Shown: in pieces, positions 1 through 64,000 of the stretch
How positions within the stretch are numbered: position 1 is the stretch's first letter
How the letters are laid out: each line of letters opens with the position of its first letter
DNA from: Luteolibacter flavescens
GTDB lineage: Bacteria > Verrucomicrobiota > Verrucomicrobiia > Verrucomicrobiales > Akkermansiaceae
Reading direction: 5' to 3'
DNA: 64,000 bases
NCBI RefSeq assembly: GCF_025950085.1
Contig: NZ_JAPDDS010000009.1
Coordinates: 1 to 64,000, forward strand
Made by a program: the position numbers and the translations under genes
Notes under the pieces: model-generated
The model's input: only the letters and a program-made list of their open reading frames with translations
What the model was told of the DNA's origin: nothing
The model's database searches: none

Positions 1-297
1 ATCGGAGGATTCTCCAATGGTCGTGCGGCTCTGTACAGCCCAATTGCTCAACTTCAGTTAATTTTCAGACGGCTTCTAAGCGCCCGGCGGGCTGTCGAAT
101 TGGCCAAAGCAGAGGCTTTGCTCGATCACCAGAAATCTTCGATGCCATTTGAGCAATTTCTTCAGTCCTTGGAAAGGGGAGAGCTACCGACGGATTCGCA
201 AATGCAAGAGTGGCGAGACGAGGCGAAGTCTTCAGTCCGGAAGCCCGAGGAAGACCCCAAGGACCAGTTGGAAAAGGAAGCGCGAATTGACCGTTGA
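1..297 (+). CDS. C-terminal part of an unidentified protein (5' truncated)
   Basis: The frame is open from the first base of the window to the TGA at 295-297, so about 98 residues of the 3' end of a gene are visible and its start lies outside. The tail is hydrophilic and charged, ending in a Lys/Glu/Asp-rich stretch that looks helical. I see no catalytic motif, signal peptide or membrane segment, and I do not recognise the family. Base composition is visibly less GC-rich than in the genes that follow. An ATG-initiated reading of only the last part is unlikely, because the frame continues upstream without a stop. Confidence 0.55.
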   Translation: MGGFSNGRAALYSPIAQLQLIFRRLLSARRAVELAKAEALLDHQKSSMPFEQFLQSLERGELPTDSQMQEWRDEAKSSVRKPEEDPKDQLEKEARIDR

Positions 298-538
298 TTC
301 GGGTTTTCAACACTGTTCGAAAGTTTGGAGCATTGCCTTCTCGGCGGCTGCGCAGGTTGGAATCGATCGGTTTCAGTGTTAGTGTACGCTGTGCCGAACA
401 ACTGCCCGAGTGGCCCACCCGACTTGCCCCCCTCGCATCTCGCTAAAGGGTCATCCTCGGTCACTTTCAGTCACCCGAGGGTGGGGAAATCTCGTTTTCG
501 AACTGAACGCAGATCAGGTATAATGCCTTGATTGGCAG

Positions 539-615
539 TGGTCGGGGTGGCGGGATTCGAACCCACGGCCTCTTCGTCCCGAACGAAGCGCGCTACCAGA
601 CTGCGCCACACCCCG
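539..615 (-). tRNA. tRNA-Pro (anticodon CGG)
   Basis: The minus strand folds into a complete cloverleaf. The acceptor stem CGGGGTG pairs with CACCCCG, the D stem is GCGC/GCGC, and the anticodon stem CTTCG/CGAAG encloses the loop TTCGGGA, giving anticodon CGG. The T arm is GTGGG-TTCGAAT-CCCGC, followed by discriminator A and an encoded CCA (539-541 on the plus strand). It decodes CCG proline codons, which should be common in this GC-rich genome. No other tRNA adjoins it. Confidence 0.96.
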
Positions 616-634
616 ATCTCTCGGTGAAACCAAG

Positions 635-654
635 CCCGCTTTCGGGAAAGCGGG
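635..654 (-). terminator. Perfect palindrome between the RTX gene and tRNA-Pro
   Basis: CCCGCTTTC at 635-643 and GAAAGCGGG at 646-654 are perfect inverted copies. The site lies downstream of the giant minus-strand gene and just upstream of the minus-strand tRNA. The U-tract after the hairpin is weak on either strand, so it may be a weak terminator or a processing signal rather than a strong intrinsic terminator. Confidence 0.35.
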
Positions 655-791
655 GCGGCTTTCTTCACAATTTCGCGGTCTCCTGCAAGCGAATTTTAGG
701 GAAGCTTCCGACGCGATTTTCGATGGTGATCCCGCGGCTCGTCTGGAGAGTGAGGGATGTTTTTCCGGGTTGGGATCGGTGCGGTCAGGAT

Positions 792-3700
792 TCACGGGTC
801 CCTGACTCTCAGTCGGACGAAGAGTTTGGTTTGTCCGGCCGGTAGGGGCGGGGGTGTCACGGTGGCGGCGACTTTCCCGCCGGATGGGGCGCAGGTCGTG
901 ACGGGGCCGGCCCATGCGGAGCCGGGGAGCTTCGTCGCGATGACGCGCCAAGGGTCGGACGCTCCGAGGTCGTGGCTGGCTTCCACTTCCAAGACGAGAT
1001 TTGCGGGTAGCGTCTCAAAGGAGCTGAAGGATATCGCGAAGGTCCCGCCGGGTTGCGCGGTGGTCCGGAAGTTCTCGAGGCCGGCGGCGGCGAGATCCGG
1101 TGCGGTGGGAGAGGTGGCGGTGCCGAGTGTATTGGCCGGGGTGATGGTGGCGGTGCCCAGGGTGGCGATGAGCTCGTCGGCGCCGGGATCAAGGATGCCG
1201 TTGCCATCGGAGTCATGGAAGAGGGCGGTGCCGCTGACCCCGGCGACGGGAGAGGCTCCGAGCAGGTATCCCGAGCCGTGGAGGACCAGTTTGTCGCCGG
1301 ATGCCGGTTCGAAGTCGGTGATCCTCGCGTAGCCCCCGTGGCCGGGAGTGCCGGGCACATTGTCATCGTAGAAGCGGCCTGTCGCATCCCCGAGCACGAA
1401 GGTGTCCGCGCCGCTGCCGCCGGTGAGTTGGTCGATCTCCGCCGCGCCCCGGGCCCCGGTGGTCTCGCAGCCGACGAGATGGTCGGCACCTTCCCGGGAG
1501 TTCAGCGAGTCGTTGCCTCCTTTGCCCTTGAGGATGTCATTGCCCGCGCGGCCGGTGATCTGGTCGTTCTTGCTCGCTCCGGTGATGTGGAATCGCTCGA
1601 ATTCATAAGACTCGATGTAGTCGAGTCCCGCGGAGCCATTGTCGCGGCGGTAGACCGTGTCGGTCATGTAGACGCCGCTGTAGGCGGGGAGGTCTTCCAT
1701 CGAAAAATCCACCACCAGCGTGTCGATCCCGTTGCCGCCGAAGACCCGGTCGGTGCCGAAGCCCGGGCGGACGATGTCGTCGCCGTCTCCGGTGACGATC
1801 CAGTTGTTCGTGCGGGTACCCGCGGTGATGTCATCGTTGCCGGAGCCGGTGAAGATCCGAAGCACCTGTTCGCAATTGCGGACATGGGTGCCATTGGGGA
1901 ATTCCAGGTTCGTGGGCGTGGCGTCGCTCCAGACGACGGGCACGGTCTGGTTGGAAAGGTCGATGGCGAACTGGTCGAAGCCCGGTCCGCCATCCATTTC
2001 GAAGACGGCACCGGCAGCCAGACCCCGGTAATTCCCATGATGCATTGCGAGTTCATCGAGGAGGTCATTCCCCGGCCCACCTAACAGAATGTCGTGACCG
2101 TCCGCGGGGAACTCCGACGAGAGGTCGATCGTCCCGCAGCCAGTCAGGACATCATCCCCCTCGCCGCCCTCGAGCCGGTCCGAGCCGCCGCGGCCTGCGA
2201 GGAAGTCATTCCCGGCCATGCCGATGAGGATGTCGTCGTGCCCCTGCACCGGGCCATGGATCTGGTCGTCCTTGCTCGCGCCGATGATCTCCAGGCGTTC
2301 GATGCTGGCGAACATGTAGCTGTCGAAGCCCGGCCTTATCATCGTGGTGCTGCTGGTGGTGATGCGCGGTGCGGCCGGCAGGTCAGCCCGGGAAAAGTCG
2401 ATCTTCAGCGTGTCGATGCCGCCGAGCCCGTCGATGTAGTCCGGGCCGGAGAAGGACTCGCTGATGCGCCCGCCACCCCGGAGCGGCTGGAAGACATTCG
2501 GCCCCTCGGTGCCGGTGAGGTTGTCCGCGGCATCGGTGCCGATCACGTTTTCGAAGCCGAGGATGACAGTCTCGCTCGCTCCGTTGTTCGTGGCTCCGGT
2601 CGAGAGGTTCACGATGACGCCGAAGGTATCGTAGCCGTAGTAGCTGAAGTATCCCCGCGTCATCATCCTGCTCAGATCCACGGTGTCGATGCCGGGGCCT
2701 CCTTGGAGCGTGTCTCCTCCGGTGCCGACCATCCTGCCACCTTCGAAGCGGGGATACGGGACCTCAGGGTAGGGCGGGGATCCCGGGATATCCAGATGGA
2801 CGATGACGTAGTCGTCACCCGGACCCAGATCGATGATATCGCGTCCCGTTCCTCCCTCTACATTGTCATTCCCGTCACCGGTCTGGATGGTGTCGGCACC
2901 CGGGCCGCCAAGCACCCGGTCATTCCCGGCTCCGCTGGTAATGTGGTCGTCGCCGATGCCGCCATCGATGAAATTGTCGCCATCGCCGCCATGGATGGTG
3001 TCGGCCTGGTTCGGGAGATAGGCACTCCAGTCGAAATTGTATTGATCCTGAAGGCCCTCGAATGCCGGCGTGTCCGGCCCCTCGCCGTAGAGGGTGTCAT
3101 TCCCGCTGCCGGCGGTGATGGTGTCCTTACCCTCGCCACCTTGGACGAGGTTCGTGCCATTGCCCGCGTCGATGATGTCGTTCCCGCCAAGCCCTGCCAT
3201 CGAGTTGTCTCCCGCGTTGCCCGTGAGCGTGTCATTGAATTCCGAGCCGACGAGATCCTCGATCGAGCTGAGGAAGTCTCCCTGCGCATCGCCGCACGTG
3301 GCCGCGCCGGTGGCGAGGTTCACGGTCACGCCCTGCGGGGAGTGGAAGTAGCTGGTGAAGTCACGGCCGTTTCCGCCCAGCAATTGGTCCGCTCCGGGAC
3401 CGCCCTCCAGTGCGTCATCGCCGTCGCCGCCTTGCAGGATGTCGTCACCTCCGTAGCCGAAAAATTGGTTCGATCCCGCATCGCCGGTAAGCGTGTCGGC
3501 GAAGGGCGAGCCCTCGAATTGCTCGATGGAGAGATAGGTGTCTCCCGCCGCATCTCCCGTGTGTTGCCCGCTTGTCAGATTGACCGTCACAGCGGCGGTG
3601 GAGTCGGCGAAGGAGACCATGTCGATGCCGGGGCCTCCGTCGTGAATGTCGGCACCGGGTCCTCCTTGGAGCACGTCCGGTCCCTCGCCACCGAGGAGCG

Positions 3701-6515
3701 AGTCATTGCCACCATTGCCGTGCAGGAAGTCGCGGCCGTCGCCGCCGGAGAGCGTGTCTTGGCCCGCTCCTCCGAAGAGCCGGTCGATCCCGGCATTCCC
3801 TTCCAGATGAGCGGGCGAAAGCACGTCCGGTGCGAGCCGGATGGTGTCGTTCCCCTCGCCGCCGGAGCCGTGGATGGTGCTAGTCACCGCCCCGTAGGGC
3901 GGGGCCGAGGGACCGCCGGCGGTGCCGCCGTTGCCCGAGAAGGTGATGCCGATCTGCTCGTTGCCCGCCATGCCCGATCGCCGGGTGATCTCGAAGGTCT
4001 CCGGCCCGTCCTCGATGTAGCCGGAGACGCGGAGCGGGGCGTCCGGACCGATGTGCAGAACGGCATTCCCGGCGGCGATGTGGGCGAGCACGGGCTCGGG
4101 GGTGTCATCACAGGCGTGAGAGAAGTCGAAGATCCTGCCGACCGGGAAATCATAGTCGTAGGTGTAGGAGAAAGGGCCCACGCCGACGGTGACATAAGCC
4201 TGCAATCCGTAGTGGAGGCTGCCGCTGGCCTGCAGCACGCAGAGTGGCGATTGGTCGAAGTTCGCGATGAACTCATCGAGATGAACTTTTCCGTTTTCAT
4301 CCGTATCGGTCAGTGTCGCCTTTGCATTGGCGAAAAGCGAGCCGCCCGCACCTGCTTCCGCCAGCAGGACATTTGCCGCCACGCTGGCTCGCATGTCAGC
4401 GTTGAGTTCCGCCATTGAGATAGGTGCTCCATTCTGGTCGACAGGGACGAGGATGTAGAAGCCATTGAAGACATCTAGGGGATCGCCACTCTCCGCGAGA
4501 TCGAAGAGCCCCTTCGTGTCGAAGCCGAAATCGATATCGAGCCGGATATTGCCCGTGCCGCGGAAGCGGAAGCCCAGCGGCCCGGCAAGGCGGATGAATT
4601 CATCGATGTCGTAGAGCGGGAGTTGCTGCGTCGCATTGTCCATCGTGAAGAGATCGACGTTCTTGCCGAGCAGCAGGCCGAAGGCGGTCTCGGGCTCCTC
4701 CAGGATCGGGAAGCGCAGGCCCTTGCTCAGGGAACCATCGGCCAGGATCTCCTTCGGGAAGATGCCGGTCTTGTTGACGAAGCTCTGCACCGCGGGGTCC
4801 TGGAGGACAGCGAGCGTTGCATTGCGGATCTTGTTCGGCGTGATGCCCGCGAGATCGAAGTCCGGCAACCGCGGATCCACCGTGCCGAGGTCGAAGTCAC
4901 CGAGGTCGATCAGCACGTTCGATCCGGCGCCGGGCTCGATGGAGTTCGCGATGTCGATGATCTTCGCGAGGATGTCGAAGTCGTCCGCCTGGTCCTGCGT
5001 GATGGCACCGCTGGCGACCGCCATTTCCAGCAGAGACTTCGGCACGTGCTGGTTCATCGAGTTCAGCTCGGTGAGCAGCGGGATGGGCTCCTGCATCGCC
5101 TCGACGATGGGCTGGAGCGGCTCGGTGACCGAACGCACCTCCGCCAGTATGGGTTGGGCGAAGTCGGAGAAGAACGAACCGAGGTCGAGCTTCACGTTGC
5201 GGAAGGCGGCGACGGGCCGCGAGCCGAAGCCCGCATTCATGTCCCCGGCGACCACGTTCGATGCGCTGAAGCTCCACGAGTAGTTCAGATCCGCGATGAT
5301 CTTCGGCAGGGCACCCGAGCTGAGATCGCTGGTGAAGTTGAGATTGATCGCGGCATTCCCCGAGAGAGTGGCGTCGAGCAGGTCGCCGCCGAGTTCGCCC
5401 GGGCGCAGCCGGTTGTCCGCGCCGCTCGGGTCCAGCAGATCGACCAGGAAGGTGCCGCCGAATGTGGTGGGCGGTACGCTGTCGCCGTCCGTGCCGGATT
5501 CATCGGCGATCTGGAAGTGGATGCGCGAGAGCTTCGCCGACGCGCTGAAGCCGGGGATGGTGGTGGTGATGCCCACCGAGAGCGAGGAGGCGTGGTTCGC
5601 GGTATTCAGGTAGAATCCGCCGGCATCGACACCGATGGAAAGCGCGAAGGAATAGTTCAGCGCGGTATTGGCAGAGCCCTGCGTCTGTAGGCCCAGCCCC
5701 GGCATCCCGAGCCCGCCATCAAGCGGCAGCGCGAAGGCGGGGAAGGCGCGCGTCGTATTGATGGAAAGCTTGAGATCGGCCGAGTCAGAGGCGTCCATCG
5801 TGACCGCGCCAGCCGTGATCGAGGCGGCGGAGAGAGCGTTCGCGACTGCCTGCTCGACCTGGGCTCTGGTATAGTTGGCGGAGCCCTGCAGGGTCGATAG
5901 CCCGCCCTTGATCGCGTCTCTCACGCCGAGCAGATGATGGGCGGCCGGGATGCCCTGCGCTGCCGCTTCCGAGAGCCCGTCGCCGAGCAGCGGCAGCGAG
6001 TCGCCGAAGACCTGCTCGATCAGGTCCGCCTCGATGGCTGCCAGCGCGCCGTCCAGCCCGGCGATGAGTGCGTTGATCTCCGACTGGGTGGCCATTCCGT
6101 TCGCACCGAGTGTGCGGACTGGAGCGTATGCTCCGCCTCCCGGAGCGTGCAGCGGATGGGGGATGATGGACAGATGCGGAGGCGGCAGAAAAGGGGAGTG
6201 CCCGGAACCGGGGGAGTAGGGATTCGGATTGCTGGAAAGCTCCTGCGGAATTCCTCCGGGTGAGATCGGCGGTAGGACCGGGATCAAGCGCGATGCCTGT
6301 TGCTTCCCAAGCGTCCATCCGGGAAAGGATGGCTGCCCGGTCGTGATGGTTTCCGGCCCATTCGATGGGATCTCGCGATCCCTTTCCGTTGGCGATGCCT
6401 GTCGGTCGGGAGTGCTTTCCGATGAAGGTGAATGCCACGAATTCGTCAGGTGCGCTGCACCGAGCAACAGGGCGACGATCGTGAGTCCGGGCGCGAAACG
6501 ACGAATGGCGTTCAT
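792..6515 (-). CDS. Giant secreted RTX-type calcium-binding repeat protein
   Basis: A protein of about 1907 residues. I start it at the ATG at 6515, which opens with a Sec signal peptide (MNAIRRF, then a hydrophobic run); the frame extends 56 codons further upstream, but that would bury the signal. Residues 1 to about 870 are a non-repetitive region with one EF-hand-like loop ([12 protein letters not shown], near residue 740). From about residue 880 to 1690 there are dozens of nonapeptide calcium-binding repeats of the GGxGxDxLx type, broken by spacers of the kind VTVNLxTG...IEN/DLxGSxxxDTLTG. The C-terminus (last 90 residues) is a beta-rich domain ending FVRLRV, which resembles the ends of the two FG-GAP proteins at 43466-48942. 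An extracellular or surface adhesin/matrix role is likely. A Sec signal combined with RTX repeats is unlike classical type I secreted RTX toxins, and no HlyB/D-like genes lie alongside. Confidence 0.9.
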
Positions 6516-6919
6516 GAGAGGGATGCGGATCTGGCGAGGATCGGGCGGTCGGCGGCGGGCAAGGCCAAGTGACCGGAGGTGGTAAAAGGGATCGCTGGAG
6601 CGACCACGATGGATGCCCGGGAGGTGGCTCCATCGCCCGACGAGGATACGTATGATTTCTCCCGAGGCAATATCATGCTTCATATCTTCACCCCGTGGGA
6701 AGCCCCGGATTACCGGGATGTGGTGCCGGAGATAGGGGATTTTTAGTTAACAATACCGGACGATGGAGGCGAGTCGGATAGTCGCAGGAACGGTAGGGGG
6801 ACCGGCGGGAATGGCCGTCATGAATTGTCGAAGCTCGTTGACCGGGACGGGGGAAATCTCTAGAAAACATTGAATACCGGGGAGTCGTGGTGGTTTCCCG
6901 GGCGCAACCCTTCCCACCC
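6516..6919. other. Divergent intergenic region between the RTX and RHS genes
   Basis: About 400 bp separate the signal-peptide starts of the two divergent giant genes. It contains one AT-rich patch around 6740-6755 (TTTTTAGTTAACAATA), the best candidate for promoter elements, but I cannot assign -35/-10 boxes with confidence. No RNA gene or conserved ORF is apparent. The minus-strand frame open through 6516-6683 is an upstream extension of the RTX reading frame. Confidence 0.4.
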
Positions 6920-9900
6920 ATGAAAACCCGCCTCCCTGCGGCACTGCTGTCGCTTGCCTTGTCGTGTCCGCTGTTCTCGGACGAACCGGTGCCGCCGCCG
7001 TTGGTGGGGTTTGCCGCGGGTTTGCCGGGTAAGCAGGTCCGCCTGACCTGGGAGTCCGAGGCCGGGATCCGCTATCGCATCGAGCGCTCCACCGACCTGG
7101 GCGCACCCGCCGGCGGTGGATGGAAACAGGTCGCCATGGTGGAGGCGACGGGCCCGGCGGGCGAGTGGCGCGACACGGAGGCGATCACCACGCGCGCCTT
7201 TTATCGCATCGTCCAGCCTCAGGCGGAGGTCTTCTCGATACCGGAGCCGGTGCTGCCTCCCGGCGGTGGAGATCTCTTCATCCATGGCCAGCGCATTCCG
7301 GACGGGAGCATGCTGGTGATCCTCGTCGATGGCGTGCCGCAGGAGTTTCCGCTCACCGCGATGGGCGGGGGTATGTGGCGCGCTCCGGTGATGCTGGGCG
7401 GCGCGATTCCCGGCGCGAGCATCCTTTCCTCGGCGGTCCGTAGTCCCTCGGGCACGGATCTCGTTTCGCTGAATGTCCCCATCACGATCACCGCCACGGG
7501 GCGTGCGACGGATTCGCCTCCGTCGCTGCCGCCGGGTGGTCCGCTGGCCGCGTCAAATCCCATCCCCGGTGTGGGCGTCGTGGTGAAGCGAAATCCCATC
7601 GCGACCACCGCGCGCATGGGCCAGACGAATGTCCTCGCGAGGTATCCCGCCGCTGCGGCTTGGTTCAGCAAGAAGGGCTACGATTCGTGGAAGGCTCACT
7701 CCGACATGGCGGCGGTTTCGACAGGCGAAAATCCGTTGTATGGAGGCAGCGGCAACCATGGCGACAATCCCCTGTACACGGGCGACAAGGGGCTCAGGGT
7801 CGTCAACAACCACGCGATCAATACCAAGGGCGCAGGGGCCAATGTCGGCCGTATGATGCCCTCGCGCACGGGCATGCCGGGTGAAGTCTCTTTCCACCAC
7901 GTGGCGCTCGATCTCCCGTGTGCAGCCGGGCCGCCGCTGTCGTGGATTACGACCTATCGCTCGAAGCTCCCGGTCTCCTCCGGCCTCGGCTCGGGGTGGG
8001 ATTTTTCCTACAATGTCTCCATCGAGCCGGTGCCCGTGACCGCCGGTGAGAATGCCCCGCGCCTGATCGTGCGCGATGGTGGCGGGCGTGCGGATGTCTT
8101 CCATCGCCAGGCCGACGGCAGCTATCGCTGCGATGGCATGTTCCGCGAGGGGCGCTTCCGCAGCGGGGTCTTCACGCTGACCTTCGCCGATGCCGGGCGC
8201 TGGGTCTTCCGGCCGCTCGATGGTTCGCCGGGCGCGGGGAAGATCTCCAGCATCATCGACCGGAATGAAGTGGCGCTGACCTGCGCCTACGATTCCTCGG
8301 GCATGCTTTCGCGGGTGAGCGATGCCTTCGGCCGCAGCCTCGCGGTGGAGTGGGGGAGCACGGCGCCGTCGCGCATCGTCTCCGTCACCTCGCAGGATGC
8401 CACGGGCTCGGTCAGCTATCAGAAGATCGAGTATCACTACGCCCCCGGCAGCGCCCGCCTCGCCTCGGTCAGCGCGCCATTCGTCCCCGGCTCGCCGCCA
8501 TCGGTCGGCCCGGTTTCCTTCACCTACACGGACGGACTGCCGGATCCGAACCTGAATGGCAACCTGCTCACCGTGCAGGACGGCGCGGGCCGGCTGGTGG
8601 ATGCTTATGAATACTCCGGCGTCACCGACCCCGCGAATCCCGCCTACGACACCTGCTCGGCGCACGACCGGAACCGCCTCGGCACCACGGGCGCGAAATT
8701 CCGCACCACCATCGCCGCGCTGCCGGGAGGCGGCTACGAGGTGTGCGAGAATGACGAGGTCGGCCGCGTCGCGGTGAGTTCCTTCGACAAGTTGCACCGC
8801 CTGCTGCGCGTGCGCCAGTACACCGGCTTCGCCACGCCGGACGCGCCGGTGACTTCGTCCAGCCTGCCCGCTCCGGCGACGAAGCTCCGCGCGACCGATC
8901 CCGATTTCTACGAGACGACCTGCGCCTACAACGCCGACAGCCTGTGCATCCGCATCACGAATCCGGATGGCAGCGGCGAGCGGGTGATCTACGACCGCGA
9001 TTTCCGCAAGGATAGCCCCGTCCGCGAGCGCGGGAATGCACGCGTGGTCTCTCTGGTTTCCTCCACCGGCGAGGTGCGCAGCGTGACCTGCGATCACCTG
9101 CCGGGCTACGGTGCCTCCGAGTCCGCCCGCCCGGGGAATCCGATCAAGGGCATCAGCGTGAAATGCGGCCGGAGCCCCGGCGGGGACCCCGATCAAACGG
9201 GCATGGTCACCGCGCCGGGCGTGCTGCCGGGAGAGTGCGACGATACCGATGAACTCCTAAGCGCGCGGCTCTCGATGAATGTGACGACGCCCCGGCAGAC
9301 GCAGGGATTGAGCTTCGGGGAGAAGAAGAAGGGCGGCCCTCGCGATTCCGCATCGGGCCTCGCCACCGGCAGGCGCATGTATTCGGCGCTCTCCGTGAAT
9401 GACGATACGGACTTCGGCTCGGATGCCGTCTTCGCCGCCATCGATGACTACGACACGGACGCTCTCGTGGCCTACGGCGACGACAGCGATTTCTCGCCCG
9501 GCATCGCTGGCGACATGTCCTTCGTCTCGCGCATCATCACCGCGCACGGCCAGTCCTTCACCTACAGTCATGATGCCCGCGGAAACCTGGTCAGCGAGAG
9601 CGGTCCGGTCTCCGGTTCGGGCGCGTCGATCTCCTACAATGCGCGCGGGCAGGTGACTTCCTACTCGATCCTCGATGACATGGACGTGGACTCATCGTTC
9701 ACGAAGATGGTGACGTACGATGACCATGACGGCTTCGCTTCCTCGGTCGTCGTGGACCCGGAGGGCTTGGCCCTCACCACGGCCTTCGGTCGTGACGATC
9801 TCGGGCGCATTTCCTCGGTCACCGATCCCGCGGGCGACACGTGGTCGTATGGCTACGATGCTTCGGGCCATCTGGTCACGGCCACCAGTCCGCCTGCACC

Positions 9901-12900
9901 ACTGCCTATCGTAACAGCCGCCGTGCTGGATGCGGGTGGATGCGTGGCACGCGTCGATACCGCCCACCTCGGTGCGGACGGGAAGCCGGTTGCGGAAAAT
10001 CCCGCCTACTCCGTTTTCTACGTTCACGATTCCCGCGGACGTCTCTCCCGCGTGGCGGTGGAGGAGCGCCCGGTGGATGCCTCCGGCGTGCTGGTGCCGG
10101 ACACGCTCGGGCTGGATCACTTCGCCGTGACGGACATCACCTATGATGCCGCCGGGCAGATCGTCCGTCTCGCCACACCAGCGGCCAGTCGTGGCCAGAG
10201 CGTCGATCTCTCCTGCGCTTTCTCATATGACGAGCGAGGCCTTCTTTACGAGACCCGCCATGGCGATGCCGGGTCTTCCGTTCCGGTTGTCCTGCGTTGC
10301 GACTACGATGCGTTTGGCGCGCTGGTCCGCCATACGACCGTGGCCTCCGGTGTGCCCCAGCCGCAGACCGTCATCACGTGGGACGGCTTTCACCGGCTAT
10401 CTTCGGTCACCGATCCGATGGGAAATGTCACGGAGTTGGACTATGACAACAGCGGCTACACCACCACCACGGTGCGCGGCGAAGTGCAGGACGTGCCGGG
10501 CTCCGCGGGCAATGTGATGCTTTATCGCTCCACCGCGAGGATGGGCGGCCCTTCGCTCCGTGCCTTCAACCAGAATGCATCGCGGAGCAATCACACGCGC
10601 GCCTTCAACCAGAACGCGTCGCGGAGCAACCACACGCGTGCCTTCAATCAGAATGCGTCCCGCAGCAATCACACTCGCCTCAGCCTGACGGGCGATCTGT
10701 TCTTCGATGTCTTCGCTACCGATGACACCTGCGTGGAGGAGCGCTTCACTCCCGGAAGCTCCGCCGCGCCTGCCATGGAGACCACGGTGGTCCATCGCTC
10801 GTCCGGCGGACGCCCGGTGTCCGTCAGCCACGGAGAAGACACCGTGGCGACGATGACCTATGACACCGCGCGACGGCTTGCCATGGTCTCGGACGGTGCG
10901 GTCACGAGGGCATACACCCGGGACAAGAAAGGAAGGGTGACGGTTTGTGGCGATACGGACCACTTCCTCGTCGCCGGCCCGCCGGACAAGACTTTCACGA
11001 TGACGCTCGCCTACGACGCGCTCGGCCGCTGCGTGTCCGTCACCGATGGGGTGGGGAATTCCTCGTCGATGGAGTGGGACTCGCTCGGCCGCTGCGTCTC
11101 TGTGAAGGAGCCGGGCGGTCTGGTCGTGCGGACCGCCTACGATGGCAGCTCCGCCACCGGGCCCTACAGCGCGCGGACCAGTGCGGACGTGGATGGAGAC
11201 GGCCAGCCGGACGTCCTCTCCACCGTGCTCGAGAGGTGCGGGGAAACGCTGTGGGTGGAGAACTCCTATGGAGATCGTACTTCATTCGTCCGGGACGGGG
11301 CGGGCCGCCTGACTCGGACGGATCACCCCGACCTCACCCACGAGCAGACCATCTACGATGCGCTTGGCAGGGCGGTCTCCGTGCGGCGGAAGAATGGCGC
11401 GGTCATCGCCTGCGACTACAACCTGCGCGGCGAGCTCACCTCGATCTCCCACAGCCAGTTGCCCGCGGGAGTGCTGCCTGTGGCGGCGACCACCTTTTCT
11501 TACAATGGTCTCGGTGATTGTGTGCGCACCGAGCAGGGCAGCTCGGTCATCGCGTGGACCTGGGACTCGCTTGGGAACCCGCTCACCGAAACGCAGGGCG
11601 GCCGCACCGTGAGCCGCACCTTCAGCCAGCGCGGGCGCACCAGCATCACGTATCCGGACGGGCGGCGCTTCGCCGAGTCGCGCGATGCCCTGGGCCGCCT
11701 GCTCTCGATCACCAGCCTCACGGCCACGGGCACCCCGGTCTCGCCGCCGGTGGTAGTGCTGGAATACGCGGGCCATCGCGTCTGCACCTGTATCCAGGGC
11801 GAGCACGTGCGGACGAGCTACAGCTACCGCGGCGATGGCACTCCGGGCGGGGCCGACTCGAGCTTTGACACGCCCACGGAGATGATCGTGACGGATTCGC
11901 TCGCCCATGAGCTGGCGCACGTCGTCCAGCAGCGGGATCGCAACCAGCGCGTGATGTCCCGGCAGACGCTTTTCACTTCCAGCGCGCAGGGGCCGGGGCG
12001 GATGCAAAGTTACACGCGGGATGCGCAGGGCCACATTGCCAGCGCCACGACCCGCACCCGCGCCTCCGGCAGCGCGCCTGTGACCGAGGACAGTGTGAGC
12101 TACCTTTACGACAAGGAGGGCATGCGCATCCAGCAGACCCGCAATGGCGTGGCCTCCGATTACACGCAGAGCGCCGCCATCCCTCCGGGCGACCGGCAGA
12201 TGGGCCAGTATTCCTCATGGCCCGGTGGCGCGATTTCCTGGGATGACGAGGGGAATCTCCTCGGGATCCAGCGCGGCACCACCACCCACACCAGTCAGTA
12301 TGATGCGGAAGGTCGCCTTGTCTCCGTCTCCGCTGCTGGCAGCACTTTGGTGAGCTATGGCTACGATGCGATCGGTCGCCGCGTTTCCCGCACCACGGGC
12401 GGCAGCAGCGGCTCCGTCACAACGCACTTTGTCCACGATGGTGCAGACTGCATCCAGGAGTGGGGCGACGATGGCACCGGCACGGGCACGGTGAATGCCG
12501 CCGTCACCTATGCCTCCAGCGACGGGACGAAGTACGGCATCACCACGCGCGATGGCACGGTGCTTTACCCGGTTTCCTCCGCCGCATCCCGGCCGCGCTC
12601 CCGGCAATGCTCCTGCCCGTCCGGCTCATACGTCATGGCCGCGAAGAACAAGGTCGAGCACTGGGGCGATCCGCACGAGAATCTCAACGGCAAGCACATC
12701 AAGGACTGGGAAGGTCGCAGCCGCATCGTGCTGGTGGCGGATGCCAGCGGCTCGGTGACCGGGCGGATGGACGCCGACGATGCCGGCCGGCCGGTCTTCC
12801 TCACCTCCGATGGCGTGGTGACGGGCACCGGACCGGTGAGCTGCACGCTTCCCTTTGGTCTGTGGGAGCCATCGATCGGCATGCTGCTCGGCCCGGACGA

Positions 12901-13048
12901 CGTGTATTCCCCGGATCTGGGCATGACCGTCGCCCGCGGGAATGGCCACGTCACCGTGTTGAAGTCCGCCGCGACCGGCGGCGGGGGCAGTGGCGGCTCG
13001 CGCGTGCAGGATCACAATTCCAGCCGCTCCAACAAATCGTCGCGCTGA
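6920..13048 (+). CDS. Giant secreted RHS/YD-repeat protein
   Basis: A protein of 2042 residues starting at ATG 6920, chosen because it opens with a signal peptide (MKTRLPAALLSLALSCPLFS); an in-frame GTG-type extension 11 codons upstream lacks that logic. Residues 20-110 form a small beta domain (GIRYRIERSTDL...FYRIV) that resembles the C-terminal module of neighbouring exported proteins. A DUF6531-like segment (SFHHVALDLP, near residue 330) leads into a long series of YD/RHS repeats (YDxxGRLxxxxxxxG) from about 430 to 1850. A triplicated 13-residue unit sits at 1215-1253. The RHS-core end is degenerate (SIGMLLGPDD instead of the usual GRFLxxDP form), and only a short Gly/Ser/Arg tail follows, with no recognisable toxin tip. 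It is therefore more likely a surface shell or adhesin than a polymorphic toxin. No immunity gene follows; ndk comes next. Confidence 0.9.
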   Translation: MKTRLPAALLSLALSCPLFSDEPVPPPLVGFAAGLPGKQVRLTWESEAGIRYRIERSTDLGAPAGGGWKQVAMVEATGPAGEWRDTEAITTRAFYRIVQPQAEVFSIPEPVLPPGGGDLFIHGQRIPDGSMLVILVDGVPQEFPLTAMGGGMWRAPVMLGGAIPGASILSSAVRSPSGTDLVSLNVPITITATGRATDSPPSLPPGGPLAASNPIPGVGVVVKRNPIATTARMGQTNVLARYPAAAAWFSKKGYDSWKAHSDMAAVSTGENPLYGGSGNHGDNPLYTGDKGLRVVNNHAINTKGAGANVGRMMPSRTGMPGEVSFHHVALDLPCAAGPPLSWITTYRSKLPVSSGLGSGWDFSYNVSIEPVPVTAGENAPRLIVRDGGGRADVFHRQADGSYRCDGMFREGRFRSGVFTLTFADAGRWVFRPLDGSPGAGKISSIIDRNEVALTCAYDSSGMLSRVSDAFGRSLAVEWGSTAPSRIVSVTSQDATGSVSYQKIEYHYAPGSARLASVSAPFVPGSPPSVGPVSFTYTDGLPDPNLNGNLLTVQDGAGRLVDAYEYSGVTDPANPAYDTCSAHDRNRLGTTGAKFRTTIAALPGGGYEVCENDEVGRVAVSSFDKLHRLLRVRQYTGFATPDAPVTSSSLPAPATKLRATDPDFYETTCAYNADSLCIRITNPDGSGERVIYDRDFRKDSPVRERGNARVVSLVSSTGEVRSVTCDHLPGYGASESARPGNPIKGISVKCGRSPGGDPDQTGMVTAPGVLPGECDDTDELLSARLSMNVTTPRQTQGLSFGEKKKGGPRDSASGLATGRRMYSALSVNDDTDFGSDAVFAAIDDYDTDALVAYGDDSDFSPGIAGDMSFVSRIITAHGQSFTYSHDARGNLVSESGPVSGSGASISYNARGQVTSYSILDDMDVDSSFTKMVTYDDHDGFASSVVVDPEGLALTTAFGRDDLGRISSVTDPAGDTWSYGYDASGHLVTATSPPAPLPIVTAAVLDAGGCVARVDTAHLGADGKPVAENPAYSVFYVHDSRGRLSRVAVEERPVDASGVLVPDTLGLDHFAVTDITYDAAGQIVRLATPAASRGQSVDLSCAFSYDERGLLYETRHGDAGSSVPVVLRCDYDAFGALVRHTTVASGVPQPQTVITWDGFHRLSSVTDPMGNVTELDYDNSGYTTTTVRGEVQDVPGSAGNVMLYRSTARMGGPSLRAFNQNASRSNHTRAFNQNASRSNHTRAFNQNASRSNHTRLSLTGDLFFDVFATDDTCVEERFTPGSSAAPAMETTVVHRSSGGRPVSVSHGEDTVATMTYDTARRLAMVSDGAVTRAYTRDKKGRVTVCGDTDHFLVAGPPDKTFTMTLAYDALGRCVSVTDGVGNSSSMEWDSLGRCVSVKEPGGLVVRTAYDGSSATGPYSARTSADVDGDGQPDVLSTVLERCGETLWVENSYGDRTSFVRDGAGRLTRTDHPDLTHEQTIYDALGRAVSVRRKNGAVIACDYNLRGELTSISHSQLPAGVLPVAATTFSYNGLGDCVRTEQGSSVIAWTWDSLGNPLTETQGGRTVSRTFSQRGRTSITYPDGRRFAESRDALGRLLSITSLTATGTPVSPPVVVLEYAGHRVCTCIQGEHVRTSYSYRGDGTPGGADSSFDTPTEMIVTDSLAHELAHVVQQRDRNQRVMSRQTLFTSSAQGPGRMQSYTRDAQGHIASATTRTRASGSAPVTEDSVSYLYDKEGMRIQQTRNGVASDYTQSAAIPPGDRQMGQYSSWPGGAISWDDEGNLLGIQRGTTTHTSQYDAEGRLVSVSAAGSTLVSYGYDAIGRRVSRTTGGSSGSVTTHFVHDGADCIQEWGDDGTGTGTVNAAVTYASSDGTKYGITTRDGTVLYPVSSAASRPRSRQCSCPSGSYVMAAKNKVEHWGDPHENLNGKHIKDWEGRSRIVLVADASGSVTGRMDADDAGRPVFLTSDGVVTGTGPVSCTLPFGLWEPSIGMLLGPDDVYSPDLGMTVARGNGHVTVLKSAATGGGGSGGSRVQDHNSSRSNKSSR
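10562..10678 (+). repeat. Three tandem 39-bp units inside the RHS gene
   Basis: Units at 10562-10600, 10601-10639 and 10640-10678 each encode AFNQNASRSNHTR. The protein unit is identical in all three, while the DNA differs at several third-codon positions, so the array is not brand new and the peptide has been kept. It interrupts the YD-repeat pattern between two repeats and carries potential N-x-S/T motifs. The very C-terminus of the same protein ends NSSRSNKSSR, which resembles the unit. Confidence 0.95.
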
Positions 13049-13127
13049 CCCCGGAGCGGGCGGAGTGTACGAAAGGCTTCACTGCAAAAGGCTTGCCAGT
13101 CCCGGCCCCTCCGCCTACCTCCCGCGC

Positions 13128-13559
13128 ATGGCCCTTGAGACCACCCTCATTCTGTTCAAGCCCGATGCCGTGTCCAAAGGCCTCGTGGGAACCGTCCTCG
13201 CCCGCTTTGAAAAGGAAGGCTTCACCATCCGCGGCATCAAGAAGCTCTTCCTGACCGACGAGCTGCTCGCCGACCACTACTCGCACATCGCGGACAAGCC
13301 CTTCTTCCCGTCCGTCCGCGGCTTCATGCAGGAGACCCCGGTCATCGCGCTCGCGCTGGAAGGCGACGACGTGATCGCCAAGGTCCGCGACCTGCTCGGC
13401 CCCACCGACTCGAAGGCTGCCGCTCCCGGCACTATCCGCGGTGACTTCGGCGACAAGGAAGGCGACGCGAAGATGCGCAATGTCTGCCACGCCTCCGACT
13501 CCCCGGAAGCCGCAGCCGACGAGATCAAGCGCTTCTTCAAGGAAGGCGAAGTCTTCTGA
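13128..13559 (+). CDS. ndk: Nucleoside diphosphate kinase
   Basis: A protein of 143 residues, the normal family length. It transfers the gamma phosphate of ATP to NDPs through a phosphohistidine. The catalytic motif NVCHASDS is present with His121, as are the N-terminal TLILFKPDAV strand and the GP-TDS-AAAPGTIRGDF nucleotide-binding loop. ATG 13128 places the typical N-terminus directly at the first strand. It stands 79 bp after the RHS gene and is followed by a strong intrinsic terminator at 13588, so it may be monocistronic or receive read-through from the RHS gene. Confidence 0.98.
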   Translation: MALETTLILFKPDAVSKGLVGTVLARFEKEGFTIRGIKKLFLTDELLADHYSHIADKPFFPSVRGFMQETPVIALALEGDDVIAKVRDLLGPTDSKAAAPGTIRGDFGDKEGDAKMRNVCHASDSPEAAADEIKRFFKEGEVF

Positions 13560-13587
13560 GATCGCGACGATCCGATCCGATTTTTCC

Positions 13588-13623
13588 AAAAGCCCGGCCC
13601 GCCGAAAGGTGCGCCGGGCTTTT
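13588..13623 (+). terminator. Intrinsic terminator after ndk
   Basis: AAAAGCCCGGC at 13588-13598 pairs perfectly with GCCGGGCTTTT at 13613-13623, with a 14-nt loop and further T-rich sequence after it. The A-tract/T-tract symmetry could also stop transcripts arriving from the minus-strand gene at 13776. Confidence 0.9.
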
Positions 13624-13649
13624 CGTTTGGAAACCGTGGCTCCGCGCCC

Positions 13650-13766
13650 GTGGTTCCGGCATCCTGCCGGAAGCCTCTTCACGGCAAAGCGGGCCTCACC
13701 ACGCATGTCCGCACCCCACGCCACTGCTCCATCCCATGCAGGCTGGCGGCTGGAAGCCGCTGCCAC
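13650..13766. repeat. REP-like inverted repeat, family 2 (degenerate copy)
   Basis: The left arm GTGGTTCCGGCATCCTGCCGG (13650-13670, read in two parts: GTGG foot, then a small GGC..GCC hairpin) faces the right arm CGGCTGGAAGCC then GCTGCCAC (13747-13766). The arms match the better-preserved copy at 56776-56863. Each arm contains its own small stem, and GTGGC/GCCAC form the outer feet. It fills the gap between the ndk terminator and the convergent methyltransferase gene. Confidence 0.55.
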
Positions 13767-13775
13767 TCTTCCCCC

Positions 13776-14339
13776 TCACGCCCGCACCACGACCAGAAAC
13801 GGTGCCGGCTTCAGCGTGTCCAACCGCCGGAAAATCTCCGCGCTGCGTTTCTCCGCCCACGCCACGACCGCGGCGCTCTCTTCATCCCCACCCGCATGCC
13901 CGGGATAGCATACCACCGTCAGGATGCCGCCCGGCCTCAGGAGCCCCAGCGCGCCCTCCAGCGCCTGCAGGGTCTCATCCGTCCGCGTGATCACCGCGTG
14001 ATCCGCGCCAGGCAGGTAGCCGAGATTGAACATCACCGCTCCCACGCTGCCCGCCGCCGCATGGTCGGCGATGCGGCCATGAGATCCGTGGACCAACTCC
14101 ACGCGATCTAACAGCTCCTCCGCCGCCAGTCGCTCCCGCGTCGAAGCGATCGCCTGCTCCTGCACGTCGAACGCGATCACCTTTCCCGCCGCCCCGACGA
14201 GCTTCGCCAGGAAGACCGTGTCGTGACCGTTCCCCGCCGTTGCATCCACTGCCGCATCGCCCTCGCGCAGGACCGCCGCGATCTCGCGATGCGCGCGTGC
14301 AGTGGGGCGTTCGTGGGTGTTCATGGTGCCGTTCGTCAT
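13776..14339 (-). CDS. Class I SAM-dependent methyltransferase of the YtqB/MnmM family
   Basis: A protein of 187 residues. The N-terminal part shows a SAM-binding Rossmann start (VDATAGNGHDTVFLA), then VIAFDVQEQAI and the family-typical FNLGYLPGADH in place of the usual NPPY. The C-terminus has LRPGGILTVVCYPGHAGG. These features match the rRNA_methylase/YtqB group, in which the Bacillus protein is MnmM, methylating the wobble uridine side chain of tRNAs (established for the family; inferred here). I chose the start at 14339 because AAGGAG and GGAGG sequences lie 2-10 nt upstream; an ATG five codons downstream (14324) is also possible. It is monocistronic, convergent with ndk. Confidence 0.82.
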   Translation of the reverse strand: MTNGTMNTHERPTARAHREIAAVLREGDAAVDATAGNGHDTVFLAKLVGAAGKVIAFDVQEQAIASTRERLAAEELLDRVELVHGSHGRIADHAAAGSVGAVMFNLGYLPGADHAVITRTDETLQALEGALGLLRPGGILTVVCYPGHAGGDEESAAVVAWAEKRSAEIFRRLDTLKPAPFLVVVRA

Positions 14340-14424
14340 TCCCTCCTTCTCCTTCATCTGCAAGGACGAAGGCCCGGAGTTTTTGTTTTGAGGCAGGGAA
14401 TGAGGGAGGTTATGATACAGGTGA

Positions 14425-14646
14425 ATGAGTCAGACAGTCACGATCCGTCTTTCCGACGAACTGGCCGAGTGGCTGGAAGAATCCGCCGCTCGCTCCGGGG
14501 TATCGCAGGCGGAGGTCATCCGGGACCAGCTTGAGAAAGCCCGGGCAGGTGCCGCGCAAAAGCCCTTCATGCGCCTTGCCGGATCATTGGACGGGGAGCC
14601 GGACCTGTCGCAGCGCAAGGGATTCACGCGGCCGTCTCAGGGATGA
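14425..14646 (+). CDS. Ribbon-helix-helix (CopG-type) antitoxin
   Basis: A protein of 73 residues. The N-terminus TVTIRLSDELAEWLEESA followed by GVSQAEVIRDQL is a classic ribbon-helix-helix DNA-binding fold. The C-terminal FMRLAGSLDGEPDLSQRKGF is the segment that usually wraps the partner PIN toxin. Its stop overlaps the start of the downstream toxin gene by an ATGA, indicating translational coupling. It probably represses its own promoter in the short 14364-14424 gap (family knowledge). Confidence 0.9.
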   Translation: MSQTVTIRLSDELAEWLEESAARSGVSQAEVIRDQLEKARAGAAQKPFMRLAGSLDGEPDLSQRKGFTRPSQG

Positions 14647-15050
14647 AGGGCATCGCGGACACCGGCTTGCTCGTTGCGTTCGCGAACAGGAGTGACGCCT
14701 ATCATTCGTGGGCGGTCGGCATTGCCGAGCAGGTGACCGAGCCTTTGCTGACATGCGAGGCCGTGCTGGCCGAGACGGCATTTCACCTGCGTAGCGTTTC
14801 CATCACCTTGGAGATGATTGCGGACGGCCTCATCACGTTGGCCTTCGACTGCGGGAGCAATCTACAGAGGCTGGAGGAACTGGCGAAAAGCTATTCAGAT
14901 CTCCGTCCGGATCTTGCCGATCTCTGTCTCATCCGGATGAGCGAACTCTACCCGCGGCATTCAGTGATCACGGTCGATCGCACGGATTTCAGCATCTACC
15001 GGCGGAATACGAGGGAAGCGATTCCGCTCATTTGCCCGCCGGAGCAGTGA
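14643..15050 (+). CDS. PIN-domain toxin (VapC-like ribonuclease)
   Basis: A protein of 135 residues, the usual PIN size. The acidic active-site set is visible: Asp6 (IADTGLL), Glu44 (LAETAF), Asp93 (PDLADL) and Asp112 (VITVDRTDF). Members of this family cleave RNA, often tRNA, when freed from the antitoxin. All expected acidic residues are present, so it looks active. It overlaps the antitoxin gene by 4 nt and forms a complete type II toxin-antitoxin module. Nothing mobile is visible beside it. Confidence 0.92.
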   Translation: MKGIADTGLLVAFANRSDAYHSWAVGIAEQVTEPLLTCEAVLAETAFHLRSVSITLEMIADGLITLAFDCGSNLQRLEELAKSYSDLRPDLADLCLIRMSELYPRHSVITVDRTDFSIYRRNTREAIPLICPPEQ

Positions 15051-15154
15051 GGCTTTTTCCCTAGGTCTTCCGGCCAATGCCCCGGTGGTCTCTCGAAATG
15101 CCTTCCGGAGTTTTCCTTGGCTAGCACCACCTCGTCGCGGTTACCCTTCGCAGG

Positions 15155-15892
15155 ATGAGTCGCGGCGAGCCCACCCCGGAACGAATGCGAGCATTGGAGG
15201 ATGAATTCGAGATGGTATTCGTCTATAGCTCGCTCCGAAGGCAATGCGTCGATGCCTATCGGATGGCGGGGACACAGTGGATGGGGGAGGGCGAGATCGC
15301 TGGCGGGCTTTTCACCGTCGATGCGAGTCCGGCATGGCAGCGTGGACACTCCGGCATGTGGGTGAAGGGTGACCTTTTTCAGATCAGCCCGGACCATTTG
15401 CTCGATCTGGACTCCAGGGGAGAGGCGATAGAGAGGGCGATTGACGTGTCCGGGAAGTATCGCCGCGTGAGGGTAAAGGTCTACGGCATCGCACCCTCAC
15501 GATATCTGGGAGACGCGTGGGCGTGGGAATGGACGGGATCGACAGAACGGGGTCATGCGATTGAATCGGGCGATTGGATCGATGCCGACCAACCGCCGCC
15601 GCCGTCGTCTTGGTATACCCATACGGCCGGCTTGCTGTTATTGGGATTCTTCGCGGCGTTCGTTGTCCTGCTCTCCGATCTTCACCCGTTTCATGGGACG
15701 CCGCTGCTGAAGGTGATATTGGGGCTTCTCACGATGGTGCCGATGATTGCGGGTATCATGGCTTACTGGGGAATTCGACGCCGGGAGATCGCCAAGAATT
15801 CTGCGCGATGGATTCTGGCCGCGTCTTTTGTGCTTTCGATCCCTATGACATGGGTCCTGGTGACAGAGATCTCGGCTTGGATCGCTTTTTGA
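15155..15892 (+). CDS. AIG2/GGCT-like domain protein with C-terminal membrane anchor
   Basis: A protein of 245 residues. Residues 18-130 resemble the gamma-glutamylcyclotransferase-like (AIG2/BtrG) fold: FVYSSLRR stands where the family has the Y-G-T/S-L-R substrate loop, and GxLFxI/LLDLDSRGE and RRVRVKVYG follow. The usual catalytic Glu in an LDxxEG context is not evident. Residues from about 155 hold three hydrophobic segments (LLLLGFFAAFVVLL, VILGLLTMVPMIAGIMAY, WILAASFVLSIPMTWVLV), so the domain faces the cytoplasm or periplasm from the membrane. This fusion is unusual. The gene ends exactly where the convergent psd gene ends (15892/15893). Function unknown. Confidence 0.7.
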   Translation: MSRGEPTPERMRALEDEFEMVFVYSSLRRQCVDAYRMAGTQWMGEGEIAGGLFTVDASPAWQRGHSGMWVKGDLFQISPDHLLDLDSRGEAIERAIDVSGKYRRVRVKVYGIAPSRYLGDAWAWEWTGSTERGHAIESGDWIDADQPPPPSSWYTHTAGLLLLGFFAAFVVLLSDLHPFHGTPLLKVILGLLTMVPMIAGIMAYWGIRRREIAKNSARWILAASFVLSIPMTWVLVTEISAWIAF

Positions 15893-16798
15893 TCAGCCCC
15901 CCATTGCCGTCCCTACCTTTGCATACAGCTCCGTCTGCTTCGCGGACCACTCCACGAGGTCCGGGGCGAGCTTCACAGCACCGGGCTCGAAGATGGTGAT
16001 GGTGGATGATCCTCCGAAGGCGAAGTAGCCCTTCTCCTCGCCCTTCGTCACCGGCTTGCCGGGCGTGAAGGTCTGGAGGATGGAGCCCACGCAGGTCGCG
16101 CCGATTTCCATCAGCAGCACGGTGCCCATGTCCGCTGTCTCCAGCTTCGTGATCGTGCGCTTGTTTTCCCACAGGTAGGCGAGGCGGCGGCGCAGCGCGA
16201 TGGGGGAGACGGAGAAGAGCGGGCCATTGATCATCCGCGTCTCGCCGGGCGTGCCGGCGGCGGGGAAGTGAAAGCGGTGGTAGTCCACCGGGCACAGCCG
16301 CGAGAGCACCAGCGAGCCGTCCGCATAGCGCGCGGCGAGCGAATCGTCCCCTACCAATTTCCCTAGGTCGAAGCGCTGGCCTTTCACAAAGACACCCTCG
16401 ATCTGGCTCGCCGTCTGGAAGCCCAGGTGACGCCCGTCCGCGGGGAAGACCACCTTGCTCTCCGCCACCGGCCGGGCCTCCGGCTTCAGCTTGCGGTAGA
16501 AGAACTCGTTGAAGGTCGCATAGCTGTCGGACGGATCGGCGAATTCCGATGGATCCAGGCCGTATTCCGCGATGAATGGCGCCACTTTCGCCTTCGTGGC
16601 GGGGTCGTCCATGCGCTTCCCATACCAGCGGGAGAAGCCCGCGCGCTTCACCATCAGGTGCAGCGGCAGCGCACCCAGAGGGTTCGCGTAGCTGAATTTC
16701 AGGAAGGCCTCGCCATAGACCTGCTCGGTCTCCATCTGGCCCGTGTGCCGGTTGAAATATCGGATAGCGCTCACTCCCGGCGACCGTAGGGGCGGCAT
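15893..16798 (-). CDS. psd: Phosphatidylserine decarboxylase proenzyme
   Basis: A protein of 301 residues. It converts phosphatidylserine to phosphatidylethanolamine at the inner membrane with a self-made pyruvoyl group. The C-terminal cleavage motif GGSST lies at residues 262-266, followed by ITIFEPGAVKLAPDL; the VDYHRFHFPAAG catalytic segment and the FNEFFYRKLKPEARP signature are also present. This fits the longer PSD group seen in chlamydiae and relatives. I start at ATG 16798 (MPPLRSPGVSAIRYFNRHTG); the frame runs 70 codons further upstream but would overlap the divergent lipoprotein gene. It is transcribed alone, 76 bp from that lipoprotein. Confidence 0.95.
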   Translation of the reverse strand: MPPLRSPGVSAIRYFNRHTGQMETEQVYGEAFLKFSYANPLGALPLHLMVKRAGFSRWYGKRMDDPATKAKVAPFIAEYGLDPSEFADPSDSYATFNEFFYRKLKPEARPVAESKVVFPADGRHLGFQTASQIEGVFVKGQRFDLGKLVGDDSLAARYADGSLVLSRLCPVDYHRFHFPAAGTPGETRMINGPLFSVSPIALRRRLAYLWENKRTITKLETADMGTVLLMEIGATCVGSILQTFTPGKPVTKGEEKGYFAFGGSSTITIFEPGAVKLAPDLVEWSAKQTELYAKVGTAMGG

Positions 16799-16874
16799 GC
16801 CAATCACGGGAAGCGGAAAGACAGTGGCCGGAAAGCCCTTGCGCGTCGCACAGGCGGCGGTTATCGGCGGCGCG

Positions 16875-17468
16875 ATGAAAATCCAGGCCCTCACTGCCTG
16901 CCTCGGGATCGCGCTCTTCCTGCCCGCGTGCAAGAAGCCTGCCGAGGTGACCGTCGATGAAGAACGTCCGCTCACCATGCGCGACGAGAAGGTAACGCTC
17001 GACGCCACGTCGAACGCTCGTTTCGGAGACCCCGGCGCTGCCGCCGGTCCCTTCGTCGCCGGACAGGTCCCGCAGGGATGGCTGGAGGCGCCGACGAATC
17101 AATTCCGCCTGCTGAACTACCGCTTCGGCGCGGGTGGCGAGGTCGCGGTCGGCCTTTCCTCCGGCGGCCTCACGGACAATATCAACCGCTGGCTCGGCCA
17201 ATTCGGCCAGGAGCCGATCAACGACGGCGCGGTGGCGCAGCTTGAAAAGGGCACCATCTTCGGCATCGAGGGCGTGTGGGTGGAGGCCCAGGGCGACTAT
17301 GCGCCGGGCATGGGCCAGTCGCAGAAGTCCGCGCAGGCGCTCTACGGCTTCATCGCTCAGGAGGCGGGCCGGGTGATCACGGTGAAAATGACCGGCCCCT
17401 CCGAAGAAGTTGCAGCGCAGAAAGAAGCGCTGAAAGTGTTTGTGGCCGCTCTCCAACGCCGGGAATAA
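16875..17468 (+). CDS. Lipoprotein upstream of the cytochrome c assembly genes
   Basis: A protein of 197 residues. ATG 16875 gives a short signal with the lipobox LPAC (Cys19). The mature part contains PQGWLEAP..FRLLNYRF and NINRWLGQFGQEPI. I recall similar NxNRWRxQ domains in exported proteins near system II cytochrome c genes of PVC bacteria, which supports but does not prove a link. It sits 59 bp ahead of the ResB-like gene in the same direction, so it probably shares the operon. No heme-binding CxxCH motif is present. Biochemical role unknown. Confidence 0.78.
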   Translation: MKIQALTACLGIALFLPACKKPAEVTVDEERPLTMRDEKVTLDATSNARFGDPGAAAGPFVAGQVPQGWLEAPTNQFRLLNYRFGAGGEVAVGLSSGGLTDNINRWLGQFGQEPINDGAVAQLEKGTIFGIEGVWVEAQGDYAPGMGQSQKSAQALYGFIAQEAGRVITVKMTGPSEEVAAQKEALKVFVAALQRRE

Positions 17469-17527
17469 GCTGCTCCTTCATCCCTCTTGAACGACTCCGC
17501 CTCTCCGGCCCGTAACCCGCAGCCCCG

Positions 17528-18793
17528 ATGAACGATCCTGCCCGCAAGTCCATCCCCGCCCGCATCTACGACGTGCTGTCGGGTTTCGGCCTCGCGACCA
17601 TCCTCCTCGTCATCCTGATGATCCAGACGTGGCTCGCCACGCTGGAGCAGGTCCACTACGGTCTGCACGCCACGCTGCAGAAGTACTTCGATATCCATCA
17701 ATGGTACATCCTGCCGGATGCCGGTGTCTTCAGTGAGGGGCTGCTCGGCAAGCACCTGCCGCCTCTGCCCGGCGGCTACTGGGTGTGTGCCCTGCTCGCG
17801 CTGAATCTCACGCTCGGTGGCCTGGTCCGCATGCGGAAGGGTTGGAAGACGGCAGGCGTGCTCATGTCGCACTTCTCCATCGTCTTCATGATCATCGCCG
17901 GCGGTGTCGCACAGCTCAAGGAAGAGCGCGGCGTGATGATGCTCAGCGAGGAGCAGGACGGCCCGCTGCCGAAGACCGCGGACTACGCGAACTCCTTCAC
18001 CGAGACCACCGTCGAGATCACCGAGATCAAGGACGGCAAGCCGGTCGGCCCCGTGCATTTCATCAAGGACGCCTACTACCTCGACCTCGGGCCGGGCGAC
18101 GTGCGCAAGGTGAACCTGCCGAAGCTGCCCTTCGACATCGCACTCCAGGGCTACGTCCAGAATGCGAAGGCCATCTCCACCTCCAGCATGGCGCCGTCGC
18201 GCGGCGAGGTGGCCCTGGACGGTTGGTTCATTTTTTCCCAGGAGCCGAACAAGGAAACCGAGCTGGATTCGCCCGGTCTCCATGCGCGCATCATGCCGCG
18301 TGACGGCAGCAAGCCGCAGGACATGCTGCTCGTCGCCACCGGACCGGAGTCCTTTGGCCCGCGCGCACCTGTCACCGTGCGCTCCGGCGACCGCACCTTC
18401 ACCGTGCGCCTCGACAAGCGCGTGTGGCCCGTGCCCTTCCAGGTCACGCTGGTGGATGCCCGCTCTGAGTATCACCCGAATACCTCGCGCCCGAAGCTTT
18501 TCGAAAGCGATGTGATCCGCACGCAGAACGGCCAGGAGACGAAGCACTTCATCGAGATGAACGAGCCGATGCGCCAGGGCGGCCTCACGCTCTACCAGCG
18601 CACGATGATGAACGGCCCCTCGGGTGCCGGGCAGGAGGCCACCATCTCGGGCTTCGAGGTCGTGCGGAATCCCTCCGACAAGTGGCCGGAGTGGAGCATC
18701 TACATCGCGAGCATCGGCCTCTGCGTTCACTTCATCACTAAGCTCGTGACCTTCCTGCGTCGCGGCAAATCCACCCCTGTCCCCCAAGCGTGA
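17528..18793 (+). CDS. ResB/Ccs1-like cytochrome c biogenesis protein
   Basis: A protein of 421 residues. The N-terminus has the ResB-type pair of transmembrane segments (LSGFGLATILLVILMIQTWLATLEQ and, after GGYWVCALLALNLTLGG, a third helix at SHFSIVFMIIAGG). A periplasmic domain of about 250 residues follows, then a final helix (WSIYIASIGLCVHFITKLV). Ccs1/ResB partners with CcsA to carry heme across the membrane and attach it to apocytochrome c (established for the family). It ends one base before the start of the CcsA-like gene, so the pair is clearly co-translated. Confidence 0.9.
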   Translation: MNDPARKSIPARIYDVLSGFGLATILLVILMIQTWLATLEQVHYGLHATLQKYFDIHQWYILPDAGVFSEGLLGKHLPPLPGGYWVCALLALNLTLGGLVRMRKGWKTAGVLMSHFSIVFMIIAGGVAQLKEERGVMMLSEEQDGPLPKTADYANSFTETTVEITEIKDGKPVGPVHFIKDAYYLDLGPGDVRKVNLPKLPFDIALQGYVQNAKAISTSSMAPSRGEVALDGWFIFSQEPNKETELDSPGLHARIMPRDGSKPQDMLLVATGPESFGPRAPVTVRSGDRTFTVRLDKRVWPVPFQVTLVDARSEYHPNTSRPKLFESDVIRTQNGQETKHFIEMNEPMRQGGLTLYQRTMMNGPSGAGQEATISGFEVVRNPSDKWPEWSIYIASIGLCVHFITKLVTFLRRGKSTPVPQA

Positions 18794-18794
18794 C

Positions 18795-20831
18795 ATGAAA
18801 AACAACATCATCGGACGTTGGGTCGTTTTCGTCCTCGGCATCGCAGCCGTCGGCTGGATCGCCGCCACCGCCCTGCGCGACAGCCTCGCCGAGGGCGAGC
18901 CGACGAAGGTCTCCGACTACGTGCCGTGGGAGGAGAAGACGCTGGATCTCGCATCGCTCCTGCCCGTGCAGGATGGCGGGCGCATCAAGCCGCTCGGCAC
19001 CTACGCAGGCTTCAGCATGCTGAGCCTGCATGGCGCGCGGAAGATGGAGATCATCGGCAAGGATGGTGAGAAGGTCTCCATCAAGCCGCTCGCGTGGATG
19101 CTCGACTGCATGTTCCGCCCGGAGCTTGCCGACCAGCTCCCCACCTTCCGCGTGGACAATTCCGAGGTGCTCGACGCCGTCGGCATCAAGTCGAAGGGCC
19201 GCCGCGACCGCTACAGCTACAATGACCTCAAGCCGGGGCTCGATAAGCTGCGCGACCTCTCCGTGAACTACGAGCAGATCCAGAAGCAGGATCCGAAGCA
19301 GCTCCGCCCCGTCGAGTCGCAGACCCTCGCACTGGCCTACAACGTCCGCACCTACACCTTCCTCACCCAGTACCTCGACTTCGCGAGGAATGGCCTGCTG
19401 CCCGCCTCGGCCGCGAAGGACGGGAAGATCCTCCCCGTCAGCGAGGTCATGCAGGCAGCCCCGAAGATCCGCGCGGAGCTTCAGGCCACTTCCCATGGGC
19501 ACGCCGCCTCCAGCGAGGTGCAGACCATCACCGTGCTCATCGAGCAGGCCGCGAATTCCGCGAAGTTCGGCCTCAATCTCTTCCCGCCGGCGAATGTGGA
19601 CGATCCGCAGTGGCTCAGTGCCGGTGACCGCATCTTCCACATCTTCACCGGCCATACCCGCGAGCCGGAACAGTCGATCAAGGACATCAAGCTGCTGGAG
19701 GATGTCTGCCAGTCGCTGAAGGAGGGCCAGTCGGCCTTCCGCGAAAAGTTCACCGCCTGGGAAACCAGCATCGTCGAGCGTGCCGAGAAGCGCGGCGAGT
19801 ACCGCTCCATCCCGCTCGAGGCCGACTACTTCAAGAAGAACTGGTTCATCTACGCGCTCGTCTGGTTCCTGCTCGCGACGGTCACTTCCGCGGTCATGTT
19901 CTTCGCCGGTCGCACGAAGGCGGGCCGCATCTCCTACTGGGCCACCGTCAGCTTCCTCGGCCTCGGCCTTGTGTACATGATCATCCCGATCGTGAAGCGC
20001 TCCATCATCATGCTGCGCCCGCCGGTGGGGAATCTCTACGACACCATCATCTTCATCGGTGCCTTCATCGTGCTCTTCGGCCTGTTGGTCGAGTGGATGA
20101 CAAAGAAGCGCTTCGTGGTCGGCATCACGCCCATTGTCGCCGCGTTCCTCATCGTGCTCGCCCGCCGCTTCGAAGTGGGCGAGGGGAAGGATCACCTCGA
20201 TCCGCTCGTCGCCGTGCTGCGGTCGAATTACTGGCTGACCATCCACGTCATCACCATCACGGTCGGCTACGCCGCCGGTCTCATCACCGCGCTGCTCTCC
20301 ATCGTCTATGTGATGATGCGCTCGCTCGGGCTGGATGGCGGGGACGTCTCGCTCCGCCGCTCCATCACCCGCGCGGTCTATGGCTGCGTCTGCCTCACGC
20401 TCACGCTCTCGCTCATCGGCACCGTGCTCGGCGGCGTGTGGGCAAATGACTCGTGGGGCCGCTTCTGGGGCTGGGATCCGAAGGAAAACGGCGCGCTCAT
20501 GATCGTGCTCTGGTCCCTCGCCATCCTGCATGCCCGCCTCGGCGGCTACATCAAGGACTGGGGTCTGCACCTCGCATCGATCTTCGGCGCCATGGTCGTC
20601 GGCTTCTCCTGGTGGCACGTGAATTTCCTCAACGTCGGCCTGCACAACTACGGCTTCTCCGCGGAGAAGATCTGGGCCGTGCGCGCCTTCTACGGCATCA
20701 TGATGGGCTTCATCGTTTGGGGTGCCATTGCCTGCCTGCTGGAGCGCATGAACAAGACCGCCGCGAAGGACAAAGCGAACCGGGAAAAGGCCGAGGACGA
20801 GATGCCCGTCCCGCGCCACACCACCTTCTGA
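18795..20831 (+). CDS. CcsA-like cytochrome c assembly protein with long N-terminal periplasmic domain
   Basis: A protein of 678 residues. One N-terminal helix is followed by a periplasmic region of about 330 residues (residues 30-340). The C-terminal half is a CcsA/CcmC-type membrane domain with about eight helices and the heme-handling tryptophan-rich motif FWGWDPKENG (around residue 558). The invariant periplasmic His residues appear as WLTIHVITIT and WWHVNFL. With the ResB-like protein it forms the heme lyase of system II. The large N-terminal extension matches CcsA proteins I associate with PVC bacteria. The polar tail (NKTAAKDKANREKAEDEMP) is cytoplasmic by inference. Confidence 0.93.
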   Translation: MKNNIIGRWVVFVLGIAAVGWIAATALRDSLAEGEPTKVSDYVPWEEKTLDLASLLPVQDGGRIKPLGTYAGFSMLSLHGARKMEIIGKDGEKVSIKPLAWMLDCMFRPELADQLPTFRVDNSEVLDAVGIKSKGRRDRYSYNDLKPGLDKLRDLSVNYEQIQKQDPKQLRPVESQTLALAYNVRTYTFLTQYLDFARNGLLPASAAKDGKILPVSEVMQAAPKIRAELQATSHGHAASSEVQTITVLIEQAANSAKFGLNLFPPANVDDPQWLSAGDRIFHIFTGHTREPEQSIKDIKLLEDVCQSLKEGQSAFREKFTAWETSIVERAEKRGEYRSIPLEADYFKKNWFIYALVWFLLATVTSAVMFFAGRTKAGRISYWATVSFLGLGLVYMIIPIVKRSIIMLRPPVGNLYDTIIFIGAFIVLFGLLVEWMTKKRFVVGITPIVAAFLIVLARRFEVGEGKDHLDPLVAVLRSNYWLTIHVITITVGYAAGLITALLSIVYVMMRSLGLDGGDVSLRRSITRAVYGCVCLTLTLSLIGTVLGGVWANDSWGRFWGWDPKENGALMIVLWSLAILHARLGGYIKDWGLHLASIFGAMVVGFSWWHVNFLNVGLHNYGFSAEKIWAVRAFYGIMMGFIVWGAIACLLERMNKTAAKDKANREKAEDEMPVPRHTTF

Positions 20832-20935
20832 GCGGCATGCTCCTGGCGTGGCACCCGTGAAGGATTGCCGCGCCACGCCGCTTCATGGCGCTTGCGGTGC
20901 TGACAGCCCGTGGCATGTCACCTCGTATGGTGCCC

Positions 20936-22591
20936 ATGTCGTTGTTCTGCCGGCTTCTCCTTTCCCTCGCGCTGGTCGCGCCGCTTGCCGCGGAGGACTT
21001 CGTGCCCTTCCAGCCCACACACGCGCGCCTCTTCCTCCGCGTGCCGGGAGATGCCGCACCGCTGAAGGACGCCCGCATCTCCTCCGGCGAATGCCTGCCC
21101 GGCAAATACGAGGACACGCCGGAGAAGCGCGAGCGCCTGACCGACGTGAACTTCCCCATCACCTGGTGGAAGTGGAAGCAGGTCACGCTGCAATTCACGC
21201 CCACGCATGACGGCAACATCGAGCTCGACCTGAATGGCCCATGGGCCGAGGCCCGGCCTGGCGTCCTCCGCCAGCAGGAGGTCCTGTGGGACGAGATCTC
21301 CGCGAAGGGAGCCACGCTCCGGAATGGCGGCTTTGAAGACATGGCCGATGGCAAGCCCGCCGGATGGGAGTCTCCGTGGCGTCCCTATCCCGCCGCGGAC
21401 TCGTGGGCGCTCGCAGATCGCGAGCCGGTGGCTGGCAAGCACGTGGCCGCCTCGTGGCACGGCCGTCCGCTGGTGGGCAGGCTGGAGGTGAAGTCCGGCG
21501 TGCCCGTGACCGTCACGCTCCATGCCCGAGCCGCGACCGTCCCCGGCTTCAAGTCTCCCCGCATCCTCGGGCAGGACACCCCGGCCCACCGGGCGGCGGC
21601 GAAGCTGAAGCGGGGCGTGAATTTCGGAAACAGTTGGGAAGCCGAGCCCGGCACCTGGGGCATCAAGTACGATGCGCAGGATGTCGATCACGTCGCCGAC
21701 CAGGGCTTCGATCACATCCGCGTGCCCGTCGCCTGGCACTTCCACATGGTGGATGGTGCGATCAAGCCGGAGCTGCTGGCCGAGCTGGAGCCGGTGCTGA
21801 AGCGCGCTCTGGATCGCAAGCTGACCGTGATCCTGAACTGGCATCACCACGACGCCCTCGTGAAGGATCCCGCCGCCCATCGCGCCGCATTCGCGAACGA
21901 CTGGAAGACCATCGCCACGCACTACAAGGACTTGCCCGCGGGGCTCTACTTGGAGCTTCTCAACGAGCCGAATGGCGCGCTCGACCACGACACGCTCACT
22001 GCCGTTCATGCCGAGGCCATCGCCGCCATCCGCTCTGTCAGCCCGCAGCGCATCCTGCTCGCGAATCCCCCGCAGTGGGCGTCCGTGCCCGGGTTGGACC
22101 GCTATTTCCTGCCGGATGGCGACGACCGCATCATCACCAGCGTCCACAGCTACGAGCCCTTCCAATTCACCCACCAGCGTGCCGGCTGGGTGGGCTTCCA
22201 GGACCTCCGCGGCATCACCTATCCCGGCCCGCCCGCCTCGCCGGTGGCCGTGCCGGATTCGCTGAAGGACAATGCCAGCCTCGTCGCATGGATGGACGCC
22301 TACAATACCCGCAAGGGCGCGGACAATCCCTGCACCGCCGCCTCCTTCGAGGTGCTGCTCGATGACGCCGTGGCGTGGTCCCGGCACTTCGGACGCGCCA
22401 TCCACATCGGGGAATTCGGCTGCTACAAGGAAGCCGACGCCGCCAGCCGTGCCCGCTACGTGCGCGACTTCCGCCTCGCTGCCGAGAAGCGCGGCATCCC
22501 GTGGACCATGTGGGACTGGAAGGCAGGCTTCGGCTACTGGGATGCCGAACAAAAAAGGCCTCTCCTGAGAGAGGCCCTTTTCGGGAAATGA
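20936..22591 (+). CDS. Secreted GH5-type endoglucanase-like glycoside hydrolase
   Basis: A protein of 551 residues, starting at ATG 20936 with signal peptide MSLFCRLLLSLALVAPLAA. Residues 20-210 are a beta-rich accessory region (FxNGGFEDMADGKPAGW, carbohydrate-binding-like). The catalytic (beta/alpha)8 barrel starts near residue 220 at RGVNFGNSWE, with FDHIRVPVAWHFH and ILNWHHHD. The acid/base Glu344 lies in LLNEPNG and the nucleophile Glu493 in HIGEFGCY. This is the GH5 pattern of cellulases and mannanases; the exact substrate cannot be read. It is transcribed towards cysJ, and its last codons form an intrinsic terminator. Confidence 0.92.
   Translation: MSLFCRLLLSLALVAPLAAEDFVPFQPTHARLFLRVPGDAAPLKDARISSGECLPGKYEDTPEKRERLTDVNFPITWWKWKQVTLQFTPTHDGNIELDLNGPWAEARPGVLRQQEVLWDEISAKGATLRNGGFEDMADGKPAGWESPWRPYPAADSWALADREPVAGKHVAASWHGRPLVGRLEVKSGVPVTVTLHARAATVPGFKSPRILGQDTPAHRAAAKLKRGVNFGNSWEAEPGTWGIKYDAQDVDHVADQGFDHIRVPVAWHFHMVDGAIKPELLAELEPVLKRALDRKLTVILNWHHHDALVKDPAAHRAAFANDWKTIATHYKDLPAGLYLELLNEPNGALDHDTLTAVHAEAIAAIRSVSPQRILLANPPQWASVPGLDRYFLPDGDDRIITSVHSYEPFQFTHQRAGWVGFQDLRGITYPGPPASPVAVPDSLKDNASLVAWMDAYNTRKGADNPCTAASFEVLLDDAVAWSRHFGRAIHIGEFGCYKEADAASRARYVRDFRLAAEKRGIPWTMWDWKAGFGYWDAEQKRPLLREALFGK
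22549..22581. terminator. Bidirectional terminator embedded in the GH5 coding end
   Basis: GGCCTCTC at 22557-22564 pairs perfectly with GAGAGGCC at 22569-22576 around a CTGA loop. A run of As precedes it (22551-22556) and TTTT follows (22578-22581), so it can stop transcription from both the GH5 gene and the convergent flavoprotein gene. It lies wholly inside the last codons of the GH5 gene, before its TGA at 22589-22591. Confidence 0.85.
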
Positions 22592-22610
22592 TGCGGGGCA
22601 GACCGCGCGC

Positions 22611-24356
22611 TCAATAAACGTCGCGCAGGTAGCGCTTGTCCTTCTTGAGCTGGGCGACCCAGGCGGCGGAGTCTTCCTTCGAGAGACCGCCGTGCTGCTC
22701 GGCGATGGTGTGCAGCGCGGCGTCCACGTCCTTCGCCATGCGCGAGGCATCGCCGCAGACGTAGAAGGCGGCACCGTCCTGGAACCACTTCCACAGCTCG
22801 GCACCCTGCTGCACCATCAGGTTCTGGACATACACCTTCTCCTTCTGGTCGCGGGACCAGGCGAGATCCAGCTTCTGGAGCGTGCCGTCCTTCTCGAAGG
22901 CGGTGAGCTCGTCGGCATAGAGGTAGTCGGTCTTGCTGTGGGGATTGCCGAAGAAAAGCCAGTTCCCGCCCTTCGCGCCGCTCACCTTGCGCTCCTCGAG
23001 GAAGGCGCGGAAGGGGGCGATGCCCGTGCCGGGGCCGACCATGATGACCGGCGTGTCGCCATTCGCAGGCAGGCGGAAGGCCTTGTTCACGTGGACGAAG
23101 ACGCCCGGCTTCACGCCCTCCGCGCGGTCCGCGAGGAAGGTGGAGCAGATGCCGCCGCGCTTCCGGCCGCTGGATTCGTAGCGGACGATGCCCACGCAGA
23201 GGTGGACTTCGCCGGGGTGGGCATTCGGGCTGGAGGCGATCGAGTAGAGGCGCGGCTGGAGCTTCTTCAGCACTGCCACGAAGTCCTCCGCATCCGTGAA
23301 GTCTGCAGGGTGATCGATCACCAGGTCGATCAGGTCGCGGCCCCAGCAGAAGTCATCCCACGCCTTCTTGTCATCCGCCTGCACGAGCGAACGCAGGAAG
23401 GGCGAGCCGCTGCGGGCCTGCCACTTCTGGATCAGGGATTTGTTCAGCGTGCCGATGTCGTAGTTCGAGATCAGCGCGTCGCGCAGGCTCGCCTCGCCGC
23501 CGTCCGGCAGCGGCACGGAGACCTTCGTATTGAAAGGCAGCGCGGCGAGGATCTCGTCCACCACGGAGGGCGGATTCTTCGGGAAGACACCGAGCGCATC
23601 ACCCACCTCGTAGCTGAGGCCGGAGCCTTCCAGCGAGAGCGCGAGGTGGTTCGTCTGCTTGTCGCCGGGGCCGTTCAGGTTGTAGTTCGTGAGGATGGGC
23701 GAGGGGAAGGGGTTCTTCTTCGAGTAGCCCGTGTCCGCTTGCTCCACCGTCGCGGCAGCGCCATTCGAGGTAACTGCACCCGCCGGGGCTAGCAGGCCGA
23801 TGATGCCGTCCGACCACTCCTTGAAGGGACCGTCGTAGTCCACGTCGCTGTCGATCCGCTTGAAGAGACGCTTGCCGCCAAGTTGTTCCAGGCGGACGTC
23901 GAAGTCGATGCCGCACTTGCAGAAGTCCGGGTAGTTCGTGTCGCCCAGCGCGAGCACGGAGAATTGCACACCCTCCACGCGTGGCGCGGCATCGCTGAGG
24001 ATCCAGTTATAAAGCTCCGCCGCATTGTCCGGCGGCTCGCCATCGCCATAGGTCGAGGTGATGATCAGCAGGTTCTTTTCCTGCGGCAGGCGTGCCTTGT
24101 CATAGGCGCCCATGTCGAAGACTTCCGGCTCGAAATTGCCCTTCTTCAGCGACTTCACCAGTTTCTTGGCGAGGCCTTCTGAGTTCCCGGTCTGGGAGCC
24201 CCAGAGAATGGTCACCGGGACGGCTGGGCCGGCCGGGGCGCTGGCAGTGGCACCGGCGGCGGCATTTGCCAGCAGGTTGGAAAGGAACTGGCCGAGCCAC
24301 ACACGCTGCTCGGCGGAAAAGGGGGCGTCTTCGGGGATCTGGATGAAAGAGGACAT
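22611..24356 (-). CDS. cysJ: Assimilatory sulfite reductase (NADPH) flavoprotein subunit-like diflavin reductase
   Basis: A protein of 581 residues. It passes electrons NADPH to FAD to FMN and on to a hemoprotein. An N-terminal leader (PFSAEQRVWLGQFL) precedes the FMN flavodoxin domain (ILWGSQTGNSEGLAKKL, then STYGDGEPPDNA and LALGDTNY). The FAD domain has RLYSIASSPN and GGICSTFL; the NADPH domain has GPGTGIAPFRAFLEER and CGDASRMAKDV. The C-terminus RYLRDVY is typical of CysJ. No CysI or siroheme genes lie nearby, so the partner is encoded elsewhere or the enzyme serves another acceptor. It is a single gene with its own upstream region after the EF-hand terminator. Confidence 0.88.
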   Translation of the reverse strand: MSSFIQIPEDAPFSAEQRVWLGQFLSNLLANAAAGATASAPAGPAVPVTILWGSQTGNSEGLAKKLVKSLKKGNFEPEVFDMGAYDKARLPQEKNLLIITSTYGDGEPPDNAAELYNWILSDAAPRVEGVQFSVLALGDTNYPDFCKCGIDFDVRLEQLGGKRLFKRIDSDVDYDGPFKEWSDGIIGLLAPAGAVTSNGAAATVEQADTGYSKKNPFPSPILTNYNLNGPGDKQTNHLALSLEGSGLSYEVGDALGVFPKNPPSVVDEILAALPFNTKVSVPLPDGGEASLRDALISNYDIGTLNKSLIQKWQARSGSPFLRSLVQADDKKAWDDFCWGRDLIDLVIDHPADFTDAEDFVAVLKKLQPRLYSIASSPNAHPGEVHLCVGIVRYESSGRKRGGICSTFLADRAEGVKPGVFVHVNKAFRLPANGDTPVIMVGPGTGIAPFRAFLEERKVSGAKGGNWLFFGNPHSKTDYLYADELTAFEKDGTLQKLDLAWSRDQKEKVYVQNLMVQQGAELWKWFQDGAAFYVCGDASRMAKDVDAALHTIAEQHGGLSKEDSAAWVAQLKKDKRYLRDVY

Positions 24357-24518
24357 TGAGGCGGAAAGGCTCCCGGAGCCGGGGGCAGGGACCTTAGGGC
24401 GCGGGCGGACCCGTTCAAGCGCGTTTCATGCCACCGGGTTTAGTCCGGGATGCAGATTGCTACGTCGGAAAGTGAGGCCCGCTCATGGACAGCCTGCCGC
24501 GCGCCGGTGGCACTGGAA

Positions 24519-24555
24519 ATAAGAAGCCCGGAGGGCGACGGGCGCACTCCGGGCT
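24519..24555 (-). terminator. Intrinsic terminator of the EF-hand gene
   Basis: AGCCCGGAG at 24525-24533 and CTCCGGGCT at 24547-24555 are perfect inverted copies. Read on the minus strand, the hairpin is followed by TTCTTATTT, a U-rich release tract. It lies downstream of the minus-strand EF-hand gene. Confidence 0.8.
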
Positions 24556-24593
24556 CATTGGGTTCGATCGTGGGTTCGATTGCAGGGTCCAGA

Positions 24594-25160
24594 TTATTCG
24601 CCGGCCGGAGGAGCGGGCTTTTCGCCGCCGCCCTGGCCACCGCGTCCGCCTTCGCCACCCTGACCGCCGCGGCGGTTCGGGCGACCTTCACCGCCGGGGC
24701 CGCCTTGGCCACCCTGGCGACCACCCATGCCGATCATTTCCGGGATCTCCTCACCGGCTTCGCGGGCGGTCTTCACTTCCTCGGGGTCGAGGCGGTTGTT
24801 CTTGTTCGCGTCGTACTTCTCGAGCAGGGCCTTGCGCTTGGCCTGGACGTCCTCGCGGGCGGCCTTGGTCTCTTCCTCGCTCAGCTTGCCGTCCTTGTCG
24901 GTGTCGTACTTCTCGATGAATTTCTTGCGGGCTTCCTCGCGCTTGGCCTGCATGGCGGTGCGGGCGGCCTTGGCTTCCTCGTCGCTGAGCTTGCCGTCGC
25001 CATCCTTGTCGAATTCCTTGAGGATCTCCGGCGAGGTCATGCGGTTTGCACCGCCACCACCGCGGCGCTCGCGCTGGCCGCGCTCGGGAGCGGGCTCTTG
25101 GGCTTGGACGGCCAGGGTGCCGGCGAGTGCCAGGGCGATCATGGTCAGGGTCGTGTTCAT
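24594..25160 (-). CDS. Secreted EF-hand protein with Gly/Arg-rich tail
   Basis: A protein of 188 residues from ATG 25160, which opens with signal peptide MNTTLTMIALALAGTLAVQA; the frame extends 27 codons upstream without a signal. Three regularly spaced calcium-binding EF-hand loops are visible: DKDGDGKLSDEE, DTDKDGKLSEEE and DANKNNRLDPEE. They are separated by charged helices with the same AKAARTAMQAKREE-like pattern. The final 50 residues are Gly/Arg/Pro-rich and low in complexity. It is probably an exported calcium-binding or matrix protein; such proteins are common in Planctomycetes and Verrucomicrobia, usually with unknown roles. It is divergent from cdsA. Confidence 0.87.
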   Translation of the reverse strand: MNTTLTMIALALAGTLAVQAQEPAPERGQRERRGGGGANRMTSPEILKEFDKDGDGKLSDEEAKAARTAMQAKREEARKKFIEKYDTDKDGKLSEEETKAAREDVQAKRKALLEKYDANKNNRLDPEEVKTAREAGEEIPEMIGMGGRQGGQGGPGGEGRPNRRGGQGGEGGRGGQGGGEKPAPPAGE

Positions 25161-25306
25161 TGTATCGGTATCGGTTGCTTGGTTGGTTTCTTGGGGTTTG
25201 ACGGGTTGGCCATCCGTTGTTGAGCGGGAAAACCCGGGCATCCGGGCAAGGTTGCGGCGCGGAATGAAATTGCTTCACGCGTCCGGGGCGGTTTGGATGC
25301 GCGCGG

Positions 25307-26281
25307 ATGCCTAGTCCGTCGCCCGACAATTCCAAACGAACGACCTTCCTGCGTCGCAGTGCCAGCACGCTGGGACTGTGGGCGGTGGTGGCCGCCGCCC
25401 TCGCCAGTCGCCAGGCGTGGGCCTACGTCGGCCTCGTCGGCGTGCTCACCGTCATCGCCACGCTGGAGTACTTCCGCATGCTGAAGGCCGGTGGCGTGAA
25501 GTGCTTCCCGCGCTACGGCATGCTGCTCGCGGTGGCTTACTCGGGCACCCTCTACTGGATGCTGCTCGTCAATGGTCAGGCACCGAATGGCGGCCTGGGG
25601 TCGGCCATGGATCTCTCGCCCGCGGCGAGCCATCGGATCGCCACCCTGCCGGAGTGGTTCGACGGTGCCGCCATCTTCGCCGCGCTCGCAGGCTCCTTCT
25701 TCCTGCAGCTCCGCTACCCGATCCGCGGTCTGGAAGCGATGCAGACTGTCGCGTCGAACCTGCTCGGCTTCGTCTATCTCGCCTTCCTCTTCAATTTCGC
25801 CGCGCGGCTCGTCTTCCTCGTCCCCGGCGAGGGACAGGTCCCGGGAGCCATGGTGCTGCTGTGGATGATCGCCGTGACAAAATTCACCGACATGGGCGCC
25901 TACATCGTCGGCTCCATGATCGGCAAGCACAAGATGATCCCCCACGTGAGCCCCGGCAAGACGTGGCAGGGCTTCGGCGGCGCGATCTTCTTCGCCCTGC
26001 TCGCCGGTTGCGGACTCTACGCGCTTTTCAAGGAAGACATGCCGAGCTTCGCCACCGGCCTCCACGTGCTCGGCGGATGGCCGCACGTCATCGTTCTCAG
26101 CATCGTGCTCTGCCTGCTCGCCGTCGTCGGGGACCTCGCCGAGAGCGTGGTGAAACGCAGCCTGAATGTGAAGGACTCCGGCCAGATGCTGCCGGGCATC
26201 GGCGGCGCGCTCGATCTCATCGACAGCCTCTGCTTCACCGCGCCCGTGCTTTATTTCTATCTCAAATGGATGACGCCCTGA
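25307..26281 (+). CDS. cdsA: Phosphatidate cytidylyltransferase
   Basis: A protein of 324 residues with about eight hydrophobic segments. It makes CDP-diacylglycerol from CTP and phosphatidic acid, the entry point to phospholipids that also feeds phosphatidylserine and then the psd product. The C-terminal family signature reads GDLAESVVKRSLNVKDSG followed by PGIGGALDLIDS. In many CdsA proteins this is PGHGGxxDRxDS, so the His and Arg are replaced here. The motif is otherwise intact, and I recall similar replacements in other PVC proteins. It overlaps dxr by 16 nt; the cdsA-dxr order is the common bacterial arrangement. Confidence 0.93.
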   Translation: MPSPSPDNSKRTTFLRRSASTLGLWAVVAAALASRQAWAYVGLVGVLTVIATLEYFRMLKAGGVKCFPRYGMLLAVAYSGTLYWMLLVNGQAPNGGLGSAMDLSPAASHRIATLPEWFDGAAIFAALAGSFFLQLRYPIRGLEAMQTVASNLLGFVYLAFLFNFAARLVFLVPGEGQVPGAMVLLWMIAVTKFTDMGAYIVGSMIGKHKMIPHVSPGKTWQGFGGAIFFALLAGCGLYALFKEDMPSFATGLHVLGGWPHVIVLSIVLCLLAVVGDLAESVVKRSLNVKDSGQMLPGIGGALDLIDSLCFTAPVLYFYLKWMTP

Positions 26282-27465
26282 ACGCCGCGCCGGCACGCAA
26301 GAAAGTCGTCCTGCTCGGTTCCACCGGATCGATCGGACGCTCCACGCTGGAAGTCGCCAGGCTGCTGCCGGAGCGCATCGAGCTCGTGGGCCTCGCGGCA
26401 AATGGCAGCGTGGACGCCCTCGCCGCCCAGGTGCGCGAGACCGGCGTGAAGCGCGTGGCCCTCTGCGACACCACGAAGGTGGCCGCGCTGCGTGCGCTGG
26501 TGCCCGCCGACGTGACCATCCTCGCCGGACCCGAGGGCCTCGCGGAACTCGCCTCGATGGAAGAAGCGGATACCGTGCTCATCGCCATCGTCGGCACCGC
26601 CGGGCTCCAGCCCGCGCTCGCCGCTATTGAGGCGGGCAAGCACCTCGCCGTCGCCTCGAAGGAAATCCTCGTCATGGCAGGCGAGATCGTCACCGCCGCC
26701 GCCGAGGCGAAGGGCGTGAAGCTCCTGCCCGTGGACAGCGAGCACAATGCGATCTTCCAGTGCCTCGACGGACACCGCGGCGGGGAAAAGGAGGTCTCGC
26801 GCCTCATTCTAACAGCCTCCGGCGGACCCTTCCGTACCTGGCCTGCCGACCGCCTCGCCGACGTCACCCTCGCCCAGGCGCTGAAGCACCCGACTTGGGA
26901 AATGGGCCGCAAGATCACCATCGACTCCGCCACGCTCTTCAACAAGGGGCTGGAAATGATCGAGGCCCGCTGGCTCTTCGGCATCGGCATGGAGCGCATC
27001 GACGTGGTCGTGCATCCGCAGAGTATCGTCCACTCCATGGTCGAGTTCATCGACGGCTCCGTGCTCGCGCAGATGAGCAAGACGGACATGTGCTTCCCCA
27101 TCCAGTATGCGCTCACCTGGCCGGAGCGCGTGGCGGGCGGCCTGCAACCGCTCGATTTCGGCAAGCTCGCGAAGCTCGACTTCGAGGAACCTCGGCATGC
27201 GGACTTCCCCGCGCTGGGCCTGGCCCGGCAGGCCGGCCTCACCGGCGGCACCCTGCCCGCGGTCTTCAATGCCGCGAACGAGATCGCCGTGGATGCCTTC
27301 ATCGACGGGAAGATCGGCTTCACGGATATCTGGCGCGTTGTGGGTGAGACCATGCATTCCCATCACACGGCCCCGGCCTCCTCGCTCGAGGCGGTCATCG
27401 AGGCCGACGCCTGGGCACGGCGGACGGCTTCGTCCTTTGCAGGCGTGGCGGAGCTTTCCTTGTAG
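26266..27465 (+). CDS. dxr: 1-deoxy-D-xylulose 5-phosphate reductoisomerase
   Basis: A protein of 399 residues, normal length. It catalyses the first committed step of the MEP isoprenoid pathway, DXP to MEP with NADPH. The N-terminal Rossmann motif GSTGSIG lies at residues 18-24. Further markers are ASKEILVMAGE, PVDSEHNAIFQ (metal and substrate residues), the SGGPFR flexible loop and NAANEIAV. I start at ATG 26266 (MDDALNAAPARKKVVLLG), which overlaps the end of cdsA and indicates translational coupling. Much longer readings of this frame run through cdsA and are not real. Confidence 0.97.
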   Translation: MDDALNAAPARKKVVLLGSTGSIGRSTLEVARLLPERIELVGLAANGSVDALAAQVRETGVKRVALCDTTKVAALRALVPADVTILAGPEGLAELASMEEADTVLIAIVGTAGLQPALAAIEAGKHLAVASKEILVMAGEIVTAAAEAKGVKLLPVDSEHNAIFQCLDGHRGGEKEVSRLILTASGGPFRTWPADRLADVTLAQALKHPTWEMGRKITIDSATLFNKGLEMIEARWLFGIGMERIDVVVHPQSIVHSMVEFIDGSVLAQMSKTDMCFPIQYALTWPERVAGGLQPLDFGKLAKLDFEEPRHADFPALGLARQAGLTGGTLPAVFNAANEIAVDAFIDGKIGFTDIWRVVGETMHSHHTAPASSLEAVIEADAWARRTASSFAGVAELSL

Positions 27466-27500
27466 GGGTTCGTAGCGGCTCCTTCTTCGTAGTAACAGTG

Positions 27501-28330
27501 TTAAGCTGCAACTTCGTTTTTGAGGAAATCGGCCATGATGGAATTGAGGTGGACCAGCAGCTTGCGCGTGATCGCGGTGATCGCCACCTTGAACGGTTTT
27601 CCCGCCTTCCTCAGCTTCCGGTAGGCGGGCGCGAGCACCTTGTTGAATTTCGCCGCCGAGAGGCCCGCCATGTGCAACGTGCTGCGGATCCTCGCCCGTC
27701 CTCCCTGGATGAACCGCTTGCCCTGCTTGTTGCCGCTGTCGCGGTCGAAGGGGGCAAGGCCTGCAAGCGCGGCGATTTCACGGCGGTTGAGCGTGCCGAG
27801 TTCGGGCATGAAGGCCAGCAGCACCCGGCTGCTCTGATGGCTGACGCCGGTGACCTGGCGCAACAAGGCATCGGCCTTCGAGAGCAAGGGATCGGCAGCG
27901 ATCACCGCAGCGGCCGCCTTGTCGATGGCCGCGATGTCTTTCTCCAGGCGGGCGATGCGGGCCTTGGCGAGCTTGAGGACCACCGGATGGGCGTGATGCT
28001 CATGGCGGCTGTTCTCGCGGCCGAGTGCGTCGATCAATTCACCGCGGGCCCGCATCAGGGACTCGAGTTCCTTGCGCGACCGCTCCTTTGGCATGGCGGG
28101 CTGGGGACCGGTCTGGTTGCCGAAGCGGGACAGCAGGGCGGCATCGACGGGGTCGTTCTTGGCGTGGAGTCCCAGGGCCTTGGCGAAGTGCCGGGGACGT
28201 TGCGGCGGCACGATGCAGATGGGCACGCCTGCCTTGAAGGAGGCGGTGGCGAGGAGCTGCTCGTAACCGGCGGTGGCCTCGCAGACGAGGCGGACGTGGG
28301 GCGCGCATTTCGTGGCGGCGCGCAGCAGAA
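27501..28330 (-). pseudogene. IS110-family transposase, 5'-truncated
   Basis: About 275 residues of an IS110-type transposase remain. The RuvC-like part keeps CEATAGYE (Glu) and KNDPVDAALL (two Asp), and the C-terminal Transposase_20 part keeps VTGVSHQSS, LAGLAPFDRDSG (catalytic Ser) and RFIQGGRARIRSTL. The first roughly 45-50 residues, including the first catalytic Asp (in the GxDvSK segment), are missing. The homology ends at about 28325, exactly where a REP-doublet repeat begins. The frame stays open through the repeats, but that would give an unrelated N-terminus. The upstream end, where IS110-group elements carry their bridge RNA, is also absent, so the element cannot move by itself. Confidence 0.85.
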
Positions 28331-28490
28331 CGACTGCGTCGTTCTGGTTGGGTGCGGCCCGCCCATCCCTCCACGCCGCCTCCCACCCTCGCTGCCATCG
28401 CCGTCCCAATCTCCGAGGCGTCAGGGCAAATCCAAGCGGCGCTCTCGCTTCACCCCGCGCCCCGCCGGAAGGGCGCAGCCCATCCGCTAC
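28322..28490. repeat. REP-doublet repeat, family 1, copy A1
   Basis: An inverted pair of REP-like arms, 169 bp. The left arm hairpin is CAGAACGAC-TGC-GTCGTTCTG; the right arm, read inverted, has foot GTAGC and hairpin CGGATGGGC-TGC-GCCCTTCCG with one mismatch. The left foot has decayed at the junction with the truncated IS110 gene. Confidence 0.8.
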
Positions 28491-28495
28491 ATTTC

Positions 28496-28648
28496 GTAGC
28501 AGAGCGACTGCGTCGTTCTGGCTGGGTGCGGACCGCCCATCCCTCCACGCCGCCGTCGCCGTCCCAATCACCGAGCCGTCAGGGCGGATCCGAGCGTCGC
28601 CCTCGCTTCACCCCTCGCCCCACCGGAAGGGCGCAGCCCATCCGCTAC
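28496..28648. repeat. REP-doublet repeat, family 1, copy A2
   Basis: A second copy only 5 bp after A1, 153 bp long and in the same orientation. It begins GTAGC followed by AGAGCGAC-TGC-GTCGTTCT and ends ATCCGCTAC. The internal segment is shorter than in A1 but clearly homologous (CATCCCTCCACGCCGCC, CCGTCCCAATC and CCTCGCTTCACCCC are shared or nearly so). Confidence 0.8.
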
Positions 28649-28719
28649 GCGAGTTATCATGGCAGAGCCCGTCCGCTCCGCATTTGACGCGCGGGGCCGC
28701 ATTGTTTCCCATCCCACGC

Positions 28720-30498
<1,779 letters not shown>

Positions 30499-30529
30499 GG
30501 CGGGCTCCCTGCATGGCGCAGTCCTAAAT

Positions 30530-30582
30530 GAGGCGTGTCGACATTCTGTCGACACGGAATGGTCGGCACGTCCACACGCCTC
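30530..30582. other. Nested palindromes after the ABC exporter gene
   Basis: The inner hairpin GTGTCGAC-ATTCT-GTCGACAC (30535-30555) is perfect. An outer pair, GAGGCGTGT (30530-30538) and ACACGCCTC (30574-30582), is also perfect and competes with it. There is no U-tract, so this is either a Rho-dependent/processing site, a REP-like element or an operator for the gene at 30650. The two alternative folds could be mutually exclusive. Confidence 0.5.
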
Positions 30583-30649
30583 ACGGGACTTCTGCTATGC
30601 TGAAATTTCAGCCTGTGAAAACTCCCGCTTGTTCCTCGTAAAGGGCTTC

Positions 30650-31258
30650 GTGAACAGAGCTTCCCGACTTTGCCTCCTTGTCGCCTTCGCTGCATTCGGA
30701 TCAGCCGTCTCTTTCGCGGGAAACGGAGGAGAGTCCTTGGAGGAGCCTAAGATGCTTCTCCGGATGATCGAGGGGATGGAAAAGTCGGGTGAGGAGCAAT
30801 TCATATCGAGGAAACCGCCGGGCGAAAACGACACCTATCACCTCCGGGCCATCGAGTATTTGGGATACGTCGAACGCGGAAAAGAAAGGTTCTTCATCGC
30901 GTCGGCCGGCTTCATTCGATCCTCTCCTTTCGGACGAGATACGCCTCCGGCCAGAGGGCATTCCTTCATGATCGTGTTTCGTCCGGACTTTACGATTGCC
31001 GCTTCCAGCCGGGTGGACATCTCGGGCTGCCGCATGGACGGCAACCGGTTGATAAAAGGGGATGAAGTGGTGGAGGATTTTGACTCGCGGGACATTCGCG
31101 TTCGCCATGGTGGCTACGCGATGCTGGGCGGGCTTCCCTATTTCTTTTCCGACAAGATCTCCGACGATCAGTGGCAGGACGACGAATTCATCGAACGTGA
31201 GGCCAAAGCGGAAGAAGCCCGGAAACGCAAGGCGGAAGAGGAAGCGCAAAAGCGCTAG
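30650..31258 (+). CDS. Secreted protein of unknown function with charged C-terminal helix
   Basis: About 202 residues if the GTG at 30650 is the start. That start is preceded by AAAGGG at a good distance and begins a signal peptide (NRASRLCLLVAFAAFGSAVSFA). A TTG 21 nt upstream in frame is less likely. The mature part is hydrophilic, with alternating strands (RFFIASAGFIRSS, SFMIVFRPDFTIAASS, HGGYAMLGGLPYFFSD), and ends in a Glu/Lys/Arg-rich helix (EREAKAEEARKRKAEEEAQKR without break). I do not recognise a family. GC content is lower than in the neighbours, which may point to faster turnover or acquisition. Confidence 0.65.
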   Translation: MNRASRLCLLVAFAAFGSAVSFAGNGGESLEEPKMLLRMIEGMEKSGEEQFISRKPPGENDTYHLRAIEYLGYVERGKERFFIASAGFIRSSPFGRDTPPARGHSFMIVFRPDFTIAASSRVDISGCRMDGNRLIKGDEVVEDFDSRDIRVRHGGYAMLGGLPYFFSDKISDDQWQDDEFIEREAKAEEARKRKAEEEAQKR

Positions 31259-31443
31259 GCCCACTGCCATGTCCGGTCCCACCATCCGGAATCCATTCAC
31301 GCCAATGATATCCGACCGGCGTGGCCGAACCTCGCCCCAATCCCCTTCGCCCGTAGAAAATCCACCATTTCCTCCACTCGCCAGAGAGGCCGATTCCTGC
31401 ATTCTTGCGCTCTTTTTTCACCTCCCTAGTCTCTCCCATCATC

Positions 31444-32439
31444 ATGAAAACCTGGCACTATCACAGCGCTTCCGGCTCATCCGCCTCCACCTCCGAGGAA
31501 AACCTCGCCGAGCTCGCGGAGGGGGGCATCATCACCTCCCAGACGCTTGTCTGGACCGCAGGGATGGCCGGATGGGAGCCTGCCGCGAAGGTTCTGCCCG
31601 ATCTCTTCGCCAGCCCCGGCATGCCGCCCGCGTTGCCCGCCGGTGGGCCTCCGCCGCTGCGTGGCAAGCGCTCCCACGAGATTGACTATGAGATCATCGG
31701 CGAGTCCATCCAGATGGTCGAGATCGAGCTCGATCCCGGCGAGACCGTCATCGCCGAGGCTGGCGCGATGAACTATATGGAAGACGGCATCGCTTTCGAG
31801 ACGAAGATGGGCGACGGTTCCACGCCGAACGAAGGCTTCATGGGCAAGCTCATGGCCGTCGGCAAGCGCGCCCTCACCGGCGAGTCAATCTTCATGACCC
31901 ACTTCACGAACCGCGGCGGCGGCAAGAAGCGCGTCACCTTTGCCGCGCCCTATCCCGGCACGGTCGTCCCCATCGATCTCTCGCAGCAGGGAGGCGAGCT
32001 GCTTTGCCAAAAGGACGCCTTCCTCTGTGCCGCCATGGGCACGCAACTCGGGATCGCTTTCAACAAGAAGCTCGGCGCCGGACTCTTCGGTGGGGAGGGC
32101 TTCATCCTCCAGCGCCTGAATGGCGATGGCATGGCCTTCATCCACGCAGGCGGCACTGTCGTGCGGAAGGAGCTGAAAGGCGAAAAGCTCTTCGTCGACA
32201 CCGGCTGCCTCGTCGGCTTCACCAAGGGCATCGACTACGACATCCAGCGCTCCGGAAACCTGAAGTCCATGGTCTTCGGCGGCGAAGGTCTCTTCCTCGC
32301 CACGCTGCAGGGCCACGGCACCGTATGGCTCCAGAGCATGCCCTTCGCCCGCCTCGCCCAGCGCATCACCGGCATGTATGCCAGCGGCCGCGAGCAAGGC
32401 TCCGCCCTCGGCGGCCTGGGGAATCTCTTCGGCGATTGA
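31444..32439 (+). CDS. GYF_2 and AIM24 (TIGR00266-type) domain protein
   Basis: A protein of 331 residues from ATG 31444. Residues 1-60 form a GYF_2 domain (WHYHSASGS, then [21 protein letters not shown]), a short module found at the N-terminus of many PVC proteins. Residues 90-320 match the AIM24/TIGR00266 beta-barrel-like family ([72 protein letters not shown]). The bacterial proteins of this family have no settled function; the yeast relative acts in mitochondrial inner-membrane organisation. There is no signal peptide, so it is probably cytoplasmic. It is followed by three REP doublets. Confidence 0.9.
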
Positions 32440-32458
32440 TCCGGCACGAGATGTAGCG

Positions 32459-32567
32459 GTAGCGGTACGACTTCGTCGTTCCGGCGGGGTGCGGTCCGCA
32501 GTGTGTCTCAAAGCGGCGATTCATCTTCCGGCTCCGCCCAGCCGGAAGGACGCAGTCCTTCCGCTAC
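32459..32567. repeat. REP-doublet repeat, family 1, copy B1
   Basis: 109 bp. The left arm is foot GTAGC with hairpin CGGTACGAC-TTC-GTCGTTCCG; the right arm, inverted, is foot GTAGC with hairpin CGGAAGGAC-TGC-GTCCTTCCG. An extra partial GTAGCGG lies just before it at 32453. Confidence 0.88.
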
Positions 32568-32589
32568 CAAAGGGGGGGTGGCCCGAAAA

Positions 32590-32698
32590 GTAGCGGGACG
32601 ACTTCGTCGTTCCGGCGGGGTGCGGCCCGCAGCGTGTCTCAAAGCGGCGATCCATCTTCCGGCTCCGCCCAGCCGGAAGGACGCAGTCCTTCCGCTAC
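32590..32698. repeat. REP-doublet repeat, family 1, copy B2
   Basis: 109 bp and nearly identical to B1. The left hairpin is CGGGACGAC-TTC-GTCGTTCCG and the right hairpin is the same as in B1. It is separated from B1 by a 22-bp linker with a G-run. Confidence 0.88.
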
Positions 32699-32719
32699 CA
32701 AAGGGGGCGGCCCCGAAAA

Positions 32720-32828
32720 GTAGCGGGACAACTGCGTCGTTCCGGCGGGGAGCGGTCCGCAGCGTGCCTCAAAGCGGCGATCCATCTTTTGGCTCCGCCC
32801 AGCCGGAAGGACGCAGTCCTTCCGCTAC
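32720..32828. repeat. REP-doublet repeat, family 1, copy B3
   Basis: 109 bp and nearly identical to B1 and B2. The left hairpin carries an ACAAC-TGC-GTCGT variant. The linker to B2 is 21 bp. It ends 20 bp before the stop of the convergent agmatine deiminase gene. Confidence 0.88.
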
Positions 32829-32848
32829 CAGACGTGGCCCGGAAAGGG

Positions 32849-33895
32849 TCAGGCCGGCTGCTGCTGAGAGATGCAGTGCAGCGTCCCTCCCTCCTCCACC
32901 AGGTCCAGGCAGTCGATGCCCATGACCGTGCGGTCCGGGAAGAGCTCGCGGATCTGGCCGAGAGCCATGTCGTCATTCCGGCTCTGGCGGAAGGTGGGGA
33001 CCAGCACGCCGCCATTCACGATCAGGAAATTGACGTACGACGCGGGTAGTACCGGCAGCCGCCAGCCGGGCACTTCGCAGGCCTCCGGCAAATTGATGTG
33101 CACCACTTCGAAGGACCGGCCGTCAGGGCGGGTGAATGACTTCAGGCGGTCGAAATTCTCCTCCAGCACCGCGCGGTTCGGCGAGCTGCGGTCCTTCTCC
33201 AGGCACGCCAGGATCGTGGTGTCATCGGTGAAGCGCGCCAGGTCGTCGATGTGGCCGTCCGTGTCGTCGCCCTCGATGCCCTGCCGCAACCACAGGATGT
33301 CCCGCACGCCGAGGGTGTCGCGGAGCTTTTGCTCGATGTCCTCGCGCGAGAGGTGCGGGTTCCGGTTCGGATTCAGCAGCACCGCCTCGGTGGTGAGCAG
33401 TTGGCCCAGGCCGTTGATCTCGATGGCCCCGCCTTCCAAGATCATGCCGCCGTCGAAGCGCTTCAGGCCGAGTGCCTCCGCCACGCGGCGCGGGATCGCA
33501 TCGTCCAGATCGTACGGGGGGAATTTCCCGCCCCACGCGTTGAAGCCCCAGTCGCTCACCGCTAGCTCGCCGGTCTCGCGATGCTTCACGAAGATCGGCC
33601 CGTGGTCCCGGCACCACACGTCATTGTGCGGATGGTCGAAGAGTTCCACGCGCTCCGGCACGGCCCGCGCGCGGTTGCACGCCTCGCGGATCATCGCGTG
33701 GTCCGCGCCCGGGGCATTGATCCGCACCGTCTCGAAAAGGCTGATCCCCGCGGCGATCTCCGCGAACTTGTCGCGCATCAGCGTGTGCTTCGCCCCGCCC
33801 CAGTGGCGCTCGTCATTCACCGGCCACGACAGCCATACGGCCGTCTGGGGGGACCATTCAGGGGGCATTGCATAGCCGAGCGCGGCGGGAGTCAT
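32849..33895 (-). CDS. aguA: Agmatine deiminase / peptidyl-arginine deiminase family enzyme
   Basis: A protein of 348 residues. It hydrolyses agmatine to N-carbamoylputrescine and ammonia, a route to putrescine. The guanidino-modifying enzyme core is complete: WCRDHGP with Asp97, LEGGAIE with Glu154, DTDGHIDD with His215, and the nucleophile Cys341 in GGTLHCISQQQP. Length and the N-terminal MPPEWSPQTAVWLSWP segment fit AguA. No carbamoylputrescine amidase gene is adjacent. A roughly 200-bp near-copy of its 5' end lies at 35131-35350. Confidence 0.93.
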   Translation of the reverse strand: MTPAALGYAMPPEWSPQTAVWLSWPVNDERHWGGAKHTLMRDKFAEIAAGISLFETVRINAPGADHAMIREACNRARAVPERVELFDHPHNDVWCRDHGPIFVKHRETGELAVSDWGFNAWGGKFPPYDLDDAIPRRVAEALGLKRFDGGMILEGGAIEINGLGQLLTTEAVLLNPNRNPHLSREDIEQKLRDTLGVRDILWLRQGIEGDDTDGHIDDLARFTDDTTILACLEKDRSSPNRAVLEENFDRLKSFTRPDGRSFEVVHINLPEACEVPGWRLPVLPASYVNFLIVNGGVLVPTFRQSRNDDMALGQIRELFPDRTVMGIDCLDLVEEGGTLHCISQQQPA

Positions 33896-33988
33896 GCGAG
33901 GGACTTAGAATGGCGAATGCCGGACGTCCAATCAATGATCGAGACAAAGGCGCTCGCCGCCTCCCTGGATCGCGGCTAACAACTCCAC

Positions 33989-34918
33989 ATGGACTCCACC
34001 CGCAGCATCCGCGCACGCACGGTCCTCGAGGGACTTTCGGTCGGGGATGCCTTTGGTGAGATGATGGCTTACGGCCACTCGGGGGTCAGAGGCCGGGTGG
34101 CTCTCGGTGTTCCGGCCGGGCCGTGGTGGTGGACGGACGACACCGCCATGGCGCTCGGTATTGAGGAGTGCCTGCACCGCTGCGGCGCGATTGAGGAGGA
34201 GATGCTGGCGTGGATTTTCGCCCGCAATTTCAAGCACGACCCGGACCGCGGGTATGGAAAGATGGCAGCGATCATTCTCCGGCAGATCGGGGCAGGGGAG
34301 TTGTGGGAAAGCGCCTCGCGGTCGGCATTCAGCGGAGGCTCCATGGGGAATGGTGCGGCCATGCGCGTCGCACCTCTCGGTGCATGGTTCGCGGATGACC
34401 TCGACCGGGTGGTAGCCGAGGCGATGAAGTCGGCGCGTGTCACCCATTGGCATCCGGAGGGCATTGCCGGGGCCATCGCGGTTGCAGTCGCCACGGCGTG
34501 CGCCTGGCAAACGAGGGAGATCGAGCATGCCGAGGCGAGAAAGGTCATCACGGAAGCAGTCCTTCGACTCACTCCCCCCGGCGATACGCGGGAAGGGCTC
34601 GTAGCTGCAGTCTCGCTGGAGCCCCGCCTTTCTCCCGATGTCGCCGGGCGTCGGCTGGGAAATGGCTCGCTCGTCACGGCTCCCGATACCGTGCCCTTCG
34701 TGATCTGGTCGGCGCTTCGTTCGCTCGATGATTTTCAGGAAGCGGTCATCGCTACGGTGGAGGCAGGAGGTGACTGCGACACGAATGCCGCGATGGTCGG
34801 AGGCATCGTCGCTGCCCGGTTAGGCGCATCCGGAGTGCCTCCCGAGTGGATCGCTTCGAGGGAAGCCCTACCGCCGGTGGATGGGGTGCAGGTGCCCGGT
34901 CAAGCATTGCGAGATTAG
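33989..34918 (+). CDS. ADP-ribosylglycohydrolase family protein
   Basis: A protein of 309 residues. This family removes ADP-ribose from proteins or nucleic acids using two Mg ions. The metal ligands are visible: GDAFG (Asp20), WTDDTAMA (Thr49, Asp50, Asp51) and GGDCDTNAAMVG (Asp262, Asp264), the last being the hallmark of the fold. No ADP-ribosyltransferase (such as DarT or DraT) is encoded nearby, so the substrate is unknown. It is divergent from aguA by about 90 bp, and its stop codon coincides with the left edge of the duplicated phosphoesterase upstream region. Confidence 0.92.
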   Translation: MDSTRSIRARTVLEGLSVGDAFGEMMAYGHSGVRGRVALGVPAGPWWWTDDTAMALGIEECLHRCGAIEEEMLAWIFARNFKHDPDRGYGKMAAIILRQIGAGELWESASRSAFSGGSMGNGAAMRVAPLGAWFADDLDRVVAEAMKSARVTHWHPEGIAGAIAVAVATACAWQTREIEHAEARKVITEAVLRLTPPGDTREGLVAAVSLEPRLSPDVAGRRLGNGSLVTAPDTVPFVIWSALRSLDDFQEAVIATVEAGGDCDTNAAMVGGIVAARLGASGVPPEWIASREALPPVDGVQVPGQALRD

Positions 34919-35140
34919 TTGGTGATTTCGTCGTATTTGTGAGGTTATGTGGGGAAATTCGTTCTTACAGTGACGTAGTTCGCGCTCATGAAGAGACGCG
35001 GATTTCTCGGGACTGTGACGGGCGGGGCGTTGGCCGAGGCGGCTGTCGTGACCTCAGCGCAGGAAAAGTCCGCCCCATCCGCAGGCGGCCCGCTGATGAA
35101 AACTCCTGCAGTCATCATGGCCCCGCACCCGGAGCATTGA
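34915..35140 (+). pseudogene. 5' remnant of a duplicated Tat-signal metallophosphoesterase gene
   Basis: 34915-34987 repeats the region upstream of the intact phosphoesterase gene (from 36466), and 34988-35140 encodes MKRRGFLGTVTGGALAEAA and so on, matching the first 47 codons of that gene. By hand I count 21 mismatches in about 141 nt, mostly silent or conservative. Homology stops at CCCCGCACC, where the sequence switches to an aguA fragment; a stop follows at 35138. The twin-arginine signal survives but the enzyme domain is gone. Confidence 0.9.
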
Positions 35141-35350
35141 TCCGCACCGTCTCGAAAAGGCTGATCCCCGCGGCGATCTCCGCGAATTTTTCGCGCATCA
35201 GCGTGTGCTTCGCCCCGCCCCAGTGGAGCTCGTCATTCACCGGCCACGACAGCCATACGGCCGTATGGGGGACCATTCAGGAGGCATCCCATAGCCGAGC
35301 GCGGCGGGAGTCCTGGGAGGGATTCTGAACGGCGAAAAACTTTCGTCCAA
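35131..35350 (-). pseudogene. 5' remnant of a duplicated agmatine deiminase gene
   Basis: Matches 33711-33930, the 5' end of aguA and its leader, in the same orientation. The first 120 nt after the junction (35141-35260 against 33721-33840) differ at only three positions. Further out, one G is missing from a G-run (frameshift near 35270) and the ATG has become AGG on the coding strand. About the first 60 codons are represented and the rest of the gene is absent. Confidence 0.9.
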
Positions 35351-35390
35351 TCCTGATCGATCCTACGAGAGGATTGCGTAAGGCATCGGC

Positions 35391-36422
35391 GTGAAAACGA
35401 TCTTCGCGTGTATCGCGGTTCTGGGGATTCAAGGAGGCAAGGCGGGGGAGATTGTTGGAATCGTGTGGCAAACGCCGCAGGAGGTGCTGGCGGCAATCGA
35501 CCCTGGCAAAACGCCTGATACGCCGACGGTCTGGCATTCGCCGCGCGGACCGGTGGTGATGCATGGCGATCTCTTTGGCGATGGCAGACACTTGGCCCTC
35601 GTGGGAACGGAAGGGACGTCCTGGGCCATCGCGAAGGACGGCGCGTGGGAGATGGCGGGAGGACTCGATGTCCCGCCAGCATGGGTGCCGCCGGGAAAAA
35701 CGACTCAGGATCCGGAATACGGGCAATACTACCGCTGCAAGCCGCCTCAGGTTCCCTTTGTCCTCAAGGATCTCGATGGAGATCGTATCCCCGAAGTGCT
35801 GGTCGCTTTCAGCAACGACGGCTTCAGCACCGGATACGCCGTGGCCCGGAGGAAAGACTCCGGCATCGAACTGACGAGCATCTCCTCCCAACGTGGTGAG
35901 CCGGAGTGGATCGGCGGTTACCTCGTTGTCACCACGTCGTTTTGGGGCGGGAGGTGGTCCGGATTCGGCAATACCTATTACAAGTGGAAGGGGGACACCG
36001 CGGTGAAGATGGCGGAATGGCTCGAACTCGGAGGGGCTGATAAACCTGAACGGACGATCGCCGTGCGGCACCGGGATGACGGAAAGGGCCAGGCCTTTGA
36101 AATCGTTGAAGAAGGCAATGGTTCTTGGAACGTGCGGACCTGTGTCTTGAAGGGCACCGACGAGACAGAGGATGAGAAGGACTTCGCGAGAATCCGCCTC
36201 ACGCCCATCCCGGAAAAGCCGGGGCATGAACTCCAGTGGAACGCGGCACCCGCGAATGATGCGTTGGTTTTTGAACTCATCACTGGCATCCCCGGCGAGG
36301 TGATGAAGTTCCCCTATGGCAAAGACGAGAACTACGACTTCCGCACCGCCGTCGCATCGATCCGTCTGGAGGTAGAAGGAAGCGAGGAGGCGAAGGCGAT
36401 CCTGAAACGAGTCTCCAGATAA
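35391..36422 (+). CDS. Exported protein of unknown function with one VCBS-like motif
   Basis: A protein of 343 residues beginning at GTG 35391 (MKTIFACIAVLGIQGGKA, a plausible signal peptide). A segment VLKDLDGDRIPEVLVAF near residue 130 resembles a single FG-GAP/VCBS calcium-loop blade, but I do not see a full propeller. Other features are aromatic-rich strands (FWGGRWSGFGNTYYKW) and a Trp/Asp-rich C-terminus. It is followed after about 115 bp by the phosphoesterase gene. I do not recognise the family. Confidence 0.72.
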   Translation: MKTIFACIAVLGIQGGKAGEIVGIVWQTPQEVLAAIDPGKTPDTPTVWHSPRGPVVMHGDLFGDGRHLALVGTEGTSWAIAKDGAWEMAGGLDVPPAWVPPGKTTQDPEYGQYYRCKPPQVPFVLKDLDGDRIPEVLVAFSNDGFSTGYAVARRKDSGIELTSISSQRGEPEWIGGYLVVTTSFWGGRWSGFGNTYYKWKGDTAVKMAEWLELGGADKPERTIAVRHRDDGKGQAFEIVEEGNGSWNVRTCVLKGTDETEDEKDFARIRLTPIPEKPGHELQWNAAPANDALVFELITGIPGEVMKFPYGKDENYDFRTAVASIRLEVEGSEEAKAILKRVSR

Positions 36423-36536
36423 CAGGGGCTTTGAGAACCCACGCGGCGATGTCCAAGCTTTCGCCTAGTTGACGATTTTGTCATATTTGTGAGGTTTTGT
36501 AGTGAAATGCGTCCTTCGGTGACGTAATCCGCGCTC

Positions 36537-37733
36537 ATGAAGCGACGTGGATTGCTCGGTACGGTGACGGGCGGGGCGATAGCCGGGGCGGCTGCAGTGA
36601 CGTCTGCGCAGGAAAGGACCGCCTCATCCGCGGGCGGCCCGCTAATGAAAACTCCCGCCGTGATCATGGCCCCGCGCCATGATGGCGTGGAGGTGGTGTG
36701 GGCCGTGTCGCGGCTTTCCCGTGGCCGCATCGAGTGGCGGGGCGAGGATGGCAGCACCGGCACCGCCGCGGCGGATCGCTTCGGCTTCGTGCCGCAGGGG
36801 GATGAGATCCTGCGCGTGAAGGTCGCCGGCCTGAAGCCCGGCGGGAAGTACGAGCTTCGCGCCATCACCGTGGCCACCGACGGTGGCGACACGGAAGAGG
36901 GACCGTGGAAGAAATTCCGCACGCTCGATCCCGCGGCGCAGGAAACCAGCTTCGTAATCTGGAACGATACCCACCAGAATGCGCCGACCATCGGGAAGCT
37001 GCACGAGGTCACCCCGCGCGGCGATTTCCTCCTCTGGAATGGCGACACGTGCAATGACTGGCACCAGGAGGACTGGCTCGTGCCCACGCTGCTGCATCCC
37101 GCCGGGCAGGACGTGAGCGCGGATCGCCCGCTGCTGCTCGTGTGGGGAAATCACGATGTCCGCGGGAAGTGGGCCTACAAGGTGCCCGAGATGGTCGCGA
37201 CTCCGGATGGCCGGCCTTTCTACGCCTTCCGCAGCGGTCCCGTGGCCGTGATCTGCCTGCACACCGGCGAGGACAAGCCGGACGACCACCCGAGCTTCGG
37301 CGGACGCGTCGCTTTCGAAAAGCTGCGACAGGAGCAGGCGGAGTGGCTGCGGGAGGTGATCGCCCGGCCGGAATTCCGCGACGCGCCGTATCGGATCGTC
37401 TTCTGCCACATCCCGCTGCGCTGGAAGACCGAGGTGGCGGATGCCGGATACGACAAGGGTGGGTACGATGCCTATAGTAGATCCAGCCGCGAGGCTTGGC
37501 ACGGCTCGCTCGTCGATTGGAAAGCGCAGGTCATTGTTTCAGGGCACACGCACCAGCCCGCGTGGCTCCCCGGCACGGAGGAGTTTCCCTACGGCCAGCT
37601 CGTCGGCGGCGGGCCACAGCCGGAGCGCGCCACGTGGATCGAGGGAAAGGCGGACGCGAATGCGCTGACCCTCGTGATGAGAAACCTTGAAGGAAAGGTG
37701 ATCGAGCAAGTGGAGTTCAAACCGGTGGCGTGA
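36537..37733 (+). CDS. Tat-exported metallophosphoesterase (purple acid phosphatase-like)
   Basis: A protein of 398 residues. The N-terminus MKRRGLLGTVTGGAIAGAA carries a twin-arginine-type signal. Residues 40-130 form a fibronectin-like beta domain (RVKVAGLKPGGKYELRAIT), as in purple acid phosphatases. The calcineurin-like core has DTH (Asp144, His146), GD (169-170), GNHD (204-207), His291 and GHTH (336-339), the full two-metal site. It probably releases phosphate from organic esters in the periplasm. Its upstream 70 bp and 5' end are duplicated at 34915-35134. A perfect hairpin follows 12 bp after the stop. Confidence 0.92.
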   Translation: MKRRGLLGTVTGGAIAGAAAVTSAQERTASSAGGPLMKTPAVIMAPRHDGVEVVWAVSRLSRGRIEWRGEDGSTGTAAADRFGFVPQGDEILRVKVAGLKPGGKYELRAITVATDGGDTEEGPWKKFRTLDPAAQETSFVIWNDTHQNAPTIGKLHEVTPRGDFLLWNGDTCNDWHQEDWLVPTLLHPAGQDVSADRPLLLVWGNHDVRGKWAYKVPEMVATPDGRPFYAFRSGPVAVICLHTGEDKPDDHPSFGGRVAFEKLRQEQAEWLREVIARPEFRDAPYRIVFCHIPLRWKTEVADAGYDKGGYDAYSRSSREAWHGSLVDWKAQVIVSGHTHQPAWLPGTEEFPYGQLVGGGPQPERATWIEGKADANALTLVMRNLEGKVIEQVEFKPVA

Positions 37734-37745
37734 CTGCCCATCATG

Positions 37746-37765
37746 GCGAGACGCTCTCGTCTCGC
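37746..37765. terminator. Perfect hairpin after the phosphoesterase gene
   Basis: GCGAGACG (37746-37753) and CGTCTCGC (37758-37765) surround a CTCT loop. No U-tract follows, so this may be a 3'-end stabiliser or another REP-type arm rather than an intrinsic terminator. Confidence 0.45.
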
Positions 37766-37789
37766 GGCGAAGCGACTGCATTTGTCTTC

Positions 37790-37898
37790 GTAGCGGAACG
37801 ACTGAGTCGTTCCGGCGGGGTGCGGTCCGCCCCACGAAGCGACGTGGCGATTTCCCTTCACACCTCACCCCGCCTGAATGGCGCAGCCATTCAGCTAC
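37790..37898. repeat. REP-doublet repeat, family 1, copy C1
   Basis: 109 bp. The left arm is foot GTAGC with hairpin CGGAACGAC-TGA-GTCGTTCCG; the right arm, inverted, is foot GTAGC with hairpin CTGAATGGC-TGC-GCCATTCAG. Both arms are followed inwards by GGCGGGGTG. Both stems are perfect although their sequences differ. Confidence 0.9.
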
Positions 37899-37932
37899 GT
37901 CCTCACGCGGCGGGGCGACTGCATCTGGCTTC

Positions 37933-38041
37933 GTAGCGGGGCGACTGCGTCGCTCCGGCCGGGTGCGGCCCGCCCCACGAAGCGACGTGGCGATTCTCCT
38001 TCACGCCTCGCCCCGCCTGAATGGCGCAGCCATTCAGCTAC
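37933..38041. repeat. REP-doublet repeat, family 1, copy C2
   Basis: 109 bp. The left hairpin is CGGGGCGAC-TGC-GTCGCTCCG (one G-T wobble) and the right arm is as in C1. The linker before it repeats the sequence before C1 (GCGGC..GGCGACTGCAT..TTC), so C1 and C2 form a 143-bp tandem unit. It ends 10 bp from the stop of the DUF486 gene. Confidence 0.9.
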
Positions 38042-38051
38042 GAAGAAAACC

Positions 38052-38447
38052 TCACCGCGCCGACTCGCTCATCTCCATCTTCGGCGGCTCCGGGGGCTTG
38101 GCGTTCACCTTGTCACGGAAGATGAAGAACACCGCGCCGCCCATACACAGCGCGGCGTAGAGGTAGTTCAGCGTGATCTTCTCCTTCAGGTAAAACACCG
38201 CGAAGGGCACGAAGACCGACAGCGTGATCACCTCCTGCAGGATCTTGAGCTGCCCGGTGCTATACGCGGACGAGCCGATGCGGTTCGCCGGCACCTGCAG
38301 CAGGTATTCGAAAAGCGCGATGCCCCACGAGAAAAGCGCCGCGATGATCCACGGCTTTTCCTTCATGTCCTTCAGGTGGGCATACCACGCGAAGGTCATG
38401 AAAATATTCGACAGCGTCAGGAGACCGATGGTTTTCAGCAGCGTCAC
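38052..38447 (-). CDS. DMT-superfamily small membrane protein (DUF486 family)
   Basis: A protein of 131 residues with four hydrophobic helices. Family-typical sequence is visible: SNIFMTFAWYAHLK, WGIALFEYLLQVPANRIG, QLKILQEVITLSVFV and LNYLYAALCMGGAVFFIF. DUF486 proteins resemble half-size drug/metabolite transporters and have no confirmed substrate. A short acidic/basic tail follows the last helix. It is separated from the DUF4105 gene by about 108 bp. Confidence 0.9.
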   Translation of the reverse strand: MTLLKTIGLLTLSNIFMTFAWYAHLKDMKEKPWIIAALFSWGIALFEYLLQVPANRIGSSAYSTGQLKILQEVITLSVFVPFAVFYLKEKITLNYLYAALCMGGAVFFIFRDKVNAKPPEPPKMEMSESAR

Positions 38448-38555
38448 ACATCCCGAATAGCGTCCGCCATCGTGCGGTCAAGCGGCAGTCGGCGATCCGG
38501 TCACGGAATGTCGCAATCTTTCCTCCCGGTTCGCGTGCATGCGGGAATCCCAGCA

Positions 38556-39599
38556 TCAAGGACCGAATCCCGGCACTCCCTCGCGGACCCTCTTCGAAAA
38601 ATCGGGATCATCCTGCGCCTCCATCGCTCGCTCGTTGATGTGCCCGCGGCGCTTCAACTCCGCGAGCGGCAGGTCCTTCACGGCGAAGAACCCGAGGTCC
38701 TCCAACAGCTCGTCCAGCTTGCCATTCAGGATGAGCCGGTAGTCCGGGACCAGCGCCTTTTCCATTTCCATCTGCGAGCGGATGGCGGTGGTGCAGTTCG
38801 CCGTGATCACGTTGTAGAAGCGCGGCTCGTCCACCATCACCTGGATCTGGCCGACGTATTCCATGAAGCGCTTCCGTGCCTCCTCGGGCGTGGCATCCAG
38901 CTTGAAGAGATACGCATCCTCGTCCTCGCGGATGTTTGTCCGCACGCGCACGAAATCCCGCTCATCACCGACCAGGTAGGTCAGTTCGTAGAGCTTGTAG
39001 AGTCCGCCGAGGGTGGTGAAGGTCTCGCCCTTTTCCCTCCTCGTTTCGATGGAGAAGGCGATGTGCCCCTCATCGCCGAAGTCGAAGGAGAAGATCGGGT
39101 GCGCGATCAGCGGCGAGCCCCAGTAGTTCAGGAAGAGATCGATGCCCCGCAGCTTCGACAGGTGGACGGTGCGCGTTTCCCATCGCTCGGTGACCGTGCC
39201 GTCCAGCGCGTAGTCGAAGTTGCGGTAGTTCGTGAAGGTGACCGCATCGCCGTCCACCGTCGCATTTGCGGTGCGCGCGTATTCCGGTGCCCAGTCGCGG
39301 TCGTTGCTGGGACGCTTGCAGAGCCATGGCAGGATGACCAGCGAGAGGACGGCAGCGTAGGAGAGGCCGCGATCCCGCCGCGTGCGAGCGCGCAGCATGA
39401 GGAAGACGGCGAGCGCCACCCAGAGAATGGTGAGCACGATATTCCCGCCACCGGGCAGTGGCCCGTCGAAGTGGATCGCGCCAAGGCACCACAGCCCCGG
39501 CAGCAGCATCAGCAGGCGCAGCGACTGGCGGCCGATGACAAGCAGGGCCTTCCTCACGGGGCCGGGGCGATCGCGGGTGGGTGCGGGCGACGTTTCCAT
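38556..39599 (-). CDS. DUF4105 membrane-anchored protein
   Basis: A protein of 347 residues. Two N-terminal transmembrane segments (RLLMLLPGLWCLGAI; IVLTILWVALAVFLML) and possibly a third (AAVLSLVILPWLC) precede a large outer domain with the DUF4105 hallmark YNVITANCTTAIR. That motif contains a Cys-centred site reminiscent of papain-like NlpC/P60 hydrolases. Other family segments are FSFDFGDEGHIAFSIETRREKGE and YLVGDERDFVRVRTN. Its start overlaps the end of the EamA gene by 46 nt, so the two are co-expressed. A role at the cell envelope is an inference. Confidence 0.88.
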   Translation of the reverse strand: METSPAPTRDRPGPVRKALLVIGRQSLRLLMLLPGLWCLGAIHFDGPLPGGGNIVLTILWVALAVFLMLRARTRRDRGLSYAAVLSLVILPWLCKRPSNDRDWAPEYARTANATVDGDAVTFTNYRNFDYALDGTVTERWETRTVHLSKLRGIDLFLNYWGSPLIAHPIFSFDFGDEGHIAFSIETRREKGETFTTLGGLYKLYELTYLVGDERDFVRVRTNIREDEDAYLFKLDATPEEARKRFMEYVGQIQVMVDEPRFYNVITANCTTAIRSQMEMEKALVPDYRLILNGKLDELLEDLGFFAVKDLPLAELKRRGHINERAMEAQDDPDFSKRVREGVPGFGP

Positions 39600-40576
39600 T
39601 GCATCAGGACATTGGCGGCCAGGATCAGCGAGCCGCCGGCGACCAATGTGAAGGTAAGGGATTCATTCGGATAAACACCACCCACAAGCTGGCCCAGCAT
39701 GACGGGCAGGAACAGCACGAAGCCTGCGGTGAAGACGGGCTCGGTCGTGTAGATCAGCCCGGCCTCCGTTGCGGACACGCGCGGCTGCCAGCAATTCATC
39801 AGGCTATAGGCACCGACCGAGCACACCAGCGCGAGCACCAGCACGAGGCTGAAGGCCGGCCAAGTCGCACCCGGCGAGATGAGATGGCCCGCATCCGGAG
39901 CGAGGAACCATGTCACCGGCAGGAAGAGCGCGGCGATGCCGGTGCACATCGCGAAGGTCACGGGCAGGCCGCGGTTTCCCTCATACTTCGGATTCTCCAG
40001 CGTCAGGATCTGAAAGGTGAAGACGAAGGCCGCAGCCAGCGTGGCCGCCTCGCCCTTCCCGATCTTCAGTTCGCCGGGTCTCACTCCCGAGAGGATGGCT
40101 CCTCCGAGAATGACCAGCGCGGTGGCGATCATCACCCTGGCCGTCGGTGCGCGCCGGGTCTTCAGGCACGCCACCAGTGGCAGGATCACGCAATACGCCT
40201 GCGTGAGGAAGGCGGAGGTGGAGGCCTCCGTGTAGCCCAGCCCCCATGCCTGGAGGGCCATGCCGAGCCCGCCCCATGCGGCCAGCCAGATGCCCTGCGC
40301 CCATTCCCTCCTCGATGGCATCTGCCTCGCCACCAGCGGGATCATGATCGCCGCCGCCAGCGCGAAGCGCGCCATCTGCAGCCATGTGGCAAGGAACACC
40401 TTCGACGCCTCCGGCAACCTCGCCGTCTGCTCCAGATCCAGTGCCTTGATCACGGGAAAGCTGACACCCCACAGGGCGCAGGCGAGGATGAGCATGGCGA
40501 CAGGCACGCACGATCCTTGCCCACCACGCCCCATCCGGAAAGCCCGGACATCGCCACGCTCCCAGCGGCTCCGCAC
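39554..40576 (-). CDS. EamA/DMT-family transporter
   Basis: A protein of 340 residues with ten predicted helices in two EamA repeats (LACALWGVSFPVIKAL in the first half; VCSVGAYSLMNCWQPRVSATEAGLIYTTEPVFTA in the second, each typical when read in short segments). I use the GTG at 40576, which has GGAGG 9 nt upstream; ATG 40534 or 40495 would remove a basic N-terminal stretch and are also credible. The substrate is probably a small metabolite. It is first in a two-gene unit with DUF4105. Confidence 0.87.
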   Translation of the reverse strand: MRSRWERGDVRAFRMGRGGQGSCVPVAMLILACALWGVSFPVIKALDLEQTARLPEASKVFLATWLQMARFALAAAIMIPLVARQMPSRREWAQGIWLAAWGGLGMALQAWGLGYTEASTSAFLTQAYCVILPLVACLKTRRAPTARVMIATALVILGGAILSGVRPGELKIGKGEAATLAAAFVFTFQILTLENPKYEGNRGLPVTFAMCTGIAALFLPVTWFLAPDAGHLISPGATWPAFSLVLVLALVCSVGAYSLMNCWQPRVSATEAGLIYTTEPVFTAGFVLFLPVMLGQLVGGVYPNESLTFTLVAGGSLILAANVLMQWKRRPHPPAIAPAP

Positions 40577-40675
40577 TCTTCAAAGCCTCCCTTCCGCATT
40601 CTTCTTCACCCATCCATCACCTAGTGCCGCTCGATGCGATCCGGCGACCGGGTTCACAAGATTCCGAGCTCGCCG

Positions 40676-43009
40676 TTACTCCCGCGGATAAAGCAGGTGA
40701 GGGGTGCGGCGCTTCATGAAGTCCGGCAGCCCGCGGTCGCGAACGGCGCGGATCACGTCCAGCGTCTCGCCCTTGCGGATGGCTTCCAGCGTCTCGGGGT
40801 CGCCGATGAGCTTTTTCATCTCGCCCAGCTTCAGCTCCGCGGGATGCAGGCGGTGAAGAGTGGCCGCGAGCGCGATGCCGAGGTCCGCAGCGCGGAAGGC
40901 ATCCCGGTCCGTCACCACCATCCGCACGCCGCTGCATTCCTGATCCTTGAAGACGCTTGCCTCCGGAGTGAATCTCACGGGTACGAAAGTCACACCCGGA
41001 AGATTTGCCTTCCTCATCTCCGCCGCCAGCTTCATGTCATCAATGTACGGTGCGCCTAGTAGCTCGAACGGTGTTCCGGTGCCTCGGCCCACGCTCACCT
41101 TGCAGAATTCCAGCAGGCCGACTCCGGGGTAGAGCGTAGCTGCCGTCACGCTGCGCATGTTCGGCGAGGGGTCGCGCCACGGGAGCGCGGTCTCGTCGAA
41201 CCACCGCAGCGGCGATCCTCCCTCGCAGCGGATCACGCCGGGCTTTGCGCCGAAGTTCCGCTCGGCATCGATCAATCTCGCCAGTTCGCCCACCGTCATC
41301 CCATGTCGCAGGGGGATCTCATGGGCTGCCACGAAGCTTCGCTCCATGGCGAGCACCGGGCCCTCCACCGCGGCTCCCACCGGATTCACCCGATCGAGCA
41401 CGATGAAGCGCAGCCCGCGCTGTCCCGCCAGCTCCAGGCAATTCGCCATCGTGGAGACATAGGTGTAGAAGCGGCAGCCGATGTCCTGAACGTCGAAGAC
41501 CAGGGTATCGATCCCCTCGAGCTGCGCTGGTGCTGGAGTACGACGTTCCCCGTACAAGCTGTAAACCGGCAGCCCCGTCTTCTTGTCCACGTCATCGCCG
41601 ATCTTCGCGTGATCCAACTCGCCGCGGATGCCGTGCTCCGGCGAAAAGAGCGCCACCAGCTTCACATCCGGTGCTGCGTGGAGCAGGTCGATGGTCGAGT
41701 TTCGTCCCCGGTCGATCCCTGTGTGGTTCGTGATCAGGCCCACTTTCATCCCGCGAAGCTGGCGGAACTTGTCGCGTTTCAGCACGTCGATGCCATTCAG
41801 CACCGGCGCATCTCTTTCCACGGCCCGGGCTGCCACCGGCGGAGTCGCGGGATCGGGCGGCAGCGCGCCTGTCACGTGCGCGAAGTCATAGCCCTCCACC
41901 GCCCGCGCTGCCAGCGTGCCCAACTCGCGTTGCAGGGCGATCACGCTGCCGTTTTCGTCCGGGTGATTGCGGTTCGAGAGGAAGATTGTGGAGGTCTTTG
42001 AAAACGGGTCGATCCACAGCCTCGTGCCGGTCCACCCGGTGTGACCGTAGCTGCCGATGGGGAAGACGCTTCCACGTGGCCCTGCGTAGGGCGAGTCGAT
42101 GTCCCAGCCAAATCCGCGGCGCGGCAGGCTCGGCGGTGACTGCACGGTAGTCATCGCGGCGACGGTTTCAGGCTTGAAGATCCGCACGCCATCGAGCTCG
42201 CCGCCTGCCAGCATCATGCGGGCGAATCGTCCGAGATCCGCCGCCGTGGTGAAGAGTCCTGCGTGACCGGCCACGCCGCCCATCCGCCGTGCCGTGGGAT
42301 CATGCACCACGCCGCGCAAGGGCTTGCCATCCGTCACGGTTGTCGGCGCGATGCGCGATACGTCGCCCGGCTCCAGCGAGCGGTAACCGGTGTCCGTCAT
42401 CTTCAGTGGCTGGAAGATCTCCTTCGTGCAGTAGTCGTCCAGCGCGCGCCCGCTTGCCTGCTCCACCACCAGACCGAGCAGGATGAAATTGATGTCGCTG
42501 TATCGATACGCCGTGCCCGGCGAGGCAGGCAGCGGTTCGGCACAAGCGGCCCGCAATGCGCCCTCTTTGCCCTGCCAGGTTCCCGATGGCAGTCCCGCGC
42601 GCAGGCCAGAGGTGTGCGTGAGCAGTTGCCGCAGCGTGATCGCTTCCTTCCCGCTCCCGCGAAAATCGGGGAGGTAACGGCTTGCCGGTGCCTCCACGTC
42701 CAGCTTGCCCGTCTCTAACAGCTTCATCACCGCGGAAGTCGTCGCCACCACCTTCGTCAGTGAGGCTGCATCAAAGACAGTATCCTCCGTCATAGGCACT
42801 CGCTGCGGCACGATCTCCCGGTCTCCATAGGCGTGCTGATAGACCGCATTTTCGCGCTCCATCCGGAAGACCGCGCCGGGAGTTTTGGCATCCGTCACGG
42901 CCTGCGAGATCGCGTCGTCGATTTTTGCAAGTCCCGCCTCGGAGAACTCTGCACCTTGCAATACGGAGGCGAGCGAAAGTAGCAGGGAAAGGCGGGTCAA
43001 AGCGAACAT
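40676..43009 (-). CDS. Secreted beta-lactamase-like serine hydrolase fused to a NamZ (DUF1343, GH171) domain
   Basis: A protein of 777 residues from ATG 43009, which opens with a signal peptide (MFALTRLSLLLSLASVLQGA). Residues 25-385 form a class C beta-lactamase/esterase fold: SLTK (Ser83, Lys86), YSD (170-172) and GHTGWTG as the third motif. Residues from about 400 to 777 are DUF1343 (GLITNHTGIDRGRNSTIDLL, FSPEHGIRGELD, LVFDVQDIGCRFYTY, RVNPVGA), the family of exo-beta-N-acetylmuramidase NamZ. Together they suggest trimming of peptidoglycan fragments: an amidase/esterase or carboxypeptidase-like step plus MurNAc release. The combined activity is an inference. It is monocistronic. Confidence 0.92.
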   Translation of the reverse strand: MFALTRLSLLLSLASVLQGAEFSEAGLAKIDDAISQAVTDAKTPGAVFRMERENAVYQHAYGDREIVPQRVPMTEDTVFDAASLTKVVATTSAVMKLLETGKLDVEAPASRYLPDFRGSGKEAITLRQLLTHTSGLRAGLPSGTWQGKEGALRAACAEPLPASPGTAYRYSDINFILLGLVVEQASGRALDDYCTKEIFQPLKMTDTGYRSLEPGDVSRIAPTTVTDGKPLRGVVHDPTARRMGGVAGHAGLFTTAADLGRFARMMLAGGELDGVRIFKPETVAAMTTVQSPPSLPRRGFGWDIDSPYAGPRGSVFPIGSYGHTGWTGTRLWIDPFSKTSTIFLSNRNHPDENGSVIALQRELGTLAARAVEGYDFAHVTGALPPDPATPPVAARAVERDAPVLNGIDVLKRDKFRQLRGMKVGLITNHTGIDRGRNSTIDLLHAAPDVKLVALFSPEHGIRGELDHAKIGDDVDKKTGLPVYSLYGERRTPAPAQLEGIDTLVFDVQDIGCRFYTYVSTMANCLELAGQRGLRFIVLDRVNPVGAAVEGPVLAMERSFVAAHEIPLRHGMTVGELARLIDAERNFGAKPGVIRCEGGSPLRWFDETALPWRDPSPNMRSVTAATLYPGVGLLEFCKVSVGRGTGTPFELLGAPYIDDMKLAAEMRKANLPGVTFVPVRFTPEASVFKDQECSGVRMVVTDRDAFRAADLGIALAATLHRLHPAELKLGEMKKLIGDPETLEAIRKGETLDVIRAVRDRGLPDFMKRRTPHLLYPRE

Positions 43010-43149
43010 GCGGAGCCATCCATACGGATGGATCAACCCTGTATCCATCAGGAATACCAAGCAATTATGCCGGAAAACAATACCCGGTGGCCTTCGTTCC
43101 GATGCGCGCTCGGGCAGCGTGGCACGCCTCCCGCATAAAGGTCATCAGT

Positions 43150-43413
43150 ATGAACCACACCACTCCCGCCACCCGCGCAACTTTCAGCGTTCCTTCCATC
43201 ATCGCCATCGTCGCTGCCATCGGTAGCTTCATGAATGGCGCGACGCTCGGTCTCATCCTCGCGGTCGTCGCGATCTTCTTCGGGATCATCGGCGTGGTGC
43301 TGTCGCTTTCCCCTGCGAAGCGCGGCGGCATCATCAGCACCTTCGGCATCGGCGCGGGCCTCATCGGTATCGTCGCCGCCGTGATCAAGGCCGCCATGTA
43401 TCTCTTTGGCTGA
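43150..43413 (+). CDS. Small membrane protein
   Basis: A protein of 87 residues from ATG 43150, with AAAGG about 8 nt upstream. Three hydrophobic stretches are visible (FSVPSIIAIVAAIGSFMNGA, LGLILAVVAIFFGIIGVVLS, FGIGAGLIGIVAAVIKAAMY). It resembles small DUF4190-like or YtxH-neighbourhood membrane proteins only in general character, and I do not assign a family. The frame is open upstream without sense. It is convergent with the FG-GAP operon. Confidence 0.7.
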   Translation: MNHTTPATRATFSVPSIIAIVAAIGSFMNGATLGLILAVVAIFFGIIGVVLSLSPAKRGGIISTFGIGAGLIGIVAAVIKAAMYLFG

Positions 43414-43465
43414 TTCCCCCTGGAATTAATCCCCCCGGATTAACCCCCTCAGGCCCCCCGAAATG

Positions 43466-46204
43466 CTAGGGCTGACCCGAGAAGCGAAACCTCACGAATC
43501 TCTTCGCTTTTCCCGCCATCCCTTCATCCGTGACGCGGTAGTGATACCGCCCGACGAGGTCCCCGGTGAACTCAGGTTCATCGGGGATTTCGTGCCATTG
43601 CTCCAAGTCCTCGCTCGCCTCGGCCACGACGGCGATGCCGCTGCCGTCCAGTGCGAGCGCGGTGGAGAAAGTCCAGCCATCCGGTGCGGAAGCCGCTACG
43701 GGAATGGTGAAGACTCCCGGTGTCGCCACCACCGGCGAGGTGCCTTGGAGCGCTTCCTCAAGGTTTGTCAGGCCGTCGTCATCCGGGTCCGCATTCGCAC
43801 CGGCCGAGGCACCTGTTAGATCGTGTGAAGCGAGCCATTCACCAAAGGTTCCTCCCGGGATCGGTGCGCTGAAATCGATCTGGAAGACCTCGCCCGCCGA
43901 GTTCGATACGATCACACGCGTCGGACCGTCGTGTTCCACTTCCTGCGTGACGAAAAGGCCGAGCCATGCGGCGGGATAGCTGATTTCCATCAGCGGTTCC
44001 GGGTGGAATTGCCAACGGTTACCGAGATTTTCATGCCACAGGAGATGGGATGGCACCGGCGAAATGCCCCAAACCGCTTCTTCTGCAATTTGCCGAAGCG
44101 TCAGGAAATCAAGGTCGCCATCGCCATCCAGATCGATCGGGTGGCCCACTAGGCCCATGGCGAGATACTCCGCCTGGGACATTGGAGGCAGCGCATGGGT
44201 GGTCACTCCCGGCACTCCCATACGGACCGTCTCGAAAGCCGCCTGCGGTCCGGTTTCGATCCATCCGAGCTGCGCTGCTCCTGACGAGTTCCGGATCGGA
44301 CTGGCCAACGTGGATGAAAGCACCTTCCAGGACTCAATGTTTCCGGACGCGCCACGTCGGCCCCAGCCTGCCACATTGCCAAGCGGGCACGGAGCGGCCA
44401 ACACGTCCTCGTCACCGTCGCCATCCATGTCGGTGAAGACGACATCTGCCGCAGTGCCAATGTCCGTGAGAAGTGTGGCAATCGCTCCTGTATGCGGTGC
44501 CTGCGTGAAGATGCGCGATCCATCCAAGAAACGGTGCTCATCTTCACCCAGCCAAAGCGGGCGCAGGACATTAGCGGAGATCGCGAGGGTGGCTGGCGGG
44601 CCGAACTGGCGATTGCCGAGATTTTCTAACAAACGGATCGCTCCGGCAGATCCGCTCGATACCGCCAGATCCGGTAGCAGGTCGCCGTTCGCATCGCCGA
44701 TTACGCTGCGGTTGCCCGGCCACGGTGATGCCCCGGCGAATGCGTCCGTGCTCTCGGTATCCACCGCGCGGTGCTCGCGACTGCCAGCGATGTCATGGAC
44801 GAAATGGATGCGTCCGCTCTTGGCTCCGCCGAAATTGACTCGATCAGCAGAGACCATGTCCAATTTGCCATCGCGATCAAGGTCAGCGAGGTGGAAGTCG
44901 CTGAAGTCATTGAAGGGTCCTGCGATCGTCTGCCACTCCGGGGTGCCGGTCCTCAGCGAGGCAAGGGATGCCCACACGATCTTTTCCTCGGAGTCCGTGT
45001 TCACCCCGGGCAGGCTGCCCAGGCGGCATGCCAATCCAGGATTGCCCTCGGTGATCGTAAGGGGGATCACTTCGCCCAGCCCTCTGGCGGGCAATGTCAC
45101 ATCGGGATCCGCTGCCCAACCGCTCCCCGTGATGAAGCGGTAGCGCCGCAGCACTCCGTTCGTCTGGCTTTCGTTCTCGTCCCAGGTCGGCCACAGCCTC
45201 ACCCACAGCTCATCGCCTTCAGGCATTGGAATGGCGGTCATGGAAAGGATGTAAGTATCCTCATCAAGAGGGATCCGGTGAATCTCCTCGGGCGGATCGA
45301 AGGACACCTTACCGTCGCTTTCCGATTGCCTGTGGATCACGATGCCGGATGCGCCGATCTCCGTATGCTCTACCGTCACCAGCGCGGGAAGATCGTCGCC
45401 GGGCAGGTTTAGCCGCACCGGTTTCGAGAGTTCGATGGAGTAAAGCACGTCTTCAGCGGCGATATCCTCCCTCGCGTCGAAGGTGTCATCGCCGCGGTTT
45501 CTCAGGATCGACACCGGATCCGTATAATAGTGATACTGATAGATCAGATCGATGTCGCCATCCCCGTCGATGTCCGTGGGGAAGAGGTTGTCGACTTCCA
45601 GCGAGCCAAGATGGTTTGCCAGATTCTCACCGTCCGCCAGCACGGGCGAGACCGAGGGGTTTCCCTGCTCGTCCAGCGTGTAGAAAAACGCCTGGCGGTG
45701 CTCCTGCTCGATCCCGTCCCACTTCTCCACGATCATCCGATCAGGTTTGCCAGCGGTGCCGGGGAAAACGGTCACGTGTTCAGTGAAGAGGTCATCCAGC
45801 GGGTCAGTGGGCGTCGGCCACGCCGTTCCAGGCAGGGGTGCAGGTGCGGCGAAGTTTCCTTCGCCGAGATTGCGGGCGTAGGTCGAGCTCCAGCGGATCA
45901 GCAGGTCCGGTGCTCCGGTGCCGTGGAGATCCGCCACGTGAGGAAGACCCCAGTTGAAAACACGGGGCTTCATCTCGATGGCCACTGGCCGGACGAAACT
46001 GCCATCACCGCGGTTCTCGCACCAGACCGTGAGCTGGTTGAAGGCGCCGGAGAGCAGGAGGTCCGAGTCGCCGTCCCCATCCAGGTCCACGACCTGGCAT
46101 CCGGATAGTGAGGTGGGATGCCGCGCTACCTCGCGGACCTCGGCGGTAAGTTGGGCGGACGCGGGCAGCGCCGTCAGCGCGATCCAGGTGAGGGCGGCTT
46201 TCAT
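43466..46204 (-). CDS. Secreted FG-GAP/VCBS repeat protein, downstream paralog
   Basis: A protein of 912 residues with signal peptide MKAALTWIALTALPASAQ. At least a dozen DxDGDGDxD loops (VDLDGDGDSDLLLSG, DIDGDGDIDLIYQ, DMDGDGDEDVLAA and others) mark a beta-propeller of FG-GAP/VCBS blades that bind calcium. Near the end a thrombospondin-type loop (PDDDGLTNLEEALQGTSP) leads to a 90-residue C-terminal beta domain ending FVRFRFSGQP. It is a paralog of the upstream gene, whose stop overlaps this start as ATGA. It is probably an extracellular structural or binding protein. Confidence 0.92.
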   Translation of the reverse strand: MKAALTWIALTALPASAQLTAEVREVARHPTSLSGCQVVDLDGDGDSDLLLSGAFNQLTVWCENRGDGSFVRPVAIEMKPRVFNWGLPHVADLHGTGAPDLLIRWSSTYARNLGEGNFAAPAPLPGTAWPTPTDPLDDLFTEHVTVFPGTAGKPDRMIVEKWDGIEQEHRQAFFYTLDEQGNPSVSPVLADGENLANHLGSLEVDNLFPTDIDGDGDIDLIYQYHYYTDPVSILRNRGDDTFDAREDIAAEDVLYSIELSKPVRLNLPGDDLPALVTVEHTEIGASGIVIHRQSESDGKVSFDPPEEIHRIPLDEDTYILSMTAIPMPEGDELWVRLWPTWDENESQTNGVLRRYRFITGSGWAADPDVTLPARGLGEVIPLTITEGNPGLACRLGSLPGVNTDSEEKIVWASLASLRTGTPEWQTIAGPFNDFSDFHLADLDRDGKLDMVSADRVNFGGAKSGRIHFVHDIAGSREHRAVDTESTDAFAGASPWPGNRSVIGDANGDLLPDLAVSSGSAGAIRLLENLGNRQFGPPATLAISANVLRPLWLGEDEHRFLDGSRIFTQAPHTGAIATLLTDIGTAADVVFTDMDGDGDEDVLAAPCPLGNVAGWGRRGASGNIESWKVLSSTLASPIRNSSGAAQLGWIETGPQAAFETVRMGVPGVTTHALPPMSQAEYLAMGLVGHPIDLDGDGDLDFLTLRQIAEEAVWGISPVPSHLLWHENLGNRWQFHPEPLMEISYPAAWLGLFVTQEVEHDGPTRVIVSNSAGEVFQIDFSAPIPGGTFGEWLASHDLTGASAGANADPDDDGLTNLEEALQGTSPVVATPGVFTIPVAASAPDGWTFSTALALDGSGIAVVAEASEDLEQWHEIPDEPEFTGDLVGRYHYRVTDEGMAGKAKRFVRFRFSGQP

Positions 46205-48942
46205 TCGGAGTCGTGCGAGAAGGCGATGCGTGCGAAGCGTCGGGCGGGCGGTGCCGCAAGCGCGGAATCAGGGAAGAGGTAGCGTTCTTCCGCGCCGGAT
46301 CCGCCGAGCGGAAGCGGCTCGTCCTCGTGGCGTGTCCACTCCACCAAATCGTCACTGGTCTCCAATCGTGCCCGCGCGCCCACGGCGGATGGAGCAGCGG
46401 CGAGGCTGGCGATCCAGCCGTGATTCGGCCCGCTGCGCAGCATCTGCATGGGCAGGGAAATCGAGCGATCCGCGATCACCGGCGAAGTGCCCGCGAGGAT
46501 CTCCACGTAGTTCGGGAAGCCATCGCCATCCGGGTCATCCGCCGCGCCGGAGGAGGCTCCGGTCACCTGTTGGGCGGCCAGCGCCGAGGCCAGCATTCCC
46601 GCGGATGGAGTCACGCGGGTCTTCAATTCCAGGACCTCGCCGATGCGGTTGATCACGAGCAGACGATCTCCCTCCGCCCTCAGCACCGGCTCCGCCGCGG
46701 ACAGCCGCAGCGTGCCTAGCTTCGTCGTGTGGTGGACCCAGGTGCCGCCCACATACTCCGTCCATAGTAGATGATGCGGGCGGATGCCGTCCGCATCGGC
46801 GGGTGCGGCTGCATCCGGGACAAATCGCAGCAGGTCGATGTCGCCATCGCCATCCAGATCCGCCGGTGCCACCAGCTTGGCAGAAGCCGGCAGGGTGATG
46901 GGAGGATGCTCCAGCGCCGCCGGCCCGGCAGCCGTGAGACGGCACGCCACCCAGGTGACCTGCGTGCCCGCTGCATCCAGCGCCGGATGGAAAAGGTCCG
47001 CAGTGCCGTCTCCCTCCAGATCGCCGGCGACCAATGATGGCACCGTCAGGCCCGCGGGCACGTCGGCGATCTTTTCCATCGAATCAAGGTGGCCACCCTC
47101 CGGATTCCATTTTCCCCACGTCAGCGCGTTGCCGAAGACCGATGGGAAAAAGATGAAGTCGCGCGCGCCATCCGCATCCAGATCGTGCCCGGCCTCCACC
47201 ACCGCCGCTCCCGTGCCGGGATAGGCCACCGGCGTGGGGTAGCTGTCCTGCGAATTCCGGGGCATGAGCCATTGTGAATGGATCATCCCGGGCTGGCTCG
47301 TCAGCAGGCGGGGGCGAGTCCCCGCCTCCAACCGCAGCGGCTGGCTGCCGGGAATCGACCACTGCATCCAGTAGTCGTAGTAGGGATCGAGCGCATTGTA
47401 GAATTCGTGGCCGTCCAGATTCTCCCACTGCATCAGGAACTGGTTTGGCCAACCGTCGAAATCCAGAAGGTCCAGCCGGCGCGCCAGATCGATATCCCCG
47501 TCGCCATCCAGATCTCCCGCGAAGAGCGGGCCCGCCGCTATTTCCGGGACGGGATAGACCCACGGCACACGCGGCGTATTCAGCGGGATATCCTTCGCGG
47601 AGAAAGGAGCATCCGCGGGAATGGCGAGGACACCGCCCGGCCAAGGCGTGCCGGAGACCCACTCGTCGCGACCGTCGCCATCCAGATGGCACCAGTTACC
47701 CTTCTCAAGCGGGCCGTAGGGGCCGGACGTCATCTTGCCAATGGTGGGCAGCTCATAGCTTTGCTCGATGACGAGTTCGCCCGGCAGATACTCCAGCAGT
47801 GCTTCCGGAGCCACGGTCGTCTGGCCCGCCGCGGTGCCCACGCTTGCATGGATGCGGCTGCCATTGGACGACTGGAAAACTTGGATCTGTCCCTTCTCCT
47901 CGATCGTTCCCCCGGCCATCGACTGGAGCAGGATCGAGCTGGAGAAGTAATCCGTGCGAAGCTGATAGATCGAGTTCACGCCGCTGCCATCCGTGGCGGT
48001 CATCCCGGCGGCCATCTCGTAGCGCGAGGCCGAGGAGCGGTAGGCTCCCGAGATCGACGTGATCTTCATCCCTCTGAAGTGAGTGCTGCCGATGCTCCAG
48101 CGCTGGTAGGTGTATGTCGCGCTCGGGTCGTAGTTTCGAAATTGCAAGCTGCTCCCCGCGACCGGGGGCGACGGGTGGTCATCGATGGACGGGAAGGCGA
48201 TGGCGAAGTTCCCGGAAAGCGTGCCATTCGAAGAGTGGATCGATGCCGTCGCGTAGGGCTTGCTCGTCGTGAAACGGTTCACGCCCCATTCGCCATTTGC
48301 CTGCGAGTGCAGCGCATACGTGCCCGTGGCGATGGCCCCGGAGCCGAGCCGCGCGCCTTCGAGATACACCACCAGGTCCAGCCTGCCATCCTTGCTGAAG
48401 TTCTCGAGGATGCAGCACTCCGGCGAGAAGCCGGGGGAATTCAGCGGGCCTTCTTCCGTCTGGATCACCGTCGCTCCGGTGCTGGTAAAGATCTTCCACA
48501 CGCCGGTATCAAGCGCGCGTCCCAGCAGCCCCGTGCGGTCCGAGGCGCACAGTTCGTGACCCGCTGTTGTGGCATTTGCCACGGGCGCGTCGAATTTCCG
48601 GAAGCGGTTCTTCAGCACCCAGCCCGGATAGTGCACGTCCGGCAGGCCGTCGCCGTCGAGGTCCGCGACCATCGGGCGGGTATTCTTCACCGCCAGCGTG
48701 CCGGTATTGATCGCCCGCAGCGTGCCGACCGGGCCATTCGGGCTGGACTCGATCCAGCCGAGGAAATCGTTCTTCCGTCCCGTGATCAGCAGGTCGCGGT
48801 CGCCATCGCCATCCAGATCTGCCTCGACGATTTGCCCGATGCCGTCCGGCCTTCGGGAGACGAGTTCCGAAGACACCACTTCCAGTGCCGCCGTGGCCGG
48901 GAGGGTGGGGAGGAGCAGGCAGCAGAGGAGGGTCCGGCGCAC
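46201..48942 (-). CDS. Secreted FG-GAP/VCBS repeat protein, upstream paralog
   Basis: About 913 residues if the GTG at 48942 is used. That start has AGGGA upstream and gives the signal peptide VRRTLLCCLLLPTLPATAA (initiated as Met). A reading from ATG 49230 would add 96 residues of non-secretory sequence and overlap the upstream lipoprotein gene. FG-GAP loops (ADLDGDGDRDLLITG, GDLDGDGDIDLARRL and others), a PDGDGFPNYVEILAGTSP loop and a C-terminal beta domain mirror the downstream paralog in order and length. The pair is translationally coupled through ATGA at 46201-46204. Confidence 0.9.
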   Translation of the reverse strand: MRRTLLCCLLLPTLPATAALEVVSSELVSRRPDGIGQIVEADLDGDGDRDLLITGRKNDFLGWIESSPNGPVGTLRAINTGTLAVKNTRPMVADLDGDGLPDVHYPGWVLKNRFRKFDAPVANATTAGHELCASDRTGLLGRALDTGVWKIFTSTGATVIQTEEGPLNSPGFSPECCILENFSKDGRLDLVVYLEGARLGSGAIATGTYALHSQANGEWGVNRFTTSKPYATASIHSSNGTLSGNFAIAFPSIDDHPSPPVAGSSLQFRNYDPSATYTYQRWSIGSTHFRGMKITSISGAYRSSASRYEMAAGMTATDGSGVNSIYQLRTDYFSSSILLQSMAGGTIEEKGQIQVFQSSNGSRIHASVGTAAGQTTVAPEALLEYLPGELVIEQSYELPTIGKMTSGPYGPLEKGNWCHLDGDGRDEWVSGTPWPGGVLAIPADAPFSAKDIPLNTPRVPWVYPVPEIAAGPLFAGDLDGDGDIDLARRLDLLDFDGWPNQFLMQWENLDGHEFYNALDPYYDYWMQWSIPGSQPLRLEAGTRPRLLTSQPGMIHSQWLMPRNSQDSYPTPVAYPGTGAAVVEAGHDLDADGARDFIFFPSVFGNALTWGKWNPEGGHLDSMEKIADVPAGLTVPSLVAGDLEGDGTADLFHPALDAAGTQVTWVACRLTAAGPAALEHPPITLPASAKLVAPADLDGDGDIDLLRFVPDAAAPADADGIRPHHLLWTEYVGGTWVHHTTKLGTLRLSAAEPVLRAEGDRLLVINRIGEVLELKTRVTPSAGMLASALAAQQVTGASSGAADDPDGDGFPNYVEILAGTSPVIADRSISLPMQMLRSGPNHGWIASLAAAPSAVGARARLETSDDLVEWTRHEDEPLPLGGSGAEERYLFPDSALAAPPARRFARIAFSHDSE

Positions 48943-49029
48943 GCGGTCCCTGATAGGTGTAGGGGGCTGCCCTGACAAGGAGATCGATGTGAAAAACCTG
49001 TGCGTATTGCTAACATTCCGCGGTAAATG

Positions 49030-49049
49030 ATTTATCCACGTTGATAAAT
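49030..49049. promoter_or_regulatory. AT-rich dyad upstream of the FG-GAP operon
   Basis: ATTTATC (49030-49036) and GATAAAT (49043-49049) form a perfect inverted repeat with a 6-nt centre, 88 bp upstream of the GTG at 48942. It is the only AT-rich patch in this stretch. The low-GC stem fits an operator better than a terminator. The regulator is unknown. Confidence 0.4.
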
Positions 49050-49055
49050 ATTCAC

Positions 49056-49796
49056 CTATCCCTGCGCTGCCCGCCGCCGCCGGAGCTTCCTGCCCCAGTG
49101 GATCACCAGCGCCGCGATGGAGAGCAGCAGCCCGCACGCGATGAACCACACGTATGAGGGCAGGGGGATTGCCGCGCGGAAGTGCGTGGTGAAGGGCTGC
49201 TTCAGCGCCTCGCCCAGCGTGTAGTCCCACACCAGCGTCTTCCCTGCATTGTCCGTCCGCGTGGCATTGTGTTCCTTCGCGGGCTTCGGCAGGTGGATGA
49301 TGTAGGTCAGGCGGCGATCCTTCCTCTCCGTGCCACCGATGACCAGCGATGCCAGCCCCAGCGCCTCGCCCACGTGGATGCTGCGGGAGAAGTCCACATC
49401 CAGCCCGCGCACGTGCACGTCGAAGTGCCCGGCGATGTCAGCCGTGGACTCCGGCATGCTCTTCAGATCGTCGCTCTTCTTCAGCTTCCGCAGGGAAAGC
49501 ACCGAGTCCGTGGAGACATCCACGGCCACCACGGCGCGATCATCCTTCGCCGTCACGCTCACCGCATCCAGCTTCAGCGAGGGCTGCCGGGCGATCAGCG
49601 TGCGGATCTTTTCCTCCAGGCCCGCCGCGCCTCCGCCCAGCATCAGTGCGGACTCCGGCACCGTGTAGCGCAGCTCCGCGCGACCCCGGCCATCCGGCTC
49701 CACCCACACCTCCTCGCGCACGTCAAAGCACGCCGCGAGCATCGCGCACGCCGCGATCACGAGGAACCTTTGGAATATGGCGTGAAGCTTGCGCAT
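49056..49796 (-). CDS. LppM-like lipoprotein with C-terminal transmembrane helix
   Basis: A protein of 246 residues from ATG 49796. The signal has lipobox LAAC, then DVREEVWVEPDGRGRAELRYTVP, a pattern resembling the LppM/DUF3153 group of exported proteins (moderate resemblance). A beta-rich domain follows, and near residue 220 a transmembrane helix (VWFIACGLLLSIAALVIHW) ends in a strongly basic tail (GRKLRRRRAAQG). A lipid anchor at one end and a helix at the other would tether both ends. Only 30 bp separate its start from the divergent methyltransferase gene. Confidence 0.8.
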   Translation of the reverse strand: MRKLHAIFQRFLVIAACAMLAACFDVREEVWVEPDGRGRAELRYTVPESALMLGGGAAGLEEKIRTLIARQPSLKLDAVSVTAKDDRAVVAVDVSTDSVLSLRKLKKSDDLKSMPESTADIAGHFDVHVRGLDVDFSRSIHVGEALGLASLVIGGTERKDRRLTYIIHLPKPAKEHNATRTDNAGKTLVWDYTLGEALKQPFTTHFRAAIPLPSYVWFIACGLLLSIAALVIHWGRKLRRRRAAQG

Positions 49797-49826
49797 CGGA
49801 AAGACCGTCGCCACGCTCTAACCGCG

Positions 49827-50468
49827 ATGCAACGCATTGTTGAGCCGGAAATCATCGACCAACTTCCACCGGACCACCCGGACGTGAAGCGCAGCCGCGT
49901 GGACCTGAAGGTGATCAACTTCCTGATGGGCAACGAGCGCTGGATCGCGCGCCACCTCGCCAAATATCCCGCGGCCATGGCGAATGGCGTGGTCGAGATC
50001 GGTGCGGGCGAGGGCACGCTGCTCCGCCGCCTGGCCCGCCGCCACCCCGGCATCCCGCTGACCGCCTGTGACTTGGCCCCGCGCCCGGCGGGCCTGCCGG
50101 AGACCATTGTGTGGGACCAGAGGGATGTCTTCGAGAGTCTGGCCGGGATGAAGGCTGGCGTGCTCGCGGCGAATCTTTTCCTCCATCACTTCGAGTATGA
50201 GGAGCTGGAGCGCTTTCGCCCCCTGATGGAGAATTTCGAGGTCATCTGCTTGAATGAACCGTATCGCGTGGAGCGGACCGTGTGGGATGCGCAGTTCATC
50301 CTGCCTTTCGTCGGTCGCGCGACGAAGCACGACATGATGGTCAGCATCCGCGCGGGCTTCGTGCATGGCGAGCTGCCGGAGCGCCTCGGCCTCGATCCCG
50401 CGAAATGGCGCATCCGCGAGGAAACCACATGGCGCGGCGGGCTGCGCATGCTAGCTTCGCGCGCTTGA
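49827..50468 (+). CDS. Class I SAM-dependent methyltransferase of the type III PKS operon
   Basis: A protein of 213 residues from ATG 49827. The SAM motif VVEIGAGEGTLLRRLA, then LTACDLAPRP and the Leu-rich post-motif AANLFLHHFEYEELERF, match UbiE-like small-molecule methyltransferases. The C-terminus (VGRATKHDMMVSIRAGF, then [12 protein letters not shown]) is specific but not assignable by me. It is first in a three-gene set; its TGA overlaps the TTG of the next gene. It probably methylates the polyketide product (inference from context). Confidence 0.87.
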   Translation: MQRIVEPEIIDQLPPDHPDVKRSRVDLKVINFLMGNERWIARHLAKYPAAMANGVVEIGAGEGTLLRRLARRHPGIPLTACDLAPRPAGLPETIVWDQRDVFESLAGMKAGVLAANLFLHHFEYEELERFRPLMENFEVICLNEPYRVERTVWDAQFILPFVGRATKHDMMVSIRAGFVHGELPERLGLDPAKWRIREETTWRGGLRMLASRA

Positions 50469-51481
50469 GCGGCACGGTGACCATCGCGGGCGGGGGATTG
50501 GCGGGACTATCGCTGGCCGCGGGCCTGCGCCTGCACGGCATCCCCGTCACCGTCCACGAGGCCGGTCACTACCCGCGCCACCGCGTCTGCGGGGAATTCA
50601 TCTCCGGCGTGCAGTGCTCTACACTGGATGCACTGGGCATCGCCGAGGCACTCGCCGATGCCGAGTCACTGCGCAGCGTCACTTGGTGGCGTGAGGGCCG
50701 GTTGCTCCACGACGACACATTGCCCGAACCCGCCATGGGCATCTCGCGTCATCGCCTGGACCTGCGGCTGAAGGAAAGGGTGACGGGTCTAACAGGTGAG
50801 GTCATCGAACGCTCGCGCCACCCGCGCGAGGCTGCCGAGGGCCACGTCTGTGCCGCAGGCCGCGTGCCGCAGCGCGGCCCCTGGGTGGGGCTGAAGGCTC
50901 ACTATCTCCACCTGCCGATGGCCGCCGACCTGGAGATGCATCTGGGGGCGAATGGCTACGCCGGTCTCGCCCGCGTGGAAGACGGTCGCGTGAATGTCTG
51001 CGGGCTTTTTCGCGTGGATCGCGCCACCGCTGGCACGGGCAGCGGATTGCTGGATGCCTATCTCCGCGCGGGTGGAAATGGCGCGCTCGCCGATCGCCTC
51101 AAGTCCGCGCAGGTGGACGAGCCATCCTTTTCCGCCGTGGCAGGCTTTCAGCTAGGCAGGCAGCGCAGCGCGCCCGGCCTGTGCGTGGTGGGGGATGCCG
51201 AGAGCATGATCCCGCCCTTCACGGGGAATGGCATGAGCATGGCCTTCCAGTCGGCGGAGCTCGCGCTGGACTCGCTCGTCCGCTGGAGTCGTGGCGGGCT
51301 TCCGTGGCATGACTGCGTGGCGGAGATCCGCACGCTGCAGCGCCGCCGCTTTCGCACGCGCCTCACCGCGGCACGGGCACTGCATCCGCTCTTGCTCCGT
51401 CGCGGCGGGCGGGTGGTCATCGAGTCCATCGCCGCCGCCGGGCTGCTGCCCTTCCGCCCGCTTCTTTTCCTCGTCCGCTGA
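50465..51481 (+). CDS. FAD-dependent oxidoreductase of the type III PKS operon
   Basis: About 338 residues starting at TTG 50465, which overlaps the upstream stop as TTGA and puts the FAD-binding strand [20 protein letters not shown] at the very N-terminus, as the fold requires. ATG 50429 would add 12 residues and is the alternative. Other features are [10 protein letters not shown], as in geranylgeranyl reductase-like flavoproteins, and the second FAD motif [21 protein letters not shown] reductase or hydroxylase acting on a hydrophobic substrate is likely. Its stop shares one base with the PKS start. Confidence 0.88.
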
Positions 51482-52506
51482 TGTTCCTGGAATCCATCGC
51501 CACCGCCGTCCCGCCGCACCGCTACACGCAGGCCCAGTGCCTGGATGGCCTGCGTGCCTCGCCCGCCTTCGCCGCGCTGCGCCCGCGCTCGCAGGGACTG
51601 TTGGAAAAGATCCTCGCAAATGATTCCTCCGGCATCGCCACCCGCAGCCTCTGCCTGCCGGAGATTGCGCCCGTGGTCTCGCAGGACGCACAATCGCTGA
51701 ACGAGGCCTTCGAGCGCGAGGCACCCGCACTGGCCGTCGCAGCCCTCCGCCCGGCTTTGGAAAAGGCGGGCATCTCCGCAGCGGACCTCGATGCGCTCTT
51801 CATCTGCACCTGCACCGGCTATCTCTGCCCGGGGGTGACCAGCCACGTGGCCGAGGCGCTCGGGCTACGGGATACGTCGTACTTGCAGGATCTCGTCGGC
51901 CTCGGCTGCGGTGCCGCCATTCCCATGCTGCGCTCCGCTGCGGGCTTCCTCGCCATGCATCCGGGGGCCAGGGTCGCCACCGTGGCGGTGGAGATCTGCT
52001 CCGCCGCTTTCTACGCCGATGACGATCCGGGCGTGCTCATCTCGCTCTGCCTCTTCGGCGATGGCGCTGCGGCTGCCGTATGGTCGGACGCGGCGGGGGA
52101 GGGGAAGTGGCAGGCCGGTCACTTCACCACCGTCCACCGCCCGGAGCAGCGGGAAAAGATCCGCTTCGTCAATGCGGGCGGGAAGCTCCGCAATCAACTC
52201 GACAAGGCCGTCCCCGGTCTCGCCGCCGAAGCCGTCGCTGAACTCTACGGAAAACGCACCGCCGACCCCGACCGCGTGCTCGCTCACTCCGGCGGCCGCG
52301 ATGTCATCGAGGCGCTGGAGGCCGTGCTGCCGCATCACCTGCCGGAGACGCGCGAGGTCCTTCGCGAGCATGGCAACATGAGCAGCCCCTCCGTTCTCTT
52401 CGCCCTCGAACGCGCCCTGGCCTCCGCCAATGGCGACCGCCGCTGGTGGCTCACCGCCTTCGGCGCTGGCTTCGCCGCGCACGCGTGCGAGATGTGGCGC
52501 AGCTAG
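51481..52506 (+). CDS. Type III polyketide synthase (chalcone synthase-like)
   Basis: A protein of 341 residues. It condenses malonyl-CoA units onto an acyl starter without an acyl carrier protein. The catalytic triad is intact: Cys143 in [11 protein letters not shown], His269 in VLAHSGGRD and Asn299 in [15 protein letters not shown]. The CTGYLCPG segment and the C-terminal [11 protein letters not shown] follow the family. The starter and chain length cannot be read. It is third in the methyltransferase-oxidoreductase-PKS operon, with 1-nt and 4-nt overlaps showing tight coupling. It ends tail to tail with the next gene, sharing CTAG. Confidence 0.96.
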
Positions 52507-53582
52507 CGGAAGTCTTGCAGCGCCGTGGCATCGCCCACCCAAGTGCCGAAGTAAGGCCACTCCGCGCCATCCCGCCACAGGAAAACGAAGAACGGCGCAT
52601 CATACGAAAAGAGGCGCGGGAATAGCAGCGGCTTGTCGATGGGACCGCCAAAGGGATCGTCGCTCATTGATACCTCCGCACGCACCCGCGCGCCGCGTTC
52701 GTGAAGCTCGAATTTCACCATCTGCTCGGCACGCTTGATGATGCGGGGCAGGGGCTGGCCTTTGTAATGCCGCGGCGATGCCAGATCCGCACTGAAGTCA
52801 TGCATGGAGACCAGCTTCACGTAGGGCACCCGGATCTCATCGCGCTCGTGCAGCCACGGGTCATCTTGTGCGCGGCTCTTGCCCGATGACTTGTCCCACG
52901 CTTCGCGCCAGGTCCGCAACCACTTGCTGGCGGTGGCGAAGTCCAATTCGGCCCCCGCGGGCGGGCGAAACAGGATGACCGTGTCGTTCGACTCCTTGCA
53001 AAGCATCTGCAGTGCGTGGGATTTCTCCGACGGGCGATAGGACAGCACGCGGACCGTATCGGCGAATTCCCCGCTCTTCTCGCCCTTCACGCCGAAGAAC
53101 TTCACCTTCGTCTGCGTATCACCCGCCTTGAAGTTCAGCGGCACCTTGCGCGAGCGATAGAATTCCTTCCGGAAGCTCACATCGCGATCCAGCAGGCCGA
53201 AGACCGCGAGGCTCCCGGCTCCCGGATTCACCAGCCGGAAAGGCCCGGCAGCTTCGCCGGTCATCCTTGCGGCCTCGGCATTCACCTTCGTGAGGAATTC
53301 TTCACTCGCAGTACCGGCCCACGTCTTCCACCGGCCGTCCGGCATAACCGGCTCCGCGTCCCACGTAAAGGAGTCGAGGCGCGAGATCAAGCTGTTAGAC
53401 GGCTCCACCTTCACCGGATTTCCGCTATGTGTCGCGTTCAGCTTGTCCCATGACGCTTGGAAAAGCGGTGTCCACACCACGGTCTTCGCGACTGGCAGCT
53501 TCTCCTCCGGATGCGCCACGGAGGCGATCTCCGCCGTCGCGGGGAATACTGCAGCCAGCAGTAGCAGGGGTATCGTTTTCAT
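52503..53582 (-). CDS. Exported protein of unknown function
   Basis: A protein of 359 residues with signal peptide [17 protein letters not shown]. The body is globular, with strands such as [16 protein letters not shown] near residue 35 and a C-terminus [18 protein letters not shown]. The last segment recalls the end of serpin folds only faintly, so I leave it unassigned. It overlaps the upstream gene as ATGA (53579-53582) and is the last gene of a three-gene minus-strand set with two secretin-like proteins. Confidence 0.78.
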
Positions 53583-54424
53583 CGCACGGGAAGCACGTCG
53601 GCTTTCACGAAGATCATCACCTTCCGGGTGAGGTCGGTGGCGCCCTTGTCCGACTTCGGCGAGACCACCCCGGCGAGCACGTAGCTTCCGCGCGTGACCG
53701 TCAGCGCGGTGGTCAGGCGGGCGGTGTAGAAATCAGGCATCTCGATCGTGGCGACATTCCCCAGTGCGTCCTTCCGCTCATACCAACGGCTATTGCCGGT
53801 GTGCCAGGTTAGCTCCGGTGAGATGCGGAGGTCGATCAGCTTCGAATCAAATCCCACGGTCGGCTCGGTTTCTAGAGTGGATCCAACATTTCGCGTTTCG
53901 AATGAAGTTGGCGTGGGTCCGCTTACCAGATTGGCGAGTGCGTTGATCTGCGCCGGGCTCACCGGCGTCTCCTTGTCCGGCGTGGCGATCGCGTCCGGCA
54001 CCGATGCGGGCTCCGCCTCGGTCGGGTAGATCTGCTCGCGGATCGATTCCACCAAGATCTTTTCCCCGCTACGTCCGGCGAGGACCTGGGTGTCTAGCAA
54101 CTTGGCATTGCCATCTTTCACCATCGCCTGGACTTGACTCCGCAACTCGGTCGCGTCGGCGCTTTTCGGGCGCTTCATGAAAAGCAGGTCGCTCAGCTTT
54201 TCATGGGACATCTCGATGTAATCCACCTGCACCTGGACGATCACCGGAGTGTCGCCATCGATTGCATCGGGGTCGAATGGATCCTCGGCCGTGCTGTCCT
54301 CGTCGTCAGCGGCACGATCTGTGATCTCCACTGGAGAATCGCCTTCAAAAGGCGGCGGCACCGGCTTCTCCTGCGCGGTCGCGGAGAGTGCCAGCATGAA
54401 ACAGAGCAACGAGGGGAGCTTCAT
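53579..54424 (-). CDS. Exported secretin-like (type II/III short-domain) protein
   Basis: A protein of 281 residues from ATG 54424 (signal MKLPSLLCFMLALSATA). A GTG at 54484 overlapping the upstream stop as GTGA would add 20 residues before the signal. After an acidic linker there is an N-domain-like strand (VIVQVQVDYIEMSHEKLSDL), then FETRNVGSTLETEPTVG and LIDLRISPELTWHTG and the end YVLAGVVSPKSDKG..KVMIFVKADVL. This order resembles the beta domain of secretins in miniature. It lacks enough length to form a full outer-membrane gate. The partner genes suggest a periplasmic assembly. Confidence 0.78.
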   Translation of the reverse strand: MKLPSLLCFMLALSATAQEKPVPPPFEGDSPVEITDRAADDEDSTAEDPFDPDAIDGDTPVIVQVQVDYIEMSHEKLSDLLFMKRPKSADATELRSQVQAMVKDGNAKLLDTQVLAGRSGEKILVESIREQIYPTEAEPASVPDAIATPDKETPVSPAQINALANLVSGPTPTSFETRNVGSTLETEPTVGFDSKLIDLRISPELTWHTGNSRWYERKDALGNVATIEMPDFYTARLTTALTVTRGSYVLAGVVSPKSDKGATDLTRKVMIFVKADVLPVR

Positions 54425-54480
54425 CTTCCGCCTGCTAACAGATCCATCATCCGGTGGCGAAGCATATCTCGTGATGTCAC

Positions 54481-55749
54481 TCACTCCTGCCCATGCACCC
54501 GCTTGCCCGCGGCATCCACCAGGGTCGGCGTGAGGATCACCACCGAGCGCGAGCCATTCGGGTGCGTCTGCACGTGCACACGGGCCTTCCCGTCGCGGGC
54601 GAAGGAGCTGTCGGTGACCGGTGGCCGGTCCACGAAGCTGAAAACGGACGGCCCGCCATTTTCTTCGACCGTCTTCTCCGTGAGGTTTAGGTCCATATGG
54701 TGCCCGAGACCATAGGGGGACGACCGCAGGTCGAGGACGACGCCCACATTTTCAGAGATGAATCCGCTATCCTCCGTGTCCGAGGGCATGATGAACTCGC
54801 GGATGATCTCGATCTTCGTGGGTTCGCCGGGCCGGCCGGTGGTCTCCGGGATCGCGACAACTTCCACCCCCTTCGTCTGTCCCAGCTTTCTCATCAGCTC
54901 CAGCGTCCCCGCGTCATCGAGCGCCGTCATGTCCTCCGGCAGCCCGCCGGTGCCGGGGTCGATCTTGATCATGCGCGTCTCCATCTTGTGCTGGATGTGC
55001 ATCTCGTCCGCGATGGTGTCGATCAGGCCCGTGATCGTGACCCGGTCGGCAGCACTGGTGGTCTCCATTTGCAGGGTGCTGCCGGTCAGCCTGAGCTTCG
55101 TGGTGGGATCGATCTCGATGCCGCTTTTCTCAAGGAACTCGGGAAGAAACCGCGGGTGATTCCGCAGCTTTGTCCTCGATGGATCGGCCTCGGGGCCGAA
55201 GGCCGAGAAGAGATCCGGCGGGACTTGGAAGCTCTTTGTCACCATCTTGCCCGTCTCCTCCGGTGCCGTGAAGACATACTCGCTGCCGGTGCGCTTCACC
55301 TTCAACCCCGCCAGCGCGGCGAGCAGGCGGATCGAGCTGTCGAGATTGCAGACGCCGGTCTTCGTCGTCAGCGGGCGAGTCGCATCACCCGGAACGGTGA
55401 AGGTGAGATTCAACGGAACCTCGCCCGACTCGCGGCAGACTTCTTCATAGACGGCCTGCAATTTCGCGAGCGCGGCCTTCAATGGCAGTCCGTCGATCAC
55501 CACTTCCGGAAGGTAGAATTCGCGCAGCTTCTCCGGTCGGTGCGTCGCGTGGCCATTTGGGTTCCTCGCACGATCCGATGTTTTGGATGAAAGGCGCTTT
55601 GGTGCCTCATCTTCCCGGCCTCCCGCCAGCCGCTCCGTATCACGCGAACCATTGGGCCCATCACGCTCCCATGAAAAGTGGCGCACGCCCCGCTCCAGGC
55701 AGAGCAGGCCGATGAGCAGGGATGCCACGGCAGCCACGCGTTTCTTCAT
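54481..55749 (-). CDS. Exported secretin-like protein with STN-type N-terminal domain
   Basis: A protein of 422 residues from ATG 55749 (MKKRVAAVASLLIGLLCL, signal or anchor). Residues 80-180 resemble an STN/secretin short domain (LPLKAALAKLQAVYEE..LNLTFTVPGD, LLAALAGLKVKRTGSEYVFTAP). The C-terminal half has DEMHIQHKMETRMIKI, GVVLDLRSSPYGLGHHMDLNL and RSVVILTPTLVD, again secretin-like. It starts the three-gene set. The frame continues upstream to 55950 across a run of nine Gs (plus strand 55861-55869), which I treat as non-coding. Confidence 0.78.
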   Translation of the reverse strand: MKKRVAAVASLLIGLLCLERGVRHFSWERDGPNGSRDTERLAGGREDEAPKRLSSKTSDRARNPNGHATHRPEKLREFYLPEVVIDGLPLKAALAKLQAVYEEVCRESGEVPLNLTFTVPGDATRPLTTKTGVCNLDSSIRLLAALAGLKVKRTGSEYVFTAPEETGKMVTKSFQVPPDLFSAFGPEADPSRTKLRNHPRFLPEFLEKSGIEIDPTTKLRLTGSTLQMETTSAADRVTITGLIDTIADEMHIQHKMETRMIKIDPGTGGLPEDMTALDDAGTLELMRKLGQTKGVEVVAIPETTGRPGEPTKIEIIREFIMPSDTEDSGFISENVGVVLDLRSSPYGLGHHMDLNLTEKTVEENGGPSVFSFVDRPPVTDSSFARDGKARVHVQTHPNGSRSVVILTPTLVDAAGKRVHGQE

Positions 55750-56033
55750 GATCCGCGATCCTGCGATGTCCGCCTGTCTTGGCAAGACGCGAGCGAGACA
55801 CGCTTTTTTCCAAACTGGGAACGCGGAATTCATTCCGCCCGTGCAGCCTCCAGCGTCGCTGGGGGGGGGAGAAAAGGGACCAGGATAGATAGTATGGATG
55901 GGATTCAGACAGGGAGGCCCGCCGGGCCTTTCCCCGGGAGCGCCGGTCATTAGACCGGCCCGAGTCGTCCGTGCTCCCTACCTTCTTCCACTTCAGGTTT
56001 GAAGCCTCCACCTCACCCACCGCATCCTCGTTC

Positions 56034-56777
56034 ATGGCAGATCCATTGGCACTCGGCATTGTATTGGGATCGGGGCTCGGGCCTCTGGCGGATCGTGTCG
56101 TGGTCCGTGATACTATCTCATTCGCCGATGCCGGACTGCCATCGTCCTCCGTGCAGGGACATGCCGGACGCTTCCTCATCGGCTCGCTCGGCAGCCGCGA
56201 GGTGATCGTCATGCAGGGCCGCATTCACCTCTACGAAGGCCACGGTGCGAAAGCCGTCACCGCCGGTATCCGCTGGATGCACGACCGCGGCGTGCGCCAT
56301 GTCATCCTCACGAATGCCGCTGGCACGCTGAATGAAAGCCACGCGCCGGGCACGTGGATGATGCTCGCCGACCACCTCAATCTCACCGGCACCTCGCCCT
56401 TGGAAGGCGGGCCGCACTTCATCGATATGACTCGCGTTTATGATGAAGCGGCAGCGGGCGAGTTCCAAGCCGTCGCCTCACGACTCGGCATCACGCTCCA
56501 TCAGGGAGTCTATGCCGGACTACGAGGACCGCAGTATGAGACCCCTGCCGAGATCCGCATGCTCCGCACGCTGGGCGCGGATGCCGTCGGTATGAGCACC
56601 GTGCTCGAGGCCATCCAGGCCCGAGCGCTCGGCATGAAAGTCACCGCCTTCTCCTGCCTCACGAACTGGGCCGCCGGAATGTCTCCGGAGCTACTTGATC
56701 ACTCCGACGTCCTCGCGACCGGCAAGGCCGCCGCTGACGAGATGCTCCGCCTCCTCGAGGAATGGTGCGGTTCCTGA
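56034..56777 (+). CDS. Purine nucleoside phosphorylase (trimeric PNP/MTAP family)
   Basis: A protein of 247 residues from ATG 56034. It splits purine nucleosides with phosphate for salvage. Motifs are GIVLGSGLGPLAD (phosphate loop), GRIHLYEGH, ILTNAAGTLN, GPQYETPAEIRMLRTLGADAVGMST (read in parts; family signature) and SCLTNWAAGM with Asn for 6-oxopurine binding. It most resembles PunA/PNPase class II. A 21-codon upstream extension of the frame has no support. It is divergent from the secretin-like operon and convergent with the Minf_1886 gene across an inverted repeat. Confidence 0.95.
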   Translation: MADPLALGIVLGSGLGPLADRVVVRDTISFADAGLPSSSVQGHAGRFLIGSLGSREVIVMQGRIHLYEGHGAKAVTAGIRWMHDRGVRHVILTNAAGTLNESHAPGTWMMLADHLNLTGTSPLEGGPHFIDMTRVYDEAAAGEFQAVASRLGITLHQGVYAGLRGPQYETPAEIRMLRTLGADAVGMSTVLEAIQARALGMKVTAFSCLTNWAAGMSPELLDHSDVLATGKAAADEMLRLLEEWCGS

Positions 56778-56863
56778 AAGTGGCTTCGGCTTCCAGCCGA
56801 TTGCCTTCTTACATCATAAACCCGAGGGAAGGGGACCTGCGGCTGGAAGCCGCGGCCACTTTC
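56776..56863. repeat. REP-like inverted repeat, family 2
   Basis: The left arm (56776-56799) is GAAAGTGGC, TTCGG, CTTCCAGCCG; the right arm (56840-56863) is its inverse with two changes. Each arm contains a small stem CGGCT-TCC-AGCCG, and GTGGC/GCCAC are the feet. The element exactly fills the space between two convergent genes, so it may also end or protect both transcripts. Confidence 0.75.
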
Positions 56864-57278
56864 ACACCTTCATCGCCACCGGGCTCCCCCGGCGCTTCTT
56901 CGGCTGGAAAGGCACCACAAAGGCATCGTCGAAATCGAATGCCGCCGCGAAGTCCTCCTTCGTGTCGTCCTCCTGCTTGCCGAACATCTGCTCATCGATG
57001 AGGTGGAAGACCATCTCGCCGATGTCCGAGCTCTCGCGGATGCCCCACTCTAGCATGAGCGTCGCCGCCATCGGGCCGAATTGCTCCAGCGCGAGGTCGC
57101 GGTAGCCCGCGCACAGTTCCCTGCCGGAGACGTGCCGCTGCTCGCCACCATTGCCGTCCGCAGCCCGCTTCAGGGTGAAATCCAGCGCTTCCTTCAGGAA
57201 AAGGTAAGCGAGCGGGTCATAGCGCCGCTCACGCTTCAGGATGGATTCGACCGCTTGCTCGAACTGCAGTGCCTTCAT
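56862..57278 (-). CDS. Minf_1886 family protein
   Basis: A protein of 138 residues from ATG 57278. The family pattern is clear: FEQAVESILKRERRYDPLAYLFLKEALDFT at the N-terminus, RHVSGRELCAGYRDLALEQFGPMA in the middle and EDFAAAFDFDDAFVVPF near the end (each read in shorter parts). The family is named from a verrucomicrobial protein and is common in PVC bacteria. It has no known function, no signal peptide and no membrane segment. It lies downstream of the Fic gene in the same direction with a 71-bp gap. Confidence 0.9.
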   Translation of the reverse strand: MKALQFEQAVESILKRERRYDPLAYLFLKEALDFTLKRAADGNGGEQRHVSGRELCAGYRDLALEQFGPMAATLMLEWGIRESSDIGEMVFHLIDEQMFGKQEDDTKEDFAAAFDFDDAFVVPFQPKKRRGSPVAMKV

Positions 57279-57349
57279 TCGCAAAAAACCATGACCAGTT
57301 CTTTTCGCGGAGTCAAAGCCGTTAGCTAACAGGCTTTTTCGCGGCGATG

Positions 57350-58372
57350 CTAGCGCTTCCGTCGCAGCGCCCGTTTGGTCAGCCGGTAGCGTTGTGCCGG
57401 GCTGCGTGGGGATGCAGGGTCGGTCATTTCCACCCATCCTGCGGCCAGTGCAGGAAGCAGGTAGCTCTGACGGAAGGAGGGCTTGTGCTTCAGATCCAGC
57501 CTTTTCATCAGCTCCGCGGCGGTGACTTCCTCCGTGTCCGAAATGCACCCGGCCAGCATTTTTACTTGGTCGGTTACTTGGTCGGTTACTTGGTCGGTTA
57601 CTTGGTCGGTAGCTGGTAGTTCGGCGAGGGCATCGTGGATCGTCGCCAGCATGAATTCCACGAAGGGCGATGCATCTGCCCGCCGGTCGGACTCGCCCAG
57701 CGCCGCATAGTAATCCGTCTGCCGTTCGCTGATCAGGCTCTCCACCGGAAGGTAGGCGAGCTCCGCATGCCAGGAGGCCAGAGCGAGGGACTGCCACAAT
57801 CTCCCCATGCGCCCGTTGCCATCGGCGAAGGGATGGATGAATTCGATTTCGTAGTGAAGGATCGAGCTGGCGATCAGGGGGTGGTGCTCCGTGGTCGCAG
57901 CCCATCCGAAAAGATCCTGCACCAGATGCTCCACCCGGCCCGCGGGCGGTGCCATATGAACAAGCTGGTCGCCACGATAGATGCCGACACCACCACGGCG
58001 GAAGGAACCGGCCTCGTCCACCAGTGCCCTCATCATGATCTTGTGGGCGGCGAGGAAGTCTTCGACGGAGGTCGGCTGCCAGTTTCCAAAGCGGTCGTAG
58101 CAGTCGATCGCGTTGCGCACTTCCTGAATCTCGCGGGGAGAGCCGAGCACCCGCTTGCCCTCGAGGATCGCTGTCACCTGATCGATGCTCAGGGTGTTGT
58201 TTTCGATCGCCAGCGAGGCCTGGATGGTGCGGATGCGGTTCTCTTTCCTCAGGCGCGGGGAGATTCCTTCCGATCCTCTGTTAGACCAGCTTCCCACCCG
58301 CTCGCAGATCTCCGCCACCTGCGAGACGATCCGCGGTGTGATGGTGAAGGGCGGCTGATGGGGTGCGGGCAT
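57350..58372 (-). CDS. Fic family AMPylase-type protein (class II, N-terminal inhibitory helix)
   Basis: A protein of 340 residues from ATG 58372. The catalytic loop HPFADGNGRMGRLW carries His180 and matches HPFxxGNGR. The inhibitory motif (S/T)xxxE(G/N) is present at the N-terminus as SLAIEN (Ser53, Glu57, Asn58), so self-inhibition is expected. A linker of four perfect TDQV units (255-270) leads to a C-terminal winged-helix-like region (VTAAELMKRLDLKHKPSFRQSYLLPAL in parts) that may bind DNA. Fic enzymes transfer AMP to protein hydroxyls; the target is unknown. It follows the PBP genes by 49 bp. Confidence 0.93.
   Translation of the reverse strand: MPAPHQPPFTITPRIVSQVAEICERVGSWSNRGSEGISPRLRKENRIRTIQASLAIENNTLSIDQVTAILEGKRVLGSPREIQEVRNAIDCYDRFGNWQPTSVEDFLAAHKIMMRALVDEAGSFRRGGVGIYRGDQLVHMAPPAGRVEHLVQDLFGWAATTEHHPLIASSILHYEIEFIHPFADGNGRMGRLWQSLALASWHAELAYLPVESLISERQTDYYAALGESDRRADASPFVEFMLATIHDALAELPATDQVTDQVTDQVTDQVKMLAGCISDTEEVTAAELMKRLDLKHKPSFRQSYLLPALAAGWVEMTDPASPRSPAQRYRLTKRALRRKR
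57563..57610. repeat. Four perfect 12-bp tandem repeats in the Fic gene
   Basis: The unit TACTTGGTCGGT occurs four times without a mismatch and encodes TDQV on the minus strand. Perfect identity at the DNA level marks a locus open to slippage. The 12-bp unit keeps the frame, so copy change would only alter linker length. TDQV-type linkers are known in Fic proteins. Confidence 0.97.
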
Positions 58373-58421
58373 GAAGGAAGATGGATCGTCATCGGCCGAC
58401 AGTCGGAACGAGAGAGGGAAG

Positions 58422-60131
58422 CTAGTTCCCCAGCTTCTGCGCCAGGTCGTCCAGCACGTTGCCGAGTTGCTTCGTGGTGGTGATGCGCTGGGGATCGTCA
58501 AAGCCGACCCAGATCGCGGTGGAGCCCTTCGGGCCCAGGCGGGCGAGCCAGGCGTCGCGGCCGGAGCCGGTGGCACCGCCGTGCACGCGCGTGCCGGATT
58601 CCTTGTCGAGAAGAGCCGCGGCTTCCTTCGCCGCCTGCTTGCCGATCGCCGGGGTGGTCACCGGCTTCGCCGTGTAGAGCACCTTTCCGTCCGCCGCGGT
58701 GATGCTCTGGATCAGGAAGGGTTTCGGGCGTTGGCCGCCGTTGCCCAGCGTCGCCAGCCCGGTGGCCAGCTCCATCGGCGTCGCCGCCGCGCTGCCGCGG
58801 AAAAGATCCTCGGTTTCCACGAAGGGGCCCGTGATCCCGCAGCGTTTCGCGATGCGGATGGTCTCCTTCGGCCCGATCTGGCGGCCCGTTTGCACCGGCT
58901 TGCCCGGCAGCACCAGCCGGCCGCGCTCCGCTGCCGCTGCTGCGATCCACGGGGAAAATGCCGACCCCAGGTCACGCCGCGCGCCATTGCTGCGGTCGTA
59001 GCGCGAGTCGAGATAGTCGCGCCCGCCGATCAGCGCGAGGATCGCCCCGGTCTTCGTCTCCAGCGTCACCGCGGCGCACTGGAGATACTGCGGCTTCGTC
59101 CCCGCCTCATGCTGCTCGTGGGTCGGATACTGCCAGTCCTTCCGCTGCTCGATCTTCCGCAGAGAGTCGGAAAGATCGCTCTCCAGCCGGAGCTGCCAAT
59201 TCGCGTCCAGCGTCGTCCGCACCGTCAGCCCGCCGTCGCGGATGTCCGCGTCATCGAGGATGGATTGCAGCTCCTTCTGGATCGCCTCCAGCGCATAGGA
59301 TCGCTCCGAGGTGCGCTGCTCCGAGGGCACCAGCTTGATCGGGATGGCCTTCACCCGCGCGACCTCCGCCTCGTCGATGAATTCCTCCGCCTTCATCCGT
59401 GCCAGCGTCTGCGACTGCTGCTCGCGGGCCGCGTCCAGATTCCGGAAGGGCGAGAAAATGTGCGGCCCGCGGATGATGCCCACCAGCATCGCGCACTCCG
59501 CCTCATTGAGCTGCGACGTCTGCTTGCCGAAGTAAGTGCGCGCCGCCTGCTCGATGCCGTGGCAGCCCGCGCCGAAATAGATCCGGTTCAGGTAGTTCGC
59601 GAGGATCTCGTCCTTTGAGTAGCGCGACTCCACCCGCAGCGTCAGCGCGATCTCCAGCAGCTTCCGGTTGATGGACTTCTCGCGGATCTCGAAGGTATTC
59701 CGCGCGAGCTGCATGCTCAGCGTGGAGGCTCCCTGGGTGAAGTCCCGGTCCTTCACGTTCCGCACCGTCGCCCGCGCCAGTCCGCGGACATCGACGCCGC
59801 TGTGCTCGAAGAACCGCGCATCCTCCCGCGCCCGCAGCGCCAGCACGAGGAAATCCGGGATGTCCTCCCGCTTCACCAGCCGCCGGTTGTTCGGCCCGCC
59901 GCCGCCCATCTCCTTGCCATTGCGGTCGTAGATCGCCGTGTGGGCGGGGAGCCTCGCCACCTCCGCGAGGTCGAATTGTGCCGCCTTCGAGAAATACACC
60001 AGGATCAGCAGGAAGCCCGCAACGCCGCCGACGAGGCCGATCCCGATCGTCCACTTCATCGTCACACGCAGCCATCCCGGCATCCAGGCCAGCCAGGCCG
60101 GGGTTCTGCGGATGGGACGCCAGGTGGACAT
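58422..60131 (-). CDS. Class A PBP-like protein: intact GT51 domain, degenerate transpeptidase domain
   Basis: A protein of 569 residues with one N-terminal transmembrane helix (IGIGLVGGVAGFLLILVYF). The GT51 peptidoglycan glycosyltransferase is complete: Glu103 in AREDARFFEHSGVD, QGASTLSMQLARN, KSINRKLLEI and GIIRGPHIFSPF. In the transpeptidase part the SxxK site reads SAFS (Ser390, Ser393 instead of Lys), the SxN region is missing in a deletion of roughly 70 residues, and KTG reads ATG (520-522). It should polymerise glycan strands but not cross-link them. It lies 52 bp downstream of the intact PBP1A gene and is probably in the same operon. Confidence 0.93.
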   Translation of the reverse strand: MSTWRPIRRTPAWLAWMPGWLRVTMKWTIGIGLVGGVAGFLLILVYFSKAAQFDLAEVARLPAHTAIYDRNGKEMGGGGPNNRRLVKREDIPDFLVLALRAREDARFFEHSGVDVRGLARATVRNVKDRDFTQGASTLSMQLARNTFEIREKSINRKLLEIALTLRVESRYSKDEILANYLNRIYFGAGCHGIEQAARTYFGKQTSQLNEAECAMLVGIIRGPHIFSPFRNLDAAREQQSQTLARMKAEEFIDEAEVARVKAIPIKLVPSEQRTSERSYALEAIQKELQSILDDADIRDGGLTVRTTLDANWQLRLESDLSDSLRKIEQRKDWQYPTHEQHEAGTKPQYLQCAAVTLETKTGAILALIGGRDYLDSRYDRSNGARRDLGSAFSPWIAAAAAERGRLVLPGKPVQTGRQIGPKETIRIAKRCGITGPFVETEDLFRGSAAATPMELATGLATLGNGGQRPKPFLIQSITAADGKVLYTAKPVTTPAIGKQAAKEAAALLDKESGTRVHGGATGSGRDAWLARLGPKGSTAIWVGFDDPQRITTTKQLGNVLDDLAQKLGN

Positions 60132-60183
60132 GCGCGGGAAGTGAGAGGGCTTCGGAGGGGGAGTGGCAAGGCCGGATGCCCTG

Positions 60184-62553
60184 CTAACGGATCTCGTCTT
60201 CGTCCACCGGGATAGCCTTCAGCACCTCCGGTTCCATTTCTTCCTGGATCGGACCTTCGTCGATGATTTCCTGTGCCTTTGGCGGGCGGCCCGTGGTCGG
60301 CTCTTCCTCGATCACGCCGTCCACCGGGATCGCCTTCGCCGGGTGATCCGGGCAGAGGTCGTTTTCCGCCGGGACGTTATCCACCGGCACGTTGTCGGTA
60401 TAGGCTTCCTGCGCGCGCTCACAGCCTGCCGTCGCGCGCTTGCCGGAGGTGCGGCACAGGCGGCACTCCACGAAGGAGAGCTGCGACTTCAGGCCCTCGG
60501 CCTTGTAGCCCAGCTTGTCCGCCGTCTTCATCACCTCCACCCACACCGGCAGTGCCAGCGTGGAGCCGTAGCCGCGGTCGATGGTCTTCTTCGGCGTGTC
60601 CAGGCCCACCCACACCGCACAGGTGATGCTGGAGGTGTAGCCCGCGAACCACGCGTCCTTGTAATCATTCGTCGTGCCCGTCTTGCCGCCGCATGGCTTG
60701 TTGAAGCCCAAGGATTTGACGGATGCCGCCGTGCCTCGGGTGGTCACTTCCTTCAGGATATTCGAGACGCTCCACGCTGAGCCCGGATTCACCGCTTGAT
60801 AGGAAATGTAGGGCGAGTCGCCTTTTTCCGGCCACACCACGTTACCGTTCCGATCGCGGATCTCCTTGATGATGCGCGGCGCGTAGCGGACCCCGCTGTT
60901 CGGGAAGACGGTGTAGGCGGACGCCACCTCATACGTGGAAGCCTCCCAAGCCCCCAGATAGGACGTCGGCGACTTCGGGATCGGCGTCTCAAATCCCACG
61001 GAAATCGCCGTATCGGAGACCTTTTCGATCCCCGCGCGGCTGCCGATGCGCACGGACATCGTGTTCCGCGAGCGGATCAGCCCGGTCGAGGCCGGCAGCA
61101 TGCCGCCGAAGGTTCCGTCCGAGTTCTTCGGCCGCCAGCCGCCGATATTCAGCGGGCCATCATCGATCAGCGTGTTCGGCCGGATCCCGGACTCGAATCC
61201 CGCCAGATACACGAAGGGCTTGAAGACCGAGCCGATCTGGCGGCGGCCCTGCAGCGCGCGGTTGAATTTCGACTCGTCGGCATTCCGCCCGCCCACGATC
61301 GCCAGCACGGCCCCGGTCAGGTTCTCGATGGCCACCACGCTGCCCTGCAGGTACTGCGGACGGGACTTCTTGTCGGCGGGCAGTTCGTTCCACGCCGCCC
61401 GGGTCTGGTGAGGGTAGCCGGGGGTGCGCTCAATCTGGCGGAGCTTCGCGTCCAGCGCTTCCTCCGCCTTCTTCTGGATCAGGCTGTCGATGGTCGTCGT
61501 GATCTGCAGGCCACCCAGCTCGATATTCTCCTCTTCCAGGATGCGCTCCAGCTCCCGGCGGATCGCGTCCATCGCATAGCTGTCGTGGAAAATGCGCCGC
61601 CACTCCGGGCGGATCGTGATGGGGTCCTTTTTCGCCGTATCCGCCTGATCCTGCGGGATGAAGCCCTCCAGCACCATGCGGTCCAGTACCGAGTCCCGCT
61701 CGCGCACCGCCTTCTCCATGTCATTGAAGGGCGAGAAGGCATTCGGGCCGCGCACGATCCCCGCCAGCAGCGCCGACTCGGACAGCGTCAGCTCTTTCGC
61801 GTGCTTCTCGAAGTAGGTCCGCGACGCTTCCTCGATTCCCCGGATCTGGTGGCCCCAGAAAATGCGGTTCACGTAGTGCTGCAGCACCTCTTCCTTTTCG
61901 TAGTGGCTCTCGATGCGGTAAGAGACCGCCGTTTCCAGCAGCTTGCGGTCGAGTTCCTGGAGCTTTGGCGAGAAATCCAGCCACTTCGACTTCAGCGCGA
62001 AGCTGTTGCGAGCGAGCTGCATCGTCAGCGTCGAGGCCCCCTGGGCCACGCCGCCGCGCTTGAAATTCTGCACCATCGCCCGGCCCACGCCGATCCAGTC
62101 CACGCCGTGGTGGGTGTAGAAGCGTTTGTCCTCGCGCGCCAGGATTGCGAAAATGAAGTCCTGCGACACGTCCTCCACGCGGATCACGTCGCGCTTTTCG
62201 CCATGGATGCGGCCGAGTTCCTCGCCGCGGCGGTCGTAGATCACCGTCCGCTCCGGCATTTCCGCCACCTTTGCCATGTCGAAGGGCTGGGCGCGGATGA
62301 AATAAAATCCTCCCAGCAGCAGGGCTGCGTAGAGTCCCGCAATCGCCGGGTCTCCCAGCAGCCTCAGCGGGATGCGGACGAACTTCGGCAGCGGCGAGAT
62401 CAGCCCGTGGAAAATGAGGAAGGGCCAGAACAGGATCACCGTGCCGAGGCCGGTGGATTTCCTTGGTACATCGGACTTCTTGCGGTTGGACGAGCGCTGG
62501 TCGGAAAATTTTCCGGTTGGGCTGCCGGGGTCCTTCGGGGATGATTTCGGCAT
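60184..62553 (-). CDS. Class A penicillin-binding protein 1A (bifunctional)
   Basis: A protein of 789 residues. A basic cytoplasmic N-terminus and a hydrophobic region up to residue 88 precede GT51 (Glu141 in AREDKRFYTHHGVD; QGASTLTMQLARNS). The transpeptidase domain has Ser442-V-F-Lys445 in GSVFKPF, SRN (495-497) and KTG (624-626 in CGGKTGTTND). The C-terminal tail carries several Cys (VECRLCRTSGKRATAGC) and then an acidic stretch of about 70 residues. Both activities are expected in building peptidoglycan. It is the first gene of a run that includes the degenerate PBP, Fic and perhaps Minf_1886 genes. Confidence 0.96.
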   Translation of the reverse strand: MPKSSPKDPGSPTGKFSDQRSSNRKKSDVPRKSTGLGTVILFWPFLIFHGLISPLPKFVRIPLRLLGDPAIAGLYAALLLGGFYFIRAQPFDMAKVAEMPERTVIYDRRGEELGRIHGEKRDVIRVEDVSQDFIFAILAREDKRFYTHHGVDWIGVGRAMVQNFKRGGVAQGASTLTMQLARNSFALKSKWLDFSPKLQELDRKLLETAVSYRIESHYEKEEVLQHYVNRIFWGHQIRGIEEASRTYFEKHAKELTLSESALLAGIVRGPNAFSPFNDMEKAVRERDSVLDRMVLEGFIPQDQADTAKKDPITIRPEWRRIFHDSYAMDAIRRELERILEEENIELGGLQITTTIDSLIQKKAEEALDAKLRQIERTPGYPHQTRAAWNELPADKKSRPQYLQGSVVAIENLTGAVLAIVGGRNADESKFNRALQGRRQIGSVFKPFVYLAGFESGIRPNTLIDDGPLNIGGWRPKNSDGTFGGMLPASTGLIRSRNTMSVRIGSRAGIEKVSDTAISVGFETPIPKSPTSYLGAWEASTYEVASAYTVFPNSGVRYAPRIIKEIRDRNGNVVWPEKGDSPYISYQAVNPGSAWSVSNILKEVTTRGTAASVKSLGFNKPCGGKTGTTNDYKDAWFAGYTSSITCAVWVGLDTPKKTIDRGYGSTLALPVWVEVMKTADKLGYKAEGLKSQLSFVECRLCRTSGKRATAGCERAQEAYTDNVPVDNVPAENDLCPDHPAKAIPVDGVIEEEPTTGRPPKAQEIIDEGPIQEEMEPEVLKAIPVDEDEIR

Positions 62554-62653
62554 GGACGTGGAGAACTTAGCGCGGATGGTCTGCGGAGGCGATGGCGATA
62601 TCGCACCTCAAACAAAGGCGCGCGAGTGTGTCGCTCTGACATGTGAGAAAGCG

Positions 62654-63646
62654 ATGAAGCATCCGAGATTTTTCCATGGAGTGGCTGGAGCCGTCCTGGC
62701 CCTGGCCTCGTTGCAGCCCGTCTGGTCCCGCGAGCCCGTGGGGTCCGTCGAGGACATACGCAAGCTTGAAGCCAAGATCGAGGCCGTGGCCGCCAAGGCC
62801 ATGAAGTCCACCGTGGCCCTCATTTCCGAGGAAAGCGGCGCCTCCGGCTCTGGCGTCATCGTCACCGCGGACGGTCTCATTCTCACCGCCGCCCACGTCA
62901 TCGAGGGCGCGGAAGCGGTCACCGTCGTCTTCCCGGACGGCAAGCAGGTGAAAGGCAAGGTCCTCGGCGCGAACCTCTCCAAGGACATCGGCATGGTCCA
63001 GATGGAGGACAAGGGCCCGTGGCCCTTCATGGAGCGCGGCGAATCCGGCCCGCTTGAGGCAGGGGACTGGGTCATCGCCATGGGCCACTCGACCGGCTTC
63101 GACCCCGCCCGCACCCCGCCGGTGCGCTTTGGCTCCGTCGTTTCGGATGGCCCGGGGAATTTCCTCACCACCGACTGCACCCTCATCGGCGGTGACTCCG
63201 GTGGACCGCTTTTCGATCTCGATGGCAAGGTCGTGGGAATCAACTCCTCCATCGGCGTCTCCCTGAAGAACAACAACCACGCCGGCGTGGACGGCTTCAA
63301 GGAAGACTGGAAGCGCCTCATCGACGGGGAAGTGTGGGGCCGTCTCCAGATGGACCCCATGGCAAACTCCGAGCGGGCCGTCATGGGCATCGAGCTCGGC
63401 GGCCCGGTCCGCGGCGGCGGCATCGTCATCGCCGGGGTCAGCGAGCATGCCTCGAAGGCGGGTCTTCGCCCGAATGACATCCTCGTCACCGTGGAGGGAA
63501 ACAAGGTCCGCGACGGCCGCGCCCTCCAGCTCTACCTCGCGAAGAAGCAGGCAGGCGAGAAGGTGAAGGTCGGCGTCCTCCGTGGAGGAAATGAAAAGCC
63601 GGTCGAGCTTGAGATCGAATTGAAGCAAAGGAATCAGATTCGTTGA
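62654..63646 (+). CDS. Secreted trypsin-like serine protease with PDZ domain (HtrA/DegP type)
   Basis: A protein of 330 residues from ATG 62654 (signal peptide HPRFFHGVAGAVLALASLQPVWS after Met-Lys). The catalytic triad is visible: LTAAHVIEG (His), LSKDIGMVQM (Asp) and IGGDSGGPLFD (Ser). The C-terminal PDZ domain contains VSEHASKAGLRPNDILVTVEG. It should act in periplasmic protein quality control or processing. An upstream extension of the frame overlaps the divergent PBP region and is not needed. It is 26 bp ahead of a related gene, and the two are probably one operon. Confidence 0.93.
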   Translation: MKHPRFFHGVAGAVLALASLQPVWSREPVGSVEDIRKLEAKIEAVAAKAMKSTVALISEESGASGSGVIVTADGLILTAAHVIEGAEAVTVVFPDGKQVKGKVLGANLSKDIGMVQMEDKGPWPFMERGESGPLEAGDWVIAMGHSTGFDPARTPPVRFGSVVSDGPGNFLTTDCTLIGGDSGGPLFDLDGKVVGINSSIGVSLKNNNHAGVDGFKEDWKRLIDGEVWGRLQMDPMANSERAVMGIELGGPVRGGGIVIAGVSEHASKAGLRPNDILVTVEGNKVRDGRALQLYLAKKQAGEKVKVGVLRGGNEKPVELEIELKQRNQIR

Positions 63647-63672
63647 ACGTAAGCGATTTCGTCCCATCCATC

Positions 63673-64000
63673 ATGAAAACAAGTCTTCTAGCGACCGCAC
63701 TTCACGCCGCTCTCCTGACCGGCGCGTATGCCCAGGGCAGTGACGATGTCCCGCTGATGCGCCCGGAGGAAGCCGAGACCGTCCAGCGCCAGGCGATGCA
63801 ATTCATTGATGCCGTGCGCCCGTCCGTGCGCCCGGTGGTCCCGTCCACCGTATGGGTCTGGGCGGATACCGGCAGCGGGAAGCGCTCCGTGGCCTACGGA
63901 ACCATCGTGCAGGACGGCACGAAGGCCCTCACGAAGTGGAGTGAGATCGCCATGGCCCGCGGCCCCATCCAGGTGGTTGGCGGCGATGGTGCGACCGCGA
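63673..64000 (+). CDS. Secreted protein, probably a second protease-like/PDZ protein (3' truncated)
   Basis: The first 109 codons are visible from ATG 63673 to the window edge. The signal peptide is MKTSLLATALHAALLTGAYAQ. The following region has FIDAVRPSVRPVV and, after WADTGSGKRSVAYGTIV, the phrase KALTKWSEIA. Similar strings stand near the start of the trypsin-like domain in exported S1C-type proteins, which I infer from its neighbour and not from a visible triad. Only 26 bp separate it from the HtrA-like gene. Confidence 0.7.
   Translation, partial: MKTSLLATALHAALLTGAYAQGSDDVPLMRPEEAETVQRQAMQFIDAVRPSVRPVVPSTVWVWADTGSGKRSVAYGTIVQDGTKALTKWSEIAMARGPIQVVGGDGATA

Follow-up and report, generated by a model that had tools for sequence, protein, structure and literature searches.

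A methyltransferase, flavoprotein and type III polyketide synthase operon in Luteolibacter flavescens: retention in its family and a proposed alkylresorcinol-type pathway

The window, a stretch of 64,000 nucleotides from Luteolibacter flavescens, has a three-gene operon at positions 49827-52506. It encodes a methyltransferase (MT), an FAD-dependent protein (FAD) and a type III polyketide synthase (PKS). The MT-FAD-PKS architecture is known in outline from other bacteria; the PKS branch is new. The three enzymes probably form a pathway in which the PKS provides an alkylresorcinol-like phenol, the flavoprotein hydroxylates it and the MT methylates it, and the product would be a hierridin-like hydroquinone/quinone lipid. 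The probability of this reading is put at about 0.6.

The operon and its retention in related genomes

Coordinates are listed in Table 1. The open reading frame coordinates and codons agree with the initial annotation, which described three genes overlapping end to start. The annotation also noted that no CoA ligase, carrier protein or transporter is adjacent. In accordance with this, the flanking genes, both on the opposite strand, gave no convincing family match in profile searches.

Table 1. Positions of the operon, its neighbors and the related features referred to in the text
Feature	Position	Strand	Remark
Methyltransferase (MT), class I SAM-dependent, 213 aa, PRK06202-like family	49827-50468	+	ATG start, TGA at 50466-50468
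TTGA overlap: flavoprotein start codon with MT stop codon	50465-50468	+	read directly
FAD-dependent monooxygenase-fold protein, short, 338 aa; proposed ring hydroxylase	50465-51481	+	TTG start
Base common to flavoprotein TGA and PKS ATG	51481	+	one-base overlap
Type III PKS, 341 aa; deep uncharacterised clade	51481-52506	+	ATG start; catalytic Cys143-His269-Asn299
Flanking genes	49056-49814; 52503-53582	-	
Long repeat-containing neighbors	43466-46204; 46201-49230	-	
Open reading frames matching parts of Amuc_1098	53579-54484; 54481-55950	-	
MT match, G085, C35	7181-7702		
MT match, G066, C222	21004-21567		
U32 gene, L143	6643-7851		
U32 gene, L144	2-1465		
U32 gene, L145	2682-3932		
U32 gene, L146	2580-3929		
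U32 gene, L147	173-910		
U32 gene, L148	7049-8320		
U32 gene, L149	6331-7599		
U32 gene, L153	3289-4656		
U32 gene, L154	6028-7410		
U32 gene, L167	6057-7301		
Caballeronia locus L135	8001-12708		
Novosphingobium locus L238	1401-5044		

Other open reading frames in this part of the window may be mentioned. Two long neighbors have many DxDGDGDxD repeats (FG-GAP/VCBS-like by eye) and are apparently paralogues. Two adjoining open reading frames score against parts of the model for Amuc_1098, a type IV pilus outer membrane protein (78 and 51 bits; the cut-off is 750), and their products resemble a divergent or split secretin.

The family sample consists of 145 genomes, whose closest named records are Luteolibacter, Haloferula and Akkermansiaceae MAGs. 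The PKS is present in 109 genomes and the flavoprotein in 106, and all 106 also have the PKS. Neither gene was found in 36 genomes and the flavoprotein is never found alone; the three genomes with the PKS only are incomplete assemblies (58-88% complete). The co-occurrence gives a Fisher p of 6e-31, with kinship ignored. The unit is conserved well beyond chance. Both genes are absent from the searched genomes of one small-genome genus (g3), which is probably Akkermansia itself. Two genomes that lack the PKS and flavoprotein have an MT match (38% identity in G085 and 30% in G066); these are remnants or unrelated paralogues.

With phylum-wide sampling, the PKS is found throughout the class with 45-60% identity. 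The order MT-FAD-PKS on one strand is seen in 79/79 loci that hold all three genes. Thus the gene-neighborhood comparison proposed in the initial annotation shows the three genes to be conserved together. Around the triad, no further pathway gene is common across the genera of the window clade, thus the pathway seems to need just these three. In its distribution, the triad seems to resemble a housekeeping trait more than a sporadic trait of secondary metabolism.

The overlaps had been taken to mean that the products are needed in a fixed ratio. This proposal is rejected, since the FAD/PKS overlap is variable and one genus has the PKS apart from the other two genes. The two genes overlap in 22 of 80 loci, and in 64 of the 80 they overlap or are 30 bases or less apart; the one-base overlap of the window is matched by a minority of relatives. 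In genus g8 the PKS is on a different contig from MT-FAD, yet all three genes are retained. In G008, a genome of this genus, the PKS and MT-FAD are both far from the ends of their contigs (100 and 328 kb).

A deep branch of type III polyketide synthases

The PKS has Cys143, His269 and Asn299 at the positions first reported, and 69 aligned sequences show no variation at these residues. KASIII enzymes have the same Cys-His-Asn triad, so the triad alone is not sufficient to identify a type III PKS. The protein matches the FAE1_CUT1_RppA / Chal_sti_synt families and passes the Pfam gathering scores (PF08392, 54.9 bits vs 27; PF00195, 50.7 vs 27; PF02797, 28.0 vs 27). The predicted model has a pLDDT of 95.3, and the PDB matches listed for it are all type III PKSs. 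The best listed match is the alkylpyrone synthase PKS11 (Z = 46.1, rmsd 1.8 Å, 334 residues). Profiles, fold and tree reject a FabH-only reading of this protein.

The PKS tree was rooted with five Verrucomicrobiota FabH proteins. It was built without HidC, ArsB/C and SrsA, and the HidC clade was judged via a Paludisphaera stand-in and the published tree. FabH splits from the type III PKSs, the window clade among them, at 100/100. Within the type III PKSs, one side (88/93) consists of group A, which is the window clade, of group B, a further group from Verrucomicrobiota, and of a Caballeronia enzyme. The other side (97/82) has DpgA, RppA, PKS11, PKS18, the Ectocarpus PKS, plant 2-pyrone synthase, Bacillus-type and Deinococcus enzymes, together with alphaproteobacterial, Paludisphaera and a third group of Verrucomicrobiota PKSs (group C). 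When FabH is left out, group A, group B and the Caballeronia enzyme are held together at 99/99. The window PKS joins no characterised clade in the phylogeny that the initial annotation had called for. With its Verrucomicrobiota and Caballeronia relatives it falls on a branch that appears to be sister to all of the characterised type III PKSs in the sample; because of the long FabH branch, the position of the root is less secure than the grouping itself.

DpgA (3,5-dihydroxyphenylacetyl-CoA synthase) is the best NCBIfam match of the window PKS (NF042429, 131.7 bits, below the cut-off of 425), yet it branches with the other characterised enzymes. The dpgB and dpgC genes of the DpgA system are absent at the window triad.

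The initial annotation gave the product as a methylated, oxidised or reduced alkylpyrone, resorcinol or quinone-like lipid. A resorcinol or quinone-like lipid is probable. An alkylpyrone or other non-aromatic product, decorated by the MT and the flavoprotein, is unlikely: the nearest solved structure is that of an alkylpyrone synthase, and no assayed or characterised member of the window clade was found, but PKS11 is in a different clade and the aromatic-hydroxylase-type partners argue for an aromatic substrate.

The methyltransferase and the exchange of the middle enzyme

The MT is a weak match to class I SAM methyltransferases, and its Pfam matches are only to Methyltransf_12/25. It had been described as UbiE-like; there is no UbiE model among its matches listed up to E = 0.1, and membership in that family was not upheld. 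Its PRK06202-like family is found repeatedly among the compared triads, with homologues adjoining the PKS in Verrucomicrobiota, Deinococcus, Caballeronia, Alphaproteobacteria and Paludisphaera.

The flavoprotein belongs to the Pfam family FAD_binding_3 and is shorter than its relatives. Its closest profile matches, the geranylgeranyl reductase superfamily and QhpG, both fall short of the cut-off. Its predicted model (pLDDT 95.0) has flavin monooxygenases and halogenases as nearly all of its listed PDB matches. Those with Z values of 27-32 include PltA, ChlB4, indole and styrene monooxygenases, squalene epoxidase, and 3- and 4-hydroxybenzoate hydroxylases. No geranylgeranyl reductase structure is among the best 50 matches listed, an absence that excludes nothing.

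The flavoprotein had been called geranylgeranyl reductase-like. This corresponds to a match to TIGR02032 (GG-red-SF), which is the best NCBIfam match by E-value; its score of 47.3 of 158.8 bits is far below the curated cut-off, and family membership was rejected. As a reductase of this type, the flavoprotein would saturate double bonds, either in the acyl chain or in the ring, giving a methylated, reduced alkylresorcinol or pyrone. A "PRHRVCGEF" motif and the short length fit the superfamily loosely, and the fold matches include AbsH3, which has been described as an FAD-dependent reductase. The reductase function is nevertheless improbable, given the low profile score, the monooxygenases and halogenases that make up nearly all listed structural matches, and the UbiH-type hydroxylases and U32 proteins that fill the same slot elsewhere (see below). 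A role as a halogenase, with chlorination or bromination of the phenol, is very unlikely: PltA, ChlB4 and Mpy16 are among the top listed structural matches and hierridin C is chlorinated by an unknown enzyme, but aromatic hydroxylases match about equally (Z 27-31) and the exchange of the slot with UbiH-type and U32 proteins fits hydroxylation better.

A search of 72,556 plasmids with the flavoprotein gave seven records, and 7/7 matches adjoin a type III PKS gene. For five of these the annotated region was read, and a methyltransferase gene is nearby in every case; the other two (H92 and H96) were judged from PKS coordinates in the same records.

The middle gene of the unit is not the same in all lineages. 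A UbiH/MhpA-type flavin hydroxylase adjoins most group C PKSs and three of group B (L141, L151, L152). In ten distant Verrucomicrobiota genomes the flavoprotein slot is filled by a peptidase-U32 protein of about 415 residues (Table 1), next to a methyltransferase gene and a PKS, which is of group B in nine loci (L143-L149, L153, L154) and of group C in one (L167). As the U32 gene and the UbiH-type gene each occur with two PKS types, the slot seems to have been exchanged independently of the PKS.

The L145 protein passes the Peptidase_U32 cut-off (27.5 of 22.4 bits) and the other nine are its close homologues; no NCBIfam model was matched. Nine aligned members have ten common cysteine columns, nine of them invariant. 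The cysteines form two clusters, one of which is C-terminal (CX4CX2CX2C in most). UbiU and UbiV of the U32 family are O2-independent hydroxylases with 4Fe-4S clusters (PMC6747719). This suggests that the U32 protein of the triads may be an O2-independent hydroxylase of the polyketide. A literature search for U32 proteins combined with a polyketide synthase gave nothing relevant. The replacement is analogous to that of ubiquinone synthesis, where UbiU/UbiV take the place of the O2-dependent flavin hydroxylases UbiH/UbiF. However, the two ubiquinone hydroxylases are found in one pathway and often in one organism, whereas in the triads the swap is between lineages, and the triad U32 protein has its own cysteine pattern, unlike UbiU/UbiV.

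The type of middle enzyme is correlated with oxidase content. A heme-copper oxidase (COX1) is present in 2/10 U32-type genomes vs 28/33 flavin-type genomes (17/22 of the UbiH type and 11/11 of the window type), with kinship ignored. When cytochrome bd is added, an oxygen reductase is found in 5/10 U32-type vs 32/33 flavin-type genomes, with the same neglect of kinship. Most of the data behind the correlation come from MAGs that are 90-95% complete. COX1 was found in two large U32-type MAGs, whose contamination is 5 and 9%. It is missing from three flavin-type group B genomes.

At three loci (L143 in G315, L151 in G373, L152 in G268) cytochrome bd subunit I is encoded on the opposite strand, within a few kb of the triad. 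This was seen in two independent genera and could be coincidence.

Known counterparts and the proposed pathway

In Planctomycetota, 58 of 96 type III PKS genes end a methyltransferase - FAD oxidoreductase - PKS operon (Milke et al. 2024, PMC10896814). This operon has the same order as the window triad, and the MT and FAD families are the same. The tested planctomycete PKSs yield pentadecyl- and heptadecylresorcinols. When the FAD and MT of Gimesia maris were co-expressed, only one extra methyl group was found, probably on carbon, and the authors leave the role of the oxidoreductase open (PMC10896814). The hidABC genes of picocyanobacteria are likewise a three-gene unit (methyltransferase - oxidoreductase - type III PKS), and in Cyanobium this unit, with the planctomycete gene order, makes hierridins (PMC10896814, PMC8086630). 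The initial annotation knew of no assigned product for such a triad in Verrucomicrobiota. None was found in that phylum, but the same order does have a product in Cyanobium (hierridins) and in planctomycetes (alkylresorcinols). A type III PKS cluster without a product has been reported by antiSMASH in Luteolibacter soli (PMC11427321).

The relationship of these units to the window triad differs by gene. A Paludisphaera plasmid locus (L241) matches window-type models of the MT (3.8e-34) and FAD (7.7e-33), and in the flavoprotein tree the window-type and Paludisphaera FADs form one group vs the UbiH type (100/100). The window FAD is about 50 residues shorter than that of the planctomycete operon. 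The Paludisphaera PKS is only 27% identical to the window PKS and is in a separate clade among classical enzymes. Planctomycete enzymes are reported to group with HidC. As far as sampled, and as judged via Paludisphaera, the window PKS thus appears to be outside the HidC/planctomycete clade.

The srsABC genes of Streptomyces griseus, as cited in PMC6669644, encode a PKS, a methyltransferase and a hydroxylase that give methylated, hydroxylated alkylresorcinols. The gene order differs from that of the window triad, and SrsB is of the isoprenylcysteine carboxyl methyltransferase type, whereas the window MT matches models of soluble class I SAM enzymes. An arrangement that resembles srsABC is found in relatives from the same order (L163 of family f2, and probably L164): a group C PKS, an ICMT/NnrU-like membrane methyltransferase segment (type judged by eye) and then a UbiH-type hydroxylase.

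Gene structure, predicted folds, co-retention, gene order and the swap of the middle enzyme were observed directly; we infer the individual reactions and the product of the proposed pathway as follows. From its fold, its catalytic triad and the product of the same gene layout elsewhere, the PKS would condense an ordinary acyl thioester with malonyl-CoA to form a cyclised, alkylresorcinol-like phenol. The flavoprotein would act as an O2-dependent monooxygenase of the PHBH fold that adds a ring hydroxyl, as its fold and the replacement of its slot by UbiH-like or U32 proteins suggest. The MT would methylate a ring carbon or oxygen, either before or after hydroxylation. These steps would lead to a methyl(oxy) alkyl-hydroquinone, readily oxidised to the quinone and comparable to hierridin B. 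The starter, chain length and ring type could differ from those of the hierridin and planctomycete cases, because the window PKS clade has no known product and appears to lie outside their clade.

At the Caballeronia and Novosphingobium loci (Table 1), an acyl carrier protein and a beta-ketoacyl-ACP synthase are encoded beside the PKS/FAD genes, and the Caballeronia PKS is the nearest to group A. Thus an ACP-bound or specially elongated starter is possible there.

A broader proposal is that the triad is one form of a general Verrucomicrobiota pathway, widely inherited and distinct from the ubiquinone, menaquinone and futalosine routes, that leads to a membrane quinone of polyketide origin. Flavin hydroxylases would serve oxygen-respiring lineages, and the U32 hydroxylase those without heme-copper oxidase. 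The product could then be the respiratory quinone in two distant relatives with cytochrome bd (G315 and G345), where no MenD or Mqn genes were detected (in G315, none over cut-off). This proposal is quite unlikely. In the window organism a main respiratory role is unlikely, since MenD is present (265 bits with its neighbors) and MK-9 is the reported respiratory quinone of Luteolibacter, with MK-10 also in some species. The proposed hydroquinone/quinone lipid may have a membrane, redox-protective or signalling role.

The triad represents a pathway without an assigned product that is kept by most of the family and is wholly missing from one small-genome genus. The swap of flavin hydroxylases for a U32 protein within one module can be read as an experiment of nature, and it gives a pointer to what the middle enzyme does. 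The PKS belongs to a branch in which no characterised member was found.
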